Source: Phycisphaeraceae bacterium (GTDB taxonomy: Bacteria; Planctomycetota; Phycisphaerae; Phycisphaerales; SM1A02). Taken from it: a DNA stretch of 64,000 nt. Shown here piece after piece: positions 1-64,000 of this stretch. The position numbers and the translations under genes were made by a program. How positions within the stretch are numbered: the stretch's first letter is position 1; each line of letters begins with the position of its first letter. The stretch spans positions 248,001-312,000 of the forward strand of contig JAHBWZ010000001.1 of NCBI GenBank assembly GCA_019636755.1. The letters run 5' to 3'. Under the pieces are notes generated by a model, which did not search any database, was not told the origin of the DNA, and worked only from the letters and a program-made list of their open reading frames with translations.

Positions 1-146
1 CGCGAATCAGCGATCGCGGACGCGCCGCGCCGGACACGCCGTCGTCGCCAGACGTCCCCGGCGCGCGACCCTGCGCCCCATGCGCGCCCATCCGACCACC
101 CGCGCGCCGGCTGACCCCCAACCACCGTCATGCGCGCAAGGGGGTT

Positions 147-172
147 GCAGGGGGGGCCTCAGCCCCCCCTGC
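147..172. repeat. G7/C7 hairpin, outer end of repeat copy 1
   Basis: A perfect 10-bp stem (GCA followed by seven G, paired with seven C followed by TGC) has a 6-base loop. It is one of two inverted hairpins that bound the core of repeat copy 1. Confidence 0.85.
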
Positions 173-340
173 GCTCGCGCACCCGGACGGAAATCCGCGT
201 GATCGAAGAAGACCGGACGTCAACCGCGATCCTTGAACAACATCGAGCGAGTGAGATCGCGCGCGCATGGACGACTCTGCGACCTGACGACGCGCTCAGG
301 CACGCCGCCGTGCACGCCATCGATTTCAGGACGCGCGTGC

Positions 341-366
341 GCAGGGGGGCTGAAGCGCCCCCCTGC
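341..366. repeat. G6/C6 hairpin, inner end of repeat copy 1
   Basis: The stem GCAGGGGGG/CCCCCCTGC has an 8-base loop (CTGAAGCG). It faces the hairpin at 147-172, so the two flanks GGGGGTT and AACCCCCC point outwards as inverted repeats. Confidence 0.85.
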
Positions 367-500
367 AACCCCCCGCGCGGATGGACGATCCCGGACGCGC
401 CTTCGCGCGCAACGCATCGGTCGCGGACGCGACGCGCCGGACGCGCGATCGCCCCAGAGATCCATCGAGCACTCCGGCGGAGTATTTCAACAGTCTGCGA

Positions 501-1001
501 CTACGGCTCCAGGTCCACGGCGGCGTCCTCGGCCGCTTCGATCGCCCGGCGGCGCGCTGCCTCCTCCTGCCGGGCGAGGATCACTTCGACGGGCACCGGT
601 TCCTCCATGGGTATACCCGGCGTGGCGAAATACGACGGCCAGTGCGTCCCTTCCAGGCGCTCCAGGAACGCCGCACGGCGCTCGATGGCCAGCGACCAGC
701 GCGAGATCGCGCGACGTCCCTCCGGGGCACCATGCTCCGCCAGCGTCTCGCGCAGCCATGCGACCGCGTCACGGCACTGCCGGATCCGCTCCCGCTCCAG
801 CGCGTGGATCTCCTGCTGATAGGGCGCCCACTCGCTGTGCGCGAAGCCGCGGAGTTCCACGCATCGCTCCATCCACGTCCGCGCGCGGGCACGCATCGCG
901 TCATCCACCGCGCGGAGTGCCGCCAGTCGCGCCCGCAGCGCTTCGGGGACACCCGGATCAGCCATCGCCTCTTCGTTGCCCGCGGCGATCACCCGCTGCA
1001 C
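501..1001 (-). CDS. Hypothetical protein, possibly 5'-truncated by a frameshift
   Basis: A 166-residue frame from a GTG start. It is rich in Glu, Arg and Ala and mostly predicted helical, and I recognise no family. The same frame stays open upstream of the GTG to at least about 1085 with coding-like content (…LRRLEPHAWPEYAPSD…), but I see no ATG, GTG or TTG there. It follows the gene ending at 1120 in a different frame. Either it uses an unusual start, or the two were one gene now split by a frameshift. No signal peptide is visible in this piece. Confidence 0.4.
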   Translation of the reverse strand: MQRVIAAGNEEAMADPGVPEALRARLAALRAVDDAMRARARTWMERCVELRGFAHSEWAPYQQEIHALERERIRQCRDAVAWLRETLAEHGAPEGRRAISRWSLAIERRAAFLERLEGTHWPSYFATPGIPMEEPVPVEVILARQEEAARRRAIEAAEDAAVDLEP

Positions 1002-1119
1002 GACCTCCCGGAACCGGCGCGCCTCGACATCCGACGGCGCGTACTCCGGCCACGCGTGCGGCTCGAGTCGCCTCAGACCGGTCGCCCAGTCACTGGGAGA
1101 GCGCCCCGCGCTCGCGTGG

Positions 1120-2013
1120 CTACCAGCGCGAGAGGTCGTCCATGCGGCCGCGCCATGCGGCGCGGGGCGCCGTGCGGGACTCCATCATGCGCCCGTACTG
1201 CGCGATCAGGGTCTCCGGTGGCGCCGTGCTGGTCCGCAGTCCACGGTCGTACTCCGCCATGAGGGCGTCGTGGTTGTCCGTCAGGAAGACGCGGGCCACC
1301 GAGTCCATCCGGACCGAGTGGATCGACGCGTCTGCGCCGGCCCGCGCATCGCGCGCGGCCTGCGCGGACCAGGCGGCGATGTCGGGATCACCGGGGAGGA
1401 TGTCCGCCAGTTCGGCCGGCGATGCGATCTCGATCAGGGTCTCCACCAGGTCGAACGAGATCGCCGGCATGCTGCTCGCGACACCGTTCTCATAGCGAGC
1501 ATAGCAGCGACGGCTCCACCACGCCCGCGCCATTCGGACCAGCGCCTGGTCGATGGACGGGAGGTACTCGCCGAATGCCAGGAGCCACCGGTCACCGATG
1601 CCGTGAAGGTCCCGGCCGAACGCCACGAGATTCTCCCGGAACTGCACCCGCAGTGACTCCAGCTCCTGCCCGAGCGAGAACGTCGCCCTGAGCACGGGAT
1701 GAATGACATCGCCATCGGCGCTCAGCCGGTCCGTGCGGGCCGCCCGCAGAATCCGGTCCTCGTCCTGCCATCTCGGCCAGAAGAACTCGTCGAAGAACCG
1801 GGCGTGCAGGTCGGGCAGCCGGAGGATCGCACCCAGGATCGCACGATCCCGCGCTCCGGGCTCTGGCGGACTTGCGACGACGACGAGCCCGCGATCGCGC
1901 GCGGGCGGTGCGGCGCCGACCGGTCTGCCCGCAGCCGCGATCGCCAGGACGGCGACGGCGAGCGTGCTCGACCGCGCGTGGGCGGGCGACGCTACTCCGG
2001 GCCACCGCCGCAT
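1120..2013 (-). CDS. Secreted hypothetical protein
   Basis: A 297-residue protein starting MRRWPG. A hydrophobic stretch at about residues 15-33 (STLAVAVLAIAAAGRPVGAA) followed by APPARD looks like a Sec signal peptide with an A-x-A cleavage site. The rest is helical and rich in Asp, Arg and Trp, with no recognised motif. Its ATG lies 22 bases inside the upstream Cys-rich gene, so the two are probably translationally coupled. The stop at 1120 is followed by another frame (501-1001) that may be a displaced C-terminal continuation. Confidence 0.6.
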   Translation of the reverse strand: MRRWPGVASPAHARSSTLAVAVLAIAAAGRPVGAAPPARDRGLVVVASPPEPGARDRAILGAILRLPDLHARFFDEFFWPRWQDEDRILRAARTDRLSADGDVIHPVLRATFSLGQELESLRVQFRENLVAFGRDLHGIGDRWLLAFGEYLPSIDQALVRMARAWWSRRCYARYENGVASSMPAISFDLVETLIEIASPAELADILPGDPDIAAWSAQAARDARAGADASIHSVRMDSVARVFLTDNHDALMAEYDRGLRTSTAPPETLIAQYGRMMESRTAPRAAWRGRMDDLSRW

Positions 2014-2423
2014 GGTTCCGCCTCCGGACCGATCATCGGGTTCGACTCGCAGTTGGCTGTCTCCTCGTCATCCTCGAAGTCACACGGCTGCGGATCGAAG
2101 ATCGTGAGGCACTTCCCAGGTTGGTACACACACTGGCTGCCGAATCCCTCCACGACATCGCGCGCATGCCAGCCGTCGTCCTGATACAGCGCGACATGCG
2201 TCGCCGGACCCGCCCAGAGCGGCCGCGGCGGACACGCCTGCGCCGGCGATCCCGGCGGACAGATCGTCCAGAGCAGGTGGCCGAGTTTCTGACAGCAGCC
2301 CCCCTGGAAGGACGCGATCGTCACGCAGTCACCGCCCGAGGCCGGTGCCGTCAGGGAGGCCGGTATGGCCATCACCGTGACGAGCACGGCCCCCACGCTC
2401 GCCAGGACAACATCTCGCGACAT
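1992..2423 (-). CDS. Small Cys-rich secreted protein
   Basis: 143 residues. An N-terminal signal peptide (MSRDVVLASVGAVLVTVMAI…) is followed by a mature part with about eleven cysteines (for example GGCCQKLGH, ICPPG, QACPP, QCVYQPGKC, PCDF, NCES, PCGG). The cysteine number suggests a disulfide-stabilised exported domain. I do not recognise the family. It is the first gene of a probable two-gene unit with the secreted protein that overlaps its 3' end. No ATPase, transporter or immunity gene is visible next to it. Confidence 0.6.
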   Translation of the reverse strand: MSRDVVLASVGAVLVTVMAIPASLTAPASGGDCVTIASFQGGCCQKLGHLLWTICPPGSPAQACPPRPLWAGPATHVALYQDDGWHARDVVEGFGSQCVYQPGKCLTIFDPQPCDFEDDEETANCESNPMIGPEAEPCGGGPE

Positions 2424-2759
2424 GACATGACTCCCGTGGCGTCAAGGGCCACGCCCTGTCTGCGCCGAACGTCGCGGGAGCGGGCGGCCCTGAGCGCGGG
2501 CGTGAGTGTACCCCCCCCCCGCCGACGACGCAAGTTCCACCGGTGCTCGTCCGGCCCGGCACATCCGGGCCCATCCCGACGCGCCAGGCAGCGCCATGGG
2601 GGGCGTGCGGGTGGAGGTCCATTCCGGGCACATCGTTGACACATCTGTTCGGGAACATGGGTGACAGATCAGGCGTGGACGCAGGCCCCCTGCCCACGCG
2701 CGCCTTCGACGCGTCGAAGCACGATGATCCCTGCGCGTGCGTGCGTGCGGATCCCGCGC
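2424..2759. other. Intergenic stretch with poly-C tract and short direct repeats
   Basis: No convincing gene. It holds a run of ten C at 2511-2520. On the minus strand, two related segments follow each other with a 25-base spacing (TGTCACCCATGTTCCCGAA, then TGTCAACGATGTGCCCGGAA, around 2621-2670). The pattern resembles subterminal repeats of some insertion sequences, but no transposase remains. The upstream region of the Cys-rich gene (minus strand, just above 2423) must carry its promoter, but I see no clear -35/-10 pair. Confidence 0.45.
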
Positions 2760-2804
2760 AAAAAAGCCGCGCCCCCGCTGGGATGAGCGTGACGGGACGC
2801 GGCA
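2760..2804 (-). terminator. Rho-independent terminator of the pseudopilin cluster
   Basis: On the minus strand the sequence is GCCGCGTCCCG, a loop, CGGGGGCGCGGC, then seven T (the seven A at 2760-2766 on the plus strand). The stem is about 11 bp with one bulge. It lies 42 bases after the stop of the giant GspK-like gene and points the right way to end the cluster transcript. Confidence 0.85.
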
Positions 2805-2845
2805 AAGTTGGCCGGGATGGTCAGGCGGACACGCCGAAAGCGTCG

Positions 2846-5800
2846 CTACTCCGGAGCCCGCTCCAGGGAGAGGATGCGCGGCATGTCGCCCGGTCGGTTG
2901 ACCTGGCTGCGGTCGACCAGCATGACGTAGCGCTGGTCATCGAGGATGTACTCCGGATCCGTGGCATCCCACAGCCCGGTGCGCGGGTTCCGACGGACGC
3001 TGCGCAGCCGGAAGTACACGGTGAACGTGTCGCTCCGGGTGGTGACCAGGTTCGCTGCGCCGGCGACCAGCAGGTTCTGCTCCTCCACGTCCCCGCCCAC
3101 CCGATCGCCGTCCACGAGCGCGCGATTGAAGTCGGTCACGTCCGTGGAGATGAACGCCGCGGCCAGCCGCGGATCGGTGCTGTTGAACGGGTTGCGGCCG
3201 GCGAAGTCCGCACGCCACGAATCGGCGCGAGCCAGGCTGTCGCCGGACCCGACGCCGCGGACCATGTTCGCCGGCGCCGAACGGGTGAGCAGCAGCAGTT
3301 CGCCGACCGACGCCATCCCGCGCTCGGCACGCAGTGCCGCCGTCCGCCCGGCATAGTTCGGCCCGCTCACCTGGTCGGTGCCGGCTTCATCGATGCCGTA
3401 GAACCCGGTCCGGATGAGAGAGTCACGGTCGTTGTTGAACCGTTCACGGAAGCTCACCACCGCCTCCGGGAGCATGATGCGCGGGAAGCGGTCCTGCGTC
3501 ACAGGCAGGTACGGCTGCGGCCCCGCGTTCGGTGACGCGACCGCATGCACCATCTTGTACCAGTGCGGTACGGCCCGCATCACTTCGACGGTCGCGGTAT
3601 TGAGGTTGATCAGTCCCGGCGCACCGCGCCCGCTGAAACCCATCGCATTGCCGAAGGCGAAGTTGTCGTAGACATCGCCCTGGTCCGGGCGGTACGCGAG
3701 GCCGGGCCCGTCGCAGACGAACGCGTCCAGCAGGCGGCTGATCGCCGGCATCGGCGGCTGCGCGTGGCGGAGTTCGGTGAGGTCCGCCAGGGTGCCGCCC
3801 CCCGGCACCTGTGCCGCGGCGGTTCGAACCTCGACGCGTCCGCGCCGGACGTTCGTCGCCGAGTTGTCGACGAGATTCGCATCGACGAGCAGTTCCGAGA
3901 ACGTGTGCGTCGTTCCGCTGTAGCGCCAGGGAACGGTCGCGTCGCCGGTCTCGATGAACGCGAGTTCATGACCGTAGAGCCAGAGGTTGAGCACCTCGCC
4001 CACCTGCTGGAAGTCCGCACCCTTGTGCAGCATCTGGAACGGGAAGCGAAGCCGGTCGGTCGCGTAGAAGCCCTTGTCCGGGTACGACCAGCCGAGACCC
4101 GTCGGCGGCGAATAGCGCGGCCCGAGCGGATCATTCGCGCGGTTCATGTCGAAGAACGTGGGCTTGCGATGCCAGACGACCTCCGTCCGCGCGCCGTTGA
4201 TGTTGACGGACTCGCTGTAGGGCCGGGTGAACCACGGCACCCGCTCCGTGCCGCCGGCATCGAAGTCGGTCGCGCTCTCCGGATCGTCCGACAGCAGGAA
4301 GAGATTGCCGCGCCGCTGGCCTCCCCCCGCCGGGAACATCTTCCCGGTGCGAAGGTCCTCGGGGAACGGGCGATACGCCGCCGCGCCGGGATTCTGCACG
4401 GTCGATGAGATCGGTGCAAGCGACGAATCGGCGGGCGCGGTGATGTCGAACTCGCCGATCACGAAGCGCGGCGCGCGCTCGTTCGAGTCGACGAAGAGGT
4501 CGCTGAGTGCTGTCTGGAGCGTCCGGCTCCCGTCGGCGTCATGACCGAAGGCACGCGTCCATCGCCGCCACTGCATCCAGTGCGTCCGGGTGAACGGCTG
4601 GGTGCCGGGTGACCACTGGGCAGAGCATGGGAAGGTCCCGCTGATGGGATCGGGCAGCGACAGGTCGTTGTACCTGGGCGGCGCATTCCCGCCGCACGGG
4701 TCGCCGGGGTCACGCGGCCCCATGTTGCGGACCTCGGTCGTGAAGCTTCGTGCGTCGTTCGCGACCGGCTCCGCGCGGTCGATGACGACCGCGATGCGCT
4801 CCGGGTCCCCCGCCACCGGCGGCTCGAGGCGGCGCAGCACGATCGAGTGTGTCCCGGCGGAGACCTGGTCGTACCGATCCCGGCGCGTCGGCCAGGGTGA
4901 CGGAATCACGCCGTTCAGGAAGAGCCGCCCGACATCGACGAAGATGGTGTCGTCCGGGTGGTCCTCGGGCAGGATGTCCAGGAAATCGCGGATCCGCCGC
5001 TTGAACTCCCCGTCCGCACCGCCCGCGCCCGGTGCCGAGCCACGGAATGTGTCGTCGATGGCATAGAAGATCATCGTGCTCGGCCGCTCCTCGGTCGCGG
5101 CCGGGAGTTCCGTGATGCCGAGTGACGCGGCGACGTTCGTCAGCGAGATGGGCTCCGCGCCGAAGAAGACCAGTTCCAGTTCCTGGTACTGCGCGCCCGC
5201 CTGTCCCGCCGGCGGCGACAGCAGGATGGGCTCCGGATAGGGATTCGCGATCTGGACCACCGCGATCGACGTGCTCAGGCGAGCGCCGCTTTCGTTGGTC
5301 TCCAGGATCATCCGCTCGCCGGCGTTGTCCCAGCCCACGTCCGGGATGACGAACATCTCGTACAGGTGGCCGACGAACGCCTCCATGATGAACGGCTGCG
5401 GCTTCATGCCCAGCATGCGCACCGCGGGATCGGCCTCCAGGTCCTCGCCCCACTCGGGAAGCGGGATCGCGCCGCCGAGGCGCCCGGGCGTGATCCCGGG
5501 GGTGGAGGGATCGCCGTCCAGTCGCGCGATCGGCGACGCGCTGCGCGCCGCCAGGATGTTCGCGGTGAGGCCTGCGGCCAGCCGGCGCAGCCGTCCAACC
5601 TGGGCCGCGGCCGGATCGGTGTACGTACCGAAGTACGATCGCCCCTCCTGCTCCGTGCCGTCGCTGAAGACGTTGCACAGCAGCAGCGGCAGCCGCTCCC
5701 AGATCCGCAGTTCACCATCCGGCAGCGGACCGGTGTAGAACGGATCCATTTCCCGCAGGTCGACGCGCGTCCGCGACTGCGCCATGAAGCGGTCCCGCAC

Positions 5801-7822
5801 GCCCGGGACGCCGGACTCCTCGAGCAGGCGGATGCGCTCCGGGAGCCGCACCCGGCGCTGACCGGGATTGAACGGATCGATCTCGGTCCAGCGCCACCAG
5901 AGCCAGGGCGGCAGCAGGTCGTTCCGCGTGCTGCTGTACACCGTGAGCTTGCGGCGATGGTCGTGGAGGAGTTCGTTCAGGTTGAGGCGGCCAAGGTACC
6001 GGGACGACTCTTCGAAGTTCGTATGCGCCCGCAGGACGGCGCCGTTCCGGACACCGCCGGTGAAGTCCTGGGCATTGAGCGAGCGCTCGAACCGCGTGTA
6101 CAGCCACGGCATGTTCTGGCCGTGGAAGAGTCGCAATTCCAGTTCATCGGAGAGCGTGAACGGCGTCGGTGTCATGATCGCGCCGGAGAGGTCATCGAGC
6201 GTGAAGCCGTCACGGTCGGGGTCGAACGGGCGGCTGCCCGCGCGGAGCCACGCCAGTCGGCGCTCGCGGGCGGTGCCCAGCGGTGCATCCATCTGCGTGA
6301 CGCCGCTGATCCGGAAACCCCGTTCGATCAGGTGGTCCGCCCAGCGGACGCGGTTGAAGACGATCTCGGCATTGGTGCTGCCGTACGGGTTCCCGGAGGG
6401 ATACTGGCCCGCGACCGTGTCGAAGAACGGCTCGCGATGGCGGACGATGTCCAGGAAGCCCGTGTTCCAGTTGCCTGCCACGTTGGGAAACCAGGTGAAC
6501 GGCGTCGGCGGGAGCACGTTCTGCCCGACCAGCGCGAGATCCGACGGCGTCTCCCCCGCCGCGGCGCGGGCGAAGAAGCCCTGGTTGACCACGTCGATGT
6601 CGGAGATCTGCCCCGCGTTCGCGGCGATGAAGCCGGGCCGGAAGCGCCCGGCGACGTTCGCATTGAGCTTCCCGGCGTTGTCCACGACCGACACCGCGAC
6701 CAGGTGGATCACGCCGTCCGGCGTCGGCCCCGGCAGCATGTGCCAGAGCGCATCGGTCATGCCGTCGCCGTCGGTATCGGCCAGTCGGCGCTCCACGTGC
6801 CAGCGCGGGGTCCCGTCCGGCCAGCCCGGATCCACGTTCGGTGCCGTGAATGCATCCATCGGCCGCTCGCCGGCCTCCAGGCGCACTCCGTCACCGTCGA
6901 GATCATCGAGGTCATACAGGTTGAGCGGAACGGCCAGCGGGAAGCGGTACGTCGTCGCGTAGTTGAAGAACCAGTTGTTCCATCGCGTGTTGAACCCGTT
7001 GAAATCGAACCCGCCCGGGAACCGCGGATACCCGGTCGACTGGTTGAAGTTGATCGACAGGAACAGCGGCACGTCCGGGTCCTGCGTCGAGTCGAACGCA
7101 TGCAGCCACTGCTCGACCGGCACATTGAGGTCCCAGATCACGGACCCGAGCACGTCGGTCAGGTCGGCGACCACGCGGATCCCGTTGTCGTCCCGGCCCA
7201 GGTACGTCAGGTGCCGCCACCAGCCGAAGGTGTCGTGCTCCGGCGTGAAGCCGCCGAAGTCGATCCGCAGGGGCTCCGTGTCGCGCAGCCATCGGGTGTC
7301 GCCGAAGCCCGGGTTCCCCACGGGGTTGCCCTCGGCCAGGCCGGTGAATCCGTTGGGCGCGCCGCGTCCGGCCGGCCAGATGCCTTCGATCTGCCCGGGA
7401 AGTTCATCGGGCCAGTTGGTGAACGGAACCACGTGGAACGGCGCGACGTTGAACGGCAGGCTGCCGTCGAAACCGTACCGGACGGCGTCGGCCCGGACCG
7501 GCAGCCGCTTTCGATTGGAGTCAAGAAGCTCGGCGGCGGAGAGCGACGTGTCGAAGTCGATCTCGCGCACGAAGAGTGCGTCGCCGATGATCGAGGCCAC
7601 CCGCTGCGCCACCGTCTCGAACGCGCTGTCGCGCACGGCGGCCTGCCGGAATGCCGCGGCCGTATCCCGGCTGGTCTGCGTCCGGACGATGAACGCCGTG
7701 GCAAGAATGACGAGCAGCGCCAGGATGGCCGCGGCGAGAATGATGGCATTGCCGCGGCGCGACCGGCCGCGCATACCCTGCCTCCGGCGTCCGTTCACTG
7801 TCTCAGAATGCGGCTTGGACAT
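2846..7822 (-). CDS. Giant GspK-like minor pseudopilin-type protein
   Basis: About 1658 residues from the ATG at 7822 (MSKPHSETV…); an internal ATG at 7774 (MRGRSRRGN…) is also possible. The N-terminus has basic residues and then GNAIILAAAILALLVILATA, a single hydrophobic helix like those of GspK/T2SSK proteins, which lack the usual FTLxE. Two segments look like the GspK signature: DNAGKLNANVAG near residue 377 and GLINLNTATVEV near 1400. Three DxDxDG-type loops (near 304, 347, 533) look like Ca-binding sites. GspK is normally about 320 residues, so this is roughly five times longer. It is the last gene of the pseudopilin run, where gspK sits in type II systems. A tip-pilin or exported role is inferred. 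Confidence 0.7.
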   Translation of the reverse strand: MSKPHSETVNGRRRQGMRGRSRRGNAIILAAAILALLVILATAFIVRTQTSRDTAAAFRQAAVRDSAFETVAQRVASIIGDALFVREIDFDTSLSAAELLDSNRKRLPVRADAVRYGFDGSLPFNVAPFHVVPFTNWPDELPGQIEGIWPAGRGAPNGFTGLAEGNPVGNPGFGDTRWLRDTEPLRIDFGGFTPEHDTFGWWRHLTYLGRDDNGIRVVADLTDVLGSVIWDLNVPVEQWLHAFDSTQDPDVPLFLSINFNQSTGYPRFPGGFDFNGFNTRWNNWFFNYATTYRFPLAVPLNLYDLDDLDGDGVRLEAGERPMDAFTAPNVDPGWPDGTPRWHVERRLADTDGDGMTDALWHMLPGPTPDGVIHLVAVSVVDNAGKLNANVAGRFRPGFIAANAGQISDIDVVNQGFFARAAAGETPSDLALVGQNVLPPTPFTWFPNVAGNWNTGFLDIVRHREPFFDTVAGQYPSGNPYGSTNAEIVFNRVRWADHLIERGFRISGVTQMDAPLGTARERRLAWLRAGSRPFDPDRDGFTLDDLSGAIMTPTPFTLSDELELRLFHGQNMPWLYTRFERSLNAQDFTGGVRNGAVLRAHTNFEESSRYLGRLNLNELLHDHRRKLTVYSSTRNDLLPPWLWWRWTEIDPFNPGQRRVRLPERIRLLEESGVPGVRDRFMAQSRTRVDLREMDPFYTGPLPDGELRIWERLPLLLCNVFSDGTEQEGRSYFGTYTDPAAAQVGRLRRLAAGLTANILAARSASPIARLDGDPSTPGITPGRLGGAIPLPEWGEDLEADPAVRMLGMKPQPFIMEAFVGHLYEMFVIPDVGWDNAGERMILETNESGARLSTSIAVVQIANPYPEPILLSPPAGQAGAQYQELELVFFGAEPISLTNVAASLGITELPAATEERPSTMIFYAIDDTFRGSAPGAGGADGEFKRRIRDFLDILPEDHPDDTIFVDVGRLFLNGVIPSPWPTRRDRYDQVSAGTHSIVLRRLEPPVAGDPERIAVVIDRAEPVANDARSFTTEVRNMGPRDPGDPCGGNAPPRYNDLSLPDPISGTFPCSAQWSPGTQPFTRTHWMQWRRWTRAFGHDADGSRTLQTALSDLFVDSNERAPRFVIGEFDITAPADSSLAPISSTVQNPGAAAYRPFPEDLRTGKMFPAGGGQRRGNLFLLSDDPESATDFDAGGTERVPWFTRPYSESVNINGARTEVVWHRKPTFFDMNRANDPLGPRYSPPTGLGWSYPDKGFYATDRLRFPFQMLHKGADFQQVGEVLNLWLYGHELAFIETGDATVPWRYSGTTHTFSELLVDANLVDNSATNVRRGRVEVRTAAAQVPGGGTLADLTELRHAQPPMPAISRLLDAFVCDGPGLAYRPDQGDVYDNFAFGNAMGFSGRGAPGLINLNTATVEVMRAVPHWYKMVHAVASPNAGPQPYLPVTQDRFPRIMLPEAVVSFRERFNNDRDSLIRTGFYGIDEAGTDQVSGPNYAGRTAALRAERGMASVGELLLLTRSAPANMVRGVGSGDSLARADSWRADFAGRNPFNSTDPRLAAAFISTDVTDFNRALVDGDRVGGDVEEQNLLVAGAANLVTTRSDTFTVYFRLRSVRRNPRTGLWDATDPEYILDDQRYVMLVDRSQVNRPGDMPRILSLERAPE

Positions 7823-7857
7823 CGCGTGCCTGCTCACTTCTGCGGTCTCGTTCCCGC

Positions 7858-9363
7858 TCAGGGCGACGGCGCCCGCCCCGGAAGTTCGATGATGAATTCG
7901 ATCTCTCGTCCGCGCTCGATCGCCAGCGCCTGGTCGTGCAGCGTGATCGAGATGCGGATCGCCGACGGCCACGGCGTGTAGCCGAGCGTGGCGTCCGGGA
8001 CGCCGTTCGCGTTGAGCGCGACGGTCTGGTTGAATCCGAAGATCGCCTCGTAGACGCGGACCGGCGTGACGACGGTGTCACCGGTGTTCCATGACTCGAT
8101 GTTGCCCGGGAAGATCGTGTCCGCCGGATCCCACCAGTCCTGGTCCTCTGTCGCGAGGTCCGGGTCACCGTACGGATAGACCGCCCGGGACGCGTCACGC
8201 AGGCCGAACCACGGCTGTGCACGGTCCTGTCCGACGACTCCCTCCCGTCGCGTCCGCACGCCGGCGTATCCGGACTCCGGCAGCGCGCCGGTTCCGTGCC
8301 GCCACGTCCAGTCGATCCGCACCTGCGAACAGTTCGGACTGAGCACCGCCGATGTCTGTCCCTGGTGGATGCGATGCGGATGGAGGCTGACGCGCTCGGC
8401 GCGTGGCCGGTAGAAGAGACTGTCCGCGATGACCGCGTACTGCGAGTCGTTCACGCCGCTCCAGGGCCGCAGGCCGGACGGCTGACCGCCGTTCCATCGA
8501 TAGAGGATCCGCTCCCGGACCGCCTGCATCTCCGATGCGGCGGCGTCCAGGCGACCGCTCGTCACCACCGGGTTGTACCCGAGCACCGGATCGTCCAGGA
8601 AGATCGTGAAGTAACTGGAGACCTGGTTGAGATAGACACCCTTGGTCGACGCCCCCGCGCTGTTGTAGTCGTCATCAAGCAGGAGAATCGGGTCGCGCAC
8701 CAGCAGCCATCGCCTCGCATCGTTCGCCGGGAACACGAAGTTCTGGACGGCGCCACTGGCCTGGTACAGGCTGGCCCCCGAGTAGAACCGCGCCCGCGCC
8801 TGCACCGGGTCCGGCGACAGGGGCGAGCCCGTCCGCGTCCATGGATCGACGGGACCTTCGGCGTCGACCGCGGTGACCGGCACCGGGACGGCATCCGGAA
8901 TCACCTGCTGCGGGTACTGCCAGCCGTGGCCGAAGTACACCCGTGCCATGGTGGACTGTCCCTTGCGGTTATCGCCCTGCCCGATGCGGTACACGGACGC
9001 CGCCTGCAGTCCCTGCGTGAAGAAGAGCATCTCGTCGGCGCGGATCACCGCGTCGCGCGGCAGCGCCGGGTTGATGAGTACCGCGCCGTTCGCGTCGTTG
9101 CGGACGGCGGTGTTGCGGATGCCGAACACGCCCTCGTGCGAGAGGCGCCGGAAGTCCTCCCGGAGCAGCTGCTCGATTGCCGCCGCCTCCTGGAGCACCT
9201 GCGAGTTGCCCTCGCCGAGACTCGTCACCCGGCTCGTCGTCGAGAAGATGCGCCCGACCGCCACGAGGACGCCGATCAGCACCGCGAGTGCGACCATCAT
9301 CTCGGTCAGCGTGAACGCCGCGCGATGCGGACGCCTGCTGGATGTTGCATGCACGTCGCGCAT
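7858..9363 (-). CDS. GspJ/PilW-like prepilin
   Basis: 501 residues. The prepilin signal RAA|FTLTEMMVALAVLIGVLVA is at about residues 15-37, with the expected hydrophobic stretch after a basic leader. Its place after a GspI-like gene and before the GspK-like gene matches GspJ in type II clusters, although it is more than twice the usual GspJ length (~200). The start ATG follows the previous stop with one base between (TGA-G-ATG), which implies translational coupling. The mature part is Trp/Tyr/Asp-rich beta-type sequence and is not otherwise recognised. Confidence 0.75.
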   Translation of the reverse strand: MRDVHATSSRRPHRAAFTLTEMMVALAVLIGVLVAVGRIFSTTSRVTSLGEGNSQVLQEAAAIEQLLREDFRRLSHEGVFGIRNTAVRNDANGAVLINPALPRDAVIRADEMLFFTQGLQAASVYRIGQGDNRKGQSTMARVYFGHGWQYPQQVIPDAVPVPVTAVDAEGPVDPWTRTGSPLSPDPVQARARFYSGASLYQASGAVQNFVFPANDARRWLLVRDPILLLDDDYNSAGASTKGVYLNQVSSYFTIFLDDPVLGYNPVVTSGRLDAAASEMQAVRERILYRWNGGQPSGLRPWSGVNDSQYAVIADSLFYRPRAERVSLHPHRIHQGQTSAVLSPNCSQVRIDWTWRHGTGALPESGYAGVRTRREGVVGQDRAQPWFGLRDASRAVYPYGDPDLATEDQDWWDPADTIFPGNIESWNTGDTVVTPVRVYEAIFGFNQTVALNANGVPDATLGYTPWPSAIRISITLHDQALAIERGREIEFIIELPGRAPSP

Positions 9364-9364
9364 C

Positions 9365-10483
9365 TCAGAGCTCCTTCACGACCACGTACACCGGCGTCAG
9401 GCGCCGCTCCCGCCCGTCACGCTGCGGCAGGTACCAGATGCGCGACACGACGCCCTGGTTCACGTAGAGGTCGGGCCCCGGGATCGTCGGATCGGCTGGG
9501 TTGTAGAACGCCACGGGATCGAAGAATGCCGGCGTGATGTCCGCGAAGAGCCTCGGCGGAACGGGCCGCACGAACTCCACGGGCCCGTCCTCCGCCCGGC
9601 GCTGCCGTCCGACCAGCACGCGGTTCACCCCGCCGTGCTGATCGAGAATGATCTGCCCGGGCAGCTGCCACGCATACCGGTCATCGTCCAGATCGAACGG
9701 ATCGCCCGGCTGCGTGCCGGGGGCGAATGCATCGTCGTCGCGCCGCACGGGATCGAGGCCGTAGCTGTTCCAGGCGCCGGAGAACAGGGTCAGGTCCAGC
9801 GCGATCGGCAGCGGCGGCACCCCCGGGCTGCTCGGGTTCGGCTGGACGACGTACCGGATCGGGCCCGCGCCGACCTCGGTCGCGCGGTACACGAAGATCG
9901 CCACCTCGATGCGCCCGCCGATCCGGCGGAACATGCACTCCCAGACGAGTTCCGGCGCGGCATCGCGGCCGAGCGGGTAGTAGCGTTCCTCCTGCGTGAT
10001 CAGGACGCGTGGCCGGTCGAGTCCGTATTCGGACCGGCTGTACGGAATGCCGCTGTATGGCGGATCCCCGGGCACCCAGTCCCACGGGAACGCCGGATTG
10101 CCGTCGATGTCGACCACCGTCTCCCACGCCGTTGCCGCGCCGGTCGCGTTGAAGAGGTCGATCGTGCCGGGTGTCAGGAAGTCGAAGCCCGCGGGGACAT
10201 CGAAGATGAACCCGGGCCGGAGCCACTGCCAGTCACCCTGCACGCCGTAGAACGGCGCGACGGCGCCGAAGTCCTCCGGTCGCACCCGCGTCCGGAGCAG
10301 CGCCAGCGCGTTCTCCGCGGCCAGCGGCCCCACCACGTCCTCGGACGCCTGTCGCTGCTGGTAGATCCCCGCGGGCAGAAGCGCCGCCACCGAGATCACT
10401 CCGATGCCGAGTATGGCGATCGCGAGAAGCAGTTCGACGAGCGAGAAGCCCCCGCGTCCGCATGATCTGCGTCGTCCGGTCAT
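9365..10483 (-). CDS. GspI/PilV-like prepilin
   Basis: 372 residues with the prepilin motif GRGG|FSLVELLLAIAILGIG at about residues 9-28. The Glu at +5 and the Gly before the cleavage point are both present. A GspI-like role is suggested by its position between GspH-like and GspJ-like genes and by the Ile/Gly-rich helix (AILGIGVISVAALLPAG). It is about three times the usual GspI size. It starts within an ATGA overlap with the upstream gene. A C-terminal acidic segment (DPFDLDDDRYAW) could bind Ca, but this is speculative. Confidence 0.75.
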   Translation of the reverse strand: MTGRRRSCGRGGFSLVELLLAIAILGIGVISVAALLPAGIYQQRQASEDVVGPLAAENALALLRTRVRPEDFGAVAPFYGVQGDWQWLRPGFIFDVPAGFDFLTPGTIDLFNATGAATAWETVVDIDGNPAFPWDWVPGDPPYSGIPYSRSEYGLDRPRVLITQEERYYPLGRDAAPELVWECMFRRIGGRIEVAIFVYRATEVGAGPIRYVVQPNPSSPGVPPLPIALDLTLFSGAWNSYGLDPVRRDDDAFAPGTQPGDPFDLDDDRYAWQLPGQIILDQHGGVNRVLVGRQRRAEDGPVEFVRPVPPRLFADITPAFFDPVAFYNPADPTIPGPDLYVNQGVVSRIWYLPQRDGRERRLTPVYVVVKEL

Positions 10484-11382
10484 CGCATCGCCACCCCTGT
10501 GTATCTGTTGAACTGGATGATCGTGCCGCGCCGCGCGATCCAGCCCGGCACGGCCGTCGTGCCGAGGAGTTCCGTGTAGCCGGCATCGGTATTCCAGTTC
10601 TGAAGTCTCAGTTCTCTGGCGCGATCGTCGTCGTAGACCGCGATGAACGCCGCGTTCGTGACGAACGACTCGTCGTCCTCGCGCCGCTGGTCGAAGAGTT
10701 CCGGGTAGTCCGTCCCCGGCGGCTGATCGCCGCCACCCGGGTCCGTCGTGTATCCGAAATCCGCGCCGCGATGACGCTGGAGTCCGTCGTTGTTGAAGTC
10801 GACGAACACCGCGTTCGCATCGTTGATGGCGTTCCGCGTGATCACCCGTCCGCGCTCGTCGAACATGACGCCGACCATGGCGCCGTAGTTCTGTCCCTGG
10901 CCGGCCGGGCTGGCGGCGGCCGCGACAAGGTCGACCTGCGTATCCCAGACCAGGTCGTCCAGCGAGTTCGTCTGCAGGGAGAAGTACTGCGGCGCCGCGA
11001 CCTTGATGCCCCGGGGCAGCGTGCGCGGCGCGACGTCCGTCATCGGGACGAATCGATCCACGACCCGCGTCGTGTTCGCCGGACGGTTGAAGACGAAGGT
11101 CTCACCCGACCACTCCGCGAAGACCACCTCGATCGACTGCACGCGCCCCTCGAGCCGCGGCCGGAAGACGACCAGCGTCGGCCGGTTGCGGCGGATGGCC
11201 AGCGCCCGGCCGAGGTCCAGCGACGCCGTCACCCCGTTGATCCCGGTGGAGATCCGGCTGTCCCGCGCGATGGTGGCGTACGCCGTGATCGTCACGACGG
11301 CCACGATGGCGATGATGCCGATCACGATGAGCAGTTCGGTCAGCGTGAAGCCGACCGCGCGACGTGTGCACGTGCGTCTCAT
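10480..11382 (-). CDS. GspH/FimT-like prepilin
   Basis: 300 residues. The motif RRAVG|FTLTELLIVIGIIAIVAV is a canonical type IV prepilin signal for the dedicated prepilin peptidase. After the helix comes SRISTGINGVTASLDLGRALAIRRNRPTLVVF, which resembles the GspH/FimT region where old and new fibre proteins place RxxA…A-type helices before a beta domain. It overlaps both neighbours by four bases (ATGA), as expected in one operon. Sub-family assignment is mainly by gene order. Confidence 0.75.
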   Translation of the reverse strand: MRRTCTRRAVGFTLTELLIVIGIIAIVAVVTITAYATIARDSRISTGINGVTASLDLGRALAIRRNRPTLVVFRPRLEGRVQSIEVVFAEWSGETFVFNRPANTTRVVDRFVPMTDVAPRTLPRGIKVAAPQYFSLQTNSLDDLVWDTQVDLVAAAASPAGQGQNYGAMVGVMFDERGRVITRNAINDANAVFVDFNNDGLQRHRGADFGYTTDPGGGDQPPGTDYPELFDQRREDDESFVTNAAFIAVYDDDRARELRLQNWNTDAGYTELLGTTAVPGWIARRGTIIQFNRYTGVAMR

Positions 11383-12179
11383 GGCTTCAGCACCTCGTAC
11401 GAGAGGATGTTGTCCTCGGCCTGCCGGCGGTCCTCGTCGGTCCCGTCCAGCCGTCCGAACCGCCGGTCCGGACCCGCCGACACGAAGACGACCCGTCGCG
11501 ACCGGGCGATGCCGTAGAGGAACTCCGCCACCGTCCGGACCGTGCCGTCCTCGTCACGAAGCGTCCCGTTCACGCCGTCCGACGCGAACCACGTCCCGCC
11601 GGGATGCACGGCGCGGATCGGCGTGCCCCAGGCGTCGAGCACCGCGCGCTGCCCGTTCATCGTGCGGACGGTGCCGTCCGGGTTGGGCAGCCCCGACGCG
11701 AACAGCGTCGCCAGCTGGCCGGCCACGGGGTCCGGATCATCCGGCGACACCGCCGTCACCCACACCGGCGGCTGCGCGGGATCGAGTTCCGTGAGGAACT
11801 CCGGGTCGATGCGCGCGACCAGTTCGCGCACCGGCGGTGCGCGCATGATGACGCGCAGGATCTCGGTGACGGTGAGCGCATGCGGCTCGCCGGCGTACAT
11901 GTCATAGACGTCGCCGTTCGCCATGAACGGCCCCCACGAGAGCCTGCGCTCCGACCGCGTCTCCCACTCGGCGAGCGCCGTATCGAGGAGCTGGATCGTC
12001 GTCCCGGTGCGCGTCACCTCGCCCCGCCGCGCGAGCGCGGTCGAGACGGTCACCGTCAGCGCGACGAGAATCGCGATGATGCCGACCGTCACGAGCATCT
12101 CGACCAGGGTGAACCCCCGCCGGCCGGACGCAGCGCGCCGGCGCGAGGACGACAGGTCCATCCGGGTGTCCCTGGTCAT
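11379..12179 (-). CDS. Type IV prepilin-like protein
   Basis: 266 residues from the ATG at 12179, chosen because it makes an ATGA overlap with the upstream stop. The open frame extends further upstream, but only through the next gene. The prepilin signal is GRRG|FTLVEMLVTVGIIAILVAL. The mature part carries GspG-like features: a helix (GTTIQLLDTALAEWETRSERR) followed by VLDAWGTPIRAVHPGG and VFVSAGPDRRFGR, the 'D-x-W-G-x-P … S-x-G-x-D' pattern seen in GspG pseudopilins. It may be a second major-type pseudopilin beside the 12176-13204 gene. Confidence 0.75.
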   Translation of the reverse strand: MTRDTRMDLSSSRRRAASGRRGFTLVEMLVTVGIIAILVALTVTVSTALARRGEVTRTGTTIQLLDTALAEWETRSERRLSWGPFMANGDVYDMYAGEPHALTVTEILRVIMRAPPVRELVARIDPEFLTELDPAQPPVWVTAVSPDDPDPVAGQLATLFASGLPNPDGTVRTMNGQRAVLDAWGTPIRAVHPGGTWFASDGVNGTLRDEDGTVRTVAEFLYGIARSRRVVFVSAGPDRRFGRLDGTDEDRRQAEDNILSYEVLKP

Positions 12180-13204
12180 GGCCCCACCTCGACGATGTTG
12201 TCTTCGTTGTAGCCGGGTCCGCCCGCCGGGAGATCGTCCCGCCGGCGGTTCGACGAGTAGAGCCGATCGGGCCCCGGCGAGAAGATCGCGAACGACGCGG
12301 ACTCCAGGCGCCGGCTCGTGGTCGTGTCGTTGTTGAGGAAATCCGGAACGCGTGCCGTCACGGTCTCGGACGACGAGACGCTCCACGGCCGGAGCCGGAA
12401 GATGTCCGAGAGGCGCGGCTGCGCATCGAGATCGTTGATGGTGCCGTCGGCGTTGTTGTCGGTACCGGCCCCCCACGTCGCACCGGGCGCGCCCGGCGGG
12501 AAGAGACGGCGGAAGTACTGCAGCGGCGAGCCCCAGACATCCACGATGACCCGCGGCGCGGTCTCGTCGTACGCCGCCTCGCCGGGCAGCGCGGCCAGCG
12601 GTCGCCCGTCGGCGGCGTACCCGGCGAATGACCCGAGCATCCGGGCCGAGGGAATCTCCAGGTAGGGACCGAACACGGGGCCACGCGTCGCCGGGCGCCG
12701 GTCCGCGACGGACCAGCCGCCGCCGTCCCAGTCCGTGGCGCCCCCCCACACCCCATCGGGACCCGGTGCATAGATGCCGCGTCCGAGCCCCGGACCGCCG
12801 TCGGCGTTCCCGAGGAGGAACTCGGGGAGCGAGACGACCGAGTACCAGCTCTGCATGCTGAGCCGGTACGCCCCGAGAAGCGGATTCGTCGCGCTCGGAA
12901 GATTCGGCGGCGGGCTGTAGGCGCGCGGCTCCGTCCCTCCGTTGAACTCCCGCAGCACCGGCGGGAAGTATCCGTGATCCTTCTCGAACTGCACGAGCGC
13001 CCGTGCGATCGAGGCCATCAGGCTCCGCGTGCCGGTCACCTGTGCGGTCCGGCGCGCGTAGGAGACACTGACGATCAGCAGGCTCAGCAGCAGCACGATG
13101 ATCGCCACCGTGATGAGGAGTTCCACGAGCGTGAACGCGCGGGCGTGCCCCCGGGGCACGGGCCCGCGGGCCGCCGGATGAGGGAACCGGGTTCGGATCG
13201 TCAT
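12176..13204 (-). CDS. GspG-like pseudopilin
   Basis: 342 residues. The prepilin motif ARA|FTLVELLITVAIIVLLLSL has Ala instead of the usual Gly at -1. The body shows the GspG layout: a long N-terminal helix (SLMASIARALVQFEKDHGYFPP), VIVDVWGSPLQYFRRLFPPG, and near the C-terminus FAIFSPGPDRLYSSNRRRDD. A DNNADGTINDLD segment looks like a Ca-binding loop, and GspG pseudopilins are known to bind calcium. It starts 17 bases after the GspF stop. It is longer than standard GspG (~145 residues). Confidence 0.78.
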   Translation of the reverse strand: MTIRTRFPHPAARGPVPRGHARAFTLVELLITVAIIVLLLSLLIVSVSYARRTAQVTGTRSLMASIARALVQFEKDHGYFPPVLREFNGGTEPRAYSPPPNLPSATNPLLGAYRLSMQSWYSVVSLPEFLLGNADGGPGLGRGIYAPGPDGVWGGATDWDGGGWSVADRRPATRGPVFGPYLEIPSARMLGSFAGYAADGRPLAALPGEAAYDETAPRVIVDVWGSPLQYFRRLFPPGAPGATWGAGTDNNADGTINDLDAQPRLSDIFRLRPWSVSSSETVTARVPDFLNNDTTTSRRLESASFAIFSPGPDRLYSSNRRRDDLPAGGPGYNEDNIVEVGP

Positions 13205-13220
13205 GCGCGGGCCTCCGGCC

Positions 13221-14516
13221 TCAGAGCTTGCCGCCCGAGACGCTCTCGATCATCTTGACCAGCGGAAGGAAGAGCGCGAGCACGATCGTGCCGATGATCG
13301 TGCCGAGCACGACGACCAGGAGCGGTTCGAGCATCGAGATCAGGCTCTGCACCGCGACGTCGACCTCTTCGTCGTAGTTGTCCGCGATCTTCATGAGCAT
13401 GACGTCGAGGTCACCGGTCTCCTCGCCGACGTCGATCATGTTCACGACGATCGAGTCGCAGACCTTCGACTCGCGCAGCGGCGCCGCGAACGTCTCGCCC
13501 TCGCGGATGGAGTCGTGCACCTTGGTCAGCGCCTTCTCGTACTGGTAGTTCCCGGACGTGTCCCGGGTGATCATGATCGCCTCGAGGATCGGCACGCCGG
13601 CGGAGATCAGCGTGCCGAGCGTCCGGGTGAACCGGGCCACGGCCGTCTTGCGGATGAGCGGGCCCACCACCGGCAGATGATTGCGCAGGATGTCCGTGGC
13701 CGCACGCCCGGGGTTCGTCATCCGGATCAGCTTGAAGAAGAAGAAGATGATGAACGGTGACGCGAGGATCCAGACCGCGCCCGGCACCACCTGGTCCTTC
13801 GACGCCTTGCCGGCCACCCACATGCTGGTGTTGGTCAGCCAGACGGTCAGGGCGGGGAGTTCGACCTCGAAGTCCGTGAAGATCTCCTGGAACTTCGGGA
13901 TGACGAACCACATGATGCCGGTCACGATCAGGACGGCGATCAGGATGACGACGACCGGGTAGATCATCGCGCCGATGATCCGGCGGCGCAGGCGCTGCGC
14001 CTTCTCCATGAAGTTCGCCAGGCGCTGGAGAATCACATCCAGCACACCGCCGACCTCGCCCGCGTTGACCATCTTGCAGTAGAGCCGGTCGAACGCCTTC
14101 GGATGCTTCGCCATCGCGTCGGAGAGCGTAGAGCCCGCCTGCACGTCCTCGCCGACACTGGAAAGAATGGCGCGAAGGAGACCGGGCTTCTGCTGCTGCT
14201 CCAGGATCTGGATCGACCGCAGGAGCGGCAGTCCGGCGTCCTGGAGCGTGGAAAGCTGCCGCGTGAAGAGCGTGAGCTTCTTGTTGCCCACCTTCCCGAT
14301 CGCGAGGACGGGCATTCCCTTCTTCTTCTTCCGGACCTTCCGGGCGCCGCCCTCCTCCAGCTTCTGGCCGGTCCTGACCTTCTGCTCGCGGACCGCGGTC
14401 GGGAAGAATCCCTGCGACTTGATGCGCTGAATCGCTTCCTCGGAGGACTTCGCTTCGATCATCCCCTTCTGGGGCTTGCCTGCGGAATTCAGCGCTTCAT
14501 AGGTGAACGTCGGCAT
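13221..14516 (-). CDS. gspF: GspF/PilC-family inner-membrane platform protein
   Basis: 431 residues from the ATG at 14516 (MPTFTYEALNSAGKPQKG), which is the typical GspF/PilC N-terminus; the frame extends upstream only into the neighbour. There are two repeated GspF domains. The first starts near residue 80 (LFTRQLSTLQDAGLPLLRSIQIL) and the second near 290 (ARFTRTLGTLISAGVPILEAIMI). Three hydrophobic segments match the family (about 180-205, 230-255 and the C-terminus LLVVVLGTIIGTIVLALFLPL). It is the inner-membrane platform that the cytoplasmic ATPases turn against. It is the only gspF in the window, so both MshEN ATPases may share it. Confidence 0.93.
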   Translation of the reverse strand: MPTFTYEALNSAGKPQKGMIEAKSSEEAIQRIKSQGFFPTAVREQKVRTGQKLEEGGARKVRKKKKGMPVLAIGKVGNKKLTLFTRQLSTLQDAGLPLLRSIQILEQQQKPGLLRAILSSVGEDVQAGSTLSDAMAKHPKAFDRLYCKMVNAGEVGGVLDVILQRLANFMEKAQRLRRRIIGAMIYPVVVILIAVLIVTGIMWFVIPKFQEIFTDFEVELPALTVWLTNTSMWVAGKASKDQVVPGAVWILASPFIIFFFFKLIRMTNPGRAATDILRNHLPVVGPLIRKTAVARFTRTLGTLISAGVPILEAIMITRDTSGNYQYEKALTKVHDSIREGETFAAPLRESKVCDSIVVNMIDVGEETGDLDVMLMKIADNYDEEVDVAVQSLISMLEPLLVVVLGTIIGTIVLALFLPLVKMIESVSGGKL

Positions 14517-14544
14517 GGTGTCGGGTCTCCGTCCCGGTCCTGGC

Positions 14545-16326
14545 TCATTCCTCGACGATGGTCTCGCGGACGACTTCGTCGATCGTGGTCTGCCCTTCGA
14601 AGATCGAGAGCAGGCCGGACTCGCGAAGGGTCCGCATGCCGCGCTTCCTTGCCTCTGCGCGCAGCACGTTGGTCGATGCCTGCTCCATGACCAGTTCCCG
14701 CATCCGGTCATCCATCTTCATGATCTCGAAGAGGGCGCGGCGGCCGCGGAATCCGGTGCGGTTGCAGGTGTCGCAGCCGCGTCCGCGATGGAACGTCCGG
14801 CCTTCCATCTCGCCGCGCCGGATCTGGAGTTCCATGAGTTCCTCGTCGGTGGGAACGTACTCCTCCTTGCACGGCAGGCAGATCCGCCGCACCAGCCGCT
14901 GCGCGATGATCGCCTCGATGGTCGCCGTGAGGAGGAACGACTCCACCCCCAGGTCGAGGAGCCGGAGAATGGATGACGGTGCATCGTTGGTGTGCAGCGT
15001 CGTGAACACGAGGTGGCCCGTCAGCGATGCCTGCACGGCGATCTGGGCCGTCTCCAGGTCGCGCACCTCGCCCACGAGGATGATGTCCGGATCCTGGCGC
15101 AGGAACGATCGGAGCAGCCGCGCGAAGGTCAGTTCCTGCTCCGTGTTCACCTGGCACTGCACCAGGCCGTCGATGTCGTACTCCACCGGATCCTCGGCGG
15201 TCAGGATCTTCGTCGACGGCTCATTGAGTTCATTGAGCGCGGCGTAGAGCGTGGTCGTCTTGCCCGAGCCGGTGGGACCCGTGACGACGACGATCCCGTT
15301 CGGCCGGCGGATCACGTCCCGCACCGTCTGGAGTTCATCGTCCCGGAGGCCGATGCGGTCCAGGCTCAGCTGCACGTTGCCGCGATCGAGCACGCGCATG
15401 ACCACGGATTCGCCGAACATCGTCGGAAGCACGGCGACGCGGAGATCGATCGGGGCGTTTCCGACCGTCAATTCGATGCGCCCGTCCTGCGGAAGCCGGC
15501 GCTCGGCGATATCCAGGTTCGCCATGACCTTGATGCGCGAGACGATGGGCATCGCCAGGTGGATCGGCGGCGGCACCATCTCGTACAGCACGCCGTCGAT
15601 GCGATACCGCATCTTGAACTCGCTCTCGAACGGTTCGAAGTGGATGTCGGACGCCTTGTCCTTGATCGCCTGGAGCAGCACGAGGTTGAGAAGCCGGACG
15701 ACCTTGTTGTCCTCGGCGGCGGTGGCAAGGTCCTCGAGATCGATCGAGTCCCCGCGCCCGCGGAGCTGGGCGAGTTTCTGATCGCTGCCCAGTTCCTCCA
15801 TCATCTTGAGCATGGAGGTGCCTTCACCGCTGTAGTACTTGCGGAGGACGGCATCGATCTGGTCCGACGGCGCCACCACCGCGTCGACGCGGAAGCCCAT
15901 GAGCAGCTTGAGATCGTCGACGGCGCGGAAGTTGTCCGGGCTCTTGAGCGCGACCGTGATCGTCCGGGTCCTCGGCTCGAAGGCCAGCGGAGCGATCTGA
16001 TACGTGTTCGCGGTCTCCGCGGGAACGGCGTCGATCGCCTCCTTCGGGATCGCGTCCGCGTCGATCCGCACCATCCGCATGCCCGCCTGGCCGGCGAGTG
16101 CCTCCAGCACATCCGCCGCGGTCACCGCGCCGCTCTCGATGAGGATCTGCCCGAGAAGGACGGCCTGCCCCTTCTGGAGCCGCGTCTTCTGCAGGGCAAG
16201 CGCTTCGTGGACCTGCTCGCGGGTGACGCGCCCCAGTTTCGTCAGCACCCGACCGATCCGACGGCCCTTCATCTCCGAGGGATCGAGGACCGGCTTCTCG
16301 CCCGGAGCAGAGGGGGATGTCGCCAT
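14545..16326 (-). CDS. gspE: GspE/PilB assembly ATPase with MshEN c-di-GMP domain
   Basis: 593 residues. The N-terminal MshEN region has two repeats (RIGRVLTKLGRVTREQVHEAL and LLGQILIESGAVTAADVLEAL, residues about 22-85), a known c-di-GMP-binding fold. The ATPase core follows: Walker A GPTGSGKTTTLYA near 346, Asp box (AEDPVEYDIDGLVQ), Walker B-like DPDIILVGEVRDLETA and a His box ending TTLHTNDA. A zinc-binding insert has CLPC … CDTCNRTGFRGRRALFEI. The protein powers pseudopilus or pilus extension at the inner membrane. gspF follows 28 bases downstream; a 357-base gap separates it from pilT upstream. Confidence 0.93.
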   Translation of the reverse strand: MATSPSAPGEKPVLDPSEMKGRRIGRVLTKLGRVTREQVHEALALQKTRLQKGQAVLLGQILIESGAVTAADVLEALAGQAGMRMVRIDADAIPKEAIDAVPAETANTYQIAPLAFEPRTRTITVALKSPDNFRAVDDLKLLMGFRVDAVVAPSDQIDAVLRKYYSGEGTSMLKMMEELGSDQKLAQLRGRGDSIDLEDLATAAEDNKVVRLLNLVLLQAIKDKASDIHFEPFESEFKMRYRIDGVLYEMVPPPIHLAMPIVSRIKVMANLDIAERRLPQDGRIELTVGNAPIDLRVAVLPTMFGESVVMRVLDRGNVQLSLDRIGLRDDELQTVRDVIRRPNGIVVVTGPTGSGKTTTLYAALNELNEPSTKILTAEDPVEYDIDGLVQCQVNTEQELTFARLLRSFLRQDPDIILVGEVRDLETAQIAVQASLTGHLVFTTLHTNDAPSSILRLLDLGVESFLLTATIEAIIAQRLVRRICLPCKEEYVPTDEELMELQIRRGEMEGRTFHRGRGCDTCNRTGFRGRRALFEIMKMDDRMRELVMEQASTNVLRAEARKRGMRTLRESGLLSIFEGQTTIDEVVRETIVEE

Positions 16327-16683
16327 CGAGGACTCTCCGGCCGCCGGCGGTGGTCAGCACGCGTCCGGCGGAACAGGCCGATGACAGTCCGCCTCGTCGC
16401 CCGGCGGCGACGATCGGGGGTGTCACACAGGGCAAGGTACGCGAGTCTGATCCCACATGATCCACAATTGCCGCACCGCAGGCAAAGGCCACATGGATTC
16501 TGTCGCGTAGAAGCCCCCGCCATCGTGGGTCAGTCGTGCATCGACAGGCCGGCACGGAACCGTGTCGCGCGTCGCGCCGGGACGCCGCAACGGCATCGTG
16601 CCGGACGCTCCGACCCGGGCCGTCTCCAGGCGCCTCTTCCCCGCGCCGGCCCCCACCGGCCGGGCGCCCGCCCACCCGGTCAC
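16327..16683. other. Intergenic gap between pilT and gspE
   Basis: No gene is supported. It is long enough to hold a separate promoter for the gspE-to-gspK part of the cluster (read on the minus strand). At 16448-16466 the minus strand reads TGTGGATCATGTGGGATCA, a near-perfect direct repeat of TGTGG(G)ATCA, which could be an operator-like site. I see no strong -35/-10 pair and no terminator-like T-run for pilT. Confidence 0.4.
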
Positions 16684-17793
16684 TCACTCAGGGGACTCGT
16701 CCAGTTCCTTGCGGCCGACCTTGCCGCCCGAGCGGTGGACCTTCTCGGTGAGTTCGCCGGGGTCCTTGCTCTTATCGATCATCTCCTCGGCGGAGATGGT
16801 GCCCTGCGAGTAGAGGCTCCAGAGGTGGTCGTCCAGGAGCTGCATGCCGAACTTCCGTCCGGTCTGGATCGCCGAGTCGATCCGGAAGGTCTTGTTCTCG
16901 CGGATCAGGTTCGCGATCGCGGGGGTGACCACCAGGAACTCGTAGGCGGCGACGCGCCCCGGTCGGTCGACACGGGCCAGCAGCACCTGGGAGAGGACGC
17001 AGATCAGCGACACCGAGAGCTGGACCCGGACCTGGGCCTGCTGGTTGACCGGGAACGCGTCGATCACGCGGCTGATCGTGCCGGCGGCCCCGGTGGTGTG
17101 GAGCGTGGCGAACACGAGGTGGCCGGTCTCGGCGGCGCGGATCGCGGCCTCGATCGTCTCCAGGTCGCGCATTTCGCCGACGAGGATCACGTCGGGATCC
17201 TGCCGGAGCACCCGCCGGAGCGCTTCCGAGAAGCTGGGGACGTCGATGCCGACCTCGCGCTGGTTGACCACCGACTTCTTGTGATAGTGGTAGTACTCGA
17301 TCGGGTCCTCGACGGTGACGATGTGCCGGTCGAGCCCCTGGTTGATGTAATCGACCATCGTCGCGAGCGAGGTCGTCTTGCCGGAGCCGGTCGGTCCCGT
17401 GACGATGAACAGCCCGCGCGGCCGCCGGATCAGTTCGCGACAGATGTCCGGCAGGCCGATCTGGTCGAACGTGAGCAGCTTGTTGGGGATGAGTCGAAGC
17501 ACGATCGAGACGTCGCCGCGCTGCCGGAAGACCGCGACACGGAACCGGGCCTCGGTGCCATAGGCGAAGCCGAAGTCGCAGCTGCCTTCCTCCTGGAGTT
17601 CCTGCTGGCTCCGTTCCGGTGTGATCGACTTCATCAGCGCCACGCAGTCATCGGAATCGAGCACCTTCGTGTCGATGTTCCGCAGAGACCCGTGCAGGCG
17701 GAGCGTCGGCTTCCGCCCGACGGAGATATGCAGGTCGGACGCGCCCTGGCGGATCACGGTGTCAAGAAGCCGGTCGATCTGGATCGTGGACAT
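16684..17793 (-). CDS. pilT: PilT-type retraction ATPase
   Basis: 369 residues, full family length. It starts MSTIQIDRLLDTVIRQGASDLHISVGRKP, the standard PilT N-terminus. Walker A is GPTGSGKTTSLATM near 134; the Asp box is VEDPIEYYHYH; the Walker B region is RQDPDVILVGEMRDLETI. AAIRAAETGHLVFATLHT is the motif typical of PilT. It retracts type IV pili by depolymerising the fibre. Its presence argues that at least part of this cluster makes a dynamic type IV pilus rather than only a secretion pseudopilus. It lies between the two MshEN ATPase genes, all on the minus strand. Confidence 0.95.
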   Translation of the reverse strand: MSTIQIDRLLDTVIRQGASDLHISVGRKPTLRLHGSLRNIDTKVLDSDDCVALMKSITPERSQQELQEEGSCDFGFAYGTEARFRVAVFRQRGDVSIVLRLIPNKLLTFDQIGLPDICRELIRRPRGLFIVTGPTGSGKTTSLATMVDYINQGLDRHIVTVEDPIEYYHYHKKSVVNQREVGIDVPSFSEALRRVLRQDPDVILVGEMRDLETIEAAIRAAETGHLVFATLHTTGAAGTISRVIDAFPVNQQAQVRVQLSVSLICVLSQVLLARVDRPGRVAAYEFLVVTPAIANLIRENKTFRIDSAIQTGRKFGMQLLDDHLWSLYSQGTISAEEMIDKSKDPGELTEKVHRSGGKVGRKELDESPE

Positions 17794-17836
17794 GTCGTGT
17801 GTGTTCCGATGAATCGCGGGTGCGGGGTCCGCGCGG

Positions 17837-19573
17837 TCAGATGTCGACGTTGGTGGTCAGCAGGGCTGCGGCCTGGGCGTACTTGGCGACCTCGGCGGGC
17901 GTGGTCGCACCCCTGAGAATCTTGAGCTTGCCGTCATTCACAAGGGTCCGCATCCCGGCCCGGATCGCCGCCGCGCGGATCCGGTCGATGCTCGCCCGCT
18001 CGAACGCAAGTTCGCGGATCTCCGAGTTCATCTTCATCAGTTCGAAGATGGCCTTCCGTCCGCGGAATCCGAAACTGCCGCACTGCCCGCAGCCGATCGG
18101 CTGGCGGATGTCGCCGCCGAGGCGATCCTCCTCCGTGATCCCCACGAGGCGCAGCATCTTCTGATCCGGCGTGGGATCCGGCTTCGCGCAGCTCGTGCAG
18201 AGCATCCGGATGAGTCGCTGCGCCATGATGGCCTGGATGGAACTCGCGACCAGAAACGGTTTGACGCCCATGTCGATGAGCCGCGTGATCGCGCTGGGGG
18301 CGTCGTTGGTGTGCAGCGTCGAGAAGACAAGGTGGCCGGTGAGCGCGGCCTGGATGGCGATTTCCGCGACCTCGCGGTCCCGGATTTCGCCGACGAGGAT
18401 GACATTCGGCGCCTGGCGGAGCATCGACCGCAGGATGGCCGAGAAGCTGAGGCCGATCGACTCCCGGACCTGGCACTGGTTGATGCCGTTGAAGTTGTAC
18501 TCAACGGGATCCTCGGCGGTGATGATCTTCTTGTCCGGCCGGTTCAGGACATCGAGCGCCGAGTAGAGCGTGGTCGTCTTGCCGGAACCGGTCGGTCCGG
18601 TCACCAGGAAGATGCCGTTCGGCCGCCGGATGATCCGGTGGAACTCCTCCATGTGATCCGGCTCGAACCCGAGATTCAGGAGACCGATGCGCACGGACTC
18701 CGGCCGGAGAATCCGGAGCACCACCGATTCCCCGTGGTATGCCGGACAGCAGCTCACGCGGAAGTCGATCTGCGATCCGTCCACCGGAAGCTTGATCCGG
18801 CCGTCCTGCGGAACGCGGCGCTCGGCGATGTTGACCCCGGACATCAGCTTGAGACGCGCGAGCAGCGCCGACTGCATGCGCTTGGGCAGGTTGTCCCGGA
18901 CATGGCAGACACCGTCGATGCGGTACCGCAGGAGCACCCGGTCGGCCATCGGCTCCACGTGGATGTCCGACGCGCGGTTGCGCACCGCTTCCGAGATCAG
19001 CCGATGGACCAGCCGGATGATCGGCGCGTCCTCCCCCGCCGCGATGTCGATGGACGCGTCGACCGATCGGTCGACCGTCACGTCCACGGATTCGGTGACC
19101 AGGGAGTCGTCGGAGGCGAAGAGGCGATCGGAATCCTTGCCGCGCCCCTTGCCTTCCAGGAAGGTGCGGATGGAGTCGCGGGAGGCGATCGCGGTCTCGA
19201 TCTCGGTCCCGAGACGGAAGCGGAGCAGGTCCAGCAGTTCCAGGTCCAGGGGATCGTGGATCGCCAGCCGGAGGCGGCCGCCGCTCCTGCCCAGCGGAAG
19301 AATCAGGTGCTTCTTCGCGATCTCTTCCGGAATGAGCGCCAGGTCGATGCGACCGGCGCCTTCCCTGGAGTCCAGGTCGATGAACTCCAGGTCGAACTGG
19401 GCGGCAAGCGCCTTCGCGACATCGACCTCGCTGCAGAATCCCGCCTCGACGAGCGCTTCCCCGAGCCGCTTGCCGGAGCCGCGGGCGATGCCTGCAGCCT
19501 GCTCGATCTGCTTCTCCGTGATCCGCCCCCACTCGAGCAGGATCTCGCCCAGCCTCTTTCTCTTGCGCGCCAT
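17837..19573 (-). CDS. pilB: Second PilB/GspE-type ATPase with MshEN domain
   Basis: 578 residues. The N-terminus carries two MshEN repeats (RLGEILLEWGRITEKQIEQA and RLGEALVEAGFCSEVDVAKAL, residues about 5-60), predicted to bind c-di-GMP. A GspE N-terminal domain and ATPase core follow: Walker A GPTGSGKTTTLYSALDV near 324, AEDPVEYNFNGINQCQV, VILVGEIRDREVAEIAIQAA, STLHTNDA. Zinc-site cysteines are CTSC … CGQCGSFGFRGRKAIFEL. It differs clearly from the 14545-16326 paralogue, mainly in the N-terminal linker (a 50-residue insert around 175-200). It lies 43 bases before pilT, so it is likely the extension partner of PilT. Confidence 0.92.
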   Translation of the reverse strand: MARKRKRLGEILLEWGRITEKQIEQAAGIARGSGKRLGEALVEAGFCSEVDVAKALAAQFDLEFIDLDSREGAGRIDLALIPEEIAKKHLILPLGRSGGRLRLAIHDPLDLELLDLLRFRLGTEIETAIASRDSIRTFLEGKGRGKDSDRLFASDDSLVTESVDVTVDRSVDASIDIAAGEDAPIIRLVHRLISEAVRNRASDIHVEPMADRVLLRYRIDGVCHVRDNLPKRMQSALLARLKLMSGVNIAERRVPQDGRIKLPVDGSQIDFRVSCCPAYHGESVVLRILRPESVRIGLLNLGFEPDHMEEFHRIIRRPNGIFLVTGPTGSGKTTTLYSALDVLNRPDKKIITAEDPVEYNFNGINQCQVRESIGLSFSAILRSMLRQAPNVILVGEIRDREVAEIAIQAALTGHLVFSTLHTNDAPSAITRLIDMGVKPFLVASSIQAIMAQRLIRMLCTSCAKPDPTPDQKMLRLVGITEEDRLGGDIRQPIGCGQCGSFGFRGRKAIFELMKMNSEIRELAFERASIDRIRAAAIRAGMRTLVNDGKLKILRGATTPAEVAKYAQAAALLTTNVDI

Positions 19574-19909
19574 CAGCTCCGCCGTCTACCGGGCCTGGTC
19601 AGTGAGGGCTCGCCCGGCAGGCCAGTGCGCCGGGAGGCCGGGATCGGGATTGCCACGAATCGCCACGAATCGGGTGCACAGGCGCGGGCACGACATCGGA
19701 CTTCCGGGCCGCGGAAGTCATGGCGCACCCGCGCGAGGCGTCGTAGTATGCTCGCCGCGACCCCCGATCGCAACGGGACGCGCGCCGCGCCGGTCGTCGG
19801 GCGGTGCGGTGCGCCCATCCACCCTGTGCCCGCCACGTCACCCTGACCGGTGTGCGTGCCCCCGGGCACCGGACCATCCGCATGGACGATCGCGCCGTCC
19901 GTATCACCC
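19574..19909. other. Divergent promoter region between pilB and coaB
   Basis: The genes on the two sides read away from each other, so both promoters should lie here. A TAGTATGCT element at about 19745 is a possible -10 for the plus-strand coaB gene, without an obvious -35. No small gene or RNA is recognised. Confidence 0.35.
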
Positions 19910-20779
19910 ATGGCTGATGACCGCAGTGCACAGGTGCCATCCGGAACGGGCGCTGCCGACCGGCCGGCGGTGCCCGCGGGACGTGATGCCCCCGGCCACC
20001 CCGGGACCGCACGACGCCCGGCCACGGTGACGGAGGTGCGCGATGCATGCCGGATCCTGATCACCGCCGGACCGACACACGAGCCGATCGATGCGGTCCG
20101 GTACATCGGCAACCGGTCATCGGGGCGCATGGGCATCGCCCTCGCGACCGCTGCACACGCGCAGGGCCACCGCTGCACGCTGCTCCTGGGGCCGACGGAC
20201 ATCGCCGTGGATTCGCCGGTCGGACTCCGGCGGTTCCGCACCGCCGCCGACCTGGCGGTCCTGCTCGGCGAGGAGTTTCACCATTGCGACATCCTGGTCA
20301 TGGCCGCCGCCGTGGCCGACTATCGCCCGGCGCTCCTTCTGCCGGGGCGCCCGGGAGAGGCCGATCTCTCCCCCGGCACACCAGGCCGCCCGGTGTCCGG
20401 CGCCGAAGGCAAGATCCGGCGGATGGACGGCCCGCTGACCCTGGTGCTGGAGCCGGTTCCGGACCTGCTCGCAGCCGCGGCCGCGCGGCGACGTCCCGAC
20501 CAGACCGTCGTCGGCTTCGCGCTGGAGCGGGTCGCCACGGCCGAGGAACTGGTCCGCCTCGCGCGCGAGAAACTGGCGCGCAAGTCGATCGACGCCATCG
20601 TCGCGAACCCGCTGGAGACCATGCAGTCCGCCTCCATCGACGGCGTGCTCGTGCACGCGGATGGAACCGTCGAACGCCCGCCGCGAGCGCCGACCGCGAA
20701 GGACGACTTCGCGGCCTGGCTTATCCGCGTGCTCGCGGCCCGGTGGAGCGCCGGGAACGCCCGGCCGGCAACCGCCTGA
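19910..20779 (+). CDS. coaB: Phosphopantothenate-cysteine ligase (CoaB only)
   Basis: About 289 residues from the ATG at 19910; a GTG near 20027 closer to the conserved start (CRILITAGPTHEPIDAVRYIGNRSSG) is also possible. The CoaB motifs are present: nucleotide-binding RYIGNRSSGRMGIALA, MAAAVADYRPA, GKIRRMDGPLTLVLEPVPDLL, and GFALE. The enzyme couples cysteine to 4'-phosphopantothenate in CoA synthesis. Most bacteria have a CoaC-CoaB fusion of ~400 residues. Here the N-terminal flavin decarboxylase half is absent, so CoaC must be encoded elsewhere. It stands alone, converging on yraN. Confidence 0.85.
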   Translation: MADDRSAQVPSGTGAADRPAVPAGRDAPGHPGTARRPATVTEVRDACRILITAGPTHEPIDAVRYIGNRSSGRMGIALATAAHAQGHRCTLLLGPTDIAVDSPVGLRRFRTAADLAVLLGEEFHHCDILVMAAAVADYRPALLLPGRPGEADLSPGTPGRPVSGAEGKIRRMDGPLTLVLEPVPDLLAAAAARRRPDQTVVGFALERVATAEELVRLAREKLARKSIDAIVANPLETMQSASIDGVLVHADGTVERPPRAPTAKDDFAAWLIRVLAARWSAGNARPATA

Positions 20780-20788
20780 CCGAGGGGA

Positions 20789-21355
20789 TCAGCCGGGCAT
20801 CCGCCCGAGGAACCCGGGCACGTGTCGGATGACCGTCGGCAGGTGGCCTCCCTCCCGGGGCGCCGCCTGAGGAACATCCCCCGCCCGGCGCGCGCGCGAC
20901 GCGCGCTCCGGGCGGGGGAGATGCACGCTGATCAGATCGATGCGGACGTCCCGCCCCGTGCGCCGGGCGAGATCGCGCGCCGAGCGACGGAGCGCGCGGC
21001 GCTTGTCCGCGCGCATCTGCCGCTCCGCGGGCAATCGACCGCGCGTCGTCTTGACCTCGACGATGGCAAGCTCCCCGGACGGCGCTATCGCGATCAGGTC
21101 GACCTCGCGGCAACCGAAGCGCCGGTTGCGCGCCAGGATGCGGTAGCCGCAGGCCCGCAGGTGGATCGTGGCCAGCCGCTCGCCCTCCGCGCCGGTCCGC
21201 AGATGGGTCGCCGCACGCGGCCTGCGTCCCGGTACGCGACCGAGCACGCGCCCGAGCAGCGGCCAGCACCAGGCGCATGATGCCAGCCACCGGCTCGGCG
21301 CCCTGTTCCGACGCCGCCGGACATCGCCCGCTCCCCGCGCTGCCGTCACGCGCAC
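20789..21355 (-). CDS. yraN: UPF0102 (YraN-like) putative endonuclease
   Basis: 188 residues from a GTG. The conserved UPF0102 core is visible: TGAEGERLATIHLRACGYRILARN, then CREVDLIA and LAIVEVKTTRG, the D…ExK pattern of a restriction-like nuclease fold. The ~55 residues before the core are Arg/Trp-rich and poorly conserved, so the real start may be further in. YraN-type proteins are small (~120 residues) and their cellular role is unsettled. The gene follows the SurA-like lipoprotein gene by about 55 bases on the same strand and converges with coaB with a 9-base gap. Confidence 0.8.
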   Translation of the reverse strand: MRVTAARGAGDVRRRRNRAPSRWLASCAWCWPLLGRVLGRVPGRRPRAATHLRTGAEGERLATIHLRACGYRILARNRRFGCREVDLIAIAPSGELAIVEVKTTRGRLPAERQMRADKRRALRRSARDLARRTGRDVRIDLISVHLPRPERASRARRAGDVPQAAPREGGHLPTVIRHVPGFLGRMPG

Positions 21356-21409
21356 GCCCCCTCTGCGCTCGCGGCCGCCGGCGCTTCACCGCCCGGCCGG
21401 CACGATCGC

Positions 21410-22798
21410 TCACGCCGGCGGCGCGTACCGCCGCACCGCGATCTCCAGCAGCCGCTGCGCCATCACGCCGCGCGGATCGTAGATTCCGCGCCGCAGCAGC
21501 ATGTCGGAGTACCGATCCTGCTCCTCGAACCGGCGGACGCGCTGGAGTTCGGCCGTCAGCAGCCGCTGCACCTGCGCGTCGTAGAGCGACCGTCCCGCGG
21601 GCCGCTCGATCTCCAGGATCGCCACCCACCAGGTGAACGGACCGACCTGGATCGCCGGCGTCACGTCACCGACCGCCGAAAGCGACCGGACCGCCTGCGT
21701 GAGTCCCTCATCCTGGAACTCGATGGCGTCCAGCACCCCTTCCGGCGCCGGGAAGCGCTCCCAGAACCCCTGACCGGTCCCCAGCGATTCCGCGACCTCG
21801 AGGAACGGCTCGCGTGCCTCGTGCAGGCGCTGCGTGATCGCGCTGATCTCCGCCTCGCGCCCGGCACTCAGGATGCGGATCCGGCCGAGCGAGACGACCG
21901 CGGGCGGGAGGAACTCCCCGATCCTGCGCTCGTACGCCCGTTCCACGTCACGCCATGACACGATCACGCGAGGCTCAATGCGTTCGCGGAACAGTTTCCT
22001 GATGAGTTCGCTGTCGCGGATGCGCTCCAGGTACGCATCCAGCGATTCGCCGGCTTCCGCCTGGATCTCGCGCTGCGCACGCTCCACGCTGCCGCCGCCA
22101 CGACGGGCGGTGACGACCTCGCGCGTCTGCTCCAGCCAGCCGCGGAGCCCGACCTGCTCCTCCGGCGTCAGCGAAGCCTCGGCATCCGCCAGGAAGAGCG
22201 CATTGAGCACGACGATCTGCAGCCGGTCCGTGATCAGTCGCGCCGCGCCCTCCACGAACTCCCGTCGACCGCTCCGCCGGGCCAGGGCGCGCAGTTCGTC
22301 CTCCATCTCTCCGAGGAATCGATCCGCGAAGATCGGCCGGCCGTTGACCTGTCCGACGAGACTCTCCACGAGAAGCCGGTCCCCGGGCTGCACGGTGTGC
22401 GCCCACGGCGCCGCCGTGGCGGCCTCCCGCGATCCCTCGACCGACGCGCTTCCGCCCGTTGCCGGCGCGGTCGCCTCCGGTCCGCCGGCCCCCAGGCGCA
22501 CGCCCGCCCGATCCTCCGTCTCTTCGGCACGGGCATCCCGGTGCCGGGGCACACGGTCGCCGGCGGGAACCGCACCGGGCGATGTCGGCTCGACGCCGGA
22601 AGCCGCGATGAAGTCGGTCGCGGCCACCTGCATGGCGTGCACCGTGCGCACGTCCCCCGGGCGACCGGCGCTGCACGCCGCCACGAGTGCCATCGCCGTC
22701 GCGGGCAGCGCGGCGCGAAGCGCGCGGTGCCCGACATGCGCGGATGGGCGGGTCGCGCACGCCGCTTGCAGCGGCGCGGAATCGATGGGCATCGGCAT
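21410..22798 (-). CDS. SurA/PPIase-like lipoprotein
   Basis: About 462 residues from the ATG at 22798; six residues earlier or two later are also possible. A hydrophobic stretch ending LVAAC (ALPATAMALVAACSAG) is a lipobox, so the protein is probably lipidated after a signal peptide. LVGQVNGRPIFADRFLGEMEDELRALARR resembles the N-terminal chaperone helix of SurA/PrsA proteins. A later segment (PPAVVSLGRIRIL … LHEAREPFLEVAESLG) is in the place of a parvulin (PPIC) domain but is weak. It probably handles envelope proteins in the periplasm. Whether isomerase activity remains cannot be told from sequence. Confidence 0.6.
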   Translation of the reverse strand: MPMPIDSAPLQAACATRPSAHVGHRALRAALPATAMALVAACSAGRPGDVRTVHAMQVAATDFIAASGVEPTSPGAVPAGDRVPRHRDARAEETEDRAGVRLGAGGPEATAPATGGSASVEGSREAATAAPWAHTVQPGDRLLVESLVGQVNGRPIFADRFLGEMEDELRALARRSGRREFVEGAARLITDRLQIVVLNALFLADAEASLTPEEQVGLRGWLEQTREVVTARRGGGSVERAQREIQAEAGESLDAYLERIRDSELIRKLFRERIEPRVIVSWRDVERAYERRIGEFLPPAVVSLGRIRILSAGREAEISAITQRLHEAREPFLEVAESLGTGQGFWERFPAPEGVLDAIEFQDEGLTQAVRSLSAVGDVTPAIQVGPFTWWVAILEIERPAGRSLYDAQVQRLLTAELQRVRRFEEQDRYSDMLLRRGIYDPRGVMAQRLLEIAVRRYAPPA

Positions 22799-22851
22799 CG
22801 GCCGGATTGTAAACCGATCCGGCACGGCGCTCCGGGATGCGGCCATCTATC

Positions 22852-22857
22852 TATACT
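22852..22857 (+). promoter_or_regulatory. Possible -10 box (TATACT) for the DUF1844 gene
   Basis: TATACT sits 52 bases before the ATG at 22909 and close to the divergent start of the SurA-like gene. No good -35 is seen at the usual spacing, so confidence is low. Confidence 0.3.
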
Positions 22858-22908
22858 GGCCGTCCGCCGCGGACGGAACCCCGCATCGCGGCCGTACCAG
22901 GAGCACCC

Positions 22909-23379
22909 ATGATCGACGCGAGCGAGCACGCCGGCGAGGAGAGCCCGGGCCTGCACATCGACAGTGACTGGAAGGCGCAGGCGCAGGCGGAAAAGCAGCG
23001 ACTGGCCGCGCAGGATCGGACCGCGGGCAGGGCCGGGGCCGGCGCCGGCGCGCCGGGCGCGCCGACCGGCGGCGCCGGCGAACTCCCGCCGGCGGACTTC
23101 CCGACCCTGGTGAACATGCTGGCCACGCAGGCCGCCATGGGCCTGGGCGCGGTCGCGGATCCGCAGGGGCGCGGCGTGATGATCGACCTGGAGGGCGCCC
23201 GCTTCAGCATCGACATGCTTGCCCTGCTGGAGGCGAAGACGCAGGGGAATCTCACGGCCGAGGAGAAGAGCGAACTCACGCAGATCCTCGGCGAACTCCG
23301 GACGCGCTACGTGCAGGTCACGCGCCTGCTCGCCGAACAGATGTCAAAGGCGGGCGGCGCGGGCGTGATTCAGCCGTAG
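22909..23379 (+). CDS. DUF1844 family protein
   Basis: 156 residues. The start is the ATG at 22909, preceded by CAGGAG with good spacing. The first ~60 residues are Ala/Gly-rich and variable. The C-terminal half matches DUF1844: ADFPTLVNMLATQAAMGLGAV … ARFSIDMLALLEAKTQGNLTAEEKSELTQILGELRTRYVQ. The family is widespread in planctomycetes, deltaproteobacteria and others and has no settled function; it is a soluble helical protein. It lies upstream of sdhC with about 140 bases between. A GC-rich hairpin (GCGCGGAGGC/CGCCTCGCGC) lies just after its stop but without a T-run. Confidence 0.8.
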   Translation: MIDASEHAGEESPGLHIDSDWKAQAQAEKQRLAAQDRTAGRAGAGAGAPGAPTGGAGELPPADFPTLVNMLATQAAMGLGAVADPQGRGVMIDLEGARFSIDMLALLEAKTQGNLTAEEKSELTQILGELRTRYVQVTRLLAEQMSKAGGAGVIQP

Positions 23380-23517
23380 TCGCGCGGAGGCCGCCTCGCG
23401 CCGACGAACGTCGCCATGCCGGGCACCGGTCGAACGGGGGGCGCCCTTCCGTTCCCCCACCCGGCCCCTCGTCCGCCGGACCCTTCGCCGCTCCACCCCA
23501 TCTCCGGAGTCCGCTAC

Positions 23518-24375
23518 GTGACCGCTTCCGCAGATCAGCACCAGGTCCCCGGGGCCCGCGCGCACGGAACAGGGGCGTTCCGGTCGTGCCTGGACCGGCA
23601 CTACTTCCTGCTTCGCCGGCTGCACTCCCTCTCGGGCGTCTTCCCGATCGGCGTCTTCCTCTTCCCGCATCTCACCACGAACGCATCGATCGTCTGGGGG
23701 CGCATGCTGACCCGCCCGCGCATCGACCCCGATGCGCTCGGGGCGCTGCCGCACGCCGGCGTCGAGACATTCCAGCATGAGGTGGCGTTCATCCACAACC
23801 TCCCGGCGCTCCCGCTCATCGAGTGGGGCGTCCTGTTCCTCCCCATCCTCTTTCACGCGATCCTCGGCGTCTGGTTCGCCATGTCGGGGCGGATCAACGT
23901 CGATCGCTACCACTACCAGGGGAACTGGCGGTACACGCTCCAGCGCGCCACCGGCTACCTCGGCATCCTCTTCATCTTCCTGCACATCACCAGCCTCCGG
24001 TTCGGCTGGGAGTACGGCGGCCTCATGCCTGCATTCGACGGCAAGGCCGCATCCAGCAGCGTCGCCGTGCACTTCCAGCAGAGCCCGCTCGGGCTCTTCG
24101 TGCCGCTGTTCTACCTGGTCAGTTCGCTGTCGCTCATCTTCCACTTCGCCAACGGGCTCTGGACCGCCGCGATCACGTGGGGCCTGACCGTGAGCGTCGC
24201 GGCGCAGCGCCGGTGGGGAGTCGTCTGTATCGCGATCGGGATCCTGCTTTCCGGCCTCGCGGTCGCGGCGATCGGAGGCTTCCTGTTCCTCGATATCGAC
24301 CAGGCCCGCGCCATCGAACACCTCCTGCACTCCGGCGCCGCGCCCGCGGCGGTCACGTCGCCGGGCGGCTCCTGA
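23518..24375 (+). CDS. sdhC: Succinate dehydrogenase cytochrome b subunit
   Basis: 285 residues from the GTG at 23518, chosen for the GGAG ten bases upstream; an ATG at 23416 would add a Pro-rich leader with no SD. It resembles the b558-type SdhC: five hydrophobic segments with candidate haem-ligand histidines in LRRLHSLSGVFPIGVFLFPHL, VAFIHNLPALP, ILFHAILGVWFAM, IFLHITSLRFG and LSLIFHFANGLWTA. It anchors SdhAB in the inner membrane and passes electrons to quinone. sdhA follows 27 bases later. Confidence 0.9.
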   Translation: MTASADQHQVPGARAHGTGAFRSCLDRHYFLLRRLHSLSGVFPIGVFLFPHLTTNASIVWGRMLTRPRIDPDALGALPHAGVETFQHEVAFIHNLPALPLIEWGVLFLPILFHAILGVWFAMSGRINVDRYHYQGNWRYTLQRATGYLGILFIFLHITSLRFGWEYGGLMPAFDGKAASSSVAVHFQQSPLGLFVPLFYLVSSLSLIFHFANGLWTAAITWGLTVSVAAQRRWGVVCIAIGILLSGLAVAAIGGFLFLDIDQARAIEHLLHSGAAPAAVTSPGGS

Positions 24376-24402
24376 GCCACAGTCCGATCGGAACACCGAG
24401 TC

Positions 24403-26280
24403 ATGAGCGCACACTCCGACCGCAGAGTCATCGTCGTCGGTGGCGGCCTTGCCGGACTTGCCGCCACCATCCGGATCGCCGAGGAAGGCATCCCGGTCGA
24501 CCTCTTCTCCCTGGTCCCGGTGAAGCGGTCGCACAGTGTCTGCGCGCAGGGCGGCATCAACGCCTGCAACGAGATCTCGCGCCAGCAGGGCTACAGCGAG
24601 TACATGCACTTCGATGAGACGGTCTACGGCGGCGACTTCCTGCAGCACCAGCCGCCGGTCTACGAGATGTGCCACTGGGCGCCGAGGATCATCGACCTGC
24701 TCGACCGGATGGGCGTCCCGTTCAACCGCACCGCGGAGGGACAGCGGGACCTGCGACTCTTCGGAGGCTCGCTGTTCAAGCGGACCCACTTCGCCGGGGC
24801 CACCACCGGGCAGCAGCTCCTTTACGCGCTCGACGAGCAGACACGCCGCTGGGAGCACGAGGGGCGGGTGGCGAAGTACGAGCACTGGGAGTTTCTCCGG
24901 CCGGTCCTCGACGATCACGGGCGCTGCCGAGGCATCGTCGCGCAGGACATGCGGACCATGCAGATCCGCGCGTTCCGCGCGGACGCGGTGGTGATGGCGA
25001 CCGGCGGGCCCGGTCTCATCTTCGGAAAGAGCACGAACTCGGTCATCTGCAACGGCGGCGCGGCCAGTCGCTGCTACCAGGCCGGCGCCTGGTACGCCAA
25101 CGGCGAGTTCATCCAGGTCCACCCCACCGCGATTCCCGGCGCGGACAAGCTCCGGCTCATGAGCGAGTCCGCGCGCGGTGAAGGCGGCCGGGTCTGGGTG
25201 CCGCGGCGACCGGGCGACGCGCGGGATCCCCGACGGATCCCCGACGACGAACGGTGGTATTTCCTCGAGGAGAAGTACCCGCGCTACGGCAACCTCGTCC
25301 CGCGCGACATCGCGACGCGCGAGATCTTCGACGTCTGCGTGAACCAGGGTCTCGGCGTCGGCGGCGGCAACATGGTGTACCTGGATCTCACGCATCGATC
25401 GCGCGAGTACCTGGAGCGGAAGCTCGGCGGCATCATCGAGATCTACCGGAAGTTCGTGGGCGAGGATCCCTGCGAGGTCCCCATGCGGATCTTCCCCGGC
25501 GTCCACTATTCCATGGGTGGACTCTGGACCACCTACACGCCGAAACCGGACCTGCGCGGCATGGAGTACGGCGCGCCGGACTCCATGATGACGAACGTCG
25601 AAGGCCTGTACGCCTTCGGCGAGGTCAACTACCAGTACCACGGCGGCACCCGCCTGGGCGCCAACGCGCTGCTCTCCTGCATCTTCGACGGCCTCTTCTG
25701 CGGCCTCGGCGTGGCGAACGCGGTCCGTGACGGCGCCCGGAGCGCCGCGCAGGACGCCGCGTCGATCTTCGACGCGGCCAGAGCGCTCGAGCAGGACCGA
25801 CAGGACCGGCTCATCGCCTCGGCCGGCGACGAGAACCCGTACCGGCTCGGGCGTGAACTCGGCGACGAGATGACGGCCTGCTCGACGGTCGTGAAGACGG
25901 AGTCGCGCATGCAGCAGGGCATGGCGAAACTGCACGCGCTCATGGACCGGTACCGCCGGATCTCGCTCTCCGACACCGGCCTCTGGACGAACCAGGCGCT
26001 CTCCTACGCCCGCGCCCTCGGTGACATGCTCATCCTTGCCGAGGCGATTCTCCTGGGCGGCATCGAGCGGCGCGAGTCGCGCGGCTCCCACTACCGTCTC
26101 GACTACCCGGAACGCGACGACGCGAACTTCCTCCGCACGACGGTCTGTGCCTTCGACACGGCATCGGGCCGGCCGGATCTCCGCTTCGAGGACGTCCCCG
26201 CGGGACTCGTTCCACCACGGGCGCGGACATACGGCAAGGTCCACACCGCCGCCGAGCCCGCCTCCACGGCACCCGTGTGA
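24403..26280 (+). CDS. sdhA: Succinate dehydrogenase/fumarate reductase flavoprotein subunit
   Basis: 625 residues, full length. The FAD-binding GGGLAGLAATIRIAEEG is at the N-terminus, then HSVCAQGGINA (the region of the His that bonds FAD covalently), and FIQVHPTAIPG and GGLWTTYTPKP with the substrate-site residues. The C-terminus contains YRLDYPERDDANFLRTTV. It oxidises succinate to fumarate in the TCA cycle, or the reverse. It forms an operon with sdhC, but the iron-sulfur subunit gene sdhB, usual in third place, is not here: the next genes are on the opposite strand. Confidence 0.96.
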   Translation: MSAHSDRRVIVVGGGLAGLAATIRIAEEGIPVDLFSLVPVKRSHSVCAQGGINACNEISRQQGYSEYMHFDETVYGGDFLQHQPPVYEMCHWAPRIIDLLDRMGVPFNRTAEGQRDLRLFGGSLFKRTHFAGATTGQQLLYALDEQTRRWEHEGRVAKYEHWEFLRPVLDDHGRCRGIVAQDMRTMQIRAFRADAVVMATGGPGLIFGKSTNSVICNGGAASRCYQAGAWYANGEFIQVHPTAIPGADKLRLMSESARGEGGRVWVPRRPGDARDPRRIPDDERWYFLEEKYPRYGNLVPRDIATREIFDVCVNQGLGVGGGNMVYLDLTHRSREYLERKLGGIIEIYRKFVGEDPCEVPMRIFPGVHYSMGGLWTTYTPKPDLRGMEYGAPDSMMTNVEGLYAFGEVNYQYHGGTRLGANALLSCIFDGLFCGLGVANAVRDGARSAAQDAASIFDAARALEQDRQDRLIASAGDENPYRLGRELGDEMTACSTVVKTESRMQQGMAKLHALMDRYRRISLSDTGLWTNQALSYARALGDMLILAEAILLGGIERRESRGSHYRLDYPERDDANFLRTTVCAFDTASGRPDLRFEDVPAGLVPPRARTYGKVHTAAEPASTAPV

Positions 26281-26325
26281 CCGTGTCCGGACGATCGCGG
26301 GCGACGCGGTGCGCGGTCCACGGGG

Positions 26326-26586
26326 TCACCGCTCCCGATCGCCGACCGGCGCGGCACCCGCTCGGCGTCCGAGCACCGTGACGATGACGGTCCCGACGCC
26401 GAGCGCCGCGAGCACGAGGACCGCCGCGAGGGCCAGCGTCGGCAGCATCGGGTCGGGCGTGTGGCCGGTCTCCGCCTGCCCCTCGTCGATCGCGCGGCGC
26501 AGGATGACGCCCGCGCCCCCCGGCGCCGCGGTGGGATCCGCGTCGCGCGTCGATCCGGTCTGGACATCGTCGATCATCGTGCGCAT
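26326..26586 (-). CDS. Small single-span membrane protein
   Basis: 86 residues from the ATG at 26586 (MRTMIDDVQTG…). A polar N-terminal half is followed by one transmembrane helix (LPTLALAAVLVLAALGVGTVIVTVLG) and a short basic tail. No family is recognised. It lies 95 bases after the DUF456-type gene on the same strand, with the 13-bp tandem repeats between them. An out-of-frame upstream extension to 26625 is not needed. Real but of unknown function. Confidence 0.5.
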   Translation of the reverse strand: MRTMIDDVQTGSTRDADPTAAPGGAGVILRRAIDEGQAETGHTPDPMLPTLALAAVLVLAALGVGTVIVTVLGRRAGAAPVGDRER

Positions 26587-26637
26587 GGGCCGTGCTCTCG
26601 AGCGCCGCCGGGATCCGCCCGGCAAGCGGTTCTGCGC

Positions 26638-26689
26638 CGGTTCAGTCCAGCGGTTCAGTCCAGCGGTTCAGTCCAGCGGTTCAGTCCAG
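26638..26689 (+). repeat. Four tandem copies of a 13-bp unit
   Basis: CGGTTCAGTCCAG is repeated four times without a mismatch. The last copy contains the stop codon (TCA on the plus strand at 26681) and the final two codons of the DUF456-type gene, so the array begins inside that gene's end and runs into the downstream gap. Confidence 0.95.
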
Positions 26690-27226
26690 CATGAGTGCGA
26701 CCGCGAATCCCATCAGGATCGTCGCGGCGATCGGGATCTTGCAGGCGGATCCGGCAATCCGCCCGAGCGTCGCCCACAGCGCCGGCCGCAGCGCGGCACC
26801 GGTGCGGAGCGAAGGGTCGCCGAGTTCGAAGATGAATGCCCCGGCGAAGGTGCCGGCGATCGCGCCGAGCAGCGTGCCGACCAGCGGGATCGGAATGAAC
26901 GTGCCGAGGATCGCGCCGCCGATGCCGCCGATCACCGCGCCGATCATGCCCCGTCGTGTCCCCCCGCCCCTGCGGACCCCCAGTGCCCCGAGCGCGAACT
27001 CCAGCAGTTCACCCACGAGGGCAAGGACGATCGCGGCCGCGAAGAGCCACAGCGGAAAGAGCGGCGCGGACGGATCCTCGCGCCACAGGCCGTCGGTGAG
27101 TTCAAGCAGGATCGCGGTCGCGATGATGATCCACGCGCCGGGAACGCCGATGACGATGCCGGCGACGGCGGCGCCTCCCAGCAGCAGCAGCAGCGCGACC
27201 AGCGTGATCTGGATCGTCGTTTCCAT
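26681..27226 (-). CDS. DUF456-family membrane protein
   Basis: 181 residues from the ATG at 27226 (METTIQITLVALLLLLGG). There are four to five hydrophobic segments. GVPGAWIIIATAILLELTDG and the Gly-zipper stretch GMIGAVIGGIGGAILGTFIPIPLVGTLLGAIAGTF are characteristic of DUF456. Function is unknown. The stop lies within the last unit of a 13-bp tandem array. The gene starts just 20 bases after the end of hemW on the same strand. Confidence 0.8.
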   Translation of the reverse strand: METTIQITLVALLLLLGGAAVAGIVIGVPGAWIIIATAILLELTDGLWREDPSAPLFPLWLFAAAIVLALVGELLEFALGALGVRRGGGTRRGMIGAVIGGIGGAILGTFIPIPLVGTLLGAIAGTFAGAFIFELGDPSLRTGAALRPALWATLGRIAGSACKIPIAATILMGFAVALMLD

Positions 27227-27245
27227 GGCGGCACGTCCCTCGGGT

Positions 27246-28496
27246 TCAGACCAGGTCCGCCAGCACGGCGTCTGCCAGGAGAATACCGCGCGCCGTGAAT
27301 CGAAGGCGGTCCTGCACATGCTCGAGCAGTCCGCCGTCGACCGCCCGCGCCAGCGCCACGCGCCGCGCGGCACCGCGCGCCGTCTGCAGGAGTTCCTCGA
27401 CCCGCGCCACCGGCATGCCTTCCAGAAGCCGCAGGCCGAGCATGAATGACTCACCGACGGCTCGATCCGGCTCAAATGTCTCGAATCCCGTGATCGGCGG
27501 CGGACCGTCCGTCATCAGCCATGCGTCGATCGACGGACGGTTCTTCCATCGCGCGCCGCCGGCATGGCCCGCCGCGCCCGGGCCGAGCGGCCACCATGAC
27601 CCGTTGGTCCAGTAGAGCACGTTGTGCCTGCATCGCTCGCCCGGCCGCGCCCAGTTGCTGATCTCGTACTGCTCGAAACCGGCCTGCGCCAGGCGGTCCC
27701 GCACGTGCTCGAACATGGCGGCCTCCGTCTCCTCCTCCACCCGCCCGACCTCGCCCCCGGCAAGGCGCGCCGCGAGCGGCGTTCCGGGTTCATAGACGAG
27801 GCCGTAGCAGCTGAGGTGGGACGGATCCAGCGCGAGTGCCTGGTCGATGTCTTCCGCCCAGTCCTGCAGCGACTGGCCCGGAATCGCGAAGATGAGGTCC
27901 AGGTTGACGCGCACGATGCCGGCGGCGCGCAGGTGGCCCACGGCCCGGCCGACCGATGCCGGATCGTGCCAGCGTTCCAGCATGCGAAGATGCTCGGGGC
28001 GGAACGACTGGCAGCCCACGCTGACGCGTGTCACGGCGGCGGCGGCCAGCACGTCGGCGATCTCCGAGGTCACCGTCTCCGGGTTCGCCTCGACCGTGAT
28101 CTCCGCGTCACCCGCGAGCGGGAGCGACCGCACCGCGGCCAGCACGCGCCGGAGCCGGGCGGGCGCGAGCAGCGTCGGTGTTCCTCCACCGATGAAGACG
28201 GTGTCGATCGGCGCGCGCAGGTACGGCCGGATCCACGCGATCTCCCGCTCAAGGCGGTCGACATACGCCTCCTGCCGGTCCCGCCGATCGACGACCGAGT
28301 AGAAGTCGCAGTAATGGCACTTGTGAAAGCAGAACGGAACGTGCAGGTAGACGCCGCGGACCGCCGCGGCCGCGCCGGCCAGCGCGGCCGCGCCGCCAAG
28401 GGCGTCGAGGATCGACTCCGGCGATCGAAGGGGCGATCGAGGCGCCTCCTGCGGGAACTGCCGGAGGTGGACGACTGGTGGACCGGCGTCGGACAT
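27246..28496 (-). CDS. hemW: Radical SAM haem chaperone HemW
   Basis: 416 residues. The radical SAM motif is CFHKCHYCDF (CxxxCxxC) near residue 56, followed by DTVFIGGGTPTLL, ITVEANPETV, VSVGCQSF, and NLDLIFAIPGQSLQDW. The C-terminal HemW features CRHNVLYWTNGSWWPLGPGAAGH are present. The lack of a fourth nearby Cys (CxxxCxxCxC of HemN) favours HemW, which delivers haem to target proteins, over the coproporphyrinogen oxidase HemN. The first ~45 residues are not conserved. It is divergent from the FHA gene. Confidence 0.9.
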   Translation of the reverse strand: MSDAGPPVVHLRQFPQEAPRSPLRSPESILDALGGAAALAGAAAAVRGVYLHVPFCFHKCHYCDFYSVVDRRDRQEAYVDRLEREIAWIRPYLRAPIDTVFIGGGTPTLLAPARLRRVLAAVRSLPLAGDAEITVEANPETVTSEIADVLAAAAVTRVSVGCQSFRPEHLRMLERWHDPASVGRAVGHLRAAGIVRVNLDLIFAIPGQSLQDWAEDIDQALALDPSHLSCYGLVYEPGTPLAARLAGGEVGRVEEETEAAMFEHVRDRLAQAGFEQYEISNWARPGERCRHNVLYWTNGSWWPLGPGAAGHAGGARWKNRPSIDAWLMTDGPPPITGFETFEPDRAVGESFMLGLRLLEGMPVARVEELLQTARGAARRVALARAVDGGLLEHVQDRLRFTARGILLADAVLADLV

Positions 28497-28709
28497 GGCG
28501 GGGTCGGCGGGCTCGGGTCGTGGCCGGTGCGGCGGCAGGGCGGCCCGGATGCTATCCGCGCCGGCGCTGTCGTCGGACGGGAGCCGCGGGATTGCCGGGC
28601 GGCGCCGGATACCCGATCATGCACCTGATCACGACCCGCATCGATACCACCCCCGGACTCCGGCGCCGGTGGCCCGACGGCGGACCAGGCGATCCGACCG
28701 AGAGATCGA

Positions 28710-29102
28710 ATGCAGTTCCGGCTGGACACCCACCTGAGAGACGGCTCTCGCCTCAGTTTCCTGATCGCGCGCCCGCAGACGACGGTGGGGCGCCGCGCGG
28801 CATGCGACATCCACATCGCGCTGCCGATCGTCGAGCCGCTCCACTGCTGCATTCACTGGGACGGCGCGACGGTCCTCGTGCTCGAGGATCACGGCACGCG
28901 GCTCGGCACCCGCGTGAACGGGACCGCCGTCCACCGCTGCCTGCTTGCCGGCGGCGATCGCATCGCGATCGGACCCGTGGAGTTCATCGTCTGCGTTCTC
29001 GACCCCCCGGCAGCAGCGGCAGGCGCCGCGGATGCCGAGCGTCGGGCGGCGCCGCTCGTCGAAGTGGAACCCGGCGCCCGCCGCACGCCCGCGCGCCGGT
29101 GA
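28710..29102 (+). CDS. Small FHA-domain protein
   Basis: 130 residues. An FHA fold covers residues about 3-95: TVGRRAACDIHIALPIVEPLHC matches the GR…DI…S-x-x-H loop region, although the usual Ser is replaced by Pro-Leu. It is followed by GTRLGTRVNGTAV and LLAGGDRIAIGPVEFIV. FHA domains bind phosphothreonine peptides; here the altered loop makes that less certain. The C-terminal 35 residues are Ala/Arg-rich. It stands alone between hemW (divergent) and a Zn-ribbon gene (convergent). Confidence 0.75.
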   Translation: MQFRLDTHLRDGSRLSFLIARPQTTVGRRAACDIHIALPIVEPLHCCIHWDGATVLVLEDHGTRLGTRVNGTAVHRCLLAGGDRIAIGPVEFIVCVLDPPAAAAGAADAERRAAPLVEVEPGARRTPARR

Positions 29103-29133
29103 CGCCGCGCGGCACGCCATTCGCCGGTCGCGT

Positions 29134-29307
29134 TCAGGTCGGGCCGGGACCCGCGGCGGCCGCTCCGCCGTCATCGCGCCGCTGCGGGACGATGACCGTG
29201 GTCCCGCAGTTGCGGCATCGCACACGCTTCCCCCGCGCCGATACGGGCACGGACAGGATCCGCTGGCAGGAGAGCGCCGGACACATGATCCGGATCGATC
29301 CGGGCAC
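29134..29307 (-). CDS. Small zinc-ribbon protein
   Basis: 57 residues from the GTG at 29307; an ATG at 29286 gives 50. The core reads IRIMCPALSCQRILSVPVSARGKRVRCRNCGTTVIVPQ, with two Cys pairs that should bind one zinc. Short proteins or N-terminal modules of this 'CxxxxC…GKxxRCxxCG' type are common in planctomycetes. No partner domain is attached here and the tail is Gly/Ala/Pro-rich. The function is unknown; it might bind nucleic acid or protein. Confidence 0.6.
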   Translation of the reverse strand: MPGSIRIMCPALSCQRILSVPVSARGKRVRCRNCGTTVIVPQRRDDGGAAAAGPGPT

Positions 29308-29572
29308 CGGCCCGGCATGACCATCGGCGGCAGGTCGATCTGTCCCTGGCTGTGACACAGCGTGGCTCCCTCTGCGCCCGTGCCCCGTGCGGACACGATC
29401 ACCCCTCAGCATCGTCCTCGGCGGGGCGGATCTGAAGCATCATCCCGGCGACCGGCCGTCAGCCTTGACGGATGCACCGCCCGGTTCGTAGCCTTGCCGT
29501 TTCGGCGCCCTCCTATCGGACCTGTGTACGCGCGCAACTGTCTGTGGCCCCGGATCGGATGAACCTCTCGGC

Positions 29573-30889
29573 ATGAACCACGGCCCGGACTTCACACGCA
29601 GCACCGCCGTCATCGGCCTCCAGTGGGGCGATGAAGGCAAGGGCAAGGTCGTGGACCTGCTGGCGCGGGATCATGACGTCATCGTCCGCTACAACGGCGG
29701 CGCCAATGCCGGACATTCGATCGTGATCGGCGGCGAGCGCTACGCGCTGCACCTGATTCCGGTCGGCATCCTCTCGGCCGACCGGACCTGCGTCATCGCC
29801 AACGGCGTCGTCGTGGACCCGGTCAAACTCCTGAGCGAGATCGACGGCCTGCGGTCGCGCGGCGTCGAGGTCGGGTCCAACCTCCGCCTCTCGGACCGGG
29901 CGCATGTCGTCATGCCGTGGCACGCGGAAATGGATGCCTGCCTGGAGGGCAGCGAGGGCGGCGGGATCGGGACCACGCGGCGCGGCATCGGGCCCGCGTA
30001 CGCCGACAAGGCCTATCGGTCGATGGCGATCCGCGTGCAGGACCTGCTGGAGAGAGACCGGCTGCGCGAACGGCTGGAGGCGATCGCGCCGATCCGCGGC
30101 GCTCAGCTGCGCGCGCTGGGATCGACGGCACCCGACATCGACACCGGCGCTCTCCTGGAGACCTTTCTCGGCGTCGGAGAGCGGCTCCGTCCGTTCGTGA
30201 CGGACACGGTCTGGCTGCTGCACGACCTCGTCCGCGCCGGACGCAGGCTCCTCTTCGAGGGCGCGAATGCCACCCTGCTCGACGTGGACCACGGGACCTA
30301 CCCGTTCGTCACCAGTTCGCACTGTTCGACGCTCGGCATTCCCGCGGGCACCGGCCTTCCCGGAGCGTGTGCCGGTCGCATCATCGGCATCATGAAGGCG
30401 TACGCGACGCGCGTCGGCGGCGGCCCCTTCCCCACGGAGGAGCATGGCCCGGACGGCCACCGCATCCGTGAGCGCGGGCGCGAGTACGGCACGACCACCG
30501 GACGGCCCCGGCGCTGCGGATGGCTGGATCTCGTCGCGGTGCGCTATGCCGCCATGATCTCCGGCGCGACGACGCTGGCCGTCATGCTCCTGGACGTACT
30601 CTCCGGATTCGACGAGATCCGCGTGGCAACGCGGTATCGTCTTCCCGACGGCTCGAGCACGGACCGCTTTCCGCCAGACGCGCGGACCCTGGCGCGGGTC
30701 ACGCCGATCTACGAGACGCTTCCCGGCTGGTCCGAGCCGATCGAATCGATCACCGACCGCCCGCGGCTTCCCGAGAACGCGCGCCGCTATCTCGATCTCA
30801 TCGAGCGGACGGTGGGGACACCGATCACGATCGTGAGCGTGGGCCCCGATCGACGGCAGACCCTCGTGCCGGCAGGCGCCGCGCCGTGA
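29573..30889 (+). CDS. purA: Adenylosuccinate synthetase
   Basis: 438 residues, full length. The GTP-binding loop is GLQWGDEGKGKVVDLLA, followed by the catalytic His region YNGGANAGHSIVIGG, and GIGTTRRGIGPAYADKAYR, FEGANATLLDVDHGTYPFVTSS and TTTGRPRRCGWLD. It makes adenylosuccinate from IMP and aspartate in AMP synthesis. The ATG at 29573 gives the expected N-terminus. The stop overlaps the GTG start of uppS (GTGA), so the two are probably co-transcribed. Confidence 0.96.
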   Translation: MNHGPDFTRSTAVIGLQWGDEGKGKVVDLLARDHDVIVRYNGGANAGHSIVIGGERYALHLIPVGILSADRTCVIANGVVVDPVKLLSEIDGLRSRGVEVGSNLRLSDRAHVVMPWHAEMDACLEGSEGGGIGTTRRGIGPAYADKAYRSMAIRVQDLLERDRLRERLEAIAPIRGAQLRALGSTAPDIDTGALLETFLGVGERLRPFVTDTVWLLHDLVRAGRRLLFEGANATLLDVDHGTYPFVTSSHCSTLGIPAGTGLPGACAGRIIGIMKAYATRVGGGPFPTEEHGPDGHRIRERGREYGTTTGRPRRCGWLDLVAVRYAAMISGATTLAVMLLDVLSGFDEIRVATRYRLPDGSSTDRFPPDARTLARVTPIYETLPGWSEPIESITDRPRLPENARRYLDLIERTVGTPITIVSVGPDRRQTLVPAGAAP

Positions 30890-31689
30890 ACACGCCCGGC
30901 ATGGCGGCGCCGCATGAGCGCCCCGATCGCGGCGGAGGCAGCGAGGAGGCGTCATCCGACTCGCCCGCGACGCCGCCGCGCATGCCCGTGCATGTGGCTG
31001 TCATCATGGACGGCAACGGCCGCTGGGCCCGGGCGCACGGCCTGCCCCGCGCGGCGGGTCATCGTGCGGGCGCGGAGGCGGCGCGGCGCATCGTGCGCGC
31101 CGCAGGCCGCGCGGGCGTGCGCGTGCTGACGCTCTATTCCTTCTCCACGGAGAACTGGAAACGGCCCACGGACGAGGTGGATGCGCTCATGGCGCTCTGC
31201 CGCGACTTCCTGCTGCGCGAACAGGACGAACTGCGGCGCGAGAACGTCCGCTTCCGGCAGATCGGCCGGCGGGCGGGCCTTCCGCCGGACGTGGTCCGCT
31301 CGATCGAGGAGGTCGAGCGGCGCACCGCCGACGCCACCGGCCTGGACCTGGTCGTCGCGCTCAACTACGGCGCCCGGGAGGAGATCGTCGACGCCGTGCG
31401 GGCCCTCGCCCGGCGCGTCCAGGCCGGAACACTGCAGCCCGATGCGATCGACGAGGCGACCTTCGCGGCCGCCCTCTCGACCGCGGGCCTGCCCGATCCC
31501 GACCTGCTGATCCGCTCCGCGGGCGAGATGCGCGTCTCCAACTTCCTGCTCTGGCAGATCTCGTACGCGGAACTGTACGTCTCCCCCGCGCTCTGGCCGG
31601 ACTTCACGCCCGCCGACTTCGCCGGCGCCCTCAGGGACTTTGCCGCGCGCGATCGGCGATTCGGTGCCGTGACGCCGGGAAGCGTGTAG
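30886..31689 (+). CDS. uppS: Undecaprenyl diphosphate synthase
   Basis: 267 residues from the GTG at 30886 that overlaps the purA stop; the ATG at 30901 is the alternative. The cis-prenyltransferase signatures are complete: VAVIMDGNGRWARAHGLPR (catalytic Asp), RVLTLYSFSTENWKRP, VVALNYGAREEI, and DLLIRSAGEMRVSNFLLWQ. It makes the C55 lipid carrier for peptidoglycan and other cell-surface polymers. The first ~35 residues are a variable leader. In many bacteria uppS sits beside dxr and rseP; here those lie 2-5 kb away on the other strand. Confidence 0.94.
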   Translation: MNTPGMAAPHERPDRGGGSEEASSDSPATPPRMPVHVAVIMDGNGRWARAHGLPRAAGHRAGAEAARRIVRAAGRAGVRVLTLYSFSTENWKRPTDEVDALMALCRDFLLREQDELRRENVRFRQIGRRAGLPPDVVRSIEEVERRTADATGLDLVVALNYGAREEIVDAVRALARRVQAGTLQPDAIDEATFAAALSTAGLPDPDLLIRSAGEMRVSNFLLWQISYAELYVSPALWPDFTPADFAGALRDFAARDRRFGAVTPGSV

Positions 31690-31765
31690 GCACCGGACGG
31701 CGGCGCAGGCGGGTGCGTGCGCCTCCGGCGGACCGGGGCGCCCACGGACCCGCCGATCACCCGGC

Positions 31766-32164
31766 TCATCGACCGGTCGGGCACGTCCCCGACGGACATC
31801 TCCCCATCAACCGGCCCAGTCGATGCCGATTCCGCGCGAAGAGGCGATACGCGGCATCGATGATCGGCCGTGCGAGCGGCCACGCGGTCCACGCGATCAT
31901 CCAGCCCCGGCCGATGGCCCGATAGGCGGCGCGGAACGCCTCCATGCCGGTCAGGATGCGCCCGGTGGCGTCGATCGCGTGCATGCGTGCAGACACTTCG
32001 GCCCGGTCCAGTCCGTGCTGCGATGCATCGAAGGACGGATCCGCGATGTCGATGAAGCGGAGCACAGCGCGGCGATCCCGCGCCTCCATGAACCGTGCCT
32101 CGCGGGCGCACATGGGACAGGCGCGATCCACGAACAGCGTGAGTGTGGCGGTCTCGGGTGCCAT
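31766..32164 (-). CDS. DCC-family thiol-disulfide oxidoreductase-like protein (DUF393)
   Basis: 132 residues from the ATG at 32164; one at 32185 would add seven. TLTLFVDRACPMCAREARFMEARD carries the CxxC that follows the beta strand in DCC proteins, and RFIDIAD, MHAIDATGRILTGMEAFRAAYRAI follow as in the family. The C-terminus is basic and hydrophobic (WMIAWTAWPLARPIIDAAYRLFARNRHRL) and may touch the membrane. The redox role is presumed from the CxxC motif; the family has no firm substrate. It is downstream of the diguanylate cyclase gene. Confidence 0.8.
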   Translation of the reverse strand: MAPETATLTLFVDRACPMCAREARFMEARDRRAVLRFIDIADPSFDASQHGLDRAEVSARMHAIDATGRILTGMEAFRAAYRAIGRGWMIAWTAWPLARPIIDAAYRLFARNRHRLGRLMGRCPSGTCPTGR

Positions 32165-32216
32165 CGTGACCGGGGAGCGTAGCACTCCAGGTCCCCACGT
32201 CCCGGAATCGCGTCGA

Positions 32217-33395
32217 TCACGCCGACGGTTTCAGCCGGCTCACCGCCATCGGCTCGTGCGATGCCAGGTCATCGAGTCCGAGGAAGGTGTCCCGCCGTCC
32301 CCGGAGCATGACCCGTCCCCGACCTGAACTCTTCGCGGCATACAGGGCCTCGTCGGCATGGCGGACGAGCGTCTCCACGTCGGCGGGCTCGCTCAACTCC
32401 ACCTGTGCGACCCCCACCGAGACGCCGAGCCCGCGCTCCGCCGGCGGGAGGCAGCGGACCATGTGGCCCACCTCGTCCAGGATCCGCCGGGCCGCCGCCG
32501 CCGCTTCGGTCGCCCGGGTATGCGGCATGAGGACGCAGAACTCGTCACCGCCGTATCGGGCAACGCAGTCGATCTCCCGGCAGTTCGCGCGGATGACGCG
32601 GGCGGTCATCGCCAGGATCTCATCGCCGCGCTGATGACCGACGCGGTCGTTGATCGCCTTGAATCCGTCCAGGTCGAGCATGAGAAAGGCAAGCGGGAAC
32701 CCGTGCCGGGCGGACTCCGCCCATGCGCCGTCGAGCATCATGCCCAGCCAGCGCCGGTTCGAGAGCTGCGTGAGTTCATCGGTCCGCGCGGTGTGCTCCA
32801 GGCGCTCGATCATGGTCTCGAGCTGCCGGTTCTTGATGGCGAGTTCGACCAGCGACCGGCTGAGTTCGCGATGGAGCCGCTCGTTCTCCGCCCGCACGCG
32901 CTGGTGGGCGATCGCCTTCTCCAGAAGGACCGGGAGTGTGCTGAGCGTGCCGTCTGCCATCGCCAGGAAGTCACTGGCTCCGGCCCGGATGGCCTCCGCC
33001 GCGATCTCGGCATCCTCGACCAGGCCGAGCATGACCAGCGTCACGTCCGGACGCACGCCGCGCAGAAACGCGATCACGTCGAACGCGGACGCGCTGCCGA
33101 GGTGGCTGTCGGAGATCACCAGGTCGACAGCGGCCAGGTCCGCCGCGTGCAGTTCCGCGAGCGACCGGACGCGCATGATGTCCGGTGTTCCGAATCCGTC
33201 GCCGTCCGACCACACCGCGCGGGGACGCATCGCGAGGAGGTTCCGGCCGAGTCGATCCAGCAGCGAAGGAGCCGCGCCGGAGAGGACCGGCTCCATCGAG
33301 CGCAGTTCCGAGCATTCGGACTGGATGATGAGCATCCGCGGCGGCTGGCCGGGCGGGCTCGCGCTGACGGTCTCCTCCGGAATCCGGTGCGACAT
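32217..33395 (-). CDS. Diguanylate cyclase with degenerate receiver-like N-terminal domain
   Basis: 392 residues. Residues about 20-150 look like a response-regulator fold (VDLVISDSHLGSASAFDVIAFLRGVRPDVTLVMLG); the Asp in SDSHLG is in the phospho-acceptor position. A coiled coil (about 155-200) links to a GGDEF domain. The active-site motif RYGGDEF is near 280, and REID lies five residues before GGDEF, which is the RxxD inhibitory I-site. It makes c-di-GMP from GTP and is likely product-inhibited. The MshEN ATPases of the pilus cluster are obvious candidate receptors, but that link is inference. Confidence 0.9.
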   Translation of the reverse strand: MSHRIPEETVSASPPGQPPRMLIIQSECSELRSMEPVLSGAAPSLLDRLGRNLLAMRPRAVWSDGDGFGTPDIMRVRSLAELHAADLAAVDLVISDSHLGSASAFDVIAFLRGVRPDVTLVMLGLVEDAEIAAEAIRAGASDFLAMADGTLSTLPVLLEKAIAHQRVRAENERLHRELSRSLVELAIKNRQLETMIERLEHTARTDELTQLSNRRWLGMMLDGAWAESARHGFPLAFLMLDLDGFKAINDRVGHQRGDEILAMTARVIRANCREIDCVARYGGDEFCVLMPHTRATEAAAAARRILDEVGHMVRCLPPAERGLGVSVGVAQVELSEPADVETLVRHADEALYAAKSSGRGRVMLRGRRDTFLGLDDLASHEPMAVSRLKPSA

Positions 33396-33535
33396 GGCAC
33401 AACGGTCGATTCCAGACCTTCGTCCGGCAAGTCAGGCGATCGCATGCGGTCCATGTGCCGCGGTTCCCGGACGCGCCGGCCGTACAGGCAGCAGGCACGG
33501 GCCCGCCCGTTCCCGCGGCTGGTCCGAGCGGCGGG

Positions 33536-35656
33536 TCAACTGAAGAGCCGCGCGACGTCGTTGTAGAACGTCACCACGAAGAGCGCCCCGATGATGGCCA
33601 GGCCGATCAGCAGCGCCGCGTTCTGGAAGGCGACCGACGGCGGCCGACCGGTGATCCGCTCGTAGACCAGGTACAGGAAGTGACCTCCGTCCACGATCGG
33701 CAGCGGCAGGAAGTTCAGCACGGCGAGGTTCACGCTGATCATCGCCAGCAGCAGGAGGAAGTAGAGGAAGCCGCGAGGCAGGATCTGGGTGCCGAGATCG
33801 ATGATCCCGATCGGCCCCCTGAGCTGGTCGATCCCGACGGAACGACGCAGGAGCCGGTCGATCGTCAGGTAGGTCCGCAGGACGAAGATCCGGGTCTCGT
33901 GGAAGCCCATCGCCACCGCCAGCAGCGGGTTCCCGGCGGCGCTGATCGTCTCCTGGAGCGGCTCGAAGAAGTACTCGTCGACCGGCGACGTCCAACCCAG
34001 CGCGTGCAGGCGCCGCACCTCGTCCGCCGAGAGCGGGAGCGTCTCGAACCACGGCTCCGCACCCGGTAGGCCGGAGTCGATCTCGAGCGTCACCTGCGCG
34101 CCCTCGCCGGCTGCATGGGCCGACTGCGTGGCCGCCCGCAGGGCCTCGCGCATCGTCGTCCAGTCCGACACCGCGCGATCCTCCACCCTGCGGACCACGG
34201 CCCCGGGCAGCACATCCATCCGTGCCGCCGCCGTCTCGACCATGTCCGGTCGCCCCCCGGCCACCGTCGTGCCCGCCGGGTCGTCGATCGTCCGCGTCAC
34301 CGGTCCGGCGAGCACGGCGCGATCGCGGATCGGGGCGACCTCCACCTGCAGAAGGCCGTCCCGCGACACGCGCGCTTCGAGTTCGAGGTCCTGCCCGTCG
34401 CGCCGGACGCCGATCGGCACGCGGCGCCCGCGATGTTCGCGGCAGGTGTCCCGCAGCTGCGTCCACCGCGGATACCTGATCGTCCCGATGCGCGCGATTT
34501 CGTCGCCCGGCATCAGCACGCCCGCGTTGAGCGATCGTGCGGGAACGCCGGTGATGCGCGTGGTCATCGCCATCCCGGCCAGTCCCGTGTCGAACACGCG
34601 CGACCCCTCCGCATCCACGTGGACGAGTCGCTCGAAGCCCGCCAGCGGGGCGAGCACCGCCTCGACCGGCGCGCCGCCGCCGGTCGGCGTCCACGTGGTC
34701 CGCATCGTGCGCCCGCCGGAGGCCCGGACCAGCGCATCGAACTCGGACCAGGTGCCGATCCTGATGCCGTCGACCTCCGCCAGGGTCATGCCCGCCCGGA
34801 CTCCCTGCTGCAGGAGTCCGGCACGCTCCAGGTATCTCTCGACCTCCGGTGTCGCGGCACGGCCGCCGACGAGATGCAGACTCCGGGCCGGATCGAATCC
34901 GAGCGTCAGCAGCCCGAGGCCCGGATGCCGGACCGGCGCCGCGCTGAACTCGATCTCATCGGGAACGCCGGGCCGACTGACCCGCAGGGTGACCGGGACA
35001 TCCTCGCGCGCCAGCGCCGCGGTCGTCTGCACATCGGCGAAGGATCGCACCGGGCGATCGTCGACGGCGACCACGCGGTCACCCGGCCGGAGCCCGGCCG
35101 CCAGGTCCGACCGACCGGCCGCCTGCGCGCGGCCCGCCGGGCCGGAAGGATCCACGGCGCCGATCACCGGGGCGTCCAGCCGCACGCCGACCATGAACAC
35201 GACGATGAAGAGCACCAGCGCCAGCAGCAGGTTCATCAGCACGCCCGCGGAGATCACGACCATCCGGCGCGGAATCGAACAGCGCTGATAGGACCGCGGC
35301 GCGGCCGAGGCCGCCGACGGATCCGTGTCGTCCTGGCCGAGCATCTTCACGAACCCGCCGATCGGCAGCACGCGCAGCGAGTATTCCGTCTCACCGATGC
35401 TGAACGTGCGCAGTTCCTCGTCGCTCAGCAGCGCCGGCTCCCGGCCGAGCCGCGCCCGCACGATCCGATCGCCGGACCCGAGCGCGAATCCGACGCCCTT
35501 CCGCCAGGAGAGGAGCGTCGGCCCCATGCCGATCGCGAACGCTTCCGTCCGGATCCCCGCCCACTTCGCGGCGATGAAGTGCCCGAGTTCGTGCACGAAG
35601 ATCAGCGCGCCGAAGCCGATGATCATGACAAGGACGGAGAGGAGGGTGATCAGCAT
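33536..35656 (-). CDS. rseP: RseP-type site-2 protease with several PDZ-like domains
   Basis: 706 residues, against about 450 in E. coli. The N-terminal HELGH zinc motif at 22-26 lies in the first membrane helix, and the C-terminus has NFLPLPIVDGGHFLYLVYE, the second zinc-ligand motif. Between them I see three clear PDZ-like units (about 165-240, 275-345, 365-435) and a weaker fourth (about 470-530), each with a 'GxxxGD-x-I/V' core such as GLRPGDRVVAVDDRPV. It cuts transmembrane substrates, classically an anti-sigma factor. It follows dxr by 44 bases. Confidence 0.9.
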   Translation of the reverse strand: MLITLLSVLVMIIGFGALIFVHELGHFIAAKWAGIRTEAFAIGMGPTLLSWRKGVGFALGSGDRIVRARLGREPALLSDEELRTFSIGETEYSLRVLPIGGFVKMLGQDDTDPSAASAAPRSYQRCSIPRRMVVISAGVLMNLLLALVLFIVVFMVGVRLDAPVIGAVDPSGPAGRAQAAGRSDLAAGLRPGDRVVAVDDRPVRSFADVQTTAALAREDVPVTLRVSRPGVPDEIEFSAAPVRHPGLGLLTLGFDPARSLHLVGGRAATPEVERYLERAGLLQQGVRAGMTLAEVDGIRIGTWSEFDALVRASGGRTMRTTWTPTGGGAPVEAVLAPLAGFERLVHVDAEGSRVFDTGLAGMAMTTRITGVPARSLNAGVLMPGDEIARIGTIRYPRWTQLRDTCREHRGRRVPIGVRRDGQDLELEARVSRDGLLQVEVAPIRDRAVLAGPVTRTIDDPAGTTVAGGRPDMVETAAARMDVLPGAVVRRVEDRAVSDWTTMREALRAATQSAHAAGEGAQVTLEIDSGLPGAEPWFETLPLSADEVRRLHALGWTSPVDEYFFEPLQETISAAGNPLLAVAMGFHETRIFVLRTYLTIDRLLRRSVGIDQLRGPIGIIDLGTQILPRGFLYFLLLLAMISVNLAVLNFLPLPIVDGGHFLYLVYERITGRPPSVAFQNAALLIGLAIIGALFVVTFYNDVARLFS

Positions 35657-35700
35657 GGTTGTTCTCCGGCATCGCGCGATACCAGGATCGCCCGTATCCG

Positions 35701-36957
35701 TTACGGGCGCGGTCGACGCTCCGGCACGGCGCAGGTCGCCGCGGCGGCGCAGCCCGGCGGGTCCGCCGCGGCCTCGGCGGCGATGAACCGGCGGGCCGCC
35801 GCGTCTGCTGCGCGGATGTCACTCTCATCGGTCAGCGGGCCCGCCGGGATCCGCTCGATCGCCTCCGCGACGAGTTCGACGATACGCCCGAGGGGAATGC
35901 CCCCGCCCAGGAAGAGCGCCACCGCCGCTTCGTTCGCCGCATTGAAGATCGCGCCGGCGGTCCCGCCGAGCGCCAGGACGCGCCGGGCCAGCCGGATCGC
36001 GGGAAACCGGCGGTCGTCGATCGCCCTGAACTCCAGGGCGCCGATGGACTCCAGGTCGAGACGGCCGAGGGCGGGACCGGCGGCATCGCCGACCAGCGCC
36101 TGCCGGATCGGGATGCGCATGTCGGCGGGACCGAGCTGCGCGATCATCGAACCGTCGCCGAACTCGACGATCCCGTGGACCAGGGACTGCGGATGCATGA
36201 TCGCGCTGATGTCCTGCGGCGCGAGCGAGAAGAGCCAGTGCGCCTCGATGATCTCCAGCGCCTTGTTCATCATGGTCGCGGAGTCGATCGTCACCTTCGG
36301 TCCCATCGCCCACGTCGGATGCCGCAGCGCCTCCGCCGGCGTCGCGTGCCACGCCCGGTCGTGATCCCAGTCACGCAGCGCGCCGCCGGACGCCGTCAGA
36401 ATGATTCTCCGGACGTCGCTGCGGCGCGCGCCCGCCAGGCACTGGTGGACGGCGGCGTGTTCCGAGTCAATCGGAATGATGCGGGCACCGCTCGCCGCCG
36501 CCGCCGGGAGCACGAGCGCCCCGCCGGCGACCAGCGACTCCTTGTTCGCCAGCGCCACGTCGACACCGGCCCGCACCGCCATGAGCGTCGCCCGGAGCCC
36601 CGCCGCGCCGACGACTGCGTTCACGAGGAGATCCCCCGGTCGCAGCCGCGACACGAGCACGCCGATGCCTTCGTCACCGGCCAGGACTTCGATGGGATGA
36701 TCCGCTGCCGAGGCGATGCGGGCGATCGACGCGCGAAGCGCCGGGAGTCCGGGTGACCCGGTATCGGCGAGTGCGACGGCGCGGGCACCGGTGGCATGCG
36801 CGGCCGCGGCCAGCGGCTCCGCACGCGATCCGCCGGCCAGCCCGATCACGTCGAAGCGGCAGCCTCGCTCCCGCTCCAGCTGCGCCATCACCTCCAGCGT
36901 GCTCGCGCCGATCGACCCGGTCGCCCCGAGCAGGAGCACGCGCCGCGGCGCGCTCAT
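35701..36957 (-). CDS. dxr: 1-deoxy-D-xylulose 5-phosphate reductoisomerase
   Basis: 418 residues. The NADPH-binding N-terminus is LLLGATGSIGASTLEVM. The metal and substrate sites are visible: ALANKESLVAGG, IPIDSEHAAVHQCL, ILTASGGALRDW, KVTIDSATMMNKALEIIEAHWLF and MHPQSLVHGIVEF. It commits DXP to the MEP isoprenoid pathway, which supplies UppS. The C-terminal ~20 residues are Ala/Arg-rich and extra. It overlaps the end of rng by four bases (ATGA) and precedes rseP. Confidence 0.96.
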   Translation of the reverse strand: MSAPRRVLLLGATGSIGASTLEVMAQLERERGCRFDVIGLAGGSRAEPLAAAAHATGARAVALADTGSPGLPALRASIARIASAADHPIEVLAGDEGIGVLVSRLRPGDLLVNAVVGAAGLRATLMAVRAGVDVALANKESLVAGGALVLPAAAASGARIIPIDSEHAAVHQCLAGARRSDVRRIILTASGGALRDWDHDRAWHATPAEALRHPTWAMGPKVTIDSATMMNKALEIIEAHWLFSLAPQDISAIMHPQSLVHGIVEFGDGSMIAQLGPADMRIPIRQALVGDAAGPALGRLDLESIGALEFRAIDDRRFPAIRLARRVLALGGTAGAIFNAANEAAVALFLGGGIPLGRIVELVAEAIERIPAGPLTDESDIRAADAAARRFIAAEAAADPPGCAAAATCAVPERRPRP

Positions 36958-39869
36958 TCGCCGTCGTCTCCACCACCCGATCCGCGCGCCGCACCCGCCG
37001 GTACGCTCCGACGTGCGCCGCCGTAGAGCGTCCGCCGCCGTTTCGCGGCGGGCTCCGGCGCGGAGGCAGGCGCGGTCCCGGCGCCACCAGCGGCCGATGC
37101 GGGTTTCGCCGCGGCGGCATCGCCTCCGCCCTTCACCTTGCGCCCACCGCGCTTGCGGCGCGCCGCCAGCCGTTCACCGGTCGGCTCCGATGTCTCCCGG
37201 GATGCACCCGGTCCGGGCGGCTGCGCCGCGGCCACCGCCGGCGTGGCGGGCTTCGCCGCGCCGTCCTTGCCGCGACCGCGCCGCCGGCGCTTCTTGCCGC
37301 CCCGGGACGGTCCACCGTCCGCGTCGATCGACGGCGGCTCGGCACCCGGTGTCCCGGCCACGATCACGGCGGGCTCGGGCTGGTCCGGCCCGGTCGTCGA
37401 CCGCACGTCGTCCTCGCTGTCGCCGGACGGCACCTCGCCGCGCCCGCGCCGATTGCGCCGTCCGCCGCGTCGACGCCGCCGTCGCTTCCGTTCCCCCGGC
37501 TCGACCCCCGGCGCACCACCGCCGGACGACGGCAGGTCCCGGTCAGTCTCGTCGGTGTCGCCGTCGTGGTCGGCGTCACGACGCTCGTCAGCCACATCGT
37601 CCTCAGCGCCGCCGTCGTCGATCGCCCCGGCACGACGGGCGCCGGACACCGAGATCGACAGGGCGCGGTCGACGGCGCCGTCCATGGTGGTCGCCGGGCC
37701 GTCTTCGTGCGGCACAACGGTGGCGGTGGGAACCGGCGGGTACAGCCGGACGACGAGATTGGCGTCGTCCGCGCTCAGTCGGGACATGTGGCCGCGTGCC
37801 TCGATGCCGTTCTCTCCACATCGCTCCAGCACGTCGCGCGACGCCACCCCGAGGTGCTTCGCGATCTGGTGCACGCGCGTGTCCTCGCTGAACACCGGGA
37901 CCGGAACCGCCTCGACGGTCTCCGGCGGCGCCGCGTCGATATCGTCCGCCGGCACCGACACCGTGTCCGGCGCGTCCGCGCCACCCCGGCGGCGCCGGCG
38001 GCGGCGCCGCCGCCCCTTCTTGAGACCGCTTTCGGTCGGCGTGGCCGCACCCGGCCCGTCCGCTCCGGCAGCCTCGCGCGCCTCCACCTCCGGTCCGGCG
38101 TCCTCGTCCTCCAGGTCCTCCTCGTCATCGAGTCCCTCGATGCCCTCGAGGAATGATCCGGAGATCGCGATCTCTGTCGCGTCGGCCGGTCCGCGTCGCC
38201 GGCGACGCCGGCGACGCCGGCCTCCGCCGGCGGCCGCCGGAACATCGGCTTCCTCGTCCAGTTCCGGCCGGTCTGCGTCCCTGATCAGATCATCGACCGA
38301 CGGTGCTCGTCCCGGTGCGAGCGCGGCGACCTCGATGTCCGCGTTCCGTTCGTCATAGGCGTAGAAGTCGACGCGGCCGGCCTCGATGTCCTCGCTGACG
38401 CGGATGTCGACGCGCTTTCCGCTGGACTCCTCGATGTCGACGAGTTCGCGGCGCTTCCGCGAGAGGAGCAGCGACGCGACGCGCGGTGAACAGACGGCTT
38501 CAACGCGGTGCACCCGCGCCTGGTCGAGCAGGTACCCGAGGTGGCGCGTGATCTCGGCGGCGAGCGTCTCCGGTGCCCGGACCTCCCCGCGTCCCGCGCA
38601 GGTCTGACACGGGATGAAGTAGCTCTTGCGCAGGCTCGGCCGCATGCGCTGCCGCGTCATCTCGAGCAGGCCGAACTCCGAGATCCGGCCGATCGTCGTG
38701 CGGGCGCGATCGCTCTTGAAGTGCTCGCGCATCCGGTCCTCGATCGCCTTTCGATGCTTGCCGGACCGCATGTCGATGAGATCGAAGACGAGCAGGCCGC
38801 CGAGATCGCGCAGCCGGAGCTGCCGGCAGATCTCGTCGACCGCCTCGCAGTTCGTCCGGTAGGCATTCGTCTCGCTGTCGCGCGCCGACCGGCTCCGGCC
38901 GCTGTTGACGTCGATGGCGACCAGGGCCTCGGTCTGTTCGATCACCAGGGCGCCGCCGGACGGCAGCGGGACCTCGCGGGAATGGATCAGTTCGATCTGC
39001 CGCTCGATGTCGAACGCGTGGAAGATCGGGGCACGCCGCCGGTATCGCACCACCGGTGGCGCGGAACGCGGGGCGATCACCCGGAGAAACGCGGTCAGCC
39101 GGTTGTATGCCGACTCCGAGTCCACGATGATCGCGCGGAGCGACGGTCGCATCACGTCCCGGACGGTCCTGATCAGAAGGTCCGATTCCGTGTAGAGCGG
39201 ACAGGGCGCGCCGACCTTCCTGATGCGGTCATCGATCAGTTTCCAGAGCCTCTGGAGGTACGCGATGTCGCGCTTCAGTTCGGTCTTGGGCTTTCCGATG
39301 CCGGCGGTGCGCAGGATGAATCCGAACCCCTCGGGAAGCTCGATCGTGTCGAGCGTCTTGCGCATTTCGCGCCGGATCTGGTCATCCTCGATCTTCCGGG
39401 AGACACCGACCTTGTCCATCTCCGGCATGAGGACGAGGAGTCGCCCCGGGAGAGACACGTAACTGGTGAGGGTCGGACCCTTCGTACCGATGCCCTCCTT
39501 GAGCACCTGCACGATGATCTCGTCGCCGCGGCGCAGCGCCTCCTGGATGGACGGGCGCTCACGGCGAGGGGTCTTCTTGCCCACGCGCTCGGTCCGGTCG
39601 CCGCCGGGGAAGTAGCGTGGATGCAGGTCGGAGATGTGAAGAAACCCGTTGATCCCGCGGCCATAGTCGATGAAGGCCGCCTGGATCGCAGGCTCGACGT
39701 TGATCACCCGACCCTTGTAGATGTTTCCGACATTTGTCGCCGTCTGGACGCGCTCTGCATAGAGCTCTTCCAGATGACCGTCTTCAAGAATGGCGATCCG
39801 GCACTCGTCGCCGGGCACATCGTTGACGATCATCAGTTCCGACGGCTCGTTCCTGCTGGTCTGAGCCAC
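36954..39869 (-). CDS. rng: RNase E/G family ribonuclease with IF2-N-like module
   Basis: 971 residues from a GTG; an ATG twelve codons in is possible. An S1-like RNA-binding region is at about 40-125 (GNIYKGRVINVEPAIQAAFIDYG). The nuclease core has AIDVNSGRSR and LLVFDLIDMRSGKHRKAIE with the catalytic Asp residues, and FIPCQTCAGRG, the zinc-link CxxC. Beyond about 520 the protein is disordered, acidic and Arg-rich. At about 662-708 it holds VHQIAKHLGVASRDVLERCGENGIEARGH…, like the IF2 N-terminal fold. Several poly-Arg blocks follow, a likely RNA-binding or partner scaffold. It cleaves mRNA and processes rRNA. First gene of rng-dxr-rseP. Confidence 0.92.
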   Translation of the reverse strand: MAQTSRNEPSELMIVNDVPGDECRIAILEDGHLEELYAERVQTATNVGNIYKGRVINVEPAIQAAFIDYGRGINGFLHISDLHPRYFPGGDRTERVGKKTPRRERPSIQEALRRGDEIIVQVLKEGIGTKGPTLTSYVSLPGRLLVLMPEMDKVGVSRKIEDDQIRREMRKTLDTIELPEGFGFILRTAGIGKPKTELKRDIAYLQRLWKLIDDRIRKVGAPCPLYTESDLLIRTVRDVMRPSLRAIIVDSESAYNRLTAFLRVIAPRSAPPVVRYRRRAPIFHAFDIERQIELIHSREVPLPSGGALVIEQTEALVAIDVNSGRSRSARDSETNAYRTNCEAVDEICRQLRLRDLGGLLVFDLIDMRSGKHRKAIEDRMREHFKSDRARTTIGRISEFGLLEMTRQRMRPSLRKSYFIPCQTCAGRGEVRAPETLAAEITRHLGYLLDQARVHRVEAVCSPRVASLLLSRKRRELVDIEESSGKRVDIRVSEDIEAGRVDFYAYDERNADIEVAALAPGRAPSVDDLIRDADRPELDEEADVPAAAGGGRRRRRRRRRGPADATEIAISGSFLEGIEGLDDEEDLEDEDAGPEVEAREAAGADGPGAATPTESGLKKGRRRRRRRRRGGADAPDTVSVPADDIDAAPPETVEAVPVPVFSEDTRVHQIAKHLGVASRDVLERCGENGIEARGHMSRLSADDANLVVRLYPPVPTATVVPHEDGPATTMDGAVDRALSISVSGARRAGAIDDGGAEDDVADERRDADHDGDTDETDRDLPSSGGGAPGVEPGERKRRRRRRGGRRNRRGRGEVPSGDSEDDVRSTTGPDQPEPAVIVAGTPGAEPPSIDADGGPSRGGKKRRRRGRGKDGAAKPATPAVAAAQPPGPGASRETSEPTGERLAARRKRGGRKVKGGGDAAAAKPASAAGGAGTAPASAPEPAAKRRRTLYGGARRSVPAGAARGSGGGDDGE

Positions 39870-40266
39870 GTAGGCAATCCCTTGCTCGGAGGACGTGAGC
39901 TCCCTCCCGTGCCGCCGCCGCGCTCGGGCCTCGCGGGGTCGCCGGCCTGGCGGTCCCCGCAGCCCGATCGTGACGCAGTCGCCTCCGCGACCCGGCGCGC
40001 GCCGGCCAGGCGCCCGTGACGGGCGACCGGTGACCGGGGACAGCGGGAATCAGGAGCGGGTCCGGCGACAGCACGAAAGAGAAATCCGGTGTTCAATTCC
40101 CGATCTCCGCGGATCCGGACACTCCGGGGTTCCGGTGGGACGCGTCGCCGCGTCTCGACATCCCGCGACTGCCACGAGAATCGGGGCAACGGGCACCGGG
40201 CGGATGATCGAGGGGGTCATTGGTTGGTTCGGGTCAGTCCTGCCCAGGATGTCACGATCCGCCGGC
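39870..40266. other. Intergenic region upstream of rng
   Basis: No gene is supported. On the minus strand it is the leader of the RNase gene; long leaders used for feedback control are known for rne in other bacteria, but nothing here proves it. A minus-strand TTGAAC near 40092 could be a -35 box; no convincing -10 is seen at 17 bases. The ptsI stop lies at 40267. Confidence 0.35.
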
Positions 40267-42024
40267 TCAGTCCTCCGTCCAGCATTCGTCGGGATCGGGA
40301 ATCACCTGGCCAAGTTCTTCGCGCAGGCACCGCAGCACCTGCCGCTCGGAATCGAACGAACCCACCCTGCGGGCGAGCCGCTCGCACTGTTCGATATCGA
40401 CCGCCCGGATCACCCGCTTCACGGCGGGTATACGGCCCGCGGAGAGCGACAGGGTACGCAGACCGAGCCCGAGGAGCAACATGGTGAAGGAGGGCTCGCT
40501 GGCCAGTTCGCCGCAGAGGCTGGTCTCGACCCCGAACCGCCGCCCGGTCCGGATGACCGCCTTGACGAGCTGGATGACCGCCGGGTTGGCGCCGGTGTAG
40601 AGGTTCGCGACCCGCTCGTTGCCGCGGTCGACCGCCAGCGTGTACTGGATCAGGTCGTTCGTCCCGATCGAGAAGAACGACACCTCCCGCGCGAAGCTGG
40701 ACGCGAGGAGCGCCGCGCTGGGCACCTCCACCATCATGCCGACCGGGATGGCCGGATCGAACTCGACGCCCTCCTCGCCCAGTTCCTCCATGACGTCGCC
40801 GAGCACCATCCGCGCCTGCCGGAGTTCGAGCGCGGTCGAGATCAGCGGAAACATGACCCGGACCGGCCCCAGCGCGGAGACACGGAGAATCGCCCGGAGC
40901 TGCGTCCGGAACATCGGCAGGTTCTGCAGGCAGTACCGGATGCTCCGCAGCCCGAGCATGGGGTTGCGTTCCGGGTCGGCCGCCCGCTCCTGCGTGTACT
41001 TGTCCGCGCCCAGGTCGAACGTCCGGATCGTCAGCGGCCGCCCTTCGAGCAGTTCGATCGACCGGCGATACTCCTCGAAGTGATCCTGTTCCGTCGGCGG
41101 CGACGGCCGGGTCAGGTAGAGATACTCCGTCCGGAAGAGCCCGACCCCCTCCCCGCCCTGGGCGAGGAGCAGCGGAATCTCGTGGGCGAACTCGATGTTG
41201 CCCATCAGCCGGATCCGTGTCCCGTCCCGGGTCACCGGATCCAGGTGCGCCATCTCGGCCAGGCGGCGCGAGCGCTCGCGGGACCGCAGCGCGGAGCGTT
41301 CGTAGCGGCTCAGTGTCTCCGGGTCCGGTCGCACCACGGCGATGCCGGAGTCGCCGTCCACGATGACGAGGTCGCCGTCGCGCACCGCGCTGCTGAGCCG
41401 CTGCAGGCCCAGGACCACCGGGATGCCGAGCGCGCTGGCGACGATGGCGGTATGGCTCGTCCGTCCGCCGGCATCCAGGGCAAGGCCGCGGACCTTCTGG
41501 AGATCGAGCGACGCGGCCGCCGCGGGCGTCAGTTCATGGGCGACCACGACCACGCTTCCCTCCACGCGGGCCAGGCGATCCTCCTGCTTTCCAAGCAGGT
41601 GCACCAGGAGCCGGTGTTCCAGGTCGTGCAGGTCGCTCGCCTTCTGCCGCAGCACCTCCGTGTCCATCTGCCGGAACCGGTCGGCGACCTGCCTGAACCC
41701 GGTCGCGACGGCGTAGACCGCGGTCATGTGGTCCGCCCGGATCCGGGTCCGGATCGGGTTGGTGATCGACGGATCCCGGATCAGCGCCAGGTGGAAGTCG
41801 AAGATCTTCGCCGGCTCCGGTCCGAGACGGGCTTCCGCGCGATCGCGGTCCGCCTGGATGTCGCGCTGCGCCTTCTTGAACGCGACGTCCAGGCGGTCGA
41901 GCTCCCGCTCAACGCCTGATTCCTCAACGTGTTCCGGAGAAATCCGCTCCAGCGTGTCTTCGAGCACGAATGCCCGGGCGACCACGACGCCGGGAGCAAC
42001 GGGGATGCCCTTGACGATATCCAT
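40267..42024 (-). CDS. ptsI: PTS enzyme I (phosphoenolpyruvate-protein phosphotransferase)
   Basis: 585 residues, full length. The phospho-His domain has ALDAGGRTSHTAIVASALGIPVVLG with the active-site His near 188. The PEP-binding barrel has LMGNIEFAHEIPLLLAQGGEGVGLFRTEYLY, IRTFDLGADK, NPMLGLRSIRYCL, MMVEVPSAALLA and FFSIGTNDLIQYTLAVDR, ending in SLCGELASEPSFTMLLLGLGLRTLSLS. It moves phosphate from PEP to HPr. Neither ptsH nor any EII gene is next to it, so it may serve a regulatory PTS or partners encoded elsewhere. Confidence 0.95.
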   Translation of the reverse strand: MDIVKGIPVAPGVVVARAFVLEDTLERISPEHVEESGVERELDRLDVAFKKAQRDIQADRDRAEARLGPEPAKIFDFHLALIRDPSITNPIRTRIRADHMTAVYAVATGFRQVADRFRQMDTEVLRQKASDLHDLEHRLLVHLLGKQEDRLARVEGSVVVVAHELTPAAAASLDLQKVRGLALDAGGRTSHTAIVASALGIPVVLGLQRLSSAVRDGDLVIVDGDSGIAVVRPDPETLSRYERSALRSRERSRRLAEMAHLDPVTRDGTRIRLMGNIEFAHEIPLLLAQGGEGVGLFRTEYLYLTRPSPPTEQDHFEEYRRSIELLEGRPLTIRTFDLGADKYTQERAADPERNPMLGLRSIRYCLQNLPMFRTQLRAILRVSALGPVRVMFPLISTALELRQARMVLGDVMEELGEEGVEFDPAIPVGMMVEVPSAALLASSFAREVSFFSIGTNDLIQYTLAVDRGNERVANLYTGANPAVIQLVKAVIRTGRRFGVETSLCGELASEPSFTMLLLGLGLRTLSLSAGRIPAVKRVIRAVDIEQCERLARRVGSFDSERQVLRCLREELGQVIPDPDECWTED

Positions 42025-42137
42025 GGAGCGGTCGGGAGTATACCGGCGGCGGATGCGCTTCCCGGCACGGACCGGTGCCTCACCCGGGACTGTGATCCCG
42101 GCGCCGGATCCCGCGCGCTGCGCGATCCGTCACCGTC

Positions 42138-45100
42138 TCACCGTTCGGCCTCCATCGCCGTCTGGAGAGCCGACTGCGGAGGCGCGGCACCGCCGCGCCA
42201 GAGGAACCCGAGCGCCCGGCGCAGGTCATCGACGATCAGCAGGATGCCCGGGAGCAGCACGAGAATCAGGACGGTCGCGGACATCAGGCCGAACGAGATC
42301 GCGATGGCCATCGGGATCAGGAACTTCGCCTGGAACGACTGCTCGAGCATGAGCGGCGTCAGTCCGAGCACCGTGGTCGTCGTCGTCAGGATGATCGGCC
42401 GGAACCGCCGTCGCCCGGAATCCAGGAGCGCGTCCACGAAGGGCCGGCCGCGCTCGCGCTCACCGTTGAAGAACTGCACGAGGATCAGCGAGTCATTCAC
42501 CACGATGCCGCTCAGGGCGACGAAGCCGATCAGGCTGAGGAACGTGAGCGAGTACCCCAGCAGCAGATGCCCCCAGACGACCCCGATGACGCCGAACGGA
42601 ATCGCGAACATGACCGCCAGCGGCTGGGTGTAACTCCCGAAGAGCCATGCCAGGATGACGTAGATCAGGCCGACCGCGACCAGGAATCCCACCGGAAGCG
42701 ACTCGAATGCCTTGCGCATCTGCCGCTGCCGCCCCGCGGTCTCCACGCCCACGGTCGGATGCGCCAGGCGGATCCCGGCAAGATCGGGCTCCAGCGCGAG
42801 CATCGCCACCTCCGGCGAGAGATCCGGCGCGGTGTCCGCGGTCACCGTGATCGCGCGCTTCCGGTCGACGCGCCGGATCCGGTTGTAGGCGCTCGTCGTC
42901 TCCAGATCCGCGATCTCCGCGAGCGGAACCGCCTCGCCCTCTGCCGTCATGATCCAGAGCGACTCCACGCGGTCGATGCTCCGCCGGGCCGCTTCATCGA
43001 TGCGCACGCGGACATCGATGTCCTCGCGCTCCGCCGAGAACACGTGCGCGTCGAATCCGTAGAGCGCGCCGCGGACCTGCCGCGCGATCTCGCGGACCGT
43101 CAGCCCGACGGCCGCCGCCTCCGGCTTCGGCCGGATCCGGATCTCGCGCTGTCCCCGCGTGTCATCATCGGCGACGTCGTAGACGCCGTCGATCCGCTCC
43201 AGCGCCGCGCGAAGGGCGGCAACGGCGGAATCCACGGCCTCGTCATCATCGCCGGTGACCTGGATCGTGATGTCGCGCCCGGACGGCCCGCCCTGGATCT
43301 CGCTCCACGAAATGCTCTCCGCGCGGTCGACCGTACCGACGGCGTCGCGGATCGCGGCGATCACCATGGACGACTCCCGCTCGCGGGACTCGACCGGTGT
43401 CAGTTCGACGAAGAGCTGCCCGAGATGCGTCCCGAGACCCGCCGCGGTGATGCCGCTGGTGTCATCCACGCTCGCCATCACGCCCACAAGCGACGAGATG
43501 CTCAGCATCTCCGGCTGCGCTCGCGCCGCGTCCTCCAGCCGTCGGACGACCGACTCCGTCTCCTCGAGCGGCGTACCGATCGGCATGCGCAGTTCGCAGA
43601 TGATCGTCTCGGAGTCCGACGTGGGCAGGAACTCGAACGGCACGCGCCCGCCGGCGACGAGGCCCACCGACACGATGAGCAGCGAGAGCGAGAGCGAGAA
43701 GAAGATGTACCGGAAGCGCAGGCAGACCTTCAGGACGGCGACGTAGCCGGGCACGATCCGATCCAGGAGCACGCGGTCACGGGCCTGCTCCAGCCGCCGC
43801 AGCAGGAGCCCGATCCGACCCGGCTGCCGCTCATCACGGGCGCGGAGACTGTGCCCCACGTGACTGGGAAGGATGAGAAGGCACTCCACGAGGCTCATCG
43901 ACAGGGCACAGGCGACGACCCACGGCAGCGCCCCGAGGAAGTCGCCGATCTGTCCCTTGATGAACGTCAGCGGAAGGAACGCGACGATCGTCGTCATCAC
44001 GGTGGCGACCACCGGCCAGGACACCTGCTCCGCACCCGTGACCGCCGCCGACATCGCCGGCTCCCGCGCGTCGTGCCGCGACTGGATGTTCTCCGCCACG
44101 ACGATCGCGTCGTCGACGAGGAGGCCGATCACGATGATCAGCCCGAACATCGTCAGCAGGTTCAGCGTCACGCCGGTGACGTTCATGAACACCAGCGTGC
44201 CGCCGAGCGACGTCAGCAGGCCCATGCCCACCCAGAACGCGGTCCGCCAGTTGAGGAACACGAGCAGAGTGGCGAAGACGAGCACGGCACCCGCCAGGGC
44301 GTTGCGCATGAGAAGCCCGATGCGGCCCTCGATGAATCGCGCGAGATCGCTGCTCGTCGTCACCACCACCCCGCGCGGCAGCGGCACCGGGGAGTTCAGT
44401 CCCAGTTCGAACGCGAGCAGGCGGTCGCTCTTCGCGCGCCCCCCCATCAGCCCGTTCAGCCGGTCCCGCCAGTCCGGCTCGTACGCGCCGCCGGGGAGTC
44501 CCGCCTTCGCCCTCCGCCCGGCGGCATACGCACGGACGAGGTGCGCGATCCGGACCGCGTCCTGGTCTCCCACCTTGTAGACGGTCAGCGACGCCGATCG
44601 ACCGCCCCCGTCAGGTCCGACGAAGCGCGTCCGGGTGAGGTCCTCGATGTAGTACTCGCGCACCCGGGCGAGATCGCCCACGCGCAGGGCGCGGCCATCC
44701 GCCGACCCGAGCACCACGATCCCGGCGATCTCGCGGGCGGCCTCCTCCACGCCGACCGCGCGCACATTGATATTCCCCTCGCTCGTGCGGACCGTGCCGC
44801 CCGGCACCTCGGCCAGCCAGTCGGAGATGGCATCGGCGATACGCGCCAGCGGGATGCGCTGCTCGACCAGCACGTCCGGATCGACGTCGACCCTGATCTC
44901 GTAGTCGCGAGCGCCGGTGATCGTCGTGTCACCCATGCCCGGAAGCGATCTGATCTCGTCGCGCATGACGCGGATGGCGCGCTTGAGGGCCTCCTCCTCC
45001 ACATCGCCCGCCAGCGCGATGGCGATCGTGGGCAGGACCGGCTTGAACTCCGTGACGCGGATCCGCTCGGACTCCTCCGGGAGATCGAGGAGCGTCTCGA

Positions 45101-45437
45101 TCGCCCGTTCAACGTCCTCGGTCGCGGCGCGCACGTTCCGGACGCTGTCCCTGAACTCGACCGTGATCGTCGCGACATTCTCGGTGACGCTCGTGGTAAG
45201 CATCTCCACGACGTCCAGTTCCGCCAGCTTGTCCTCGACCTTCAGGACGAGGCTCTGCTCGATCTCCTCCGGCGTGGCACCCGGGTACGGGAGGGTGACG
45301 ATCGCCGACTTCGGCGTCGTGTCCGGGAAGAACTCGCGGGTGATCGTCAGTGCGCAGAACGCGCCGGCGAGCAGCAGCGAGATCATGAGGATGTTCGCCG
45401 GAACCGGTCGCCGCACGCCGAAGGCGGGCAGGCTCAT
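42138..45437 (-). CDS. RND-family efflux transporter (AcrB-like)
   Basis: 1099 residues from the ATG at 45437, which overlaps the end of the adaptor gene (ATGA). The AcrB/CzcA layout is complete: N-terminal helix PVPANILMISLLLAGAF, large periplasmic loops after TM1 and TM7, a TM4 region with GLLVDDAIVVAENIQ (conserved Asp pair), and a C-terminal half with ALSGIVVNDSLILVQFFNG and RRFRPIILTTTTTVLGLTPLML. It exports small molecules by proton exchange with the adaptor below. No outer-membrane TolC gene is adjacent. Substrate cannot be told. Confidence 0.93.
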   Translation of the reverse strand: MSLPAFGVRRPVPANILMISLLLAGAFCALTITREFFPDTTPKSAIVTLPYPGATPEEIEQSLVLKVEDKLAELDVVEMLTTSVTENVATITVEFRDSVRNVRAATEDVERAIETLLDLPEESERIRVTEFKPVLPTIAIALAGDVEEEALKRAIRVMRDEIRSLPGMGDTTITGARDYEIRVDVDPDVLVEQRIPLARIADAISDWLAEVPGGTVRTSEGNINVRAVGVEEAAREIAGIVVLGSADGRALRVGDLARVREYYIEDLTRTRFVGPDGGGRSASLTVYKVGDQDAVRIAHLVRAYAAGRRAKAGLPGGAYEPDWRDRLNGLMGGRAKSDRLLAFELGLNSPVPLPRGVVVTTSSDLARFIEGRIGLLMRNALAGAVLVFATLLVFLNWRTAFWVGMGLLTSLGGTLVFMNVTGVTLNLLTMFGLIIVIGLLVDDAIVVAENIQSRHDAREPAMSAAVTGAEQVSWPVVATVMTTIVAFLPLTFIKGQIGDFLGALPWVVACALSMSLVECLLILPSHVGHSLRARDERQPGRIGLLLRRLEQARDRVLLDRIVPGYVAVLKVCLRFRYIFFSLSLSLLIVSVGLVAGGRVPFEFLPTSDSETIICELRMPIGTPLEETESVVRRLEDAARAQPEMLSISSLVGVMASVDDTSGITAAGLGTHLGQLFVELTPVESRERESSMVIAAIRDAVGTVDRAESISWSEIQGGPSGRDITIQVTGDDDEAVDSAVAALRAALERIDGVYDVADDDTRGQREIRIRPKPEAAAVGLTVREIARQVRGALYGFDAHVFSAEREDIDVRVRIDEAARRSIDRVESLWIMTAEGEAVPLAEIADLETTSAYNRIRRVDRKRAITVTADTAPDLSPEVAMLALEPDLAGIRLAHPTVGVETAGRQRQMRKAFESLPVGFLVAVGLIYVILAWLFGSYTQPLAVMFAIPFGVIGVVWGHLLLGYSLTFLSLIGFVALSGIVVNDSLILVQFFNGERERGRPFVDALLDSGRRRFRPIILTTTTTVLGLTPLMLEQSFQAKFLIPMAIAISFGLMSATVLILVLLPGILLIVDDLRRALGFLWRGGAAPPQSALQTAMEAER

Positions 45438-46762
45438 CGCGGGATCTCCGACGCATCGCGCCCCGGCTGCCGGACCGCGGCGGCGGGCCGCACCTGCATG
45501 CCGTCGTACAGCCGGCGTGACGCCTCGGCGACGACCCGCGCTCCCTCCGGAAGATCGTCGCCGTCGAGCACCAGCCACGCGAGGTCGGGGAGGCCCGACG
45601 GCAGGTGCTCGAGCACGACCGGCCAGGCCACCTCGACGCGCCGCCCGTCCAGTCGATCGTCCTCGCCGACCACCATGATCCGGTCCCTCAGGACGGCGCG
45701 GCGCGGCACGATGAATCGACGTTCCAGGTGAACGCTGGTCACCTCGCCGCGCACGAACTGGCCGGGAGCAATGCGCCGCGCGGCGTCCGCGTCGGCCGTG
45801 ATCTGCGCGAAGACCGTCATGGTCCGCGTCCGCGGATCATCCTCCGGTGCGATCCGCACGACGGACCCGTCCCATGCGGTTCCCGCGTCGCCGGTCGGCG
45901 CCACCTGCACGCGATCGCCCGGGCGCACGAACCGTCGCGCGGAGGACGGCAGGCGCAGCGGTACCTCGATCTCGCGCGGATCGACGAGCCGCGCGATGCG
46001 GGTGCCCGGCTGCACGTTCTCGCCGGACTCCACGTCGAGCGACTCGAGAATGCCGTCGATCGGGCTGGTGATCACGGTCCGCGCGATCTGCTCCTCCGCG
46101 ATGCGGAGTCGCGCCTGCTCGGCCGCGCGCTGCGCGGCGATCGATTCGCGCCGCGCCGGGATCGCCGCCAGCGACTCCTCCAGGAGCGCCCGCTCACGGT
46201 CCGCCGCCAGCCGGGCCTGTCGTGCCGCGTCGATCTCGCGCGCCATGGCTGCGTCGTTCGCGCCCGCGTCCTGCACGCGTGCCAGGTCGGCGGCGGCGAT
46301 CGCCAGCTGGGCGCGGGCGATCTCCAGCCGCTCGGTGAGCCCGGCGGACTCGACGTGCAGGCGCCGCTGCTCCGCGTCGAGGACGGCGATCGCCGCCCGC
46401 GATGTCTCGGCCTGCCATTCGAAGTCGGTCGGGTCCAGCATCACCAGCACCTCGCCCGCGCGGACGACGGTGCCGCGTTCCATGTGAGGCGGCCGGTTGA
46501 CCACGACCGCAGAGATCCGCGCGGGTACGTCGACGGATCGCAGCGCCCGCGCCGTGCCGTACCCTGTCCACTGTCGCGGGACATCGGCCCGCTGGAGGGG
46601 GAACACCGTCACGCTGCGCACCAGCGCCGCCTCGTCGCGCCGCTCCGGCAGCGGCCGGCTGGCGACGAGCGCGCCGGTGATGCCGGCTCCTATGACGAGA
46701 AGCGTGATGCAGACGATCACGCGAGTGGCGATCTGGAGGAAGAGACGCGATCCCTTGCGCAC
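45434..46762 (-). CDS. RND efflux periplasmic adaptor (HlyD/AcrA family)
   Basis: 442 residues from the GTG at 46762, supported by TGGAG eight bases upstream; the open frame extends ~66 codons further without conserved sequence. An N-terminal membrane anchor (LFLQIATRVIVCITLLVIGAGITGALV) is followed by a lipoyl-type half (VPARISAVVVNRPPHMERGTVVRAGEVLVMLDPTDF), a long coiled coil (about 110-220), the second half (VITSPIDGILESLDVESGENVQPGTRI) and a beta-barrel domain. It links the RND pump to an outer-membrane channel. It overlaps the pump gene by four bases. Confidence 0.9.
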   Translation of the reverse strand: MRKGSRLFLQIATRVIVCITLLVIGAGITGALVASRPLPERRDEAALVRSVTVFPLQRADVPRQWTGYGTARALRSVDVPARISAVVVNRPPHMERGTVVRAGEVLVMLDPTDFEWQAETSRAAIAVLDAEQRRLHVESAGLTERLEIARAQLAIAAADLARVQDAGANDAAMAREIDAARQARLAADRERALLEESLAAIPARRESIAAQRAAEQARLRIAEEQIARTVITSPIDGILESLDVESGENVQPGTRIARLVDPREIEVPLRLPSSARRFVRPGDRVQVAPTGDAGTAWDGSVVRIAPEDDPRTRTMTVFAQITADADAARRIAPGQFVRGEVTSVHLERRFIVPRRAVLRDRIMVVGEDDRLDGRRVEVAWPVVLEHLPSGLPDLAWLVLDGDDLPEGARVVAEASRRLYDGMQVRPAAAVRQPGRDASEIPR

Positions 46763-46947
46763 GCACGGACTCCAGGGGCCGGAGAGGCTCCGGCACGGGT
46801 GGCCGGCGCGGCGCGCCCGATCCCGCGTCGGGATCGACACTGCAGTGCGCGAGTCCGGCGTCCCGTCGTCCGGCACACCATCGCCCTTCACCGGGGTGCG
46901 GAGGATATCCCTCGCGACAGGACGGCGGCGTCTGATACCTTGCAGAC

Positions 46948-47256
46948 ATGCCCGAACCACTCCCGGCCGATGTCATCCGCCATGTCGCACGGCTGGCCCG
47001 GCTCCGACTCGACCCGGCGGATGTCGAGCGTTACCGCGCGGACCTCTCGGCGGTCCTGGACTTCGTCTCCCGCCTCGAGGAGATCGATGTCGGGGGTGTC
47101 GAGCCGTACGCGCACCCGCTCGACCTCTCCAACCGGTTCGGCGAGGACATCCCGGAGGCATCGATGCCGATCGAAGATCTTCTCCGCAACGCGCCCAGGG
47201 TCGAGGACCGGTTCATCTCCGTGCCCAAGGTGCTCGCGGAGGAGGGGTCGGCATGA
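46948..47256 (+). CDS. gatC: Glu/Asp-tRNA amidotransferase subunit C
   Basis: 102 residues, normal length. VIRHVARLARLRLDPADVERYRADLSAVLDFVSRLEEIDVGGVEPYAHPL is the standard GatC core, and RNAPRVEDRFISVPKVL closes it. It wraps around GatA and helps assemble the GatCAB complex, which converts Glu-tRNA(Gln) or Asp-tRNA(Asn). Its stop overlaps the gatA start (ATGA). It is divergent from the efflux operon; the shared 185-base gap holds a GATACC element about 16 bases before the ATG that might be a -10 box. Confidence 0.93.
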   Translation: MPEPLPADVIRHVARLARLRLDPADVERYRADLSAVLDFVSRLEEIDVGGVEPYAHPLDLSNRFGEDIPEASMPIEDLLRNAPRVEDRFISVPKVLAEEGSA

Positions 47257-48755
47257 CCGGCCACCGTTCCCTCGACGGCGCGCATCCGTCCGCATCGGAC
47301 ATCGCGGCCACCGTCCGCCGCGCCGGCGGTGCCATGGACGTCGTCCGGCGCCACCTCGCCCGGATCGACGCCGGGAACGCCGCCATCAATGCGCTGCGGG
47401 AGGTCTACGCCGAGGCGGCACTCCGGCGCGCGGAGGCGGTCGATGCGCAGGTGGCACGCGGCGAAGATCCCGGACCGCTCGCCGGTGTCCCCGTCGCGAT
47501 CAAGGACAACATCGCCTCGCGCCTCGGCACCACCGCGTGCGGATCGCGCATGCTGGCCGGGTATGCGAGCCCGTTCGATGCCACCGTCGTCGAGCGGATG
47601 GAGGCCGCCGGTGCGATCATCATCGGTCGCACGAATTGCGACGAGTTCGCCATGGGATCCTCCACGGAGCACTGCGCCTTCGGCCCCGTGCGCAATCCAC
47701 ACGACCATGACCGCGTCCCCGGCGGCTCGTCCGGCGGCTCCGCCGCCGCAGTCGCGGCCGGATTCGTGCCCGTCGCGCTCGGGTCGGATACCGGCGGATC
47801 GATCCGCCAGCCCGCGGCGCTCTGCGGCGTCGTCGGGCTGAAGCCGAGCTACGGGCGGGTCAGCCGGTACGGCCTCGTCGCATTCGGGTCCAGCCTGGAC
47901 CAGATCGGCCCGTTCACGCGCACGGTCGCGGATGCGGCCCTGGTTCTGGGCGTCATCGCCGGCGAGGATCCGCGCGACTCCACGTGCGCGCAGGTCCCGG
48001 TCCCGGACTGCGGGGCGGCGCCCGCGGACCCGGTGCGCGGGCTGAGACTCGGCGTGCCGAAGGCGTATCTCAGGCCGGACAATCATCCGGACGTCGCCGG
48101 GTCCCTCATGCGCGCCATTGATCGGTTCCAGGCCCACGGCGCGACGATCGTCCCCGTCGACCTGGACCTCGTCGACGCGGGGATCGCCACCTACTACGTC
48201 ATCGCTCCGGCCGAGGCGTCCAGCAACCTGGCGCGTTTCGACGGCATCCGGTACGGGCACCGCGCCACGGTCCCGGCCGGCAGTCCGCTCGACGATCTCT
48301 ATGCCGCGACGCGCTCCGAGGGATTCGGGCGCGAGGTGCAGCGCCGCATCATGCTGGGAACATACGTGCTCAGCGCGGGGTACTACGATGCGTTCTACCG
48401 CCGCGCCCTGCGCGTACGACGGCGCATCCGGGAGGAGTTCGATCGCGCGTTCGTGACCTGCGACGCGATCATCGGGCCGACCACGCCGACGCCCGCCTTC
48501 CGGCTGGGCGAGAAGAACGACCCGGTCTCGATGTACCTCTGCGATGTGTACACGGTGAACACGAACATCGCGGGCATCTGCGGCATGTCCGTCCCGATGG
48601 GGTTCGCGCGGGAAGGATCCGCCCGGCTTCCGATCGGGCTGCACATCCAGTGCCCCGCATTCGCGGAGGACACGCTCCTGCGCGTCGGGCGCGCCTGGGA
48701 GGCCCTGCACGATCCTGCCGCGCCCGCGGTCGCCGGCGCGGAGGCGGCGAGGTGA
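47253..48755 (+). CDS. gatA: Glu/Asp-tRNA amidotransferase subunit A
   Basis: 500 residues from the ATG at 47253. The amidase signature is complete: GVPVAIKDNI (catalytic Lys), TNCDEFAMGSSTEHCAFGPVRNPHD, VPGGSSGGSAAAVAAG and GSDTGGSIRQPAALCGVVGLKPSYGRVSRYGL, including the cis-Ser and nucleophile Ser. It releases ammonia from glutamine for the transamidation. The gene overlaps gatC and the ROK kinase gene by four bases at each end. gatB is not in the window. Confidence 0.96.
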   Translation: MTGHRSLDGAHPSASDIAATVRRAGGAMDVVRRHLARIDAGNAAINALREVYAEAALRRAEAVDAQVARGEDPGPLAGVPVAIKDNIASRLGTTACGSRMLAGYASPFDATVVERMEAAGAIIIGRTNCDEFAMGSSTEHCAFGPVRNPHDHDRVPGGSSGGSAAAVAAGFVPVALGSDTGGSIRQPAALCGVVGLKPSYGRVSRYGLVAFGSSLDQIGPFTRTVADAALVLGVIAGEDPRDSTCAQVPVPDCGAAPADPVRGLRLGVPKAYLRPDNHPDVAGSLMRAIDRFQAHGATIVPVDLDLVDAGIATYYVIAPAEASSNLARFDGIRYGHRATVPAGSPLDDLYAATRSEGFGREVQRRIMLGTYVLSAGYYDAFYRRALRVRRRIREEFDRAFVTCDAIIGPTTPTPAFRLGEKNDPVSMYLCDVYTVNTNIAGICGMSVPMGFAREGSARLPIGLHIQCPAFAEDTLLRVGRAWEALHDPAAPAVAGAEAAR

Positions 48756-49744
48756 CGGCGGCACCGCTGATCGGCATCGATCTCGGCGGCACGAACGTAC
48801 AGGCCGCGATCGTGTCGCCCGAGGGGCGCATCGGGCCGCGACGGCTGCGGCAGACCGAGGCGCATCGCGGTGCGGATGCCGTCCTCGACACCGTGCGGGA
48901 CATGGTGGAATCCCTCCTGCAGGAGGTCCGGTCGGGCAGCGCGCCCGGCGCCCAGGACGGAGGCGCCGCGCGATGCGGCGCCGTCGGCATTGCAGCCGCC
49001 GGCGCCATCGACACTGCCCGCGGCGTCGTGCTCGCCGCGCCGAACCTCGGCTGGACCGACTATCCGCTCCGCGACCGGCTCTCGGAACGGCTCGGCCTGA
49101 CCGTCGTCGTGGAGAACGACGTGAACGCCGCGGTGTTCGGCGAGTACCGGATGCAGACGCGGGGACCGGATGACCTCGCCGCCGTGTGGATCGGCACCGG
49201 CGTCGGCGGCGGACTGGTCCTGGACGGCAGGCTCTACCGCGGCGCCCTCGGCAGCGCGGGCGAGTTCGGCCAGACGGTCATCCGTGCCGGCGACGATGCG
49301 TCCGTCGCCGCGCCCGTCACGGTCGAAGACCTGTGCAGCCGCCGCGGCATGCAGGCGGAGATCAGGCGCCTGCTCCGGGAGTATCCGGACTCGCAACTCG
49401 CCGCACCGGCGCGCGCGGGCGCGGACCGCATCGGCGCACCGGAACTGCACGCGGCATGGACGTCCCGCGACGCGCTCGCGCTGCGCATCGTGGGGACGGC
49501 CGCCGATCTCCTGGGCGTGGCGATCGCGAATCTCGTCACGCTGCTTGCACTTCCGCAGGTCATCATCGGTGGCGGAGTCGCGGAGGTCCTCGGCGAGCCG
49601 TGGCTCGACCGGATCCGCGCGTCGTTCCGTCGCTGCGTCTTTCCGCCGCAGGCCGCCGATCGCTGCCGACTGACCCTGACGGCGCTGGCCGGCGATGCAG
49701 GCGTGATCGGCGCGGCGCTGCTGGCCGATGCGGACCGAGGGTAG
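48752..49744 (+). CDS. ROK-family sugar kinase (glucokinase-like)
   Basis: 330 residues from the GTG that overlaps the gatA stop. The phosphate-binding loop is IGIDLGGTNVQAAIV at the N-terminus, then AGAIDTARGVVLAAPNLGW, VVENDVNAAVFGEY with the catalytic Asp, and GTGVGGGLVLDGRLYRGALGSAGEFG. The ROK zinc motif (CxCGxxGCxE) and the His in GExGH are missing (GEFGQ), so this is a zinc-less ROK variant. It probably phosphorylates glucose or a related sugar with ATP. A link with gatCA is positional only. Confidence 0.85.
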   Translation: MTAAPLIGIDLGGTNVQAAIVSPEGRIGPRRLRQTEAHRGADAVLDTVRDMVESLLQEVRSGSAPGAQDGGAARCGAVGIAAAGAIDTARGVVLAAPNLGWTDYPLRDRLSERLGLTVVVENDVNAAVFGEYRMQTRGPDDLAAVWIGTGVGGGLVLDGRLYRGALGSAGEFGQTVIRAGDDASVAAPVTVEDLCSRRGMQAEIRRLLREYPDSQLAAPARAGADRIGAPELHAAWTSRDALALRIVGTAADLLGVAIANLVTLLALPQVIIGGGVAEVLGEPWLDRIRASFRRCVFPPQAADRCRLTLTALAGDAGVIGAALLADADRG

Positions 49745-49770
49745 GGCGCGGCCGGGCGTCGCGCCGCGAC

Positions 49771-50478
49771 TCACGGTTCGGTATCGAGGACCAGGCGCGG
49801 GCGCATCGCCTCACGCGTCAGCGCGACGCGGATGGCGCGCGCCAGCCGGCGCGCCCGGGCCTGCGCATGCGGGAGGTCGGGGAACCGCCCGATCTCGACG
49901 TCGATCTCGACCTCGTCCGGGCCGACGAGGCGCGACCGTGTGGGCGCGTCGCCGAGGTGGCGCCGCGCCGGCGCGCCCGGCCGTCCGGGCGGCGCCGCGG
50001 CGTCGTCCGCGCCCGGTGGACGACGCAGGACCACGCGTCCCGGCCAATCCTCGACCGTCCGCAGCGCGAGATCGATCTGCCGCCCGTCCGCCGAGACCCG
50101 GTGGTCCACGACGATCAGTTCGACGCCCGGCGCCGCGCCGGCGGCATGGACCGCGGCGATCACCCCCCCCGGCCACCGGAGCCCCCGTTCGATCGGCGGC
50201 GCCGCCCCGCGCCCGGAGTCCGACCCGCCAGCACCGCGGGCGTCCTCCGCGACGGCGGTGAACGCCGCGAGGATCTGCGACCGTGCCTCGGGCGACAGGC
50301 GTGCGACCTCGTCCGACCCGCGGGAGGCCTCCGCCGCCCACGGCTTCGCCCGGCATCCGCCGCCGAGGAGCGCGCCGGCCGCACAGAGCAGGACGAGCGC
50401 GCCGGTCGACCGGTGCCGGCGCGCCGTGGCGGCGAACACCGGCACCGGCCACGGGAGCAGGCGAAGGGCGGCGTGCAT
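49771..50478 (-). CDS. Hypothetical lipoprotein
   Basis: 235 residues from the ATG at 50478; the frame extends 12 codons further. A signal peptide (TGALVLLCAAGALLGGGC) ends in a lipobox with the Cys near residue 42. After that comes EVARLSPEARSQILAAFTAVAEDARG and a beta-rich C-terminal half (VELIVVDHRVSADGRQIDLALRTVEDWPGRVVL … VEIDVEIGRFPDLPHAQARARRLARAIRVAL). No family is recognised. It converges with the ROK gene and is divergent from the PgpH-like gene. Confidence 0.6.
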   Translation of the reverse strand: MHAALRLLPWPVPVFAATARRHRSTGALVLLCAAGALLGGGCRAKPWAAEASRGSDEVARLSPEARSQILAAFTAVAEDARGAGGSDSGRGAAPPIERGLRWPGGVIAAVHAAGAAPGVELIVVDHRVSADGRQIDLALRTVEDWPGRVVLRRPPGADDAAAPPGRPGAPARRHLGDAPTRSRLVGPDEVEIDVEIGRFPDLPHAQARARRLARAIRVALTREAMRPRLVLDTEP

Positions 50479-50514
50479 CGGCGTCAGTGTCCCGCGGGCC
50501 CGTGCCCGCTGCAA

Positions 50515-50843
50515 CGGGACCGGGGCGCCGGCGTCGCGCCGGCCGGGTCGAGGATCCGGCGGCAGGTCCGAATGCGCTCGAAGTGGCCCCGCAGGCCACC
50601 TGGCGGTGGGGTGCCCCGGGGCATCTCGCGCGTCTGGGAGGCCTGGCGTCCCGCCCGGCGGCGTCCGGATGGACCCGCGCCTCTATGCCCCCCCCGCGAC
50701 CACCCGATATCCTCAGCGGTTTCCCGCAACGCCCCGTACGGGGCCCGCGAACTCTGTGCCGCATGCGGCGTCGCCCCCGGGGCCTCGCCCCCGGACTCGC
50801 CCCAACGCCCCCCCCCCCGGGCTCCGCCCCCGGATCAGACTTC
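50515..50843. other. GC-rich leader upstream of the PgpH-like gene, with poly-C tract
   Basis: No gene is supported. It is a divergent promoter region. At 50771-50840 the sequence is a low-complexity C-rich block with repeated CGCCCCCGG-like pieces and a run of eleven C at 50808-50818, only 25 bases before the ATG at 50844. CGATATCC near 50705 could be a -10 element, but without a -35. The C-run could slip during replication and change the leader length. Confidence 0.4.
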
Positions 50844-53183
50844 ATGGCTCGAACGCAGGCAGGGAAGACCGCGACCGCCCGCTCGGATCGGCGCCGCGCG
50901 GATATCCGCAGAACGCTGCCGCGTCCCTCCCAGGGCGTGCTGCTGTTTCTCCAGCAGCCGGAGGTGCTGAGCGCCCTGCTGCTGACCACGGCGTTCGTCC
51001 TCCTCACCGGCCTGCTGGTCGTCTGGAGCCGGGACAACAGTTCCCCCGCCATGGGTCAGATCATGACCGAGCCCCGATTCAAGCGGGTCTCGTACGCGGT
51101 CATCGACCAGGCCGGCACCCAGGCAGCGCGGGACGAGGCCCGGCGGAATGCGCCGCGGGTCTATCGCCTGGCCTCCGCCCCGCTGGAGCGGCTCCGGGCG
51201 GGGCTCGTGGGCCTCCCCACCGCCCTCGCCGGCAAGACCGGCGTCGCCGACATCTCGCCCGACATCGTGGAGGAGTTCCGGCTGACGGACTCGGCCGTCC
51301 GCCTGCTCGCCCAGTATGCGCAGGAAGGCGCCCCGGATCAGCGCTGGTCGCGCTGGGTCGATCGACTGATCCAGGACCTCGAGCAGTCGCCGATTCTCGG
51401 CAGCCTGGAGTACCAGGTCTACACCAGGACCCTGCGCAAGGCCGTGCTCCCCGCCGAGAACCAGTCCCTGGTCCCGCTGACCAAGCCCGCGATCGAACTG
51501 CTGCCGGGCGATCGCGAGTCGCTGGAGCGGCACCTCGAGCCCTATGTCGTCCGCGCCGGCTTCGCCGGCGCGATCGTGCCGCACGTCGTTGCCGGGCTCG
51601 TCCATCGCCCCGCGGAGACCATGGTCTACGACGCGGCGCTCACCGAGGCGGAGGCCGTGCGCGCCGCGGGCCTGGTCCAGCCCATCCTGATCGAGCACCG
51701 GGCGGGCGACCCGGTCTATCGGCGCGGAGACCGCCTCAGCGCCGCACAGGTCCATGACCTGCTGCTGGAGCGAGAGCAGTTCCTTCTTCACAGCACCCTG
51801 GCCGATCGCTGGGTGCCGCGGATCGGGCTTCTGGGCCTGATCGCGATCCTCGTCGGGTTCGTCGGCGGATTCGTGGTGATGTCGTATCCGCGCATCATCC
51901 GGAACCCGGTCCGGCTCATCGCGCTCTTCTCGCTCCAGGCCGCGATGCTGGCGGCGACCGCCGCCACGTCGATCGCGATTCCCCAGCTCTCGACCGCGGC
52001 CGCGATCGGCCCGACACTCTTCGTCACGATCATCACGCTGCTGGCGTACGACCGGCGACTCTCGCTCTTCGTCAGCACGGTGCAGTGCGCCCTCGTCGCC
52101 CTGGCGCTGGATCGCGGACTCGGATGGTTCACGATGCTCATCGCCGGCTGCGGCGCGATGATCCTCCAGCTGACGGAACTCCGACAGCGCAACGCCCTCA
52201 TCCGCGCATCGCTGGCCACCGGCGTGGTCCTGGCCTTCGGATCGGCCGTGCTCGGCATGTTCCGCATTCCGCTGGTCGAGGGCATCGTGGCACAGATCAC
52301 CAGCCAGGCGGTTCTCGCCTTCCTGTCCAGCATGCTGCTGGGATTCCTCGTGCTCGGCATCCTCCCCAGCATCGAGCGTGTCTTCGACATCACCACGGGC
52401 ATGACGCTCGCCGAACTGCGCGATCCCAGGCGACCGCTCCTCCGGCAGCTCCAGACGCGCGCGCCCGGGACATACAACCACTCCCTCATGGTCGCCGCGG
52501 TGGCGGAGGCGGCGGCGGATGCCATCCGTGCCGATTCACTTCTCCTGTACGTCGGGGCGCTCTACCACGACATCGGGAAGATGAACAAGCCCGAGTACTT
52601 CGTCGAGAACCAGTCCGAGGGCATCAACAGGCACAACAAGCTCCGCCCGGCGATGAGCCTGCTGGTCATCATCGGCCACGTGAAGGACGGCATCGAACTG
52701 GCCCGCGAGTACGGCCTGCCGCGTTCCATCCAGCACTTCATCGAGTCGCATCACGGCACAACCCTGGTCGAGTACTTCTATCACGCCGCCCGCGAACAGG
52801 CGGAGGCGGAACAGAAGATGAGCGTGGGCGAAATGGAGTACCGCTACCCCGGCCCGAAGCCGCGGACGCGCGAGGCGGCCATCCTCATGCTCGCCGACGC
52901 GGTCGAGTCCGCCACCCGTGCCGTGCAGGACCCGGGACCCGCGCGCATCGAGAACATCGTGCGGGAACTCTCCCGCAAGAGGCTGCTGGATGACCAGTTC
53001 AGCGAGTGCGACCTCACGCTGCGCGAACTGCGTCAGATCGAGGACGCGATGATTCAGCGCCTCGTCTCCATCCACCACGGCCGGATCCAGTACCCTCGGG
53101 GCAGTCGCGCCGACGACGCGGAGACGGGCACGGGAACGGCCGTGATCGAGCCGCCATCCGAACTGCGCCGCACGCGGGCATGA
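50844..53183 (+). CDS. pgpH: PgpH-like 7TM-HD phosphodiesterase
   Basis: 779 residues from the ATG at 50844 (MARTQAGKTATARSDRR). One N-terminal transmembrane helix (ALLLTTAFVLLTGLLVVW) is followed by a 7TMR-HDED extracytoplasmic domain (to about 315), a block of seven hydrophobic helices (about 330-520), and a cytoplasmic HD domain. The HD residues are in GTYNHSLMVAAVAEAAADAI, YHDIGKMNKPEYF, FIESHHGTTLVEYFYH and LMLADAVESATRA. PgpH-type enzymes break down c-di-AMP to pApA. No c-di-AMP cyclase is in the window, so the substrate is inferred from architecture. Confidence 0.92.
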   Translation: MARTQAGKTATARSDRRRADIRRTLPRPSQGVLLFLQQPEVLSALLLTTAFVLLTGLLVVWSRDNSSPAMGQIMTEPRFKRVSYAVIDQAGTQAARDEARRNAPRVYRLASAPLERLRAGLVGLPTALAGKTGVADISPDIVEEFRLTDSAVRLLAQYAQEGAPDQRWSRWVDRLIQDLEQSPILGSLEYQVYTRTLRKAVLPAENQSLVPLTKPAIELLPGDRESLERHLEPYVVRAGFAGAIVPHVVAGLVHRPAETMVYDAALTEAEAVRAAGLVQPILIEHRAGDPVYRRGDRLSAAQVHDLLLEREQFLLHSTLADRWVPRIGLLGLIAILVGFVGGFVVMSYPRIIRNPVRLIALFSLQAAMLAATAATSIAIPQLSTAAAIGPTLFVTIITLLAYDRRLSLFVSTVQCALVALALDRGLGWFTMLIAGCGAMILQLTELRQRNALIRASLATGVVLAFGSAVLGMFRIPLVEGIVAQITSQAVLAFLSSMLLGFLVLGILPSIERVFDITTGMTLAELRDPRRPLLRQLQTRAPGTYNHSLMVAAVAEAAADAIRADSLLLYVGALYHDIGKMNKPEYFVENQSEGINRHNKLRPAMSLLVIIGHVKDGIELAREYGLPRSIQHFIESHHGTTLVEYFYHAAREQAEAEQKMSVGEMEYRYPGPKPRTREAAILMLADAVESATRAVQDPGPARIENIVRELSRKRLLDDQFSECDLTLRELRQIEDAMIQRLVSIHHGRIQYPRGSRADDAETGTGTAVIEPPSELRRTRA

Positions 53184-53216
53184 TCGCGATGGGTCACCCG
53201 GACCGCCGGCGGACCG

Positions 53217-54524
53217 TCAGGCGGATCCGCGGTCGCGGCGCGTCCCGGCGGGAAGCAGCGCCACTGCATGTTCGATCGCGCGGCGATGCGCACTGCTCAT
53301 CGGGCGCTCGTCCAGCACCGTGAGGCGCTGCCAGACGCGGTCCGACGACACCCGGTCGCGTCCGGACCCGGTCGCCTGCCGCTCACCGCGCCACACCCGG
53401 ATCACGACCGCGCGGTGCGTGGTCGCATGCGGGAAGGCGTGCAGCGGCGCGGCCGCCGGGCGCCATCCGGGCAGATGATCGCGCGTCCACCGCAGCAGCG
53501 CGTCGTGTCCTCCCGCCTTCGCGGACTCGCGCGCGGGCATCTGCCAGAGTCCTGCCCAGAGACCGGACTCCGGGCGCCGCTCCAGCAGGATCCGGCCGCG
53601 CTCGATCACGGCGACCGCGTCGATGTGGAGCGGGCGGCGCACCGCGGCCGGCTTCGGCGGCGGAATGGACGCAGGCGCGCCTGCATCCTCCAGGCCCGCG
53701 GCCCGGCACTCCCGCCGCAGCGGACACGCGGTACACGCCGGCTGCGCCCGCGTGCATACCGTCGCGCCGAGTTCCATGAGCGCCTCGTTGAACACCCCGG
53801 GCGAGGCCGAGGCGCGGACGAGCGACTCCGCTCTCGCCCACGTCCACCGGACGCCGGCGTCGTCGTCGGCACGCTCGCGACGCGCCTCCAGGCGCGCGAG
53901 AACGCGCGTGACATTGCCGTCCACGATCGCCTCCCGCGCGCCGAACACGATCGATGCGATCGCCCCCGCGGTGTATCGCCCGACGCCCGGCAGCCGCCGC
54001 AGCGCCGATGCGTCCCTGGGAACGGTGCCGCCGCAGACGGCGTCGATGTGTGCCGCGGCCGCGCGCAGGAGTCGTGCCCTGCGGTAGTACCCCAGGCCCG
54101 CCCAGTGCGTCAGCAGCGTTTCGTCGTCCGCGCGGGCCAGGTCGGCCGGCGCCGGGAACCGCGCCATGAACCGGTCGAATGCCGGGACGACGCGCGACAC
54201 CTGCGTCTGCTGGAGCATGAGTTCGGCGACGAGCGCCGACCACGCGGTGCGCCCGCGTCGCCAGGGCAGGTCGCGGGCCTCGCGCGCGAACCACGCCTCG
54301 AGCGCATCCGAGATCCGCCGGTTCCGCGCGTCGGTCGGCGGGATCCCGCGCGAGCGCGCGACGGCGCCGGCGCCACCCCCGCTCCCGCCCCGGCTCCGGC
54401 CGGGAACGACGCCGGGCGCGGCCGCGCCGGTGATCGCCGGCACTGTGCCGCCGACCGGGTGCCCGGTGCGCCGGACGCGCGGCGCCGCCGCGTCCGGGGA
54501 GGGGTTCTCATGTGGCCTTGCCAT
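53217..54524 (-). CDS. mutY: A/G-specific adenine glycosylase
   Basis: 435 residues. The glycosylase core starts near 66 (RNRRISDALEAWFAREARDLPWR). It has ELMLQQTQVSRVVPAFDRFMARFP with the catalytic Glu, RLPGVGRYTAGAIASIVFG (helix-hairpin-helix), AIVDGNVTRVLAR with the catalytic Asp, and the iron-sulfur Cys set CTRAQPACTACPLRREC near 257. A Nudix-like C-terminal domain (IDAVAVIERGRILLERRPESGLWAGLWQMP) reads 8-oxoG. It removes A mispaired with 8-oxoG. The first ~60 residues are low-complexity, so an internal start is possible. Confidence 0.93.
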   Translation of the reverse strand: MARPHENPSPDAAAPRVRRTGHPVGGTVPAITGAAAPGVVPGRSRGGSGGGAGAVARSRGIPPTDARNRRISDALEAWFAREARDLPWRRGRTAWSALVAELMLQQTQVSRVVPAFDRFMARFPAPADLARADDETLLTHWAGLGYYRRARLLRAAAAHIDAVCGGTVPRDASALRRLPGVGRYTAGAIASIVFGAREAIVDGNVTRVLARLEARRERADDDAGVRWTWARAESLVRASASPGVFNEALMELGATVCTRAQPACTACPLRRECRAAGLEDAGAPASIPPPKPAAVRRPLHIDAVAVIERGRILLERRPESGLWAGLWQMPARESAKAGGHDALLRWTRDHLPGWRPAAAPLHAFPHATTHRAVVIRVWRGERQATGSGRDRVSSDRVWQRLTVLDERPMSSAHRRAIEHAVALLPAGTRRDRGSA

Positions 54525-54664
54525 CGACGGCGGAGATGCTATCCTTCCCGCCCTGTCGGACCGGAACCCGCGGCCGCGATCGGTTGCCGATCGCGTCCGC
54601 CGCGGAATCGCGGAAGCGGCGTCCGGATCCGGCCGATCTGGCTCTCTGACAACCAGCGTTCCCT

Positions 54665-54736
54665 GCGGGTGTAGCTCAGTGGTAGAGCGTCACGTTGCCA
54701 ACGTGAATGTCGTCGGTTCAAATCCGATCACCCGCT
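54665..54736 (+). tRNA. tRNA-Gly(GCC)
   Basis: The cloverleaf closes fully. The acceptor stem GCGGGTG/CACCCGC is perfect over 7 bp, the D arm is GCTC…GAGC, the anticodon stem TCACG/CGTGA holds loop TTGCCAA with anticodon GCC, and the T arm is GTCGG-TTCAAAT-CCGAT. The discriminator base is T and the CCA end is not encoded. It is followed after seven bases by a 15-bp tandem repeat and then by the repeat/IS66 region. Confidence 0.97.
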
Positions 54737-54743
54737 TTTCCCG

Positions 54744-54788
54744 CTTCCCTGAAGGCCTCTTCCCTGAAGGCCTCTTCCCTGAAGATCT
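54744..54788 (+). repeat. Three tandem copies of a 15-bp unit
   Basis: CTTCCCTGAAGGCCT occurs twice and then once as CTTCCCTGAAGATCT. It begins seven bases after the tRNA-Gly end. No other copy was noticed in the window. Confidence 0.9.
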
Positions 54789-55049
54789 GACGCGCCGGAC
54801 ATCGGCAGCGAGCAGGCCAGGCCGGAGGCGGTTGTCGCCGGGCAATCGGCGACCAACCGCGTGGAGTCCTTGTCGTCCGCCGTCCCGGATCGTCGCGTGT
54901 GCGACCTGACAGCCGAACCTCCGGCGGGACCGTCGTCCTGCGCCCATCGACCTCCCGGACGGGCCCGACGGTGGGTGCCGATCGACCGGCGCGCCGATCG
55001 ATCGCACCACGGTGACGGACGCCTGCTCGCGCACCCGGCGCATGCGCGC
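54789..55049. other. Non-coding stretch between tRNA-Gly and the repeat array
   Basis: Open frames exist on both strands, but none has a recognisable domain or a convincing start. It does not match the repeat unit well. I see no RNA gene in it. It may be decayed material between the tRNA and the array. Confidence 0.4.
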
Positions 55050-55222
55050 CCTCGCGGTGAAGTACTTCGGTCCGATGCGCGAGTGGTGGTGTCTGCGCGC
55101 ATCGGGTCCATGGTCGCGCGAAGAGGACGTCTGCCGATGACGGCGCGTCCGATCCGGCGCGTCCGCAGCCAGTGAGTCGCGCGCGAGGGCGCTCCCCGGA
55201 CCGTCCATCCGCGAGGGGGGTT

Positions 55223-55248
55223 GCAGGGGGGCGCTTCAGCCCCCCTGC
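55223..55248. repeat. G6/C6 hairpin, left end of repeat unit 2
   Basis: The stem GCAGGGGGG/CCCCCCTGC has an 8-base loop and is preceded by GAGGGGGGTT. It faces the hairpin at 55378-55403. Confidence 0.88.
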
Positions 55249-55377
55249 GTTCTCGCGACCTGGACACTTGCGCTGGCGCGCGCGCGCGCTTGCTCGCTCG
55301 CTCGATGTCTTTCGTAGGACCGCGGTTGACGTCCGGACTCCTCGATCACTCTGTTTCCCGTACACGGGTGCGCGAGC

Positions 55378-55403
55378 GCAGGGGGGGCTGAGGCCCCCCC
55401 TGC
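55378..55403. repeat. G7/C7 hairpin, right end of repeat unit 2
   Basis: GCA plus seven G pairs with seven C plus TGC; the loop is CTGAGG. It is followed by AACCCCC, the mirror of the flank at the left hairpin. Confidence 0.88.
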
Positions 55404-55540
55404 AACCCCCTTGCGCGCATGAAAGCTGGCGGGATGGGCCGGCGCGCGAGTGGTGGTGTCTACGCGCATGGAGTCCAGGGTCGCGCGCTGAGGACGTATC
55501 GCGACGGCGGCGCGTCCGGCGCGGTGCGTTCGCGACCGAT

Positions 55541-55548
55541 GATTCGCC
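55541..55548 (+). repeat. Left 8-bp target-site duplication of the IS66 element
   Basis: GATTCGCC directly before the left terminal repeat. The same eight bases follow the right end at 58230-58237. Eight bases is the typical IS66-family duplication. Confidence 0.95.
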
Positions 55549-55629
55549 GTAAGCGCTCGACGAACGACGTCCCCGCAGTGCTCTGCGCCGGCGCATGGCC
55601 GGCTGGCCGAGGATCGGGCTGAGATTCAG

Positions 55630-57190
55630 CGGGGCCGCGTGACGGCGAACGCGCGGCGGCGGGCGGCGGCGGCGGCGACCTTGCGGACGGCCGCGTTCCT
55701 GCTGAGGAAGCCCCACCTGGTCGGGCAGGAGATCGGGCGTGCTCGTGCTCGGGCGTGTCGTTCACGCGAGCCAGACGTCCGCCAGCCAGATCGCCGGGTT
55801 CTCGATCCTGCACGCTCGCCGACTCGACCATCGTGTACAGCGTCGCCGCCGCGCGGCCGCCATCCGGGTTGCCCGCGAACAGGTAGTCCTTCCGGCCGAT
55901 CACCATCGGCTTGACGCCGCGTTCCGACGCGTTGTTGTCGATCGCGAGACGACCGTTGCTCGCGTATCGGCTCAGGGCCTCCCGGTGCCGCCGCACGTAT
56001 GCGATCGCCCTGCCGAGCTTCGACTTTCGGCAAGCGCAATCTGGCTCTCGATCGTGTCCAGCCGTGCGTAGAAGCCGTCCAGCTCCGGCTTCGCGATTCC
56101 GCGTTGTCGAAGGTGCGCTGTCGCCGCTTTGACATCTGCTGCTCGTCTCGATGGCGTACAGCTTCCTGGATCTCATCCACGCTATGACTACCGGGCAGGG
56201 ATGCCCAGCTTCGACTTCTCGAAGACCTCCGCCGCCGCATCCAGCATCCTGCCGACGACGCGCGTGCCGAACCTCTTCTCGTCGAAGAAGATGTCGTAGA
56301 TCGACGATGCATCCGCCCGAGTGTCCCGCTGAACCCTTCAGCTGCCGCTGCGGCCCGGGCGTGTCCTGCGCCCCGTGAAGTCGTACGCCACGTACGGGCG
56401 CGCGATCGTCTCCGCGGTGGCGCTCCAGAATCCCGACGCCTGTGCGTCGATCTCAGCGCCCCGGCTCCATCATCGGAAGCGTCGAGCCGTCCGTCTGGAC
56501 CACACCTGGGATCGCAGGATCCGGCTGTGCATCAGCTTGTACACCGGTTCCAGCGCCGCCACGCATCCCATCAACCACCCGCACATCGTCGAGCGGTTGA
56601 TGTCGATGCCGTTCCGTCTGAAGATCTCCTCCTCGCGGTGTTCACTCGCGATGATCGTCGAACTTGTTCACGATCACGGGGCCGAGGCCCGGTCCCGCGA
56701 GGCACTTCGCGATCGCCGCCGGGCTTCGGGCGCCGTCTCGACCTCGCTTCCGGCACGAGCGGCATCGCGCGTAGGTGAATGTCACGTGCCGGTCACGACC
56801 AGCTTCGCCGGCACGAGCTCATACTGCTCACTGTCCTGCGACCGATCACGACGCGCGTTCTTCACCGCAGCACGGGCATGGGAGCACCGGGACGGATCGA
56901 GCCTGTGCTCATGGATGACACGTGGCAGGTGGGCTGGATCTTCCGGCGCCCCGGAAGGCTTCGTCCGCGGCGGTTGACTGCGTCTGCTCTTCCGCGGGCT
57001 CGGAGCGCGCGATCGGCGTCGGTCGCCCGGCCACGGCTTCGCTGGAGCATCCTGCAAAGAGCAAAGCGCGCCGCGTCCATCTTCCTCTGACTGGCGTCCC
57101 TGGCAGCCGCCGCAGCATACGCGAGCTGCTCGGAGAGCTTCGCGTTCGATTTCCGCGGGCCAGTCTGTTCACGACCCGAGCAGGTGGATG
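55630..57190 (-). pseudogene. tnpC: IS66 TnpC (DDE transposase) remnant
   Basis: Pieces of TnpC appear in order but in different frames. The early zinc-region piece is LPRVIHEH … SEQYELVPAKLVVT (about 56800-56960). Then come GIDINRSTMCGWLMGCVAALEPVYKLMHSRI and VVQTDGSTLPMMEPG near 56450-56620, ATAETIARPYVAYDF near 56400, and the C-terminal SKLGRAIAYVRRHREALSRYASNG with RLAIDNNASERGVKPMVIG (55850-56030), which carries the third catalytic acidic residue. Several frameshifts and stops separate them, so no full transposase can be made. Confidence 0.85.
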
Positions 57191-57429
57191 ATCATCTGCT
57201 TGGAGGACCCCGACGTCGTTTGGGCAGATCCCCGATACCGGTGACTCCCACGCCTGACGGGCTCGGCGTGCCCGACGAGACCGTTCCGCACCGCCCGGTC
57301 GTCGCACGTGGGTCGTGGTCGTGGTCGTGGTCAAGGTCGTCGGCACGTCGCGTCCCTGCTGCGATGTGCAAGGATGCATCACACGCGCGATGTCAAGCAT
57401 GAACATGCGGCGCTTATCGCAGCATGATG

Positions 57430-57780
57430 CCGATCGCTGATGCTGCCGCGCCGGGCGCATCGCGCACGTCGATGTTCCTCGAGGATCAGCGTCGCGTCGC
57501 GATCCACCTCGACCGACGCCGAGCCGTGGGCGCGCGACGGGAATCGGAACGTTCTTCTCGGTATGCTTGTACCAGAGCGCGAAGCCGTCGCGATCCCCAG
57601 TACAGGATCTTCATCCGATCGCCGCGCCGGTTGCGGAACACGAAGAGGCAGGTGACCTCGGAGAGCGGATCATCCGCGAGACCTTCGGCGCGTCATCCCG
57701 GCCGTGCCGTCGAAGCCGCCGCATGTCGGTGACCTCGGTGCACAGCAGGATCCGCGTCGAGGGCGGGAGATCGTGCCACG
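57430..57780 (-). pseudogene. tnpB: IS66 TnpB remnant
   Basis: Translation in shifting frames gives LPPSTRILLCTEVTDMRR, then CLFVFRNRRGDRMKILYW, then DRDGFALWYKHTEKN, which is the order of the conserved TnpB (IS66 Orf2) protein. At least three frameshifts are needed to join them. Confidence 0.85.
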
Positions 57781-58151
57781 CCCGCCTCGTGCGCGCGGAG
57801 CACGCCCGCGATGGTCGCCTGATCGGCGTGACCGTTCACACGAACGACCGCGTCGCCCGGCAGCACGATCTCGATCGGGCGCCTGGTCCGCTCGCGGGAT
57901 CTGGAGGGCGACGAACCGCGGCTGCGTCCGGCTGCTGCTGCCGGCTCGGCCTCAGCGCCGGCCGGGCGCCGCCGCGCGCCGACGGGAGCTCCTGCCGCTT
58001 TGCCGTAGAACGAGTTCGCCTTCAGACCGTGCTCGCCGCAGTACGCCCGCGCGCTCAGCCCACTGGCCTCCCACCCCGCGATGCGCTCACGCCACGCCCG
58101 CTCGATCTCCGTGTTCCGCCTCCGCCCACCGTCCCTGGGCTGCTCCGCCAT
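57780..58151 (-). pseudogene. tnpA: IS66 TnpA remnant
   Basis: It starts MAEQPRDGG, then RAWRERIAGWEASGLSARAY and CGEHGLKANSFYGK, the helix-turn-helix part of IS66 TnpA. The C-terminal piece IEIVLPGDAVVRVNG is in the same frame, but the segment expected before it (RFVALQI) appears in another frame, so compensating frameshifts have damaged the middle. The frame then runs on into tnpB sequence without its own stop. Confidence 0.8.
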
Positions 58152-58229
58152 CGCCAGCCTCCTTTCGAGGCCTCCGATCGTCGCATGTGCCGCGAGACGG
58201 CGCCAAGGCGTCGTTCGTCGAACGCTTAC

Positions 58230-58237
58230 GATTCGCC
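58230..58237 (+). repeat. Right 8-bp target-site duplication of the IS66 element
   Basis: GATTCGCC, identical to 55541-55548, directly after the right terminal repeat. Confidence 0.95.
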
Positions 58238-58278
58238 AGCCAGGCCGGTCCCGGGACCGTCCATCCGCGAGGGGGGTT

Positions 58279-58304
58279 GCAGGGGGGCGCTTCAGCCCCC
58301 CTGC
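58279..58304. repeat. G6/C6 hairpin, left end of repeat unit 3
   Basis: The stem GCAGGGGGG/CCCCCCTGC matches the left hairpin of unit 2, including its 8-base loop. Confidence 0.88.
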
Positions 58305-58431
58305 GTTCGCGCGACCCGGGCAGTTGCGCGCGCTCGCGCGCGCGCTTGCTCGCTCGCTCGATGTCTTACGAAGGACCGCGGTTGTCGTCCGGACTCCTCG
58401 ATCACTGTGTCTTCCGTACCGGTGCGCGAGC

Positions 58432-58456
58432 GCAGGGGGCTGAGGCCCCCCCCTGC
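58432..58456. repeat. Degenerate hairpin, right end of repeat unit 3
   Basis: GCAGGGGG, loop CTGAGG, then eight C and TGC. The G and C runs now differ in length, so the stem is imperfect compared with units 1 and 2. Confidence 0.8.
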
Positions 58457-58671
58457 ATCCCCCCTGCGCGCATGAAAGGTGGGTCGCGTTCAGCCGGCGC
58501 GCGAGTGATCGGGTATGCGCGCACTGGGTCCAGGATCGATCGATGCGGACGTACGGCCACGACGGCGCGTCCGGCGCGGCGCCATCGCGGCGCTCCGGTC
58601 ATCGGGACCGACGCCTGCGGATCAGTGCATCAGCACAACGGGACCTTCGGCGTGCGCAGTCATGTCGCCGC

Positions 58672-60309
58672 TCACGTCTCCAGCCACGGATACCTGTAGT
58701 CGACCGGCGGATCGAACGACTCCTTGATCGTCCGCGGGCTGATCCAGCGCAGGAGGTTGAGCGGACTGCCGGCCTTGTCGTTGGTGCCGCTGGCCCGGCT
58801 GCCGCCGAAGGGCTGCTGGCCCACGACCGCGCCCGTCGGCTTGTCGTTGATGTAGAAGTTCCCGGCCGCGTTCCGCAGGAGATTCTGCGCCTTCAGGACC
58901 GCCAGCCCGTCACTTGCGAAGATCGATCCCGTGAGCCCGTAGGGGCTGGTGCGATCGCACAGCGCCAGGGTCTCGTCGTACGCATCGTCGTCGTACACGA
59001 AGACGGTCATGATGGGCCCGAAGATCTCCTCCCGCATCGACTCGTACTGCGGGTCGGTCGTCTCCAGCAGCGTCGGCTCGACGAACCAGCCGGTCGACCC
59101 GTCGCATCCGCCGCCCGCGATGACCCGCGTCGATGTCGAGGCGCGGGCGCGCTCGATGTAGCCGCGGCAGCGATCGAACGCCGCCTCGTGAATGACCGCG
59201 CCCATGAAGTTCCGGAAGTCCGCGGGGTCGCCGACCCTGATCGTTGCGATCTCGCCGCAGAGCCGGTCGCGCAGGTCCGGCCAGAGCGAGCGAGGGACGT
59301 ACGCCCGCGACGCGGCCGAACACTTCTGGCCCTGGTACTCGAACGCGCCGCGGATGATGGCGCACGCCAGCGCCGCCACGTCCGCACTCGCGTGGGCGAC
59401 GATGAAGTCCTTCCCGCCCGTCTCGCCCACGATCCTCGGATAGGTGCGATGCCGGTCGATCTGCGCCGCGATCTCCTTCCAGAGATGCCGGAAGACCGCC
59501 GTCGACCCCGTGAAGTGCAGCCCGGCGAAGTGCTCGCTCGCGATCACCTGCCGGCTCATCGCCGGCGCATCCGCCACGGGGATGAAGTTGATCACGCCTC
59601 CGGGGAGCCCTGCCTCCATGAAGAGACGCATGACGCACCAGTTGCTCAGCAGGGACGTCGGCGCGGGCTTCCAGAGCGCCGTATTGCCCATCAGCGCCGG
59701 GCTGTGCGGCAGGTTCCCCGCGATCGACGTGAAGTTGAACGGCGTGACGGCGTAGACGAATCCCTCCAGGGGACGGCACTCGAGCTGGTTCCAGAATCCC
59801 GTCGGGCTCACCGGCGGCTGGTACCCCTGGTAGATCTCCTCCATGTACTTGACGTTGAAGCGGATGAAGTCCACCAGTTCGCAGACTGCGTCGATCTCGG
59901 ACTGGTGCGCGGTCTTGGACTGGTTCCGCATGGTGGCCGCGTTCATGAGCACGCGCCGCGAGCCGGCCAGCATCTCCGCCGCCTTCATGAAGATGGCGGC
60001 ACGGCTCGTGTACGGCATGGCGGCCCACGCTTCCTGCACCTCCACCGCGGCGCGGATCGCCATCTCGATCTCCGCCTCGCCTGCCAGGTGCGCACGGGCG
60101 ATCACGCGCCGGTGATCGTGCGGAAGCACGACGTCCTGGAGTCGTCCCGTGCGGATCTCCTTTCCGCCGATGACCAGCGGGATCTCGGGGATGTCGCCCG
60201 ATTGTCTCTTCAGTTCAAGGTCGATCGCCCGGCGCTCCGGGCTGCCCGCCAGGTACTGCCGGACCGGTTCGTTGACCGGCGTCGGGAACGTGCTGATCGC
60301 GTTGGACAC
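58672..60309 (-). CDS. pruA: 1-pyrroline-5-carboxylate (glutamate semialdehyde) dehydrogenase
   Basis: 545 residues from the GTG at 60309, supported by AAGGAG seven to twelve bases upstream. It is a PruA/P5CDH-type aldehyde dehydrogenase: MRNQSKTAHQSEIDAVCELVDFIRFN, AVTPFNFTSIAGNLPHSPALMGN, the catalytic Glu in VGETGGKDFIVAH, the nucleophile Cys in YQGQKCSAASRAYVP, and the C-terminal GQQPFGGSRASGTNDKAGSP. It oxidises glutamate semialdehyde to glutamate. It lies 70 bases after proC on the same strand, so the two P5C enzymes may be co-transcribed. No proline dehydrogenase is adjacent. Confidence 0.95.
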   Translation of the reverse strand: MSNAISTFPTPVNEPVRQYLAGSPERRAIDLELKRQSGDIPEIPLVIGGKEIRTGRLQDVVLPHDHRRVIARAHLAGEAEIEMAIRAAVEVQEAWAAMPYTSRAAIFMKAAEMLAGSRRVLMNAATMRNQSKTAHQSEIDAVCELVDFIRFNVKYMEEIYQGYQPPVSPTGFWNQLECRPLEGFVYAVTPFNFTSIAGNLPHSPALMGNTALWKPAPTSLLSNWCVMRLFMEAGLPGGVINFIPVADAPAMSRQVIASEHFAGLHFTGSTAVFRHLWKEIAAQIDRHRTYPRIVGETGGKDFIVAHASADVAALACAIIRGAFEYQGQKCSAASRAYVPRSLWPDLRDRLCGEIATIRVGDPADFRNFMGAVIHEAAFDRCRGYIERARASTSTRVIAGGGCDGSTGWFVEPTLLETTDPQYESMREEIFGPIMTVFVYDDDAYDETLALCDRTSPYGLTGSIFASDGLAVLKAQNLLRNAAGNFYINDKPTGAVVGQQPFGGSRASGTNDKAGSPLNLLRWISPRTIKESFDPPVDYRYPWLET

Positions 60310-60379
60310 GAAGTGCTCCTTCTGTCGCGTGACCGGGGACGATGCAGGGCGTCGCCCGCGCAGGATACCGCTGTCGACA

Positions 60380-61210
60380 TCACTCAGCCTGCCCAGCGCG
60401 CAGCGCCGCGCCGGACTCCTGCGACAGCGCCGAGGCCCGCTCGCGCGCGGCGACGATTGCATCGATGAACGCCGACGGCACGCCGCGCGCTTCCAGCACG
60501 CCGATGGCGGCGGCGGTGGTTCCTGCCGGCGTCGTGACCGCCCGTCGCAGTTCCGCCGGGTCGGCGCCGGACTCCCGCATGAGGCGCCCCGCCCCGATGA
60601 CCGTCTGCAGGACCAGTCGCCGCGCATCGGCCTCCCCCAGTCCCAGCGCGCGCGCAGCCTGCTCCATGAGTTCCGCGACGAGATAGATGTATGCAGGCCC
60701 CGATCCGCTGACCGCGGTGATGGCGTCGATCTCCGACTCCCGGACCAGAAGGGTCCGCCCGAGCGACGCGAAGAGATTCTCCGCGATGCGCTCATCGGAC
60801 TCCGTGGCGCCGGCACCGCGCGCAATGCCGGTCATCCCCTCGCCCAGCAGGCACGGCGTGTTCGGCATCGCGCGGACGACGCGCACCTGCGGGCCGAGCG
60901 CGCCGCGAAGTGCGTCGGATGGCACACCCGCCATGACCGAGATCAGCAGCACCGGGTGATCCGGTCGACCGGCGGCCGCCATGACGGAGGCGGCCTGGAA
61001 CGGCTTGACCGCGAGCACGGTGCACCCCTGCTCGAACGCATGCGGGGCGGCCGTCGTCACCCGGCATCCGAGTTCGCGGAACGGCGCGTGCCGATCCGCG
61101 TGGATCTCGGCGACCGTCACGCGCGCCGGGGCGACCAGACGGGCGCGGATCGCGCCGCGCGCGATCGCGAGCCCCATGGTGCCGCCGCCGACGATGCCCA
61201 GGGTCTCCAT
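60380..61210 (-). CDS. proC: Pyrroline-5-carboxylate reductase
   Basis: 276 residues from the ATG at 61210 (METLGIVGGGTMGLAIARG), which gives the dinucleotide-binding loop at the very N-terminus; the frame extends further upstream but without family sequence. LAVKPFQAASVM, RAMPNTPCLLGEGMTGIA, and AVSGSGPAYIYLVAELMEQAARALGL are the ProC signatures, and VTTPAGTTAAAIGVLE closes the family pattern. It reduces P5C to proline. It shares a 123-base divergent promoter region with accA. Confidence 0.95.
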   Translation of the reverse strand: METLGIVGGGTMGLAIARGAIRARLVAPARVTVAEIHADRHAPFRELGCRVTTAAPHAFEQGCTVLAVKPFQAASVMAAAGRPDHPVLLISVMAGVPSDALRGALGPQVRVVRAMPNTPCLLGEGMTGIARGAGATESDERIAENLFASLGRTLLVRESEIDAITAVSGSGPAYIYLVAELMEQAARALGLGEADARRLVLQTVIGAGRLMRESGADPAELRRAVTTPAGTTAAAIGVLEARGVPSAFIDAIVAARERASALSQESGAALRAGQAE

Positions 61211-61333
61211 GATGCCAGGTCCGCCGCGCGGGCGCCCGCGCCGGCAGCGCGCCGGGCCGGGTCCGATCCGGGCACGGTACACTCCCCGGTGCGATCCGTC
61301 CCGGGACCCCGCGCCCACCTGAGCACCGCCCCC

Positions 61334-62296
61334 GTGTCCGCCATCCAGCATCTTCCCTTCGAGCAGCCGGTGACCGATCTGGATCGGCAGATCGAGCAGC
61401 TTGAACAGTCACCGACCGCCGAGGCGCTCCGCGAGGAACTCGATCAGCTCCGCCGGAGCCGGGATGCGCTGCTCGCCAGGCTGTACACGGGCCTCACGCC
61501 GTGGGACGTCGTCCGGGTCGCCCGCCATCCGGGTCGCCCGCAGACCGCGGACTACGTGCGGCTCATGTGCCGCGACTTCCGTGAACTCCACGGCGATCGA
61601 CACTTCGGCGACGACCCGGCCATCCTGTGCGGCTTCGCACGCATCGGCCCGCACAAGGTGATGCTGATCGGGCATCGCAAGGGCACCACGACGGCGGAGA
61701 AGATCGCGTGCCACTTCGGCTGTGCACACCCCGAGGGCTATCGCAAAGCACTCCTCAAGATGCGGCTCGCCGAGAAGTTCGGCCTCCCGATCGTGACGCT
61801 GATCGACACGCCCGGCGCCTACCCAGGGCTGAAGGCCGAGGAGCGGGGCCAGGCGGAGGCCATCGCTCTGAACCTGCGGGAGATGAGTCGACTTCGCGTG
61901 CCCGTCGTCTCCTGCGTGATCGGCGAGGGCGGCTCCGGCGGAGCGCTCGGCATCGGCGTGGGTGATCGCGTCGCGATGCTCTCGAACGCGTGGTACTCCG
62001 TCATCTCCCCGGAGGGCTGCGCCGCGATCCTCTGGAAAGAGGCGAATGATCGGACGAATGCACAGGCCGCCGCGTCGCTCAGCCTCACGGCGGGCGACAA
62101 CCTCCGCCACGGACTCATCGACGCCGTGATCGAGGAGCCGGTCGGTGGCGCCCATCGCCATCCGGAAGAAACGGCCGCGCGGCTCCAGCACTGGCTGGTG
62201 GAGCAGCTCAGCGACCTCAAGCGGCACCCGCCGCAGACGCTCGTGCGCCTCCGCTACGACAAGTACCGGCGCATCGGCGCGTTCGGGACCGGCTGA
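61334..62296 (+). CDS. accA: Acetyl-CoA carboxylase carboxyltransferase subunit alpha
   Basis: 320 residues from the GTG at 61334 (VSAIQHLPFEQPVTDLDRQ). The N-terminal helix (LDRQIEQLEQ … LREELDQLRRSRDALLARLYTGLTPWDVVRVARHPGRP) and the crotonase-like core match AccA: GHRKGTTTAEKIACHFG, PIVTLIDTPGAYPG, GEGGSGGALGIGVGDRVAML, SVISPEGCAAILW. It forms the carboxyltransferase with AccD for malonyl-CoA synthesis. accD is not in the window. No strong Shine-Dalgarno is seen. Confidence 0.95.
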   Translation: MSAIQHLPFEQPVTDLDRQIEQLEQSPTAEALREELDQLRRSRDALLARLYTGLTPWDVVRVARHPGRPQTADYVRLMCRDFRELHGDRHFGDDPAILCGFARIGPHKVMLIGHRKGTTTAEKIACHFGCAHPEGYRKALLKMRLAEKFGLPIVTLIDTPGAYPGLKAEERGQAEAIALNLREMSRLRVPVVSCVIGEGGSGGALGIGVGDRVAMLSNAWYSVISPEGCAAILWKEANDRTNAQAAASLSLTAGDNLRHGLIDAVIEEPVGGAHRHPEETAARLQHWLVEQLSDLKRHPPQTLVRLRYDKYRRIGAFGTG

Positions 62297-62565
62297 CCTC
62301 GTCATCCCGGCGTCGCGCACGCCACCGCGGTGGCCGGCCGGCGGGGGCCGGATTCGATTGACCGGGTCTCACGCGTGCGATACGCTGCCCCTCCTTGCGC
62401 CGATCTCAGATCGTCGCACGTCGATCCGATCGATCATCGCGGTCCTCGTCCCGACGCCACCCCCCCGGTGCGGGCGCTGCCGCGATGGACATGCTCGAGC
62501 AGCGGCGGTACCGATCTCCTGGAGGACACGTGTGTCCCCGGGAGTGGGTGGGGAGTCAGGATCCC

Positions 62566-64000
62566 GTGGGCACGAAGAAGACTCCGAGTCGAGATCAGAA
62601 GTCAGGGAAGCCGGATACCAACGGCAGTCGGGGCGCCGGTCCGCGATCCGCCGGTGGATCGCGCGGCAGCGACAGCACACGTCGCGATGCCTCCCGGGCA
62701 GGCCGAACGGCCGCGTCGACGAGGCGGACCACGACCGCGCTTCGCGGAACCACGGCAGGCGGGACCACCGCGTCGCGGTCCGGAGCCGCACGCAAAGAGA
62801 CGGGAAAGAACGACGCCGCATCCCGGCCGGTCTCGACTCGTCGGAAGACGACGGCCGCAGCGGCCGCCCGCCCGGACAGGTCCGCTGAGTTGAACGGTGC
62901 CACGGGGCAGGTCGCAGCAGGCTCGAAGCGCGCGCGGAAGCCGGGCAAGACGGCGACCGCCACGTCAGCGCGACCCGCGTCCCCGCGCCCGTCTCCCCCG
63001 CGCTCCACCGCCCGGCAGACCGCAGCAGGAGCGTCCCGGACGGGCAAGAAGCCATCCAGAGCCGGCAGTGTTCCCGCGCCGGCGAAAGACGGGAAGCCGT
63101 CGAAGGCGGGAAGGTCGGCGGCGGGTGCGAAGGCGGAGAAAGCCTCGAGCACTTCGCGGTCGCCCGCGGGGGTCGCCCCGCCGAAGCCCCAGGCCTCGAG
63201 CCGGACCGGGAAGCCTGCGAAGGGTGCCAGGACCGCGAAGGACGCAGCGCCGCCGAAGCGCGAGAAACCCGCGACGGACGCGAAGCCGCCGAAGAACGCC
63301 AAGACGGCGAAGGACGCCAGGCCGTCGAAGAGCGTGCAGCCCGCGAAGGACGTGAAGCCGGCGCGGAGCGCCAGGGCGCCGAAGCCCGCTGCGGCCGGCG
63401 ATGCGAAAGGCGCTCCGACCCCGCGAAAGGGCGCAGCGGCGCCGGCGGCCGGCGGCCGCGGCGCGAAGAGCGGGGCGCGGAGCAGGAACCCCGGCGCCCG
63501 ATCCGTGGCGGAAGCGGCCAGCGCCGAGCGCGCCGATGTCGACGGGTACGTGGTCATCAACGGTCGGCGCGTCCGCATGATCTCGACCGGTGGCCAGGGC
63601 GTCGTCCGCAGGCCGAAGTCAGCGACTGCCGAGGTGGCTGAAGCGGAGCCGACCGTTCCGGTTCCGCCCGCGCGACCCAGGAAGACATGGCTCTCCGCGA
63701 AGGACCTGGCGCATTACCGCGGCATTCTGCTGGAGGAGCGTGCGAAGCTCATCGGCGACCTCAGCGCGATGGAGTCCGCCGCGCTGCGCAGCGGGGACGA
63801 CAACCTCTCCAAGCTGCCCGTACACATGGCGGACATCGGTTCGGATGTCTACCAGCAGGATCTCGATCTCGGCATGGCCGAGACCGAGAACAAGCGGCTG
63901 CTCGAGATCAACGCCGCCCTGCATCGCATCACGGATCGCACCTACGGTGTCTGCCAGTTGACCGGCAATCCGATTCCCCGCGCGCGACTCGACGCGAAAC
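62566..64000 (+). CDS. DksA/TraR-like protein with long Lys/Ala/Pro-rich tail (partial)
   Basis: At least 478 residues; the frame is open from the GTG at 62566 to the window end with no stop. GGGGAG lies about ten bases upstream. Residues 1-320 are low-complexity and rich in Lys, Ala, Pro and Arg, with repeated (K/R)PxK and AK-type pieces like histone H1 tails. After DGYVVINGRRVRM the DksA-like part starts near 360: WLSAKDLAHYRGILLEER, then EINAALHRITDRTYGVCQLTGNPIPRARLDAK. The second Cys of the C4 zinc finger is Thr here (CQLTG). It may act on RNA polymerase, with the tail binding DNA or RNA. The C-terminus is missing. Confidence 0.85.
   Translation, partial: MGTKKTPSRDQKSGKPDTNGSRGAGPRSAGGSRGSDSTRRDASRAGRTAASTRRTTTALRGTTAGGTTASRSGAARKETGKNDAASRPVSTRRKTTAAAAARPDRSAELNGATGQVAAGSKRARKPGKTATATSARPASPRPSPPRSTARQTAAGASRTGKKPSRAGSVPAPAKDGKPSKAGRSAAGAKAEKASSTSRSPAGVAPPKPQASSRTGKPAKGARTAKDAAPPKREKPATDAKPPKNAKTAKDARPSKSVQPAKDVKPARSARAPKPAAAGDAKGAPTPRKGAAAPAAGGRGAKSGARSRNPGARSVAEAASAERADVDGYVVINGRRVRMISTGGQGVVRRPKSATAEVAEAEPTVPVPPARPRKTWLSAKDLAHYRGILLEERAKLIGDLSAMESAALRSGDDNLSKLPVHMADIGSDVYQQDLDLGMAETENKRLLEINAALHRITDRTYGVCQLTGNPIPRARLDAK

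Follow-up and report, generated by a model that had tools for sequence, protein, structure and literature searches.

BIMEs of E. coli are described, in the excerpt of PMC2817692, as extragenic series of regularly spaced palindromes that occur in two versions and alternate in orientation, and the RAYT logic is set out in the same excerpt as that of a transposase gene flanked by its own palindromes. In REPINs, two inverted palindromes enclose a spacer of lower conservation, and copies form tandem clusters (PMC3116915, in part). REP-like sequences without terminal motifs occur in several genera according to the available portion of PMC3733652, in which most REPs are placed after coding regions and between ORFs that run in one direction or converge. 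REPs are also hot spots for insertion sequences, and the families IS3, IS110, IS4, IS256 and IS5 are named in the excerpt of PMC1525189. A related design is found in Neisseria, where short inverted repeats (dRS3, pattern ATTCCC(N8)GGGAAT) and longer blocks (RS elements) make up the NIMEs, intergenic arrays of 200-2700 bp (excerpt of PMC3898611).

The repeat analyzed here is probably an interspersed, non-coding element of REP/BIME type that carries no known terminal tag and is private to one lineage; it is organized in arrays of the form (B hairpin - tail - A hairpin - core)n. Like BIMEs, it shows regularly spaced palindromes in alternating orientation, two palindrome versions and an extragenic position, but it has no GTAG-type tag, its spacers are longer and no matching RAYT was found. 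The inverted palindrome pair, the less conserved spacer and the tandem clustering are shared with REPINs, from which the arrays differ in spacer length, in the absence of the tag and in that no associated RAYT was found. Since it lacks the tag and no RAYT turned up, the family was filed as BIME-like and untagged and not as a REPIN or a MITE. It is likened to the untagged REP-like families by description only, not by sequence, and its downstream and convergent location matches what is reported in the available portion of PMC3733652. Insertion sequences enter these arrays as they enter REPs, although IS66 is not among the five families named in the excerpt of PMC1525189. Short inverted repeats and longer repeated blocks of comparable size are common to NIMEs and the present arrays; however, dRS3 is a 20-bp target of filamentous phage, whereas the arrays have unrelated sequence, longer palindromes and IS66 in their spacers, and their hairpins read GCAG(G)n...(C)nCTGC and not as the dRS3 pattern. 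The kind of element is ordinary, its sequence is unusual and private, and its association with IS66 is notable. With regard to the original prediction of an undescribed repeat family, no description of the private sequence was found in the open-licence literature (not searchable by sequence), and the layout is of known BIME/NIME kind.

The window, i.e. the whole stretch of DNA that was analyzed (64,000 nt, C1:248001-312000), belongs to a genome of 4,110,699 bp in 20 contigs. A scan for the motif GGGGGTTGCAGGGGGG gave seven matches in the window against 1.19 expected, a number reached in 0/100 shuffles. Six of them, five exact and one with one mismatch, lie in the three regions originally proposed to carry the repeat; the seventh, with three mismatches, lies outside these regions at 50689. 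Two hairpin pairs are present at 55-58.6 kb and a third pair, in inverse orientation, at the window start. The 55-kb and 58-kb copies are 87% identical across 204 nt and are separated by 3056 bp. A single tandem array, split by an IS66-type element, comprises the copies at 55.07-55.55 and 58.23-58.60 kb, so that of the three supposed copies of one non-coding unit the common motif and the inversion of the third stood, but two of them are one array. The copy at the window start is of the same family in inverted orientation and is the terminal part of a longer array starting, by BLAST, at ~C1:247114, before the window. The split array is located ~330 bp downstream of tRNA-Gly, with a convergent aldehyde dehydrogenase gene beyond its end. 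The features are as follows:

1-464, minus strand: right-hand end of the inverted array begun before the window, with hairpins B at 147-172 and A at 341-366 (end at 446 by BLAST, at 464 by profile)
55069-55215, plus strand: initial tail spacer in the array that follows tRNA-Gly (direct repeat D2; unit profile match)
55216-55248, plus strand: hairpin A with GGGGGTT lead (stem-loop 55223-55248; consensus A folds)
55249-55377, plus strand: core spacer, short relative to most loci, containing the alternating GCGC/GCTC tract
55378-55410, plus strand: hairpin B, then AACCCCC (stem-loop 55378-55403; consensus B folds)
55411-55548, plus strand: tail spacer of unit 1, cut by the insertion sequence and closing with target copy GATTCGCC at 55541-55548
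55549-58229, minus strand: IS66-type insertion sequence within the array (inverted ends, I5; 91% identity to the L052 copy)
58230-58271, plus strand: second target copy GATTCGCC (58230-58237) and remainder of the cut tail spacer
58272-58304, plus strand: hairpin A of unit 2 (stem-loop 58279-58304)
58305-58431, plus strand: core spacer of unit 2
58432-58463, plus strand: hairpin B of unit 2, with unequal G and C runs (stem-loop 58432-58456)
58464-58602, plus strand: tail spacer of unit 2 and array end (direct repeat D2; unit profile match)

The ~367-bp period proposed for the unit turned out to be atypical, the A-to-B distance being 155 and 153 bp here versus 187-208 bp at most other loci; the usual array period is ~390-420 bp, and the B-to-A distance in locus L032 is 150 bp. 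A link to tRNA-Gly applies to the array in the window but is not general, as ARAGORN found a tRNA in 2 of 36 scanned stretches, namely the window and L141.

In the whole genome, the repeat forms a dispersed family of 39 loci with a total of ~25 kb (22,151 bp + 2,836 bp), about 0.6% of 4.11 Mb. The loci were mapped with a unit profile and IS66-split arrays were counted once. The proposed dispersed family with facing palindromes was thereby supported, and the three copies seen in the window are far from being the only ones. Genome BLAST gave 163 pieces with the core as query and 132 pieces with the B-tail-A query, the latter leading to seven further loci not previously fetched. The exact hairpin pattern had 101 hits in the genome (48 + 53, some symmetric sites being counted on both strands), 92 of which fell within the loci first fetched. 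Because four loci sit at or near contig ends (C8, C11, C13 and C15), the copy number may be underestimated. The high copy number is combined with an extragenic position, as in BIMEs and REPs: arrays sit between predicted genes, except for overlaps with gene calls in L049, L055, L056 and L142 and an interrupted paralogue in L046.

As far as searched, the repeat appears to be private to its lineage. A DNA query matched 0 of 40 relatives, taken from lists that contained no same-genus genome, and none of 180 other same-family genomes yielded the family. The hairpin pattern occurred in 1 of these 180 genomes, at one symmetric site, and a longer hairpin pattern, with 1-4 sites per genome, in 4 of 399 other genomes of the order (a set that includes many of the 180), with the reservation that exact patterns would miss diverged hairpins. 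DNA matches at E<=0.01 were obtained in 25 of the 180 same-family genomes, with at most four candidates per genome scored; they fell within query positions 38-126, mostly in the GCGC/GCTC tract, and covered no whole hairpin. Of the same-order pattern loci that were offered to the unit profile, together with one from genome G094, none matched at E<=1. Pattern scans returned 23 genome-contig stretches (the window's own genome possibly excluded) and 3 viral-contig stretches with hairpins but without the unit; with E values up to 10 allowed, the unit profile matched two of these stretches, L079 (E 0.005) and L070 (E 0.31), by the hairpin alone. Searches of plasmids and phages gave no match, and an origin from either was rejected. 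Absence from relatives, which had been named beforehand as an outcome that would speak against the family, was indeed found in the relatives searched; together with the 39 loci in this genome it points to a lineage-private repeat and not to an artefact.

The arrays are built from two hairpins, A and B, stem-loops of ~26 bp that alternate in opposite orientation and are separated by core and tail spacers. Hairpin A is GCAGGGGGGCGCTTCAGCCCCCCTGC with GGGGGTT before it and hairpin B is GCAGGGGGGGCTGAGGCCCCCCCTGC with AACCCCC after it; the two are inverted versions of one ~40-bp palindrome and differ in their loops. Folded alone as DNA, consensus A reaches -14 kcal/mol and consensus B -16.3 kcal/mol, with stems of 10-11 bp. 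A pattern listing of the loci first fetched gave 93 hairpins at 91 unique places, and departures from the A/B alternation were flagged within 330 bp only twice, in L054 (B,B) and L057 (A,A). With a pattern that puts no constraint on the loop, 98 hairpins were found in the loci, with the loops CTGAGG (50), CGCTTCAG (36) and ten others (12). Neither GTAG nor CGTC is present beside the hairpins, in line with the earlier remark that GTAG was not seen; the aligned A and B flanks carry GGGGGTT or AACCCCC and TGCG.

The hairpins are better conserved than the spacers. In 83 profile-aligned copies, chosen without the hairpin pattern, the consensus was matched at 98.8% of positions in A (1506/1524), 97.9% in B (2049/2094) and 83.3% elsewhere (15721/18866). 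Pairwise identity in pattern-picked segments (21 of 26 A-B and 25 of 28 B-A segments, near-duplicates and one short segment left out) was 99.2% and 97.9% in hairpin columns and 71.1% and 79.3% in spacer columns; pattern picking favours hairpins, and the profile-based recount agrees with this first measure. The proposal that a conserved middle suggests function is weakened by the better conservation of the hairpins. Core spacers were 0.676 identical within a locus versus 0.712 between loci (5 pairs) and tail spacers 0.845 versus 0.792 (7 pairs) in alignments that excluded near-identical neighbours. As spacer pairs are not clearly closer within a locus, recent tandem growth everywhere is not favoured; neighbouring units of L037 are 98% identical.

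Gene calls came from a simple script based on codon usage, so that small genes and start positions are uncertain. Context classes were assembled by hand, reversed arrays being turned and tRNA-Gly being taken as the upstream gene of the window array. Both neighbours were available for 35 of the 39 loci (the four contig-end loci were left out), of which 16 were convergent, 16 same-strand and 3 divergent. Arrays are enriched between convergent genes, with 16/35 versus 13/142 background adjacent pairs (p=2.6e-6), the background being drawn from the fetched loci with a stricter gene score than for the arrays; against background pairs with a gap >=60 bp (8/74) the enrichment has p=1e-4. Depletion at divergent sites was not significant (p=0.77 and 0.17). 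Of the 16 same-strand loci, 13 have the array oriented with the genes and 3 against them (p=0.02, uncorrected for duplication-related loci). This count was 11:2 initially and 13:3 once seven more loci were added; if only protein genes are counted, the window array changes from convergent to antisense, giving 13:4 and p ~0.05. The orientation bias is modest, and the near-symmetric hairpins do not explain it. The start of the array lies within 50 bp of the upstream stop codon, or just overlaps it, in 11 of the 39 loci.

The IS66-type element in the window has a length of 2.68 kb with 22-bp inverted ends at 55548-55569 and 58209-58230, is flanked by the 8-bp target duplication GATTCGCC and shares 91% identity with the L052 copy; the ORFs of the latter match TnpB_IS66 and DDE_Tnp_IS66. 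All three full-length IS66 copies of the genome lie within arrays of this family, which has a probability near 2e-7 under uniform insertion with arrays at ~0.6% of the genome, and of ~1.6e-4 with an assumed 10% intergenic share (earlier array total). Five further IS66 matches are 29-115 bp long, and the best of them (97 bp, C15:343445), the only one checked, showed no array match in the surrounding 3.1 kb. This association would fit a MITE or composite mobile element carried by IS66, a reading that is nonetheless very improbable, since IS66 has its own inverted ends, the array ends are not fixed and 36 of 39 loci have no full-length copy. Furthermore, two of the three copies are bordered by an 8-bp duplication of array sequence (GATTCGCC in the window, CGCTCGCT in L118), the third (L052/L116) being without one. 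These duplications indicate that IS66 entered already existing arrays and largely refute the idea of IS66 as their carrier, and IS66 was rejected as vehicle of the arrays. The MITE-like architecture originally considered likewise found no support: fixed terminal inverted repeats with target duplication were not found, array ends vary, and gene sequence is missing at the array in two paralogue comparisons. Movement in trans as a REPIN-type miniature element, by a Y1 (RAYT-like) transposase recognizing the A/B hairpin as single-stranded DNA, is an unlikely explanation. The facing palindromes, the better conservation of hairpins than of spacers, tandem clusters as in REPINs (PMC3116915, in part) and the presence of Y1-like genes speak for it. 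Pfam Y1_Tnp had one hit in the genome, and related sequences were found on contig C16 by tblastn; the Pfam search missed the latter and may likewise miss another Y1 gene. Both Y1 regions, however, adjoin GTGTGKCCATGA repeats (5 sites each, i.e. 10 of the 12 exact genome sites), whereas GCAGGGG is absent from the 13 kb, and the GCAGGGGG hairpin from the 10 kb, read there; the long spacers and the lack of a GTAG/CGTC tag add to this. By the RAYT logic, the GTGTGKCCATGA flanks point to another repeat and not to the A/B family, and the suggested look for a RAYT carrying the motif in its own flanks, a cognate RAYT with the same palindrome, came out negative at the Y1 loci examined. Of the REPIN likeness the facing palindromes remain, and it stays an analogy.

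Selection on RNA structure offers a different account, in which the arrays would be transcribed 3′-UTR modules for termination, insulation or stabilization. The orientation with the genes at 13 of 16 same-strand loci, the enrichment between convergent genes, the fold of the window unit (z=-6.2, a value for which the inverted repeat alone may account) and A and B loops whose sense-strand sequences read as complementary if one G-U pair is counted are consistent with it. Against this account, RNAalifold counted double changes in a single predicted pair out of 68 and in 2 out of 55, the spacers being almost without compensatory changes, and this scarcity leaves a conserved RNA fold in the spacers unsupported. 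No terminator-like call was made at the A/B hairpins, and a terminator with a U tract was rejected. A known RNA family was rejected as well, as tRNA gave the window's only Rfam match at gathering score and L037 had none that was convincing; the helix covariation and Rfam match of a structured RNA family were thus not found. The modules are also absent from the relatives searched, and we regard this account as unlikely. A bolder version, in which the arrays are a lineage-specific 3′-end device of transcribed hairpin pairs with complementary loops that separates convergent transcripts and is selected on hairpins and orientation, and are not passive repeats, is improbable.

With the untagged BIME-like repeat as the preferred reading, the junctions give some indication of how copies may have spread. 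L044, L047 and L051 have a common sequence starting at the right end of the array, with L044 and L047 agreeing over most of the following 4 kb as well, and L046 and L058 have a common right flank; arrays with shared flanks probably moved together with their surroundings. In L046, the array occupies the place of ~690 bp missing relative to the paralogous gene region in L052, and a ~1.7-kb stretch of L044 has no counterpart at the array in L038. Judged from these alignments, both junctions look like replacements and not like clean insertions, and the search for empty sites yielded no clean one, only these two places with gene sequence missing at the array. Contrary to the description of the unit as hairpin-ended, array ends fall at many unit positions; in an exploratory count they were frequent in the core tract, where model positions 95-160, a range picked after viewing the data, contained 16 left and 11 right ends out of 37 each. 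While no route of spread was identified in this analysis, copies could have reached new sites partly via duplication of chromosome segments and also by another, perhaps hairpin-dependent, route, and some arrays may have grown through local tandem duplication. The arrays might persist because hairpins of very high stability do no harm when placed after genes, or because they help to separate and stabilize transcript 3′-ends. The family is sizeable, untagged and REP/BIME-like, and since no RAYT turned up for it, it bears on how untagged palindromic repeats spread; such repeats are where all full-length copies of this IS66 element in the genome reside. For annotation, the arrays explain some contig breaks, and a seemingly separate repeat pair can be one array cut by an insertion sequence. 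Flanking genes were scanned with NCBIfam (10) or Pfam (12), and no common function was apparent in these 22 of the 62 listed; two of the 22 are IS66 genes. A GC-type dockerin match, below cut-off and suggestive of Phycisphaerae, adjoins one array.

The IS66-type element that splits one array in the window (55549-58229) looks decayed, because none of the minus-strand ORFs lying wholly within it, the longest of which encodes 228 aa, reaches the length of the transposase ORF (571 aa) in the IS66 copy of the array-bearing locus L052.

The sequence GTGTGKCCATGA, for which 12 exact sites were counted genome-wide in the window's own genome (G000), represents a second small repeat family, probably linked to a transposase of its own. 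Copies of it adjoin the following Y1_Tnp loci in both direct and inverted orientation:
L059:1219-2649, Y1_Tnp (RAYT-like) sequence next to GTGTGKCCATGA repeats
L145 (G000 C16:191000-201000), Y1_Tnp (RAYT-like) sequence next to GTGTGKCCATGA repeats

In records of Roseomonas and Falsiroseomonas (L061, L063, L065, L068, L073 and L074, among others), a short hairpin of the CCAGGG...CCCTGG type is immediately followed by a GGGGTTGCAGGGGG hairpin. These GGGGTTGCAGGGGG hairpins apparently belong to another repeat or terminator family, distinct from the arrays.

Paralogous secreted-type genes, some of them with matches to HAF repeat, choice-of-anchor Q and dockerin-like, adjoin arrays in the loci L044, L047, L038, L046, L052, L055 and L058, where stretches as long as 4 kb have been duplicated. 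The array repeats may help such neighbouring genes to duplicate. They also probably interrupt the assembly of G000, since ends of its contigs C8, C11, C13 and C15 fall within or close to arrays.
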